A DNA stretch of 25,010 bases from a virus. The translations under genes and the position numbers were made by a program. Numbering within the stretch: position 1 is the stretch's first letter; every line of letters begins with the position of its first letter. A model generated the notes under the pieces. The model had not been told where the DNA came from. It saw nothing but the letters and a program-made list of their open reading frames with translations, and searched no databases. Below, piece after piece: positions 1 through 25,010 of the stretch. Location of the stretch: positions 1 through 25,010 of IMG/VR virus record IMGVR_UViG_3300021963_006292. The stretch is one strand, 5' to 3'.

Positions 1-299
1 TTCTTTTTCTCTGGTGCTTTATATCCCCACAGTTTTGGGTTTACTCTTCCGTATCCAAAATCAATCTTACGAACTGCTCCTGGACCATACTTATCATAAT
101 AGAAATCAAATAGATCAACTCTCTTTCTGCAACGAGTTACATCTAAGAAAGTTTCGCCATCCACATCATACCAAATAAGATATGCATCATTCGGAAGTGA
201 CGAATCTTTTGCCTGGACCATATTTGCTCTTTCAAAGAGAATCTCACATCCATACTCATGAGGCAGATATCTTGTGTTTTCTCTTTTAGAATCTGCCAT
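1..299 (-). CDS. Conserved cyanophage hypothetical protein, partial
   Basis: An open frame starts with ATG at 299 and runs off the left edge of the window, giving about 99 residues with the C-terminus missing. A GGAGAG ribosome binding site lies 5-6 bases upstream. The visible part is soluble, rich in aromatic and charged residues (motifs DAYLIWYDVDG, DLFDFYYDKYGPGAVRKIDFGYG), with no signal peptide or membrane segment. I recognise it only as the kind of small protein common in T4-like cyanophages, and no function can be assigned. It lies 20 bases downstream of the DUF6433 gene on the same strand, so the two are probably co-transcribed. Confidence 0.75.
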   Translation of the reverse strand, partial: MADSKRENTRYLPHEYGCEILFERANMVQAKDSSLPNDAYLIWYDVDGETFLDVTRCRKRVDLFDFYYDKYGPGAVRKIDFGYGRVNPKLWGYKAPEKK

Positions 300-319
300 T
301 TTTCTCTCCGCAACTACAC

Positions 320-850
320 TCACGAACGATTGCCCCACACGATATCTGGATATGCTTTTTGTACGATATCTAGTGAGATATCATATTTATCTTCTAGTTT
401 CTTATCCTTTACAAGAATTAAAACTTCAGCTTCATTTGGATGAAGGGATTCAAGAATCTGAATGAAGATTGTCTCTCTACGAATCTTAGAGAGTGAATCA
501 TTACCACCCTTAACAAAGTTGTAAAGGTTTTTATAGTCTCTACGAAGAGAAGAGTGATCTACTCCCAGAGGACTTTCATTTGGTTGATAAGGAACTTCAC
601 CACTAGGGAGAAGTGAAATAATACTCTCATCAAAATTCCAAATCAAGAGAGTCTTCAGAGCATCGTTTGCATACTGCTGAAGTACTTTGATCTTATCTTC
701 TTCAGTCTCTTGCTCATGAACGAGATCAAGAATCTCATTCATAAAAGGATTGGGGGGAAGTTTTTTAATTTCTTTCGGTTGAGCAGAGGTTGTTGTAGGT
801 TTCTTTGCTCTACTAGTCGTCCTCTTCTTCGTCGTCGTATTCGTAGTCAT
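320..850 (-). CDS. DUF6433-family cyanophage protein
   Basis: A 176-residue soluble protein. The first 35 or so residues are a Thr/Lys/Pro-rich, probably disordered tail. The rest matches what I recall of the DUF6433 family of T4-like cyanophages: an opening 'ILDLVHEQETEEDKIKVLQQ' segment, a 'LRRDYKNLYNFV' stretch, and 'SKIRRETIFIQILESLHPNE' followed by 'AYPDIVWG' at the C-terminus. The role is unknown. ATG at 850 is preferred over an upstream in-frame TTG (856); an internal ATG (742) would remove the basic tail. The 5' end overlaps the end of the next upstream gene by 38 bases in another frame, so the basic tail here and the acidic tail of the neighbour are encoded by the same DNA. Confidence 0.8.
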   Translation of the reverse strand: MTTNTTTKKRTTSRAKKPTTTSAQPKEIKKLPPNPFMNEILDLVHEQETEEDKIKVLQQYANDALKTLLIWNFDESIISLLPSGEVPYQPNESPLGVDHSSLRRDYKNLYNFVKGGNDSLSKIRRETIFIQILESLHPNEAEVLILVKDKKLEDKYDISLDIVQKAYPDIVWGNRS

Positions 851-1037
851 TTTCAAATCTCACTGCTAAAATTTCGTCTGGAATTATGTTTCCATTTTGA
901 TCAAACATTTCTGGGTGTGTATATGAGGGATATGAGCTCTCATAGAAATGTTGCTTGGCCATCCATCCTATTACTCCACCAACAAAAAAGAACATCACTG
1001 AAACAAGAGTGCCGATGGTGAGTGTTACTGCTAACAT
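813..1037 (-). CDS. Small single-pass membrane protein with acidic tail
   Basis: A 74-residue protein. Residues about 3-26 form one hydrophobic membrane helix, then a soluble part with the motif 'MFDQNGNIIPDEILAVRFEND', ending in an almost wholly acidic tail (EYDDEEEDD). The arrangement suggests an N-terminal anchor with the rest on one side of the membrane. It resembles conserved cyanophage hypothetical proteins; I know no function. A GGAGAAAG-like ribosome binding site precedes ATG 1037. The last 38 bases overlap the start of the DUF6433 gene, suggesting translational coupling. Confidence 0.75.
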   Translation of the reverse strand: MLAVTLTIGTLVSVMFFFVGGVIGWMAKQHFYESSYPSYTHPEMFDQNGNIIPDEILAVRFENDYEYDDEEEDD

Positions 1038-1054
1038 TTTTCTTTCTCCGAGAG

Positions 1055-1261
1055 TTACTTTTTCCGAATGTCCAAATGAAATTCGAATTGTATGTGTATC
1101 TCTCGTTTAAGGAGAGAAATCATCTTACCAAACCTCATTTGGAATGTTTTTGGTTCTTCAGATTTCTTCCTCCGTTTTCTTAACAATAATTCCACACCCC
1201 GATTGATTTCGGGTTCAGAGTTATTTAGTTTCTTTTTTGCGTCTCCCTTTTCTTTTGTCAT
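1055..1261 (-). CDS. Small basic hypothetical protein
   Basis: A 68-residue, strongly basic protein with a Lys/Arg-rich centre (VELLLRKRRKK) and a C-terminal half alternating basic and aromatic residues. ATG at 1261 is chosen over an upstream in-frame start because a GGAAG site lies about 8 bases before it. The gene overlaps the end of its upstream neighbour by 41 bases, and the shared DNA codes for basic residues in both frames. No domain is recognised. A DNA- or RNA-binding role would fit the charge but is only a guess. Confidence 0.65.
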   Translation of the reverse strand: MTKEKGDAKKKLNNSEPEINRGVELLLRKRRKKSEEPKTFQMRFGKMISLLKREIHIQFEFHLDIRKK

Positions 1262-1580
1262 GATTATACTTCCAGGCATCTTCGAGGATACCATACAAAT
1301 AGTTTCTTATTTTTCGTGCCTCTGGTTTAGAGATATGTCCATAGGCTTCACGAAGTTGTTTATGCATCTCATCTGCACCACCTTCAAGATAGTCATCAAG
1401 ATCCATAACTACATTACTAATGTTCGATGCAGTAGAACTTTCGATAAATTCTTCGACTTCAAACTTACGAACACCTTTCACTTTCAGATAATCATAAAAT
1501 TTTAATACGAATTTTCCTTGAAATGCATAATCAATTGCCTTTTCAACATCGTTATAAACTTCGTGAAAATTAGTTTCCAT
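1221..1580 (-). CDS. Hypothetical protein, mostly helical
   Basis: A 119-residue soluble protein with many charged residues, predicted largely alpha-helical, ending in a very basic tail (KYNHDKRKGRRKKETK). No known motif is seen. Its ATG overlaps the TAA stop of the glutaredoxin gene (TAATG), so the two are probably translationally coupled and belong to the same late or middle transcript. The order (grx, this gene, small basic gene, acidic-tail membrane gene, DUF6433) forms one run of touching or overlapping genes. Function unknown. Confidence 0.7.
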   Translation of the reverse strand: METNFHEVYNDVEKAIDYAFQGKFVLKFYDYLKVKGVRKFEVEEFIESSTASNISNVVMDLDDYLEGGADEMHKQLREAYGHISKPEARKIRNYLYGILEDAWKYNHDKRKGRRKKETK

Positions 1581-1816
1581 TAAACTAAGTTTTGCTCCTT
1601 AAGGTATTGAACTGTATCGGTGCATCCACCAATGTGTTGATCATTTGCAATTACTTGAGGGAATGTAGAACCCTCACCAAATTCTGCATAGAATTCGTCT
1701 TTGGTAAAATCAATATTCAGTTTGTATACTACATGTTCTAACTGTGCTAACTGTAACACCTGTTGAACTTTTGTGCAATAAGGACAACCATCTTTTGAAT
1801 AAACTGTAAACTTCAT
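1580..1816 (-). CDS. grx: Glutaredoxin
   Basis: A 78-residue thioredoxin-fold protein with the dithiol active site C-P-Y-C at residues 11-14, the cis-proline region 'TFPQVIAND' and the glutathione-binding 'GGCTD' near the C-terminus. It would reduce protein disulfides or mixed disulfides using glutathione, for example ribonucleotide reductase or a peroxiredoxin; the window itself encodes a peroxiredoxin. ATG at 1816 gives the usual glutaredoxin length. The frame is open upstream to 1915, which would add 33 residues without recognisable homology and with no clear ribosome binding site, so the longer form is less likely. The stop overlaps the start of the next gene. It lies directly after the psbD terminator, so it probably has its own promoter. 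Confidence 0.9.
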   Translation of the reverse strand: MKFTVYSKDGCPYCTKVQQVLQLAQLEHVVYKLNIDFTKDEFYAEFGEGSTFPQVIANDQHIGGCTDTVQYLKEQNLV

Positions 1817-1839
1817 AACATTTGTTAAGTTTTGAAAAT

Positions 1840-1847
1840 TATTTAGT
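1840..1847 (-). promoter_or_regulatory. Possible T4-like late promoter before grx
   Basis: On the minus strand the octamer reads ACTAAATA, six of eight positions matching the T4 late box TATAAATA, 24 bases before the glutaredoxin ATG and downstream of the psbD terminator. Placement is sensible but the match is imperfect, and AT-rich DNA gives such hits by chance. Confidence 0.35.
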
Positions 1848-1916
1848 GTATATAACTGAGGCCAAGTATCTCGAATAATCTCGGCAAGTTTATAAGGTGT
1901 CTCAGAACTGATCATT

Positions 1917-1938
1917 AAAAAAGGAGGGTTTCCCCTCC
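1917..1938 (-). terminator. Rho-independent terminator of psbD
   Basis: On the minus strand, GGAGGG, a GAAA tetraloop and CCCTCC are followed by a run of six T. The hairpin begins 8 bases past the psbD stop codon, so it ends the psbD transcript. Confidence 0.9.
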
Positions 1939-1945
1939 GAGTATA

Positions 1946-3007
1946 TCACAGGGCATTACCTCTCGGCAAGACCTCTTCGGGAAATACAAAGTTTTCGTGT
2001 GGTTGATCTACAGGAGCCATCCAGGCACGGAGTCCTTCATTGAGAAGGATGTTTTTCGTATAGAACGTTTCAAACTCTGGATCCTCTGCTGCTCTAATCT
2101 CCTGAGAGACAAAATCATAAGCACGAAGATTGAGTGCGAGACCAATAATACCAATACTACTAGTCCAGAGACCCATGACGGGAACAAAGAGCATAAAGAA
2201 GTGAAGCCAACGCTTATTACTAAAAGCAATTCCAAAGATTTGCGACCAGAAACGGTTAGCAGTAACCATTGAATAGGTCTCTTCCTCTTGAGTAGGTTCA
2301 AATGCTTTGAATGTGTTTGCTTGATCTCCATCTTCAAATAGGGTATTTTCTACAGTTGCCCCATGAATGGCACAGAGAAGTGCTCCACCCAGAATACCAG
2401 CAACTCCCATCATATGGAAGGGATTGAGGGTCCAGTTATGGAAACCCTGAAGGAACAGGAGGAATCGGAAGATAGCAGCAACCCCGAAGGAAGGTGCAAA
2501 AAACCAACTGGATTGACCCAGTGGATACATCAGGAAGACGCTGACGAATACAGCGATAGGACCAGAGAATGCGATTGCATTGTAAGGACGGATGCCTACC
2601 AGTCGAGCAATCTCAAACTGACGAAGCATAAACCCAATCAGAGCGAAAGATCCGTGAAGTGCCACAAAAGTCCAGAGTCCCCCAAGTTGGATCCAACGGA
2701 CGAAATCTCCCTGAGCTTCAGGACCCCATAGGAGTAAGAGAGAATGTCCGAGAGCATCAGCAGGAGTAGAAACAGCAGCAGTAAGAAAGTTACACCCCTC
2801 AAGATATGAACTCGCAATGCCGTGGGTGTACCAACTGGTAGCAAAGGTGGTTCCTGTAAGCCAACCGCCAAGAGCGAGATAAGCTGTAGGGAAAAGGAGA
2901 AGGCCAGACCAACCGACAAAAACAAACCTATCACGCTTAAGCCAATCATCGAGAACATCGAACCACCCCCGTTGTGAAATAGGTTGAGAAAGTGTTGAAG
3001 AAACCAT
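1946..3007 (-). CDS. psbD: Photosystem II D2 protein
   Basis: Full-length D2 core subunit (353 residues; the cyanobacterial protein is about 352), with the five-helix reaction-centre fold. Recognisable D2 blocks include '[20 protein letters not shown]', 'LMYPLGQSS' with the TyrD-region tyrosine, the chlorophyll/iron-ligand segments '[15 protein letters not shown]' and '[18 protein letters not shown]', and the C-terminus '[18 protein letters not shown]'. Together with phage psbA it would keep the PSII reaction centre renewed in the infected cell, where host D1/D2 turn over. It starts 3 bases after the stop of the small membrane-protein gene 3011-3193, so the two are probably translated as a coupled pair. 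No intron, frameshift or missing ligand was noticed. Confidence 0.98.
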
Positions 3008-3010
3008 AGT

Positions 3011-3193
3011 TTACTTTACCTTATCGTAGATTGTAGTGTCACCATAGTCGCGGTGAATTTTATAACCAACTACTGCACCTTTAGTATTCATCAGTGCAGG
3101 CATAAAGACAATTGTGAAAAATACTGCAGGTGCTCCAATGAAGAGCACAGCAACGATTACATAATAAGTCAGCAGTTCAATAAGGTCGGGCAT
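3011..3193 (-). CDS. 60-residue membrane protein between psbA and psbD
   Basis: A small protein with one long hydrophobic stretch (about residues 5-34) and a polar tail ending 'GDTTIYDKVK'. It sits between the psbA terminator and psbD, 3 bases before the psbD ATG, in the psbA-psbD direction. It does not match the small PSII subunits I can recall (PsbI, J, K, L, M, N, T, X, Y, Z). The position suggests a thylakoid role linked to the photosystem, but this is inference from context only. No strong ribosome binding site or separate promoter was found; it may depend on readthrough from psbA or on an unseen promoter in the 69 bases behind it. Confidence 0.75.
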   Translation of the reverse strand: MPDLIELLTYYVIVAVLFIGAPAVFFTIVFMPALMNTKGAVVGYKIHRDYGDTTIYDKVK

Positions 3194-3213
3194 AATAAAA
3201 CTTTACATTAATG

Positions 3214-3243
3214 TGGAAAAGAAAAGGGGTCCGAAGACCCCTT
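3214..3243 (-). terminator. Rho-independent terminator of psbA
   Basis: On the minus strand an 8-bp perfect stem (AAGGGGTC/GACCCCTT) closes a TTCG tetraloop and is followed by TTTTCTTTT. It lies 19 bases past the psbA stop, separating psbA from the psbD pair. Confidence 0.92.
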
Positions 3244-3262
3244 GATTAGATTGTAACTCGTA

Positions 3263-4345
3263 TCAACCGATTGCAGGTGCGGTGAGAGCAACAGGAGTTG
3301 ACTCAGCAGCAGCAAGGTCAAGAGGGAAGTTATGAGCGTTGCGCTCGTGCATCACTTCCATTCCGAGACCTGCACGGTTCAGAACGTCTGCCCAGGTGTT
3401 GAGCACACGACCCTGACTATCGAGCAGGGACTGGTTGAAGTTGAAACCGTTGAGGTTGAACGCCATCGTAGAAACACCAAGAGCAGTGAACCAGATACCA
3501 ACTACAGGCCATGCAGCAAGGAAGAAGTGCAGTGAACGTGAGTTGTTGAACGATGCGTACTGGAAGATCAGACGACCGAAGTAACCATGAGCGGCTACAA
3601 TGTTGTAGGTCTCTTCTTCTTGTCCGAACTTGTATCCGTAGTTCTGTGACTCATTCTCTGTCGTCTCACGGACAAGAGAAGAGGTGACAAGAGATCCGTG
3701 CATAGCAGAGAAAAGAGAACCACCGAAGACACCAGCAACTCCCAGCATGTGGAAAGGATGCATGAGAATGTTGTGTTCTGCCTGGAAAACAAGCATGTAG
3801 TTGAAAGTTCCCGAAATCCCCAGAGGCATCGCATCAGAGAAGGATCCTTGACCGAAGGGATAGACCAGGAAAACTGCAGAAGCAGCAGCAACGGGTGCAG
3901 AGTAAGCAACACAAATCCAAGGACGCATACCCAGTCGGTAAGAGAGTTCCCACTCACGACCCATGTAGGCATAGATACCAATCAGAAAATGGAAGACGAC
4001 CAGTTGGAAAGGTCCACCATTATATAGCCACTCATCAAGAGAGGCAGCTTCCCAGATGGGATAGAAGTGCAGTCCAATAGCATTGGACGAAGGAATAACA
4101 GCACCAGAGATGATGTTGTTACCATACATGAGTGAACCAGCAACGGGTTCACGGATACCGTCGATGTCCACAGGAGGAGCAGCAACGAATGCTACAACGA
4201 AACAGATAGTTGCAGCAAGAAGGCAAGGAATCATCAAGACTCCGAACCAACCAACATAAAGACGATTGTTGGTTGAAGTAACCCAGTTACAAAACTGGTC
4301 CCAGATATTTGATTGTTGTTGACGTGAAGCAATTGAAGCAGTCAT
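3263..4345 (-). CDS. psbA: Photosystem II D1 protein
   Basis: Complete D1 of 360 residues. Key residues are present: E131 (E130 in the usual numbering) in '[16 protein letters not shown]', as in the high-light D1 form; Y162 (TyrZ) in '[12 protein letters not shown]', with D171 for the Mn cluster; the His of '[15 protein letters not shown]'; and the C-terminus '[19 protein letters not shown]', whose extension is cut after the Ala that ligates the Mn cluster. It replaces photodamaged host D1 so that photosynthesis continues during infection. ATG 4345 gives the conserved '[11 protein letters not shown]' start; the open frame upstream (to 4471) is leader sequence. It is followed by its own terminator, and has a long leader with a sigma70-type promoter and a 13-codon upstream ORF ending 5 bases before the start. 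Confidence 0.99.
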
Positions 4346-4350
4346 TTTCG

Positions 4351-4392
4351 TTAAAGGGTAAGTAATAGTTCGGGGGTACGAACCGATTTCAT
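4351..4392 (-). promoter_or_regulatory. 13-codon upstream ORF in psbA leader
   Basis: ATG at 4392 opens [13 protein letters not shown] and stops (TAA) 5 bases before the psbA start. GGAA lies 4 bases before the ATG, with GGAGGG further up. The uORF also contains a GTTCG-TACCCC-CGAAC hairpin. psbA itself lacks a clear ribosome binding site, so translation may be coupled to the uORF. Confidence 0.45.
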
Positions 4393-4509
4393 TATTTCCA
4401 CACCACCCTCCGGTATGGATATGAGAGACGTAATTTATACTCCCATAGGTCTCGGTTAACGGGAGTGGCAACGTAACGAATTATGAAAAACTCGTCACAT
4501 TTGTTTACC

Positions 4510-4543
4510 TATTTATCATATCATTGTTTTGAAACCCTGTCAA
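4510..4543 (-). promoter_or_regulatory. psbA promoter: sigma70-type with overlapping late box
   Basis: On the minus strand, TTGACA (4543-4538), exactly 17 bases, then TATGAT (4520-4515): nearly a consensus bacterial promoter. The octamer GATAAATA (4517-4510), seven of eight to the T4 late box, overlaps the -10. Transcription would start near 4508, giving a leader of about 160 bases. Confidence 0.85.
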
Positions 4544-4569
4544 TAGGTCCAGTTGCCAGGGTGGTCACT

Positions 4570-4577
4570 TATAAATA
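4570..4577 (+). promoter_or_regulatory. T4-type late promoter for plus-strand genes
   Basis: An exact TATAAATA box 42 bases before the plus-strand ATG at 4619. It is divergent from the psbA promoter, only 26 bases from its -35. A second, weaker box (CTAAATA, 4591-4597) follows. Confidence 0.75.
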
Positions 4578-4618
4578 ACGAACAAAAAATCTAAATACTT
4601 AAAACTGCTTTCCCACTA

Positions 4619-4810
4619 ATGCCAAGGGAATGGAATACTCCTGTAAGAGAGCCTTGGAACGCACCAATACATAATACACTTAAAGCAATAGACAATCACA
4701 CTCAAGAATATTTCAAGAGTGGTGATGAATGGCACTTAGAAAAAGCAGAAATGCTAAGAAAATATCTCACAGAACTTAAGACCTGGATACATAAACAGGA
4801 AGGTAGATGA
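4619..4810 (+). CDS. Small plus-strand hypothetical protein
   Basis: A 63-residue soluble protein beginning MPREWNTPVREPWN, with a mainly helical charged C-terminal half (EYFKSGDEWHLEKAEMLRKY). It is the first gene behind an exact late promoter and is one of the few plus-strand genes here. The N-terminal 'W-N-T/A-P' repeats resemble short binding motifs, but no domain is recognised. The stop overlaps a following ATG (ATGA at 4807-4810). The style of gene and promoter suggest late expression, so a virion or assembly role is possible but not shown. Confidence 0.65.
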   Translation: MPREWNTPVREPWNAPIHNTLKAIDNHTQEYFKSGDEWHLEKAEMLRKYLTELKTWIHKQEGR

Positions 4811-4977
4811 AAAAAATATTTCTGATTGGGTTGTTGACAATAAGACTATTAACAAACGAGGGAATATTTAATGAAGGAAGAAGACCCCAACCAAAAAAAC
4901 AATTCCCAGAAATCATCAGGTTCATCCGAAGACCAGCAAAAAGAGGTAGGAAAAAAGCATGGTTCTTTATTGAATAA
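4807..4977 (+). CDS. Possible 56-residue overlapping ORF
   Basis: ATG at 4807 overlaps the stop of the preceding gene (ATGA) and is preceded by AGGAAGG, a good ribosome binding site. The product would have a hydrophobic N-terminus (KKIFLIGLLTIRLL) and then a very basic proline/arginine-rich tail. More than 100 bases overlap the next gene in a different frame, so only one of the two may be real, or they are a true nested pair. The start signals are better than the protein sequence, which looks biased. Kept as a low-confidence call. Confidence 0.3.
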   Translation: MKKIFLIGLLTIRLLTNEGIFNEGRRPQPKKQFPEIIRFIRRPAKRGRKKAWFFIE

Positions 4978-5197
4978 ACTAATCTTTATTATCTGCGCAT
5001 CTATAATTGGATTTGTAGGATTAAACTTTGTTGCATGTAATTTTATGATTCCAGGCACAACAAATCACGCAAACCTTTTAGGTGGACTAAAAAATCCCCC
5101 ACCAACAGATTGCAAAGAATCTGAAAGGAGAGGATTTGAAACTTTATTGACTATTCTAACTACAGTAATTGCTCTGAGAACTAGAGTAGAAGATTAG
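4871..5197 (+). CDS. Small membrane protein, possible lysis-related
   Basis: A 108-residue protein: a polar Gln/Ser/Lys-rich N-terminus (1-33), a membrane helix at about 36-58 (LIFIICASIIGFVGLNFVAC), a short loop, and a second weaker hydrophobic segment near the C-terminus (FETLLTILTTVIAL). GAGGGA lies about 8 bases before the ATG. Its stop codon overlaps the stop of the convergent lysozyme frame by 4 bases. Small size, two hydrophobic segments and contact with an endolysin-type gene would fit a holin or antiholin, but no family match is recognised and the role is inference. Confidence 0.6.
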   Translation: MKEEDPNQKNNSQKSSGSSEDQQKEVGKKHGSLLNKLIFIICASIIGFVGLNFVACNFMIPGTTNHANLLGGLKNPPPTDCKESERRGFETLLTILTTVIALRTRVED

Positions 5198-5670
5198 GAA
5201 ACCCAGAGTTTACCTTCAGCACCTCTTCTTCTTAACAATCCAACTTCAACGTCAGTACCAGGATTACGATACATCTTTAAAGTATCAGGAACATTAGACC
5301 ACTCCTTGTTTCTGAGAACTCTACTTATAGTATTAAAACCGGAAGACCCGTAGAAACGAGCACCAAGATTATAAGCAAAAGATAGAAGAGCTCCTTGTTG
5401 ATTTTCATTCATCTCACTCCAGTAAGGAATTTTTTGAAGGTGTGGGAGAAATCTTTGTTCGATATCAAACATCAATAAGTCATCTGCTTCAACTTGAGTA
5501 ATAGTTTCTTTCAGATGAAAAGGTTGACCATTTCTTTTACGAGTAGATCCCCAACCAATAGTAATTGGAAGACCACCAGTAAGAGGATCAGGATAAGCCT
5601 CTAAGTGACATCCTTCAAATTGTTTAATTAGATCGACACCACACTGAGGAACTTGTGATGTCGATTCTAC
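5194..5670 (-). CDS. GH24 lysozyme domain, -1 frame extension of the C39-like gene
   Basis: A 158-residue frame encodes a complete GH24 (T4/P21-type) lysozyme: catalytic Glu in 'DLIKQFEGCHLEAYPDP' (Glu 19 of this segment), then 'LPITIGWGST', a helical middle with 'NENQQGALLSFAYNLGARF', and the C-terminal 'VGLLRRRGAEGKLW' signature. It should cleave the N-acetylmuramic acid-GlcNAc bond of peptidoglycan. The frame has no ATG, GTG or TTG before the catalytic Glu; the first possible starts (TTG 5475, ATG 5472) come after it and would make a dead enzyme. The frame opens exactly at the slippery heptamer ending the upstream peptidase gene, so the likely product is a fusion of about 390 residues made by -1 frameshifting. 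A broken gene or a sequencing indel is the alternative. Confidence 0.85.
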   Translation of the reverse strand, partial: VESTSQVPQCGVDLIKQFEGCHLEAYPDPLTGGLPITIGWGSTRKRNGQPFHLKETITQVEADDLLMFDIEQRFLPHLQKIPYWSEMNENQQGALLSFAYNLGARFYGSSGFNTISRVLRNKEWSNVPDTLKMYRNPGTDVEVGLLRRRGAEGKLWVS

Positions 5671-5676
5671 TTTTTT
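5632..5676 (-). other. Putative programmed -1 frameshift signal
   Basis: Minus-strand A AAA AAG (5676-5670) sits in phase with the last two Lys codons of the C39-like gene, right before its TAG stop. After a 4-base spacer comes an 11-bp stem, ATCGACATCAC (5665-5655) with GTGGTGTCGAT (5642-5632), including one G-U pair, around a 12-base loop. This is the same heptamer and layout as E. coli dnaX. Confidence 0.8.
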
Positions 5677-6365
5677 ACGTCAAAGATTCTGCCCCATCCA
5701 GATGTAGGTCCGTCAGGAGTCCATCTTTTTGCAAGATCAGATCTCTTATATACAGCACCTTTACCATTAGTCACTGCTCCAGTATATCCATCATTCAATG
5801 AACCATAAGGATCGTTCACTACATAATCTTCACCTCTCTTACCAATCACAACTACCATGTGTCCACCTGTGGGACGAGAAAGAGTCCCCCGATGAAGAAT
5901 ACCAATAACAACAGGTCTTCCAGCGGCAAGCTCACGATCAAGATCAGCAAAAGAAAGATTGTAACTGAAGCGTGATTTGATACCGTAAGAGTCCAGAACT
6001 TTTGTCTGAACTGTGTGATCAGTCGTGTCACCGACTGAGAATACTTTTCTAACATAGGCATCATCGCCTTTAGGTCCTACTAGAGTGCCAGGTTTGAAAT
6101 ACTCTAAACACATAGCACAAGCAGAGGAATTACAGGTTCTTTGAGCATCTCTGTAATTGTCTGTCTGTGGATAGAAAGGAACGTTGAGAACTCCTGGAAT
6201 TGTTGGTTCTGCTTTTGTTCTATAAATTCTTACCCAGTTTGCCAGGTCATCCATTAACTCTGGGCATTTATCTGCCAAGTCAACCTCAAGTTGTTCTACT
6301 GCTGCAACATGCTTGGGGTTTTTCTCGTCGTAATACTTAAAGAAATTGTGCAGATCTATTCTCAT
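5667..6365 (-). CDS. C39-like cysteine peptidase, zero-frame product of a frameshift fusion
   Basis: A 232-residue papain-like protein of the peptidase C39-like type. An N-terminal helical region (1-55) leads into 'NVPFYPQTDNYRDAQRTCNS', with the likely catalytic Cys78, then His169 in 'GGHMVVVIG' and the Asn/Asp pair 184-185 in 'VVNDPYG'. Such domains cut peptides, and in phage lysins often peptidoglycan cross-bridges. The protein ends ...FDVKK-stop on A AAA AAG. A -1 slip there adds a complete GH24 lysozyme, giving a two-domain peptidoglycan hydrolase. No signal peptide is seen, so release would need a holin. Two AATAAATA late boxes lie just upstream. Whether the domain is an active peptidase or only binds is open. 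Confidence 0.85.
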   Translation of the reverse strand: MRIDLHNFFKYYDEKNPKHVAAVEQLEVDLADKCPELMDDLANWVRIYRTKAEPTIPGVLNVPFYPQTDNYRDAQRTCNSSACAMCLEYFKPGTLVGPKGDDAYVRKVFSVGDTTDHTVQTKVLDSYGIKSRFSYNLSFADLDRELAAGRPVVIGILHRGTLSRPTGGHMVVVIGKRGEDYVVNDPYGSLNDGYTGAVTNGKGAVYKRSDLAKRWTPDGPTSGWGRIFDVKK

Positions 6366-6371
6366 CGTTAT

Positions 6372-6395
6372 TATTTATTCGACATTCTATTTATT
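6372..6395 (-). promoter_or_regulatory. Tandem late promoters for the lysis gene
   Basis: Two AATAAATA boxes on the minus strand (6379-6372 and 6395-6388), each seven of eight to the T4 late box. They lie between the upstream terminator and the C39-like ATG at 6365. The nearer box is only 6 bases from the ATG, so the farther one is the more useful start. Confidence 0.6.
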
Positions 6396-6420
6396 AAAAA
6401 AGGAGGGTGTTATCCCTCCT
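6394..6420 (-). terminator. Terminator of the hli-petF-prx operon
   Basis: Minus-strand AGGAGGG, six-base loop, CCCTCCT (6420-6401), then seven T. It starts 4 bases past the peroxiredoxin stop. Confidence 0.9.
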
Positions 6421-6424
6421 TCAC

Positions 6425-6997
6425 TCAAACAGATACAGTTTCTCGAACTGTGGATTTTACATATTCTAGAACTTTCTCTGGAGATGTCTCACCATAAGGA
6501 TCTTCCTTAGCATTATCACAACGTCCAGGTTCTTCAAACAGTTTCTCAATCATACCATTATCAACAACGGCAGCATAACGCCAAGAACGTTCACCGAAAC
6601 CAAGATTAGACTTCAGAACAAGTTGTCCCATCGAACGAGTGAAGTATGCATTACCATCAGGAATGAGTGTGACATTCTTAATGTTCTGGTCTTGTGCCCA
6701 AGCATTCATCACAAACCCATCATTAACAGAGATGCAGTAAATATCGTCGATGCCACTACCAATAAAGTCGTCGTATTTCTCTTCGAATCCAGGTAACTGA
6801 TAGGCACTGCAAGTAGGAGTGAAAGCACCAGGCAGACTAAAAATGACCACACGCTTTCCATCAAAAAGTTCAGAAGAAGTACGGTTTACAAACTCACCAT
6901 TCTCACGGAATACAAACTCTACTTGAGGAACTTGATAACCTTCTTTACGCATAGGAACCTCCATAGTATTCTCTTTTTTCTTAAAAATATTAAACAT
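6425..6997 (-). CDS. Peroxiredoxin, Prx5-like
   Basis: A 190-residue thiol peroxidase. The peroxidatic Cys63 lies in 'LPGAFTPTCSAYQLPGFEEK', the Prx5/AhpE-type active site; the Arg region 'GFGERSWRYAAVVDNG' and a C-terminal 'EEPGRC' Cys follow. It would reduce H2O2 or lipid peroxides, using glutaredoxin/glutathione or thioredoxin; the phage encodes a glutaredoxin nearby. ATG 6997 lies 4 bases after the hli stop and is preceded by GGTGAG; upstream in-frame codons lie inside hli and are rejected. ATG 6964 is a possible shorter start. As the last gene of the hli-petF operon it fits control of oxidative stress from continued photosynthesis. Confidence 0.92.
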   Translation of the reverse strand: MFNIFKKKENTMEVPMRKEGYQVPQVEFVFRENGEFVNRTSSELFDGKRVVIFSLPGAFTPTCSAYQLPGFEEKYDDFIGSGIDDIYCISVNDGFVMNAWAQDQNIKNVTLIPDGNAYFTRSMGQLVLKSNLGFGERSWRYAAVVDNGMIEKLFEEPGRCDNAKEDPYGETSPEKVLEYVKSTVRETVSV

Positions 6998-7001
6998 TAA
7001 C

Positions 7002-7109
7002 TCACCAAATACCAGGAATAATTTGACCAGTGAGGGCATAAGAACCCATTGCTGCAACAATACCAATCATTGCTGCCCATCCATTAATACGTTCTGCGCG
7101 TTCGTTCAT
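7002..7109 (-). CDS. hli: High-light-inducible protein, very short (35 residues)
   Basis: A single chlorophyll a/b-binding-like helix: 'ERINGWAAMIGIVAAMGSYA' followed by 'LTGQIIPGIW'. The ExxNGxxAMxG signature of Hlips is complete although the protein has only 35 residues. Hlips bind chlorophyll and carotenoid and protect assembling or damaged photosystem II. Its ATG overlaps the TGA of the upstream gene (ATGA), and the peroxiredoxin gene starts 4 bases after its stop. It is the second hli of the operon (the other is 7785-7994). Confidence 0.93.
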   Translation of the reverse strand: MNERAERINGWAAMIGIVAAMGSYALTGQIIPGIW

Positions 7110-7399
7110 TTTTGTTCTCCTTGATAAATGTGTTTTTGTTTAAGTTCAGGATTTGGTTGTGAAGGAACAACTGGGTTCCTTGACTTGTTTTTGATTACGA
7201 TGAAAGCATCATTTTGATAAGTGACTGTTCCAAAAGGTTTTGCCCACTTTGGGTTTGCGTTTGGACTAGTAGCAGTTCCTGTAACTGCTACACCACCAAT
7301 TTCAACTGAGATGTCATCATTTCTATCCCATCCAAGAGTTTCGAGAGCAATTGCAAACTGCCCAAGCATAGCAACAGACGATGGTTCAATTGCTGTCAC
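7106..7399 (-). CDS. Hypothetical protein after ferredoxin, GTG start
   Basis: A 97-residue soluble protein, unrecognised. It has an N-terminal helical part ([20 protein letters not shown]) and a beta-rich centre ([31 protein letters not shown]), ending in a polar tail. GTG at 7399 overlaps the ferredoxin TGA and is preceded by AGAGGA at a good distance, so this start is preferred over the open frame upstream or ATG 7369. Its own stop overlaps the hli ATG. Position in the petF-hli operon suggests a link with ferredoxin or the photosynthetic membrane, but nothing in the sequence proves it. Confidence 0.75.
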
Positions 7400-7689
7400 A
7401 GGTTTTCCTCTTGCTCGGTCAGGATCACACAATCACTGGTGGGATATGCTACACAAGTAAGCACCCATCCCTCCTCAATTTGATCATCATCCAGGAACGA
7501 TTGCTCCTCATTATCTACGGTGCCAGAGATGAGTTTTCCAGCACAAGCCGAGCAAGCACCTGCTTTGCACGAAGAAGGAAGGTCAACACCTGCTTCTTCT
7601 GCTGCTTCAAGAATGTATTGGTCATCTTGACATTCAATTGTAGTTTCGGTGCCATCAGGAGATTGAAGAGTGACATTAAAAACGGTCAT
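7396..7689 (-). CDS. petF: Plant-type [2Fe-2S] ferredoxin
   Basis: A 97-residue soluble ferredoxin. The cluster ligands are C41, C46, C49 and C79 (C-x4-C-x2-C...C, in '[11 protein letters not shown]' and 'VLTCVAYP'). It accepts electrons from photosystem I and can feed ferredoxin-dependent enzymes; in cyanophages it is thought to serve bilin reductases or ribonucleotide reduction. ATG 7689 overlaps the stop of the 28-residue gene (TAATG), and the end overlaps the GTG start of the next gene, so the operon hli, 28-aa, petF, 97-aa, hli, prx is tightly coupled. Length and spacing are normal. Confidence 0.96.
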
Positions 7690-7775
7690 TAGTAAGTCTC
7701 GCAAATTTTTTCAACGGATGCTGCCAGTAGAACAAAAAAGGCAACTGATGTTATTGTAAAGATAGTTGAAGTCAT
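7689..7775 (-). CDS. 28-residue single-helix membrane peptide
   Basis: A short frame between hli and petF: ATG at 7775, 9 bases past the hli stop, TAA overlapping the petF ATG. The product is one hydrophobic helix (core [16 protein letters not shown]) with a short polar end. Its size and shape recall small thylakoid subunits such as PetL, PetN or PsbT, but no specific match is made. The precise junctions with both neighbours argue that it is a real gene. No strong ribosome binding site. Confidence 0.6.
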
Positions 7776-7784
7776 TGTCAAGTC

Positions 7785-7994
7785 TCAAACTACTCCAAAG
7801 AAGAGGTTGCCAGTGAGAGCGTAAGAAATAGCCCCAGCAACAATACCGACCATAGCCCAACGTCCATTCATCTTCTCCGCTTTCTCAGCATAGGGTTCGA
7901 TGCCATAACGATCAAGATCTTCCTTGGTCATATACATCGAAGGTTCTTTGGCAAACATATTCATTTGCCCGAACTCGTTTTTTGTAACAGTCAT
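7785..7994 (-). CDS. hli: High-light-inducible protein
   Basis: A 69-residue Hlip. A polar N-terminus (MTVTKNEFGQMNMFAKEPSM) is followed by the membrane helix with the chlorophyll-binding signature 'EKMNGRWAMVGIVAGAISYA' and 'LTGNLFFGVV'. It is likely thylakoid, protecting PSII during infection. ATG 7994 gives the usual length; the open frame upstream to 8021 is leader. First gene of the redox operon, 27 bases behind a sigma70-type -10 box. Confidence 0.95.
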   Translation of the reverse strand: MTVTKNEFGQMNMFAKEPSMYMTKEDLDRYGIEPYAEKAEKMNGRWAMVGIVAGAISYALTGNLFFGVV

Positions 7995-8020
7995 TATCTT
8001 TTGTAAAGATTTACAACACA

Positions 8021-8049
8021 AGTATATAGCAAAAAGAAAGAGGGGTCAA
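8021..8049 (-). promoter_or_regulatory. Sigma70-type promoter of the hli-petF operon
   Basis: Minus strand TTGACC (8049-8044), 17 bases, TATACT (8026-8021). The -35 lies in the loop and 3' arm of the pstS terminator and the T-run lies in the spacer, so terminator and promoter share the same bases. Confidence 0.8.
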
Positions 8050-8057
8050 GCCCCTCT
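8031..8057 (-). terminator. Terminator of pstS
   Basis: Minus strand AGAGGGG, loop CTTGA, CCCCTCT (8057-8039), then TTCTTTTT. It is 29 bases past the pstS stop and overlaps the next promoter. Confidence 0.9.
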
Positions 8058-8086
8058 CATTAGTTTTCTAAAGGTTTTGTTAAGAT

Positions 8087-9055
8087 TTACTGACCAATAC
8101 GGTTCACAGCAAGTCTTGCGCGGTTTAGAATAGAACCAGACAAAGGTACATAGCCAAGGTCATCAGCAAGTGATTGTGCCTTAGAACTTAGTGCATAGTT
8201 AAGTGCTGCACGGATAGCAGCAGTATTTGAACCATTACCAGTCTTATAAGCAAGAATCCAAGTCAGAGTAGAGATAGGATATGAAGTTGCGCCAGCAGGA
8301 TTTGGATTTTCACCAGCAAGATTTGCATCAAGTTTAATGTTATTCAAAGCAGCGGCACCAGAAGCAGCCGTAGGAAGAACAAATTTGCCCGCTTTATTTT
8401 GAATTGCTGCTGCTTGGAGTTTATTTGCTTTGATAAATCCAGTGTTTACATAACCAATCGCACCAGGAGTGTTGCGAATGGTTCCAGCAACACCTTCATT
8501 ACCCTTTGAACCAACACCAGTAGGCCACTTTACAGTCTTGGAAGCACCAGCAGTCCAACCACCAAAAGCATCTAGCGAGTTAGTGAATGCGTAAGTGGTT
8601 CCAGAACCATCAGAACGATAGACAACCCGAATAGGACCATTACCACAATTAGGAAGTTGTTTCCAGTCATTGATACGACCAGCAAAAATATCAACAGTTT
8701 GCTTCTGAGTGAGTTTCAGATTACATCCTTTCTTATTGTAAGCAACAGCAATCGTTCCCCCTACCATAGGAATTTGAACAACACCACGCTTTACTTTGGA
8801 TGCTTCTGCTGCGGAGATTGCTTCATCACTTGCTCCGAAGTTAACTGTGCCCGCAATGAATTGACGAACACCAGCACCAGAACCAACGGACTGATAATTA
8901 ACGCGGTTCCCAGAGGTTCGTGCATAATCGGCAAACCATCGTTGATAAATTGGAGCAGGGAATGATGCACCTGCACCATTAATAGCAGGTCCAGAAAGAG
9001 CAGCAGCAGGAGCAGCGGCAACTAGACCAGCAGCAAAAATATGTTTCAGTTTCAT
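8087..9055 (-). CDS. pstS: Periplasmic phosphate-binding protein
   Basis: A 322-residue substrate-binding protein of the PstS type. It has a signal peptide (1 to about 21, ...AAPAAALS), then 'INGAGASFPAPIYQRWF', 'YQSVGSGAGVRQFI', 'VNFGASDEAIS' and 'VVYRSDGSGTTYAF', the segments that bind phosphate. It captures phosphate in the periplasm for the host PstCAB transporter; phage copies are thought to raise phosphate supply for DNA synthesis. There is no lipobox Cys, so the protein should be free in the periplasm. Upstream lie a Pho box and a -10 with no good -35, so expression is probably driven by host PhoB under phosphate starvation. The gene has its own terminator. Confidence 0.97.
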   Translation of the reverse strand: MKLKHIFAAGLVAAAPAAALSGPAINGAGASFPAPIYQRWFADYARTSGNRVNYQSVGSGAGVRQFIAGTVNFGASDEAISAAEASKVKRGVVQIPMVGGTIAVAYNKKGCNLKLTQKQTVDIFAGRINDWKQLPNCGNGPIRVVYRSDGSGTTYAFTNSLDAFGGWTAGASKTVKWPTGVGSKGNEGVAGTIRNTPGAIGYVNTGFIKANKLQAAAIQNKAGKFVLPTAASGAAALNNIKLDANLAGENPNPAGATSYPISTLTWILAYKTGNGSNTAAIRAALNYALSSKAQSLADDLGYVPLSGSILNRARLAVNRIGQ

Positions 9056-9090
9056 AAAAAGTTTTTAGAAGTGAATTGACTTCGTAAGTA

Positions 9091-9135
9091 ATGATACTGG
9101 AAGCAAACCTTAAAGTCCACTAAGATTTAGTTAAG
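9091..9135 (-). promoter_or_regulatory. Pho box and -10 element of pstS
   Basis: Minus strand shows three 8-base units spaced by 3 bases: CTTAACTA (9135-9128; a full match to the cyanobacterial PyTTAAPyPyT/A unit), CTTAGTGG (9124-9117) and TTAAGGTT (9113-9106). Nine bases later comes TATCAT (9096-9091). No clear -35 is present, as expected for a PhoB-activated promoter. Confidence 0.65.
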
Positions 9136-9151
9136 GTTTTCATTACCTAAT

Positions 9152-9176
9152 AAAAAAGCACCCCAGAAAGGGGTGC
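9152..9176 (-). terminator. Terminator of the secreted-protein gene
   Basis: Minus strand GCACCCC, five-base loop, GGGGTGC (9176-9158), then six T. It is 25 bases past the stop at 9202. Confidence 0.92.
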
Positions 9177-9201
9177 CTTCACTCAACTTATGAGTAGATT
9201 A

Positions 9202-9603
9202 TCAGAATGCCTTTGCAACTGCATCACGCAGTTCTACTACAGAACTATTATTTTGACCAGCAACTCCAATGACAGCATAAGAATCACGACACCAAACAAC
9301 TGCTTGCATATTACCAACGGTTCCCCATTGAGTGTTACTATCACTAGCAGACATATCACGAGCACCAAGTTCAAAATACTTTGAACGAGCAGCATTGCGA
9401 CAAGCAATATTGTTGTTAATACCCCTTACAGATAATGTTAGAGCAGGAGGAGTGTTTACCTCACCAAGTCCACCAAAAGCTGCATTCACAGGAGCAGAAA
9501 CTTGTTTTTGTGCAGGAGAAGTAACGTTTTCCGCAAGCACAGGAGCACACAGAGCAGTTACAGGAATTGATACTGCAGCAGCAAGAAGAATATTATTAAT
9601 CAT
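9202..9603 (-). CDS. Small secreted protein of unknown function
   Basis: A 133-residue protein with a clear Sec signal peptide (hydrophobic 4-20, likely cut near VLA-EN at 24/25). The mature part has two cysteines (C68 and C105) that could form a disulfide, a 'LSVRGINNNIACRNAARSKY' segment and a C-terminal 'VVELRDAVAKAF'. No family is recognised. It stands between porin and pstS with its own ribosome binding site (GGAG, about 7 bases before ATG) and terminator, but no promoter is seen between the porin terminator and its start, so it may rely on porin readthrough. The context suggests an envelope or nutrient role; it looks like a host-derived gene. Confidence 0.8.
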   Translation of the reverse strand: MINNILLAAAVSIPVTALCAPVLAENVTSPAQKQVSAPVNAAFGGLGEVNTPPALTLSVRGINNNIACRNAARSKYFELGARDMSASDSNTQWGTVGNMQAVVWCRDSYAVIGVAGQNNSSVVELRDAVAKAF

Positions 9604-9617
9604 AAAAAATCTCCAAA

Positions 9618-9642
9618 TAATAAAGGGAGGATTTATCCTCCC
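9618..9642 (-). terminator. Terminator of the porin gene
   Basis: Minus strand GGGAGGAT, AA, ATCCTCCC (9642-9625) followed by TTTATTATTT. The T-run is interrupted, so some readthrough into the secreted-protein gene is likely. Confidence 0.75.
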
Positions 9643-9650
9643 AGATTTTA

Positions 9651-11117
9651 TCAGAACTTGAAGGTAGTCTGAATTACACCACCCCAGTTAGAGGAGTTAC
9701 CAACAAGACGCTGGTTATCACTACCGTAGATGATAGCAGGAGTGACACTGATGTTATCCGACACTTGGTACTTATAGAAGATTTCAAGAAGAGTGGACTT
9801 CTCAAGATTCTGACCAGTAGGAGCCTGACCGATAGCAACACCAGCAGAGTTACCATCAACAAAAACATCATTCCAAGTCAGACCAGCAAACCAGGATTGA
9901 CTGTTAGTAGCATCACTAGGAGTACCACTTACAGTGTTCCAACCATAACCTGCTGAGATCGAAGGAGCCCAACCAGATTGGGTAGGTTGCCAGTAAGCGT
10001 TGATAGCATAACCATTAGAGGTTTGACCAGGAACCAGAGAACCAGAAGCACCATTCAGACCGTTGTAGGTACGAACACGGGTGCCTTCGGTGCCATAACG
10101 ATAACCGAAAGCAGCACCCCAGTTATCACCACGATAACCGATTTGTGCCAAGGTGTTGAGAGCACCAGAGCGATCAAACTCACCAGTAGAACTATCAGCA
10201 CCATTCTGTGCAACATAGTTCACACCAGCAACAAGACCTTTCTTGCCATACTGGACACCAAAACCAGAACCAACTGCCTTGTTATAGACACCAGGAGCAC
10301 CTGCTACTTGGAAGAAGTCAAGGATCTTCGATTCATATGCTGAAGGAATCCAAGCAATTTCGGTGTTACGAACAAGAGCACCTGCGGTGATGGTAGTAGT
10401 GTTATTAAAAGCAGGGAACTGATAATACAGGCGGTCAATAACTACGTTGTTACCATTTTCACCAGTGGTGTTGTCTGCTTTATCCAGTTTGAAGATTGAA
10501 GAACTCGAACCGAATGGATCACCACTGAAGTTGGATGAACGCAGACGAGTACGAAGCAGATCTTGACCAGTAAACGAAGTATCCAGGTTCAGACGGAGAT
10601 CATAGTTGAATGCGGTGTGAGTTACATCACCACCTTTGGTCTGGTAGTCATCAACACCACCAAGAACAAAGTTTGCTTCACCACGCAGTTTGGTAGTGGT
10701 GGAGAACTGTTGTGCCTCAAGAGTAGTGACCTGTGCTTCCAGACCATCTACACGACCCTTCAGAACAGCAAGTTCTTGTGCAAATTCAGCAGTCAGACGC
10801 TTGAGTTCATCAGTAACTTCAGTAACACGATCCAGGCAAGCATTCAGGAGTGCTGCTGCTTCATAACGTGTCATAGCACGTTCACCACGGAAGGTGCCAT
10901 TAGGATAACCAGCAACGCAACCATAACGCTCTACAAGGTTGCTAAGTGCTTGGTATGCCCAATCAGTAGGTTGGACATCAGAAAATTGAGTGACGCTTGT
11001 AACTTGCTCAGAAGAATACTGGTTAACCCCATTCATGTTAAGGTCTGCAGCCATCACTGCAGGAGCAACCATTCCCAGAGCAACAGGTGCAAGCATCAGT
11101 TGTTGAAAGAATTTCAT
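9651..11117 (-). CDS. Cyanobacterial-type SLH/OprB outer-membrane porin
   Basis: A 488-residue porin of the cyanobacterial Som/iron-uptake-porin type. It has a signal peptide (1 to about 23, ...APAVMAA), an S-layer-homology domain at about 45-95 ('FSDVQPTDWAYQALSNLVER', 'GYPNGTFRGERAMTRYEAAA') that grips cell-wall polysaccharide, a coiled coil at about 96-135, and an OprB-like 16-strand-type barrel ending in the aromatic 'IQTTFKF' needed for outer-membrane insertion. It would form channels for small or anionic solutes. This is a host-derived gene in a phage, intact and with strong regulatory signals: a TTGACA/TATACT promoter and an inverted repeat in the leader. Next to pstS, it suggests boosted nutrient entry through both membrane layers. 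Confidence 0.95.
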   Translation of the reverse strand: MKFFQQLMLAPVALGMVAPAVMAADLNMNGVNQYSSEQVTSVTQFSDVQPTDWAYQALSNLVERYGCVAGYPNGTFRGERAMTRYEAAALLNACLDRVTEVTDELKRLTAEFAQELAVLKGRVDGLEAQVTTLEAQQFSTTTKLRGEANFVLGGVDDYQTKGGDVTHTAFNYDLRLNLDTSFTGQDLLRTRLRSSNFSGDPFGSSSSIFKLDKADNTTGENGNNVVIDRLYYQFPAFNNTTTITAGALVRNTEIAWIPSAYESKILDFFQVAGAPGVYNKAVGSGFGVQYGKKGLVAGVNYVAQNGADSSTGEFDRSGALNTLAQIGYRGDNWGAAFGYRYGTEGTRVRTYNGLNGASGSLVPGQTSNGYAINAYWQPTQSGWAPSISAGYGWNTVSGTPSDATNSQSWFAGLTWNDVFVDGNSAGVAIGQAPTGQNLEKSTLLEIFYKYQVSDNISVTPAIIYGSDNQRLVGNSSNWGGVIQTTFKF

Positions 11118-11146
11118 AGATTGTTGTTTGTACTATAGGACAAAGA

Positions 11147-11171
11147 TTAAGAATTACAACAGAATTCTTAA
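11147..11171 (-). repeat. Inverted repeat in the porin leader
   Basis: A perfect 9-bp inverted repeat, TTAAGAATT...AATTCTTAA, with a 7-base spacer. It lies between the -10 box and the ATG, starting a few bases past the expected transcription start: an operator-like site or an mRNA hairpin. Confidence 0.8.
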
Positions 11172-11176
11172 GTACT

Positions 11177-11210
11177 TATTTAGTATAAGGGATGACTTTA
11201 AGAGTGTCAA
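11177..11210 (-). promoter_or_regulatory. Porin promoter, sigma70-type with late-type overlap
   Basis: Minus strand TTGACA (11210-11205), 17 bases, TATACT (11187-11182), overlapped by ACTAAATA (11184-11177). The -35 includes the stop codon of the GT25 gene. Confidence 0.85.
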
Positions 11211-12004
11211 GTGTTTGGAGGAGTAAAAGAACTCTCTACAATTCTACCAAGATAAGGATCATAATCCATCAACTCTTCCACAGACAATTGAGCTCCGTTT
11301 TGAGACCAGAAGTTCATTTGACCATCATAGTTTCCACGATGGAATGCATCAATATGTTCTGGGTGAATAGAAGAACCCAACTCAATTCTATAAAGAAGAA
11401 GAGGAACACTATAAGTATTACCAGAGTTGTAAATTAAATCATCAGCAACAGGACGAGGTTTTACTCCATTGTCAAGTTTATACTTATCATCACGAACATG
11501 AAGTCTTAAAAGTTTTTCGGCATGGTGTCGAGTGATAATATAACAAGCAGTGGAGAATTCATTTACAAATCTCTTGTGAACCTTGACATGAATATCACCT
11601 GTACAAATGATAGCAATCTGTACTACATCCCAATCATAAGGAATGCGACAATAGAAATCATCCCAAGTAAAGTTCCAATACTTGACAAGATCTAAGTTAC
11701 AGTCATCTTCCATAATGATTGCATAAGGACTATCAGAAGTTTCATACCAATATTTGATAGCCTTCAGATGAGATGTAACACAACCAATTTCACCTGAAGT
11801 CATCATCTCAGGATAACAACCTTTGATAATATCACTTAGATCATCTTCTCTACCATCATAAGCAGAGATACGAGTATAGTTTTCAATTTCCCAGTACTTG
11901 AACTGGTTCTCCATATACTCTCTCCTCTCTGGTTGTCCATCCAGATTGAGGTAGTAAATTGGTCCAAAGTTTTTGAGTTTAAACGTTGATTTGTTTTTGT
12001 CCAT
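11207..12004 (-). CDS. GT25-family glycosyltransferase
   Basis: A 265-residue protein of the GT25 (LPS-type) family. The N-terminal 'GPIYYLNLDGQPERREYMEN' is the family's usual opening; 'GEIGCVTSHLKAIKYW' and 'AIIMEDDCNLDLVKYW' follow, the latter carrying the acidic metal-binding motif. It adds a sugar (often galactose or glucose) to a surface glycan from a nucleotide sugar, in the cytoplasm. ATG 12004 overlaps the stop of the GT15 gene (TAATG). It is the last gene of the 14-gene glycan operon; its stop codon lies inside the porin -35 box and no terminator is seen, so the operon may read into the porin gene. Confidence 0.88.
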   Translation of the reverse strand: MDKNKSTFKLKNFGPIYYLNLDGQPERREYMENQFKYWEIENYTRISAYDGREDDLSDIIKGCYPEMMTSGEIGCVTSHLKAIKYWYETSDSPYAIIMEDDCNLDLVKYWNFTWDDFYCRIPYDWDVVQIAIICTGDIHVKVHKRFVNEFSTACYIITRHHAEKLLRLHVRDDKYKLDNGVKPRPVADDLIYNSGNTYSVPLLLYRIELGSSIHPEHIDAFHRGNYDGQMNFWSQNGAQLSVEELMDYDPYLGRIVESSFTPPNT

Positions 12005-12792
12005 TATACTGTATAAACTGCACCGTGCTGATATGTAAAACCTTGTACTGGAATAACGTGTTCTGGTTCCATGAGAAGATTTACACCAAGATATTTAATA
12101 GGGGCATCACCCCATCTCTTAGTATAAAATCCACCAGTTTTATCCAACTCATTATAGAATCTCATGTATTCACTTGTCAAGAACCATGACACTTTACCCA
12201 ACTCAAAGTTGGTATAGAACATCATGCCTTCTTCAATAAAGTTTTCTGGAATCAATTTGTTTACTGTCTCCCAAAGACCTTCAATTACCTTCAGATTATC
12301 TTTCTGAATGGCAGGAGCAATAAATCCATAGTAACATCCAACATCCTCTGCCCACTTAAAGATATCATAGTTAAGTGGAGTATGTATAAAAGAATCTGTA
12401 TCAAGTCTCAAGTAATAATCATATTCCTTTATAATACTATTATTATAAAGTTCACCAGAAAAAAATCTACACATATGGCGATATCCCATAGAGAATCCTG
12501 GATGTCCCCAATCAACAGGACCATTACCATGTGTAGGATGTGGGAAGAACTCTGGAATCTGATCTAAGATTTCTTGAGGATAATCAGGAAGATTAAACTC
12601 AATCGTCTCGTATCTAAGATTTAGATTAGTTTGGACCTTAGATTTGTATTCTTCAAAGGATTCTTCACAGAATACTAATACATCAGTACTATTAGTATAC
12701 GGTATAAGATTTTCTTCTACTAACCTTAAAGATTTATTGAAGTCTTCTACATCTTGATCAGAGGATCTTACAAGATAAAGGATACAGTTCAT
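12004..12792 (-). CDS. GT15 (Kre2/Mnt1-like) mannosyltransferase homologue
   Basis: A 262-residue protein resembling fungal alpha-1,2-mannosyltransferases. Hallmarks are 'YRHMCRFFSGELY', an acidic metal-binding 'YYLRLDTDSF', and especially 'TNFELGKVSWFLTSEYMRFY' followed by 'DKTGGFYTKRWGDAP', which is very close to the GT15 block 'TGGFYxxRWGDAPxxSL'. It would transfer mannose or a related sugar from GDP-sugar. It lacks the N-terminal membrane anchor of fungal enzymes, so it should be cytoplasmic. ATG 12792 overlaps the upstream stop (ATGA); an in-frame GTG 12 bases earlier is less likely. The GT15 family is best known from fungi, so this member is notable. Confidence 0.85.
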   Translation of the reverse strand: MNCILYLVRSSDQDVEDFNKSLRLVEENLIPYTNSTDVLVFCEESFEEYKSKVQTNLNLRYETIEFNLPDYPQEILDQIPEFFPHPTHGNGPVDWGHPGFSMGYRHMCRFFSGELYNNSIIKEYDYYLRLDTDSFIHTPLNYDIFKWAEDVGCYYGFIAPAIQKDNLKVIEGLWETVNKLIPENFIEEGMMFYTNFELGKVSWFLTSEYMRFYNELDKTGGFYTKRWGDAPIKYLGVNLLMEPEHVIPVQGFTYQHGAVYTV

Positions 12793-14177
12793 AACATCTG
12801 CCACTCTTTATATGGAATCATATTGTTACTGTGTGTTTGAGTAAATGATTTTGGATAGATTACCTTATCGTTTGGTTGATTTGGATCTAAAAATGCTGCC
12901 CAAAAACTAAATGTAGATACATGCAAAATATGATATTCACATTCTACCATCTTTCTAAGTGATTGGAAAGCATCACCAACAAAGATCTCAAAGTTCTGAT
13001 TAAAGTTTTGACGGAACCAACTCAGTTTACTTCGTGCCATTCTATTATCATCAGAGAAGATATAAACTGCAGAATCTTGAGGGATTATCATCAAAGCCTT
13101 TTCATAGAACTCATCATCAACATAACCATTTACATGATCATCTGCTGGTCTTGTACAGAATCTAAGGTGAAGTGATACTGTGTTTAGTTTTGTTTTAGTT
13201 CCTAGAGATAGTTTCTCTCTTACATAATCAAGATTCTCTGCTGTAGAAAACCTAAACATATCATTCACGACAAACTTAGTATCAAAGTTTGCCTGAAGAT
13301 TGCCCTGCCAATTTAAGTTTGGAAAACATGAAACCATATCCTTATGAGATCCATCATGTCCACCGAGAAGTCTATCTGAATTATAAGATGATGGATACTT
13401 ACCACCACCATTCCATAAGTCCCAAGTTCCAAACTTTGGTTCTGGAAGATTAAATTTCTTGCAGAAGGAAATTACCTCTGCCATTTGGAAGAGATTATTT
13501 CCAAGTCCACCATGAAGTGATGTTGTAATGGTCTCTTCTTTAAAATCTACAGGAAGAGAAAGTGCCTTCTGAGCACTAGCAACACTAATATCAACTCCAA
13601 TAACATCAAGACAGCAGAGTTGATATTGAGTATCACTAAAGAATGTAGGAGAATCAACAACTAAAAAGTTATTAGGATACTCCTCTTGCAACTCATTTGC
13701 AATCTTATAGTATTCATCCCAATATCGTTCAGTTGCATCAAATTCATCTTTAGAATCACTCAGGTTTGGAAATTGATCAACAGCATAACGATTATGTCCA
13801 AGTCCAAGAGTTCTATCTTTTACATAACAGGGGTTACGATATCCCCAAGAAGTTGCAAGAGATTTAATAGAGTGTTCTCTTCTTCCTCTCAAACATAAAA
13901 ACATCACATCTGGATGAAGTTCCACAAACTCAGGAACATACTTCAGATATGAATGTGTGATATTTGTAGTAGTATCATGAAGTGAAACTCTTCTCAGTCT
14001 CTCTTCTTTAGATAGAGATTCAGAATCCCAAATCAATCCATTATCATTCCAGGTCTCAAAACTATTCTGATACTTTGGGCCTCCACCTTTGTACTTCACT
14101 GGCATGAATCTTGAGAGAAGATAATTCATCCTCAAGAATCCACAAGCACCCGATCCAATTACATGAAAGTTACTCAT
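12789..14177 (-). CDS. Sulfotransferase-like domain fused to GT11 domain
   Basis: A 462-residue two-domain protein. Residues 1 to about 225 look like a P-loop sulfotransferase fold ('FHVIGSGACGFLRMNYLLSR' as phosphate loop; 'VMFLCLRGRREHSIKSLATS' as the 3'-phosphate segment), though the match is weak. Residues about 235-462 are a GT11-type fucosyltransferase domain: 'TTSLHGGLGNNLFQMAEVIS' (GGLGNxxFQ motif), 'VSLHLRFCTRPADD' in place of the usual HxRRGD, 'VYIFSDDNRMARS' and 'HVSTFSFWAAFLD'. GT11 enzymes use GDP-fucose-like donors. The HxRRGD motif has lost its second Arg-Gly, so specificity may differ. It may sulfate and glycosylate the same glycan. Confidence 0.75.
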   Translation of the reverse strand: MSNFHVIGSGACGFLRMNYLLSRFMPVKYKGGGPKYQNSFETWNDNGLIWDSESLSKEERLRRVSLHDTTTNITHSYLKYVPEFVELHPDVMFLCLRGRREHSIKSLATSWGYRNPCYVKDRTLGLGHNRYAVDQFPNLSDSKDEFDATERYWDEYYKIANELQEEYPNNFLVVDSPTFFSDTQYQLCCLDVIGVDISVASAQKALSLPVDFKEETITTSLHGGLGNNLFQMAEVISFCKKFNLPEPKFGTWDLWNGGGKYPSSYNSDRLLGGHDGSHKDMVSCFPNLNWQGNLQANFDTKFVVNDMFRFSTAENLDYVREKLSLGTKTKLNTVSLHLRFCTRPADDHVNGYVDDEFYEKALMIIPQDSAVYIFSDDNRMARSKLSWFRQNFNQNFEIFVGDAFQSLRKMVECEYHILHVSTFSFWAAFLDPNQPNDKVIYPKSFTQTHSNNMIPYKEWQML

Positions 14178-14823
14178 AAACTACACCACCACTCAATAAA
14201 ATACCTCGTTCAATCCAAGGTTTTTTACAAATTTCAAACTTGGATTTATGGTCATTACGAATAAAGTAAAGATTTCCTGCTTGTGATCCTACAAATCCAG
14301 ACATTCCAATAAATTCATATCCAAATTCTGTACCAAATTGTACCAATTCTTGAACGCTAGAACCTGAATGATTTCTTTTTTCAATCAAATCTCCATTTGA
14401 TTCTACGATTAAAATGATTGGTTTATATTTTCCAAGACTTTTAGCAACATTCAAATCATTACCATCAACATCAATTGAAGCAAGAACAAAATTTTCATTT
14501 GTAACCTCAAAATTAGACCTATTAATAATAGTTTCTAATGAATTATCACTTGTAACAAACTCATTAAAGCAGGAAACATTTTTATACTTTTCCTCTAGAG
14601 TTTGTTTTTGTAATCTACTGGTAGATTCTACTAATATGGACTTAAATTTTTCATTGTTACACCATAGATTAGCACAATTGCTATCAAAAAATCCATCCCA
14701 AGCACCAATTTCCAATACAATTCCTTCACAAATGTTTAGATGTTTTAACAATTGATCATTGATTCCATCTTCTCCATTTGCGGAGTATGTATTGTCAGAA
14801 TAAGTATAAAGAAAGTCATTCAT
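14170..14823 (-). CDS. SAM-dependent methyltransferase, FkbM-like
   Basis: A 217-residue class I methyltransferase-like protein. 'YSANGEDGINDQLLKHL' then 'GIVLEIGAWDGFFDSNCANL' form the SAM-binding motif I region, and 'NFVLASIDVDGNDLNVAKSL' the motif with the acidic residues. The layout resembles FkbM-type enzymes that O-methylate sugars. Its start overlaps the stop of the upstream gene by 8 bases and its end overlaps the next gene, so it is translated within the glycan operon. The substrate is inferred from context: a hydroxyl of the growing surface glycan. Confidence 0.8.
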   Translation of the reverse strand: MNDFLYTYSDNTYSANGEDGINDQLLKHLNICEGIVLEIGAWDGFFDSNCANLWCNNEKFKSILVESTSRLQKQTLEEKYKNVSCFNEFVTSDNSLETIINRSNFEVTNENFVLASIDVDGNDLNVAKSLGKYKPIILIVESNGDLIEKRNHSGSSVQELVQFGTEFGYEFIGMSGFVGSQAGNLYFIRNDHKSKFEICKKPWIERGILLSGGVVYE

Positions 14824-15631
14824 GAGTCAATCCTCTTAATTCATATTCCCAACGAACATCAGTATTGATTTTTGGTTCATTATTTTCATCAATTATTTGA
14901 CCTACAAATATCCCATATTGCATAGGTTCATGTTCTGGAAATGGACGACTATCTTGATTAGTTGGATAGATTTCACGAAGTTGATTATAAACTTCTTTCT
15001 CAACATAATTGATTAATCCAACACCATATGCATTTTCCCAACTTACATGATCTCCTGGATGATGAGTTGGTTGACCAGTGACTTTTGAATGTCTCCAGTG
15101 ATCATGACACAGATGATCAAACTTAATCACAGGCCAAATTAAGTTATGAAGAACTTTCTGATCATCCTCTCGATTGACTGCTGATGGATTATCTAAATCA
15201 ATCTTACCATAACGTTCATGAAATAATTTATTATTTACTCCAAACATCCCTGCCATAATCGTATACCCATGATTATGGCAGTCTCTCATTAAGTGAAAAG
15301 ATTTATCCGATTGAATCCATTCATCAACTGCTCTGCGTTCTCTCCAACTCAATCTACTATCACAATCTCTACTAATCCAAAAGTCAACACAGTCATCAAT
15401 AAACGGACGGAACCTCCAGTTCAATCCATCGTAAGAGTTGTTCCTACGACAGATAAAAACTTCAGCATCATGATCTTTGAGTTGATAAACATATTCCTCA
15501 GGAACATCCTCAGCAACATAAAACCTCGCAATCCAATCTGGATAGATTTCTTTTGCGAGTCTTGCGTTTTCTACTGCACCAACACAATAAAGAGGATTAT
15601 CTCCAAAAAGACTAAACGTTATCAGACGCAT
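14816..15631 (-). CDS. Glycosyltransferase-like protein (GT-A type)
   Basis: A 271-residue protein starting 'MRLITFSLFGDNPLYCVGAV', typical of a group of uncharacterised GT-A-like proteins. 'FWISRDCDSRLSWRERRAVD' supplies a D-x-D metal-binding motif, followed by 'FHLMRDCHNHGYTIMAGMFG'. ATG 15631 is chosen because it matches this opening; the longer frame to 15709 lies inside the neighbouring methyltransferase gene. The start overlaps that gene by 20 bases. It most likely transfers a sugar to a surface glycan; donor and acceptor are unknown. Confidence 0.75.
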   Translation of the reverse strand: MRLITFSLFGDNPLYCVGAVENARLAKEIYPDWIARFYVAEDVPEEYVYQLKDHDAEVFICRRNNSYDGLNWRFRPFIDDCVDFWISRDCDSRLSWRERRAVDEWIQSDKSFHLMRDCHNHGYTIMAGMFGVNNKLFHERYGKIDLDNPSAVNREDDQKVLHNLIWPVIKFDHLCHDHWRHSKVTGQPTHHPGDHVSWENAYGVGLINYVEKEVYNQLREIYPTNQDSRPFPEHEPMQYGIFVGQIIDENNEPKINTDVRWEYELRGLTHE

Positions 15632-16208
15632 ACCAAGTTCCATAATAACAATCAGCACTGTGGAATCCTGATTCAGATCCACCTTTAAAAATCTTACCAA
15701 AATCACCAAGAACTTCTGTGAAAGTTTCTTCAGTAATCAAATGTGGATGTGCAGTATCTACACCACTATTGATGCTTTCAAATACACGAATCACTTTAGA
15801 AGTTTTCTTTGCAATTTCTAATTGTTCCTTAGGATCAATTACGTGCTGAATAACATTAAAGAACCATGTCTCATCAATCTGTTCCTCGATTTCCAAATCT
15901 TCATACGCACCAGCAACGATCTCTACTCCAATATCCTCGTAATCTTTTCTAATCTCAGAAGGCCAACGATCAATCAAAGGTTCTACAAGAATGCCTCTCT
16001 TAAAATTTCCTTTGGTGTGAAGAATAGATCCCCTAGGTCCTCCACCAACTTCCACAATTACTTTGTCTTTAAAATCTTCTTCATAATTAATCTCAAGATA
16101 CCTCTCAATAATTCTAGAAGCATGACTATATGCTTCTAATCTAAGATCTTGATGATGTGTAAATTCTGTGTCTTGAGCAAGTTGCCAACGATCCAAATCA
16201 ATTTTCAT
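15612..16208 (-). CDS. SAM-dependent methyltransferase
   Basis: A 198-residue class I methyltransferase: 'KDKVIVEVGGGPRGSILHTK' is the SAM-binding motif I, 'FKRGILVEPLIDRWPSEIRK' holds the acidic residue for the ribose, and 'DETWFFNVIQHVIDPKEQLE' is the usual motif IV region. It belongs to the UbiE/Methyltransf_11-like type seen in capsule and LPS clusters. It begins one base from the stop of the GT2 gene (TAATG) and overlaps the next gene by 20 bases. Probable role: methylation of a sugar in the glycan made by this operon. Confidence 0.82.
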   Translation of the reverse strand: MKIDLDRWQLAQDTEFTHHQDLRLEAYSHASRIIERYLEINYEEDFKDKVIVEVGGGPRGSILHTKGNFKRGILVEPLIDRWPSEIRKDYEDIGVEIVAGAYEDLEIEEQIDETWFFNVIQHVIDPKEQLEIAKKTSKVIRVFESINSGVDTAHPHLITEETFTEVLGDFGKIFKGGSESGFHSADCYYGTWYASDNV

Positions 16209-17020
16209 TAAACCAATTCCCTATGTTCAATAATTCTTCGAGTATTTATTAGATCCTTATGACGGTCATAAAAGATCTTTGTATTTTTATGATGTGCTTT
16301 CAGAAGCCATGGAGCAGGAGATCCAGTTACCCTAGTTCCACCCCAAGAGTCTTCACTTTCATAATCAATCCAATAAGCACCAACAACTTTACCAAGTTCT
16401 TTGTAAGCACGGTAACAAAGATCATGATCATCCATATCTTGAGGAGCAAATGCTTCATCAAGATAGTTTAGTTTCTTAAGATCTTCGTGATCAATCATCA
16501 GAGGACCACGATTAACAGAACAACGAACTGCAAATGTGTCTCTTGACAATCCTTGTTTCCTATCGGCATGGTCCGTATGGTCTACAATATCACACCAACA
16601 ATCATCAAGATCATCAGTCATTCCAAGATGTTTTGAGTTTGGATTTGAGATCCAGTTATGAGCAGTTCTAGATGTTACTGCAAATACATCATCAAATGCC
16701 TTGAATGGCTTTTCCATTCTCACATTCCAACCCTTTTCTTTGATAATCATATCATCTTGAATGATAATGATTTTATCTCCTTTTGCTGCTTTCATTCCAA
16801 GATTATTAGCAGTTGTCTCAAAGACATTAGGAGCATAAAGAAACTTTTTATTGGCAGGTGTGCCACTCAAAGTATCCCAAATAACTTGTTCAGAATTATC
16901 AGTGCATCCATCAATAACTACGATAAGTTCATAAGGTTCTGTTGTATTTTCAACAATGCCTTTGATGACTTTTTCGATTAACCATTCCTTATTGTGGACA
17001 GTAAGAACTATGCTATGCAT
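16208..17020 (-). CDS. GT2-family glycosyltransferase
   Basis: A 270-residue GT-A enzyme of family 2. 'MHSIVLTVHNKEWLIEKVIK' and 'YELIVVIDGCTDNSE' are the classic N-terminal blocks, with 'KGDKIIIIQDDMIIKEKGW' giving the DxD-like metal site and 'EAFAPQDMDDHDLCYRAYKE' the C-terminal acceptor/catalytic block. It transfers a sugar from a nucleotide donor to a surface-glycan intermediate in the cytoplasm. Start overlaps the upstream gene by 8 bases; the stop touches the next start. No membrane helix, so it is a monosaccharide transferase rather than a synthase. Confidence 0.9.
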   Translation of the reverse strand: MHSIVLTVHNKEWLIEKVIKGIVENTTEPYELIVVIDGCTDNSEQVIWDTLSGTPANKKFLYAPNVFETTANNLGMKAAKGDKIIIIQDDMIIKEKGWNVRMEKPFKAFDDVFAVTSRTAHNWISNPNSKHLGMTDDLDDCWCDIVDHTDHADRKQGLSRDTFAVRCSVNRGPLMIDHEDLKKLNYLDEAFAPQDMDDHDLCYRAYKELGKVVGAYWIDYESEDSWGGTRVTGSPAPWLLKAHHKNTKIFYDRHKDLINTRRIIEHRELV

Positions 17021-17747
17021 CTTTAATACTCATTAAGAACGAATCAATTTCTCTACCAAAACCTCTTCCACCTCTATCGTACCAATAATCATAATCGCAT
17101 TCTACATAATTCCTATACTCTTGTCCACCAACGGTAAGACCATCACGAATTGCTATGTTGGTTAGCACACTTTGATCATTCCTATGAGCAACAAAACCAT
17201 CCAATTCTTCACCAAGAGTGCTCACATCATTATTAATAATCTGAGGATCGGTGCAGAACTCTAACCACTCAGAAACTGTTTTGATAGATTCTTCACAAAC
17301 CTTCCATACCATAAATCCAACTTCGAGTTGATTGGAATTGTGATAATCTTCCTCATCACAATTCATCTTAATGAAACAGTCTCTCTTGGTATATTGTCCG
17401 TTGATATTATTTCCAACTAACAGAAGACACTGATCATCTTCAGTAACAGTATTCTCAACATAAGATTTCAATCCAGGAGAGAACATATCTCCACAGTCAC
17501 AGTAGATTATAAAGTCACCTTCGTTTGAAGACTTAAGAACATCAAGAATGAAATATGGTTTCCAGATCCACCAACCTGCACCAGTTGACTGATTAAGGAT
17601 TTGCTTATTGTTCTGATAAAAATCAGTGCTTTCTAGATTTTCTCTATTAAATGGATGATGAACAAATCCTTCCTTATGAGTTTGATGAAGAAACTTTTGC
17701 TGTTCTGCAAACTTTTCATCGGCATAAGTTACAAGATGCCAGTTCAT
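17013..17747 (-). CDS. Capsular-type glycosyltransferase-like protein
   Basis: A 244-residue protein with the signature 'TGAGWWIWKPYFILDVL' and 'DFIIYCDCGDMFSP', found in a family of putative GT-A sugar transferases common in capsule and O-antigen clusters. The D-x-x-D of 'DCGD' is the likely metal site. The C-terminal part contains 'HRNDQSVLTNIAIRDGL', also typical. Overlaps its upstream neighbour by 4 bases (ATGA) and the GT2 gene by 8. Precise sugar unknown. Confidence 0.75.
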   Translation of the reverse strand: MNWHLVTYADEKFAEQQKFLHQTHKEGFVHHPFNRENLESTDFYQNNKQILNQSTGAGWWIWKPYFILDVLKSSNEGDFIIYCDCGDMFSPGLKSYVENTVTEDDQCLLLVGNNINGQYTKRDCFIKMNCDEEDYHNSNQLEVGFMVWKVCEESIKTVSEWLEFCTDPQIINNDVSTLGEELDGFVAHRNDQSVLTNIAIRDGLTVGGQEYRNYVECDYDYWYDRGGRGFGREIDSFLMSIKDA

Positions 17748-18625
17748 TTGATTCTCTCCTTCACATATTCTTGATTCTCATAGTACTCAATCAGTTGCTC
17801 TTTAGTCAAATTCTTAAGGTACTCCCACAACTGATTATTGTTTTGCATGTGAGGATTATGATACCAAGAGTTTTGAGTTCTTTGATGTTCTAGATGATAA
17901 GCATGATTATCTACCCTACCAATATTATATCCAAGAACTTTCCATCTATGATGCCTTTCCACATCCTCAGGAGCATAGGCAATAAACCCTTCATTCTCTA
18001 AGTACCCGTCAATATAAACTTGACGGTTAAAGAACTGAACCATTCCATACTCAGCCCATCCTAATCCTTGATTGCTTGGATAATAGAAGAATCGATCATC
18101 AAAACAAGTAGAATTATACCCAGATCCAATAAACCTGGAAACAAACTCATCGTTCTCAAAGTTATCCATATCCTCCTGAGTTTCAATAGTAAATCCAAGA
18201 TTCACTTTTCGTTCACCGTGATTTCCAAACCGATAAGGGTATACAACATCACTATCACCATGAAGCATCTCAACTGCTTGAGTATAGGAATCTAATGGAA
18301 GAATGATATCAGTGTCATAATTTACTACAATCTCAGTAGATGCTTCCATCACCATATCGTTCAGGACTTTTGTACGATGAAAAGAATCATCTGTACGAGT
18401 TTCTTCTTCGAAGATATGTCGAAGATTACTTACATCAACCAACCTCTTAATGATTGGTAGTGCATACTCTTCAAATCTGTGCTCAGAATCTACTTCCTTG
18501 ATAATCACATTAGTATCAAAGTGATGAAGAAGATAAGAAGTTGTAAGAATTACGTTCCTAAGTCTATCTCCAGTATCAATCCTTAGAGGAATAATAAAGG
18601 TAGTATTTCTCAAATCAGTTTTCAT
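17744..18625 (-). CDS. GT-A glycosyltransferase, chondroitin-polymerase-like
   Basis: A 293-residue protein: 'TTFIIPLRIDTGDRLRNVIL', 'EASTEIVVNYDTDIILPLDS' (D-T-D metal-binding motif) and 'LGWAEYGMVQFFNRQVYIDG' with 'GFIAYAPEDVERHHRWKVLG', which resembles the galactosyltransferase C-terminal block where the acceptor is bound ('ED.E...R'). This arrangement is seen in GT2/GT7-like polysaccharide enzymes. It overlaps the upstream GT11 gene by 11 bases and the next gene by 4. It probably extends the glycan backbone; the exact linkage is unknown. Confidence 0.82.
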   Translation of the reverse strand: MKTDLRNTTFIIPLRIDTGDRLRNVILTTSYLLHHFDTNVIIKEVDSEHRFEEYALPIIKRLVDVSNLRHIFEEETRTDDSFHRTKVLNDMVMEASTEIVVNYDTDIILPLDSYTQAVEMLHGDSDVVYPYRFGNHGERKVNLGFTIETQEDMDNFENDEFVSRFIGSGYNSTCFDDRFFYYPSNQGLGWAEYGMVQFFNRQVYIDGYLENEGFIAYAPEDVERHHRWKVLGYNIGRVDNHAYHLEHQRTQNSWYHNPHMQNNNQLWEYLKNLTKEQLIEYYENQEYVKERIK

Positions 18626-19424
18626 TAATCATTCTCCATTCTTCAGGGAACAAGTCTTTAGTAGATTTATCTGCGTTATTAGGACCGAACCATTTGTTGG
18701 GGTAGATCACAGTCTTATTCGTATTTTGTGATAGCCAAGCACCCCACCAAGAAAATGTTGAGTTGGCAATAATGTAATCAGAACATAAGGTCATCAAACA
18801 CATATCAACATATGGATGTCCAGTCTCAGCAACTAAGAATCGGTCATCTTCGAATAACTTCTGAGATTTACACCACTTAGGATCATCTGAGAAGATAACA
18901 ACCTGTCGATCACTATTAAACTCTTTTAGTGCATTCTCATAGTAACTCAACGAAAGATTATAATGATTTCCTGAGTTAATTAAGAAATCTCCTCTCCGAA
19001 TATGAAGAGCAATAGGATTATCTAATAGTGGTTTTGCTTCTTCACATGCATCATAGTATTCTTTCTTAAAAGTAAAGTCTTTTCGAATGTCTTTCTCAAT
19101 ATGCTTGAAGTACTTTTCACTTTGAAAATATCCTACAAGGGAAACTCCATCAGGACAATTATTAAAAAGATCTTCATCAAAACTAAAAGATTGTTCAGTT
19201 CTAGCAGAATCAGCCAAAAGAAATCCAACACTATCTGGTTGGATTTCAAAAGCATCAAACAACTCAATCCGAAGAGTGTTTCCCAATCCGTCTTTAAAAG
19301 AGTTATCATGTTGAGGAATAGTGAACTGGTATCCTCTATTCCTAGCAACTCCTTTTATAGCAGCATATTGAAACATCTGGTTTCCCAGTTGCCCCATTCT
19401 ACCAAGATAGTTTAATCCAATCAT
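18615..19424 (-). CDS. GT11 fucosyltransferase-like protein (second copy)
   Basis: A 269-residue GT11 protein with all hallmark motifs: 'GRMGQLGNQMFQYAAIKGVA', 'IALHIRRGDFLI' (HxRRGD, donor phosphate binding), 'QVVIFSDDPKWCKSQ' and 'NSTFSWWGAWLS'. Family members transfer L-fucose from GDP-fucose in alpha-1,2 linkage; GDP-L-galactose is a close analogue, and a GDP-mannose 3,5-epimerase lies in the same operon. ATG 19424 is chosen over an upstream in-frame start because it gives the typical MIGLNYLGRMG opening. It overlaps the paralogue upstream by 26 bases; the two proteins are clearly related and probably arose by tandem duplication. Confidence 0.93.
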   Translation of the reverse strand: MIGLNYLGRMGQLGNQMFQYAAIKGVARNRGYQFTIPQHDNSFKDGLGNTLRIELFDAFEIQPDSVGFLLADSARTEQSFSFDEDLFNNCPDGVSLVGYFQSEKYFKHIEKDIRKDFTFKKEYYDACEEAKPLLDNPIALHIRRGDFLINSGNHYNLSLSYYENALKEFNSDRQVVIFSDDPKWCKSQKLFEDDRFLVAETGHPYVDMCLMTLCSDYIIANSTFSWWGAWLSQNTNKTVIYPNKWFGPNNADKSTKDLFPEEWRMINEN

Positions 19425-20241
19425 CGGGAAGTAAATCTTTTGTATCGTTATCTTTTGAAAGTTGAGGACCAAACCAAGGATCTGGTGCGATCACTGGATT
19501 TGTGCGGGGATTTTGTAACCATGCACCCCACCAACTCAAAGTACTCGGAGATATAATAGCACCATTACACAAACTCATCAAGCACAAATCAGTATAGGGA
19601 ATGAATGATTTTCTGTAAACTCCATCACCTTCCATACACTTATGAGAATATTGTTCTACATTCTCATTAATTAAGAACCTTTCTCCAGAGAAAAACTCTT
19701 GTTCCTTACACCAAGCAACATCATCACTACAAATAAGAACTGTAGCATCATCATCAAAGTAATCAAGTGCCTTTGAGTAATAGTCAAATGTAGGAACTGG
19801 ATGAAGATGTTCTCTACCCACATTATCTCCACGACGAACATGGAGAAAGATAATTTTTTCAAACTGACTGATGAATTCTTTACATGGTTTTAGAATACCA
19901 TCAATAAACTCAAAGTCTTCACGAATCTTATCTTCAATATGTTTGAAATATTTTTCACTTTGAAGATATCCATCTAGATTTGTATTATCTTGAAAGGTAT
20001 CGAACAACTCTTCATCGAAATGAAAATGAGCCTCATCCCGAGTAGGATGAGGCACCGTACCAATATGCTTTAGGTTCTTAAGTTTGAACGGATGATGTAT
20101 TCCATAATTAGCAGTTCGTGCTCCATCTGGAGGAATACACCATTCGTATCCATGTTTTTCTGCAATACCTTGAAGAGCAGCATACTGAAAGAGTTGATTA
20201 CCAAATCTTCCATTTACACCAAGTCGATTATACCCGATCAT
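19399..20241 (-). CDS. GT11 fucosyltransferase-like protein (first copy)
   Basis: A 280-residue GT11 protein: 'GRFGNQLFQYAALQGIAEKH', 'IIFLHVRRGDNVG', 'TVLICSDDVAWCKEQ' and 'SPSTLSWWGAWLQNP'. Shares the 'GYLQSEKYFKHIE' and 'WFGP' blocks with its downstream paralogue, differing mainly in the loop after HxRRGD, which probably sets acceptor choice. Likely adds L-fucose or L-galactose from GDP-sugar. ATG 20241 overlaps the dehydrogenase stop (ATGA). Confidence 0.93.
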   Translation of the reverse strand: MIGYNRLGVNGRFGNQLFQYAALQGIAEKHGYEWCIPPDGARTANYGIHHPFKLKNLKHIGTVPHPTRDEAHFHFDEELFDTFQDNTNLDGYLQSEKYFKHIEDKIREDFEFIDGILKPCKEFISQFEKIIFLHVRRGDNVGREHLHPVPTFDYYSKALDYFDDDATVLICSDDVAWCKEQEFFSGERFLINENVEQYSHKCMEGDGVYRKSFIPYTDLCLMSLCNGAIISPSTLSWWGAWLQNPRTNPVIAPDPWFGPQLSKDNDTKDLLPDDWIKLSW

Positions 20242-21392
20242 AAGTTTACCACAAAATATGGTTCTGTAATATTTTCTTCTTTATCTACAAACTTAACTCG
20301 ATCTCCATAAGAGGTAGTCATGTAATCATAGATTTGATCAGTAACTTTCTTATCATTATGAACATAAACAGTATGACCTCTATCGAGAAGATCTAAACAG
20401 AGACGATACTGTTGACTCTCGGTAAGAATATCTGTTCCTTTCTTATAAGTGATTGAATCAAAATAGAAAGGTTTCTTACTTGAGTTCATCTTTTCAAAAT
20501 AATCACATACAAACTTAGCATGTTGATTATTGATTTCGTCAGTTACTGTTCCAAGATTATATTCCAATCCCACCTTCTTAGCAAATGCTGCGAAGGATCT
20601 ATTGTCTCTAGGAAGACATGGACCACCATATCCAAACCCATAACCAAGATATTTCCTACCGATTCTGCTATCAGTGCCTACAGCAGTAAGAACTGAACTA
20701 ACTTCATCTCCACATCCAGCATGATGAAGAACATCACCGAGCATATTTGCGTAACTAATCTTGGTTGTCAAGAAGCAGTTAATAGCAATCTTAGTGATTT
20801 CTGCTGCGGTTGTTGACATAGAACAGACAATTGCACGAGTTGTTTGAATCTTCTCATACAACTTTCTAATATCAGAAATAACCTTATCGTTATCTGCAAA
20901 AGGATCTGCTCCGAGCAAAACCATATCAGCAGTGCGAAGATCATTAATGATAGATCCTTGTGCAATGAACTCTGGATTATAGAAAACTTTTACATTGCTT
21001 GGAAGTTGCTTTCTAAAGTTATCACAATCACCAGGATTAGTTGTGCATCCAACTACAAAATATTTTTTCGCAGTTACATCTTGAAAATCACTAACAACTT
21101 GCCACACAGCAGAGACATCATAAGATCCATCTTCGAGAGATGGAGTTGCCACAAGAGTGTAGATGAGATCACACTCATCAATAACCTCTTTGTTGTTTGT
21201 GGTTGCTCTAAAGTTTGTAGCAGCCTTAAGAAAATTTTCTACTTCTGGTTCATGTGTCTTGATCTTTCTTGCGTTCAAGTCATTCACATAATCCTCTCGG
21301 ATATCTGAAACAAGAACGTCATACCCTGCTGCTTCACACAGCAGGGCAAAACAAATACCAAGTCTACCAGCACCAATTACGCCAATTTTCAT
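20238..21392 (-). CDS. UDP-glucose/GDP-mannose dehydrogenase family protein
   Basis: A 384-residue nucleotide-sugar dehydrogenase. Rossmann motif 'MKIGVIGAGRLGICFALLCE' at the N-terminus; 'EITKIAINCFLTTKISYANM' supplies the conserved Asn and Lys; 'GYGFGYGGPCLPRDNRSFAA' holds the catalytic Cys (the usual motif is GGxCLPKD). It oxidises the C6 hydroxyl of a nucleotide sugar to a carboxylate using two NAD+, most likely UDP-glucose to UDP-glucuronate. Its NAD+ need is noteworthy because the next upstream gene is nadE. ATG 21392 overlaps the nadE stop (ATGA). Confidence 0.9.
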   Translation of the reverse strand: MKIGVIGAGRLGICFALLCEAAGYDVLVSDIREDYVNDLNARKIKTHEPEVENFLKAATNFRATTNNKEVIDECDLIYTLVATPSLEDGSYDVSAVWQVVSDFQDVTAKKYFVVGCTTNPGDCDNFRKQLPSNVKVFYNPEFIAQGSIINDLRTADMVLLGADPFADNDKVISDIRKLYEKIQTTRAIVCSMSTTAAEITKIAINCFLTTKISYANMLGDVLHHAGCGDEVSSVLTAVGTDSRIGRKYLGYGFGYGGPCLPRDNRSFAAFAKKVGLEYNLGTVTDEINNQHAKFVCDYFEKMNSSKKPFYFDSITYKKGTDILTESQQYRLCLDLLDRGHTVYVHNDKKVTDQIYDYMTTSYGDRVKFVDKEENITEPYFVVNL

Positions 21393-22129
21393 AGTTTGAA
21401 TGTAGGAATAGGATTCATTTTATGTTGATTCATTTGACTAAACTTAATAAGTGGTTCTAGTCCTGGACCTGATCCAGTCTCCATTGCCTCTTCAAGTTCA
21501 GCATAGGAAGCACCAATTTGATCTTCATCGGTTCTTCCATCATCCCATAGTCCGTCAGTAGGAGAGGCATCAATAATGCGTTGATCTACACCAAAATGCC
21601 TGCCAAGTTCCCAAACTTCAGTCTTATAGAGATCTGCGATAGGAGCAATATCAACTCCACCGTCACCATATTTAGTATAAAACCCTACACCATAATCTTC
21701 AACTTTATTTCCTGTACCGACAACGATACCACCAACAGATGTGGCAACTTGATAAAGAGTTACCATGCGAAGACGAGAACGACTATTAGCAAGAGCGTGT
21801 GTGTCAGTTCCAAGTTCTCTCATGGTGAACTTAAATGTTTCAAAAACTTTGGTAAGATCAAACTTATTTGTAATTACATTACTAAAGTTTGACTGAAGCC
21901 ATTCAAGGTGAGCATCAGAAAGAGTTTCTTGTTCTTCCTTCTGATGAATTGGCATACCCAAAGCATAAACAGGAAGACCTGTTTTAGCAGCAAGAGTTGA
22001 TGAAACTGCCGAGTCAATGCCTCCAGAAACACCAATTACAAATGATTTAATATTAAATTGTTGAGCATATTCTTTTAACCAAGAAACAATGCGAGTTTCA
22101 AGTTCGGAATAGTTTTGAATGCGGTTCAT
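21389..22129 (-). CDS. nadE: NAD synthetase (NH3-dependent type)
   Basis: A 246-residue NadE-type ATP pyrophosphatase. The P-loop 'FVIGVSGGIDSAVSSTLAAK' adenylates deamido-NAD; 'VVGTGNKVEDYGVGFYTKYG' and 'DIAPIADLYKTEVWELGRHF' are the usual NadE blocks, and 'SPTDGLWDDGRTDEDQIGAS' the C-terminal one. No glutamine-amidohydrolase domain, so it uses ammonia or a host partner. It makes NAD+ from deamido-NAD+. Within a glycan operon the same fold could instead act on a sugar, but the sequence looks like true NadE. ATG 22129 is preferred over an in-frame TTG at 22138. Confidence 0.88.
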   Translation of the reverse strand: MNRIQNYSELETRIVSWLKEYAQQFNIKSFVIGVSGGIDSAVSSTLAAKTGLPVYALGMPIHQKEEQETLSDAHLEWLQSNFSNVITNKFDLTKVFETFKFTMRELGTDTHALANSRSRLRMVTLYQVATSVGGIVVGTGNKVEDYGVGFYTKYGDGGVDIAPIADLYKTEVWELGRHFGVDQRIIDASPTDGLWDDGRTDEDQIGASYAELEEAMETGSGPGLEPLIKFSQMNQHKMNPIPTFKL

Positions 22130-22134
22130 GATAA

Positions 22135-23187
22135 TCAAATAATAGAATCTACTTGTTCTTTAATCCATGCGTAAGTTTTAGAGATACCCTCTTCAAGAGT
22201 CATGGAGTAATCCCATCCTAACTCTTTTCTGATTATATCGTTGTTACTATTGCGACCACGAACACCAAGAGGTGCATCAAGTTTATGTTGTCGTTTAACA
22301 GGAACACCAGCAACCTTCGAAACGGTATCGACAAGTTGATTGATTGTAACCATTTCTTCGGAACCAATATTCACAGGTCCGATGAAATTAGAATTCATCA
22401 TACGACGAGTTGCTTCAATACACTCATCAATAAAGAGAAAAGAACGTGTCTGTTCACCATCTCCCCAGACTTCAATCGTTCCACCAACACCAGGAAGTTC
22501 TGCTACTTTCCTACAAATAGCTGCAGGTGCTTTTTCCCTACCACCATTCCAAGTTCCTTCTGGTCCGAAAATATTGTGGTATCGAGCAACACGTACAGGA
22601 ATATCATAGTTGCGATGATAAGCAAAGTACAACCTTTCTGAAAAGAGTTTTTCCCAACCATATTCGGAATCTGGGTTAGCAGGATATGCGGACTCTTCAC
22701 GACAATCAGGATTGTCTGGATCAAGTTGGTTATGCTCAGGATACATGCAAGCAGAACCAGAATAGAAGATCTTGGTTACATTCTTACCAAGAAGATCATT
22801 AAACTTTCTTACAGACTCAAGAACATTTAGGTTGATTGTTGCGGAGTTGTGCATAATATCAGCATCATTTTCTCCACTGAAAACAAAACCAGCACCACCC
22901 ATGTCAGCAGCAAACTGATAGATTTCATCAAATGCCTGAAGATATCGTGAGGGAACGAACTTATAAAAGTTTCCTGCATCTCCTTTATATTGAATAACTC
23001 TTTCTACGAGTGCAACATCTCTCAGGTCCCCAATAATAAACTCATTTGCCTCAGTCTTTGAAAACTCAGGATACTTAAGATCCACACCACGAACCCAATA
23101 TCCTTCTGCTCGAAGTCGTTTAACCATGTGACTTCCAATAAATCCACCAGCACCAAGCACAAGTGCTTTCTTTACATATTGACCCAT
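22135..23187 (-). CDS. gme: GDP-mannose 3,5-epimerase-like SDR
   Basis: A 350-residue extended SDR. 'KKALVLGAGGFIGSHMVKRL' is the NAD-binding loop; 'IYQFAADMGGAGFVF' and 'IFYSGSACMYPEHNQ' are diagnostic of plant-type GDP-mannose 3,5-epimerase, with the 'YGWEK' Tyr-Lys pair, and 'HNIFGPEGTWNGGREKAPAA' the substrate-binding block. The reaction turns GDP-D-mannose into GDP-L-galactose (and GDP-L-gulose). First gene of the 14-gene glycan operon, behind a TTTACA/TATAAT promoter. The host must supply GDP-mannose, since no mannose-activating gene is seen here. Length and key residues are normal. Confidence 0.92.
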   Translation of the reverse strand: MGQYVKKALVLGAGGFIGSHMVKRLRAEGYWVRGVDLKYPEFSKTEANEFIIGDLRDVALVERVIQYKGDAGNFYKFVPSRYLQAFDEIYQFAADMGGAGFVFSGENDADIMHNSATINLNVLESVRKFNDLLGKNVTKIFYSGSACMYPEHNQLDPDNPDCREESAYPANPDSEYGWEKLFSERLYFAYHRNYDIPVRVARYHNIFGPEGTWNGGREKAPAAICRKVAELPGVGGTIEVWGDGEQTRSFLFIDECIEATRRMMNSNFIGPVNIGSEEMVTINQLVDTVSKVAGVPVKRQHKLDAPLGVRGRNSNNDIIRKELGWDYSMTLEEGISKTYAWIKEQVDSII

Positions 23188-23214
23188 AAAGAATGAATAA
23201 TCTCTGTACTATCT

Positions 23215-23243
23215 ATTATACAAAAAAAGAGGGGTAATGTAAA
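23215..23243 (-). promoter_or_regulatory. Sigma70-type promoter of the glycan operon
   Basis: Minus strand TTTACA (23243-23238), 17 bases, TATAAT (23220-23215). The -35 is in the loop of a terminator hairpin and the T-run lies in the spacer. Likely the main promoter for all 14 glycan genes. Confidence 0.83.
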
Positions 23244-23392
23244 CCCCTCTCAATAAACTCAGGCTCGCCACCAATTCTTTGACTGGAAATTGGAAACCAG
23301 GCGGGAGTAAGATCCCATCCGCACCACTTGCTCTTGAGAGAAGCAAGAAACTCATAGGGGTCATTTTGACTCCACCACTTAGTTTTGAGAAA
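23216..23392 (-). pseudogene. Start-less 58-codon frame, possible gene remnant or frameshift extension
   Basis: Directly after the 77-residue membrane gene, the +1 frame stays open for 58 codons and reads like protein: 'TKWWSQNDPYEFLASLKSKW', 'CGWDLTPAWFPISSQRIGGE'. It has no ATG, GTG or TTG and begins just before the neighbour's stop, so it is either the tail of a frameshifted protein or the remnant of a broken gene. Its last 10 or so codons run through the terminator hairpin and into the -10 box, so the true end may have been different. No family is recognised. Confidence 0.4.
23222..23250 (-). terminator. Terminator overlapping the glycan promoter
   Basis: Minus strand AGAGGGGT, 7-base loop, ACCCCTCT (23250-23228), then seven T. 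It ends the small-gene transcript coming from the right. Confidence 0.9.
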
Positions 23393-23612
23393 CTAAGAAA
23401 AGTTGTATAAGTTTTGGAATCTCAATTGCAGCATAAAAACCACAAAGTATTAATATGTCCCAAAATTTATACTTAAGTGCAAAAGGAATGACGAATGCAT
23501 TTCCTATACACTTAACTAATAACCCAGACTTTGGATCTCCCCATAACAAGAAAAAATATCCCGATAAAAGAAGAACATTGCCAATGTACCTGAGAATATC
23601 AGATTTTGACAT
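23379..23612 (-). CDS. Small multi-pass membrane protein
   Basis: A 77-residue hydrophobic protein with two or three membrane segments: about 7-24 (ILRYIGNVLLLSGYFFLL), 32-47 (LVKCIGNAFVIPFALK), and 50-74 (FWDILILCGFYAAIEIPKLI). No family is recognised with certainty; the repeated 'IGN' before each hydrophobic stretch suggests an internal duplication of one helix-hairpin unit. The ribosome binding site is weak (GGGAG, 13 bases before ATG). A second frame just past its stop looks protein-like, raising the possibility that this is the N-terminal half of a longer ancestral protein. Confidence 0.65.
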   Translation of the reverse strand: MSKSDILRYIGNVLLLSGYFFLLWGDPKSGLLVKCIGNAFVIPFALKYKFWDILILCGFYAAIEIPKLIQLFLVSQN

Positions 23613-23660
23613 AAGGGGTTTTGCTCCCGACCAGTGCTGTTAAAGTCCATCCGTGACTAT

Positions 23661-23912
23661 TTACTCATCATCGTCTCTGACATAACAAGGAACTCGATCT
23701 GGATCTAACCAACATGTATAATCATAGTCTTCCATAGCAGTTAACAACTGCATTTCATTATCACAAAGATACATGTCACGGTATCGTCCAGTATAAGAGT
23801 CTACCTTTTGAATACGATAATCAGGTTTCCCATTAATTTCCAAAGTGCCAACTTGGATATAACGATAAGGAAACCGTTCCATAAGAACAGTTGGTTTCCT
23901 GATTACTTTCAT
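23661..23912 (-). CDS. Small hypothetical protein
   Basis: An 83-residue soluble protein, unrecognised: basic N-terminus, then 'YRYIQVGTLEINGKPDYRIQ', and an acidic aromatic C-terminus ending VRDDDE. ATG 23912 overlaps the stop of the upstream gene (TGATG), implying translational coupling; the in-frame GTG three bases earlier is less likely. It is on the short transcript driven by the 24.15-24.18 kb promoter. Confidence 0.65.
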   Translation of the reverse strand: MKVIRKPTVLMERFPYRYIQVGTLEINGKPDYRIQKVDSYTGRYRDMYLCDNEMQLLTAMEDYDYTCWLDPDRVPCYVRDDDE

Positions 23913-24127
23913 CACGCAACCTCAACAGATTCAAGATCACTATAGACATATTCCATAAGCATTTCATAATCATCCAGAGGATCACCAGAAAATACTACTC
24001 CCTCACTTTCATAGTACCGACGAACCTTTTTATAAAGTTTCGGATTCTTTACATCAAGATAAAAATCGCCGTTTGCTGCACCACGAAGAGTTTGGATGTC
24101 TTTCTTGAATTTAGAATTAAGAGTCAT
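23912..24127 (-). CDS. Small hypothetical protein
   Basis: A 71-residue soluble, mostly helical protein with a basic N-terminal half (NSKFKKDIQTLRGAANGDFY) and an acidic C-terminal half (DPLDDYEMLMEYVYSDLESV). ATG 24127 is chosen over an open frame upstream because a sigma70-type -10 box lies 23 bases before it, and the upstream frame runs through the promoter. First gene behind that promoter, so probably early. No function recognised. Confidence 0.68.
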   Translation of the reverse strand: MTLNSKFKKDIQTLRGAANGDFYLDVKNPKLYKKVRRYYESEGVVFSGDPLDDYEMLMEYVYSDLESVEVA

Positions 24128-24149
24128 TTGCTTGATTGTTGACCTTAGT

Positions 24150-24178
24150 ATTATAAGGGTTTGACTTGGAGAAGTCAA
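24150..24178 (-). promoter_or_regulatory. Sigma70-type promoter of the small-gene operon
   Basis: Minus strand TTGACT (24178-24173), 17 bases, TATAAT (24155-24150). The -35 begins 3 bases after a stem-loop that ends the tRNA transcript. Confidence 0.82.
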
Positions 24179-24181
24179 GGT

Positions 24182-24201
24182 GGACAGAGGTGTTTCTGTC
24201 C
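24182..24201 (-). other. Stem-loop after the tRNA genes
   Basis: Minus strand GGACAG, 8-base loop, CTGTCC, two bases past the CAU tRNA. There is no T-run, so it may be a processing or stabilising hairpin rather than a terminator. Confidence 0.6.
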
Positions 24202-24203
24202 TA

Positions 24204-24276
24204 TGCTCCTTGAGGGGATCGAACCCACCTTCGCCGCTTTATGAGAACGGTCCATTCACCAGATTGGTAAAGGAGC
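24204..24276 (-). tRNA. tRNA with anticodon CAU (Met or Ile2)
   Basis: A 73-base cloverleaf: acceptor GCTCCTT/AAGGAGC with discriminator A, D-arm CCA/TGG with GG in the loop, anticodon stem CCGTT/AGCGG and loop CTCATAA, T-loop TTCGATC with one T-T mismatch in its stem. No CCA is encoded. CAU may be elongator Met, or Ile after lysidine modification; the sequence alone does not decide. Two bases separate it from the next tRNA. Confidence 0.88.
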
Positions 24277-24278
24277 AA

Positions 24279-24369
24279 TAGGGACACTGGGATTCGAACC
24301 CAGACCTCGCGCTAATCTGGCGCTAATACGGATTATAAGACCGCTGTTCTACCGTTGAACTATGCCCCC
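24279..24369 (-). tRNA. Unusual tRNA with anticodon UAU and a 24-base variable region
   Basis: A 91-base tRNA-like gene: acceptor GGGGGCA/TGTCCCT (two G-U pairs), D-stem GTTC/GAAC, anticodon loop CTTATAA (UAU, Ile AUA codon) on a stem with a U-U mismatch, T-stem CTGGG/CCCAG with TTCGAAT loop. The variable region is 24 bases, made of an imperfect 11-base tandem repeat (ATTAGCGCCAG/ATTAGCGCGAG). Ile tRNAs normally have a short variable loop. It could be functional or decaying. Confidence 0.7.
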
Positions 24370-24408
24370 ATAAAGACAGGTCTATTGTAGAGGACCTGGA
24401 ACTCTATG

Positions 24409-24636
24409 TCAAGAACCTTCTTCGTGGTCGGTGTGTATTCGTATTATATCCTCACTCACACCAACTTCTTCAAAGACTTGTACCACTTCTTTATATGGCA
24501 CCATAACTGCGCTACCGTGCTCACTTGTTATGATAAATGATTCTCCTTGCTCTACTCTGTTCATAAGATTGTCAAAGTCAGATTGGAATTCTTCTACAGT
24601 GAATGATTGAAGTTCAGAAATTTCTTGCATTATCAT
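24409..24636 (-). CDS. Phd/YefM-like antitoxin
   Basis: A 75-residue protein with the Phd/YefM antitoxin pattern: 'QSFTVEEFQSDFDNLMNRVE' (N-terminal dimerisation and DNA-binding half) then 'GESFIITSEHGSAVMVPYKE', the conserved GExxxIT...GxxxAxxxP segment. In toxin-antitoxin systems this protein neutralises a Doc, YoeB or RelE-type toxin and represses its own operon. No toxin gene lies beside it; it is flanked by tRNA genes. A stand-alone phage antitoxin could block a host abortive-infection toxin. ATG 24636 (or 24630) is chosen; the longer frame reads through tRNA-Pro. No clear ribosome binding site. Confidence 0.8.
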   Translation of the reverse strand: MIMQEISELQSFTVEEFQSDFDNLMNRVEQGESFIITSEHGSAVMVPYKEVVQVFEEVGVSEDIIRIHTDHEEGS

Positions 24637-24653
24637 AAAGTGAGTTTTATGAG

Positions 24654-24727
24654 TCGGAGTGATAGGATTCGAACCTACGACCCTCTGTTCCCAAAACAGA
24701 TGCGCTACCAAGCTGCGCTACACTCCG
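24654..24727 (-). tRNA. tRNA-Pro (UGG)
   Basis: A 74-base cloverleaf: acceptor CGGAGTG/CACTCCG with discriminator A, D-arm GCGC/GCGC with TTGGTA loop, anticodon stem TCTGT/ACAGA and loop TTTGGGA (UGG), T-arm TAGG/CCTA with TTCGAAT loop. No CCA encoded. It begins about 16 bases past the expected start of a consensus promoter. Confidence 0.95.
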
Positions 24728-24841
24728 TTATTTGTTTTTGTGTATAATCATTATACCTATGATTGGAACCATTGTCAAGAGGTAGCATAAGAAGAATAAA
24801 AACAAGTTATTGTTGAGTAGTTCTCCAGCAAGGTGTCTCAT
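24728..24841 (-). CDS. 37-residue membrane peptide
   Basis: ATG 24841 overlaps the stop of the neighbouring gene (ATGA) and TAA ends next to tRNA-Pro. The product is a hydrophobic helix pair or single long helix (LFLFFLCYLLTMVPIIGIMI) with a basic end. Coding capacity is small and the same DNA carries a perfect sigma70 promoter, so it may be a coupled real gene or an open frame shaped by the promoter. The exact ATGA junction favours a gene. Confidence 0.5.
   Translation of the reverse strand: MRHLAGELLNNNLFLFFLCYLLTMVPIIGIMIIHKNK
24750..24778 (-). promoter_or_regulatory. Perfect consensus sigma70 promoter of the tRNA cluster
   Basis: Minus strand TTGACA (24778-24773), 17 bases, TATAAT (24755-24750). 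Both boxes are exact, the strongest promoter in the window, directly before tRNA-Pro, the antitoxin-like gene and the two other tRNAs. Confidence 0.9.
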
Positions 24842-25005
24842 CGTACTCTATCTATAATAGCAATCACACCGTGAGCATAAAAGAAAAGCAGAACCGAACC
24901 GATTGCTGCTGAGATTATTGTAGCAGTTTTATTGTGTTTGTCAATAGCCTGGTCGATCATATACTGCACTTCGGATCGACTAATAAACTCATCATGAGGT
25001 TCCAT
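24838..25005 (-). CDS. 55-residue membrane protein
   Basis: ATG 25005 to TGA 24838. A soluble N-terminus (MEPHDEFISRSEVQYMIDQA) precedes one membrane helix (TIISAAIGSVLLFFYAHGVI) and a short basic end. The form is like that of small phage membrane proteins seen in T4-like cyanophages, but no function is recognised. Its stop overlaps the start of the 37-residue gene. It lies 5 bases from the right edge, so upstream signals are not visible. Confidence 0.65.
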   Translation of the reverse strand: MEPHDEFISRSEVQYMIDQAIDKHNKTATIISAAIGSVLLFFYAHGVIAIIDRVR

Positions 25006-25010
25006 CACTT

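Follow-up and report, generated by a model that had tools for sequence, protein, structure and literature searches.

A putative dnaX-type -1 frameshift signal between the C39-like peptidase and lysozyme frames of cyanophages

A dnaX-type programmed -1 ribosomal frameshift very probably yields two products from a single cyanophage locus, namely, a C39-like peptidase and a fusion of this peptidase with a GH24 lysozyme. The locus contains an in-phase slippery heptamer of the X XXY YYZ class, a putative stimulatory structure that lies a few nucleotides downstream and is conserved by covariation, and overlapping frames, the downstream one of which is conserved and start-less. Ribosomes translating the peptidase mRNA would pause at A AAA AAG, held by a hairpin that begins about 4-6 nt further on. 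In some of these encounters, both lysine tRNAs would slip back by one base, avoiding the stop, and the slipped ribosomes would continue (...DVKK-VESTSQ...) into the lysozyme, giving a fusion of 390 residues; the unslipped ribosomes would stop and give a peptidase of 232 residues. The comparisons below suggest that slippage does occur and that it is the work of the ribosome and not of RNA polymerase. The ratio of the short and long products would then be set by RNA, and both products presumably act as cell-wall-degrading lysis enzymes.

Layout of the locus

The window, i.e., the whole stretch of DNA that was analyzed, is a virus record of 25,010 bases with cyanophage gene content. The features of the locus are as follows.

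5667..6365, minus strand: ORF of the C39-like (papain-fold) peptidase, the 0-frame product; 232 aa, ending GAC GTA AAA AAG TAG
5670..5676, minus strand: slippery heptamer A AAA AAG, in phase, immediately 5' of TAG
5667..5669, minus strand: 0-frame stop TAG, the first codon past the heptamer
5669-5666, minus strand: spacer TAGA between the heptamer and the stem, 4 nt
5632..5665, minus strand: putative stimulatory stem-loop; 12 bp (5665-5654 with 5643-5632), 10-nt loop
5194..5670, minus strand: GH24 lysozyme part in the -1 frame; 158 codons and a stop (5196-5194), without its own start codon
5680..5682, minus strand: TGA closing the -1 frame just 5' of the heptamer, as read from the sequence
4871..5197, plus strand: 108-aa membrane protein, a possible holin, tail-to-tail with the lysozyme; conserved neighbour

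The initial annotation had described a C39-like frame ending in AAA AAG TAG, with the heptamer in phase and a 4-base spacer, and these coordinates were verified on the window. The 11-bp stem with one G-U pair that it had proposed is present as well; one further A-U pair makes it 12 bp, with a loop of 10 nt. The two open frames of the window overlap by just one codon plus the heptamer and the stop. Since the TGA at 5682-5680 shuts the -1 frame upstream, a -1 shift leading into the lysozyme would be confined to the heptamer. The lysozyme frame reads GTA GAA TCG... from position 5670. Counted in codons of the lysozyme domain, the catalytic Glu is number 9 and the first start-like codon past the heptamer, a TTG, is number 56. 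The window lysozyme thus has no ATG, GTG or TTG ahead of the catalytic Glu, as had been claimed.

With the 108-aa membrane protein as query, tblastn gave 97 hits in the loci that had been fetched. In the loci checked, e.g., S-PM2 and L094, it is encoded on the opposite strand directly past the lysozyme; in S-PM2, it is unannotated. Searches of Pfam and PHROG produced no match, and the protein is a candidate holin or lysis-linked protein.

Elsewhere in the window, genes of PsbA, PsbD, ferredoxin, a high-light protein and PstS were recognized from translations, as was a long series of glycosyltransferase, sugar dehydrogenase, epimerase and NAD-synthetase-like genes (11207-23187, minus strand), which suggests phage-encoded synthesis of surface sugars. 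The region 24203-24727 (minus strand) encodes tRNA-Met, tRNA-Ile(TAT) and tRNA-Pro; a small antitoxin-like ORF (24409-24711) lies between and overlaps these tRNAs.

Predicted proteins

The 0-frame product matches Pfam PF13529 (Peptidase_C39_2) with E=1e-12 and consists of an N-terminal helical segment of ~50 aa followed by a C39-like domain (residues 60-187). Residues Q67, C78, H169 and D185 are invariant in 20 relatives. The AlphaFold2 model has a pLDDT of 79, and the best Foldseek hits are the C39-like peptidase 3erv and the C39 domains of PCAT1/ComA. By the Pfam match, the catalytic Cys-His-Asp with Gln, and the modeled fold, the protein is predicted to be a C39-like cysteine peptidase, the substrate of which may be peptidoglycan.

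The 158-codon -1 frame was originally described as a complete GH24 lysozyme including its catalytic Glu. Consistent with this, it matches Pfam PF00959 (Phage_lysozyme) with E=3e-21 and shows a T4-like Glu ... Asp ... Thr catalytic pattern, and its nearest relatives in the PDB are GH24 endolysins. The Pfam match and these residues together argue for the assignment of the -1 frame product to the GH24 phage lysozymes.

Conservation of the arrangement among relatives

Relatives were gathered from phage isolates and about 160 IMG/VR loci, and the 150 loci with a peptidase followed by a lysozyme on the same strand formed the comparison set. These loci were selected for their resemblance to the window, and the sample should not be taken as unbiased. 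After the removal of duplicates, 75 loci had an in-phase X XXY YYZ heptamer beside the peptidase stop (73 A AAA AAG and 2 T TTT TTT). Five loci with an overlapping ATG or GTG start were subtracted, and the remaining 70 distinct loci are referred to as the frameshift class; its heptamers are A AAA AAG in 68/70 loci and T TTT TTT in 2/70, both S-CAM7 isolates. The isolate S-PM2 also belongs to this class. S-PM2 is represented by two genome records and S-CAM7 by several, and the junction was read in S-PM2 and two S-CAM7 isolates.

All 70 loci of the frameshift class have the lysozyme in the -1 frame, and in each of them it lacks an ATG. The 0-frame stop is located immediately 3' of the heptamer in 60/70 loci and 1-2 codons further in the remainder; in 61/70 loci, the -1 frame opens just 10-13 nt 5' of this stop. 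Comparison of homologues, which had been put forward as a check on the initial annotation, showed that the heptamer, the stem and the frame break are conserved in the 70 distinct loci, with compensatory changes in the stem. Relatives with a continuous frame, or with seven A, had been named as evidence that would point to an indel; among the 150 relatives, a continuous frame was found in only 3 fetched loci, which belong to two other lineages (ACG-2014f and L124). A search of IMG/VR found no second copy identical to the junction of the window, and bacterial genomes yielded no homologue beyond a C39-domain relative, which occurs in six of them, mostly cyanobacterial ones.

Slippery heptamer and downstream hairpin

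The codon 5' of AAA AAG is GCA, GTA, ACA, ATA, GAA or TCA, i.e., its third base is always A and the amino acid is A, V, T, I, E or S. In the same ORFs, GTA accounts for 27% of Val codons and GCA for 40% of Ala codons. The two lysines are encoded by AAA AAG without exception, though lysine codons are used at ~60:40 AAA:AAG. Because NNA and AAA AAG are fixed while the amino acid varies, selection acts on the nucleotides of the heptamer and not on the encoded residues. In S-CAM7, the slippery run is T8, with a different stem located 5 nt downstream.

The significance of the hairpin derives from its conservation across relatives and not from the fold of the window alone, which is modest in comparison with shuffles (z -2, 8/200). 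The best helices beginning 1-9 nt past the heptamer have a mean score of 25.4 vs 14.5 in dinucleotide shuffles. With the 3' side of the stem anchored on the lysozyme GV(D/E)LIK motif, three main hairpin registers were defined (R=10, 13 and 16), exactly one codon apart. Pairing occurs in 91-95% of cells in register and in 10-53% after sliding by 1-4 nt; this contrast is partly by construction, as loci were given their register by best pairing, which does not apply to the compensatory changes. The formal counts of pairs with changes on both sides are 6/12 and 5/13, and neither the paired fraction nor the covariation score of the real sequences was reached in any of 500 shuffles. The stems of separate lineages have no common sequence (CAACACCAC/GTGGTGTTG; GCCAACTAAC/GTTAGTTGGC; AGTTCTACTCC/GGAGTAGAACT; in S-CAM7, GTAGAACC/GGTTCTAC), and the loop length ranges from 5 to 44 nt across loci. 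A few loci (L078, L047 and L021) have weak helices.

On the tree of the two-domain protein, the registers are interleaved: all eleven labels together need 28 changes vs 65 in shuffles. It follows that stems were rebuilt or slid many times, or that recombination took place at the junction, while the frame break persisted.

A search of Rfam matched no frameshift family and returned only chance-level miRNA/snoRNA matches. A Shine-Dalgarno-like stimulator is not clearly present at the dnaX spacing. Most loci have GGGG 15 nt upstream, which is regarded as protein-constrained because it is fixed by Trp-Gly codons, and a minority of loci have AAGG, AGGA or GGAG 10-12 nt upstream of the heptamer.

The same nucleotides bear on the possibility that RNA polymerase, slipping on the A (or T) run, produces mRNAs that have gained or lost a base and in which the two frames are fused. 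Most loci do have a run of six A, and the run of eight T in S-CAM7 is long enough to make transcriptional slippage thinkable there. However, transcriptional slippage generally favours runs longer than six, and the tract in 68/70 loci, six A closed by an invariant G, is short for such a process. Moreover, RNA polymerase would need no helix, whereas a conserved helix a few nucleotides downstream and the strict phase of the heptamer fit slippage of the ribosome. Transcriptional slippage is therefore considered improbable, and programmed ribosomal frameshifting is the preferred reading.

Linkers, start codons and age of the frame break

The distance from the heptamer to the lysozyme varies from 23 to 68 nt in 57 different linkers, all of which, in 70/70 loci, have a length of 2 mod 3 and contain zero stops; the linker therefore behaves as translated read-through from the peptidase. 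A lysozyme with an internal start, or one started by termination-reinitiation near the stop at a near-cognate GTG, TTG or ATT, would not need linkers that are in frame in every locus. In 32/70 loci, a GTG or TTG does occur ahead of or at the catalytic region, and sister lineages do start their lysozyme at ATGA/GTGA overlaps, but 38/70 loci, the window among them, have no ATG, GTG or TTG between the heptamer and the catalytic region. A separate start would also leave the heptamer, the helix and the NNA constraint unexplained, and the helix is missing where a real start exists (5/5). Independent initiation is accordingly judged very improbable, slightly more so than slippage of RNA polymerase.

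The five loci just mentioned, which include S-SRM01 (L002/L003), L026, L031, L033 and L082, have kept A AAA AAG, carry a start codon (ATG or GTG) that overlaps the stop, and show helices at shuffle level. Judging by these sequences, they are candidate natural intermediates in the loss of frameshifting.

Since the junction is a homopolymer and fused relatives exist, the break could be imagined to be an indel from sequencing or assembly, or a recent frameshift mutation in a gene undergoing decay. However, the same break recurs in 70 distinct loci of independent samples, including the genomes of the isolates S-CAM7 and S-PM2 (the latter with two records), which excludes a sequencing indel, and the lysozyme is conserved (at least 57% identity within the frameshift class), so that this explanation has a negligible probability.

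The fall of lysozyme identity within the class to 57% indicates that the arrangement is old. In the deposited records, where the arrangement went unrecognized, the 'lysin' of S-PM2 and S-CAM7 is a truncated ORF from an internal start codon that omits the active site with the catalytic Glu, an error of the type expected if no true start exists.

Other architectures in the family

In ACG-2014f and L124, the peptidase and lysozyme are encoded in one continuous frame; since such natural fusions exist, a peptidase-lysozyme fusion is plausible as a functional protein. ATGA/GTGA overlaps are found in the sister lineages S-SRM01, L026, L031, L033, L082, L071, L080 and L146. In a clade of 19 rows, the lysozyme is encoded separately: each gene has a start codon, in most cases within an ATGA overlap, and its own N-terminal segment of ~50 residues. 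In DSL-LC02/03 (L008, L006), the separate lysozyme bears a copy of the ~50-aa N-terminal segment of the peptidase, pointing to a portable small domain. Other separate lysozymes have a different N-terminal segment (MxIKFxDAVKxHxDLPHQxxAW...), and for the larger clade the comparison with that of the peptidase in hhalign (P=0.002, probability 12%) is only suggestive of relatedness. The order is reversed in S-CREM1 (L010) and L086/L148, where the lysozyme precedes the C39-like peptidase, in S-CREM1 as one ORF.

Frameshifting is the commonest form in the sample, which was picked by similarity to the window. Plausibly, the lysozyme acts in most cases while joined to an N-terminal partner, and frameshifting provides a share of fused enzyme and leaves free peptidase; the overlapping-start lineages indicate that an attached partner is not always required.

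Implications

The phages concerned infect abundant marine and freshwater Synechococcus. In these phages, the very production of a lysis enzyme appears to hinge on frameshifting. If the muramidase of this widespread lysis enzyme is made only through the slip, the slip rate would fix its dose relative to the peptidase, and perhaps also the time at which lysis begins, and both could follow the translation state of the host (e.g., charging or modification of lysine tRNA); we put this forward as a tentative idea, with the odds somewhat against it. For annotation, the truncated lysins of S-PM2 and S-CAM7 can be corrected. In addition, a frameshift, an overlapping start, a continuous fusion and separate genes all occur among close relatives, and the hairpin is shifted by whole codons with the slippery site fixed. 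This family therefore offers a natural series on the gain, keeping and loss of programmed frameshifting.

Comparison with known systems

No description of a cyanophage lysin made by frameshifting was found in the papers searched. The 2013 GeneTack survey mentions no lysozyme or endolysin case, and neither does the accessible part of the review by Atkins et al. 2016 (PMC5009743). In DNA phages, -1 frameshifting has been reported mainly for tail and other structural genes (PMC7260188). The conserved phage -1 shift of the tail-assembly chaperone G/GT likewise gives short and long products, but it concerns another gene and serves a structural rather than a lytic purpose. In IS3-family/IS911-type transposases, an A-rich slippery heptamer with a structure directs a shift between two ORFs that gives the OrfAB fusion of OrfA with a downstream domain. 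The cyanophage locus resembles these in layout; it differs in that it is not a transposable element and its predicted products are lysis enzymes.

Two polypeptides per lysin locus are also known from Lactococcus phage vML3, mycobacteriophage Ms6 (LysA) and Lactobacillus phage Sabazios (split lysin). Lysins are counted among frameshifted phage genes, with reference to vML3, in the PRFect article (PMC10885494), and the small vML3 product is described as holin-like in another paper (PMC3111421). The second product of Ms6 LysA comes from an internal in-frame start (PMC3111421), and for the Sabazios split lysin the authors weighed slippage and found no slippery sequence (PMC7260188). None of the three is reported to join a peptidase and a lysozyme via a conserved -1 site. 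The continuous C39-GH24 fusion of ACG-2014f (PHROG 3617) has the same two domains in the same order, but in a single frame and with no separate peptidase product.

The closest likeness is that to E. coli dnaX, whose natural shift site is A AAA AAG according to the review cited above (Atkins et al. 2016, PMC5009743). The initial annotation had likened the heptamer, spacing and stem to the dnaX signal, and the likeness stands: the heptamer is the same and in phase, a hairpin lies a few nucleotides downstream, and a -1 shift would take place at the lysine pair. In contrast to dnaX, the upstream Shine-Dalgarno stimulator is not clearly present in the cyanophage loci. Furthermore, the dnaX shift shortens the product, whereas the cyanophage shift would avoid a stop right past the heptamer and add a whole enzyme. 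We file the cyanophage case as programmed -1 frameshifting, a known mechanism, in an unusual gene.
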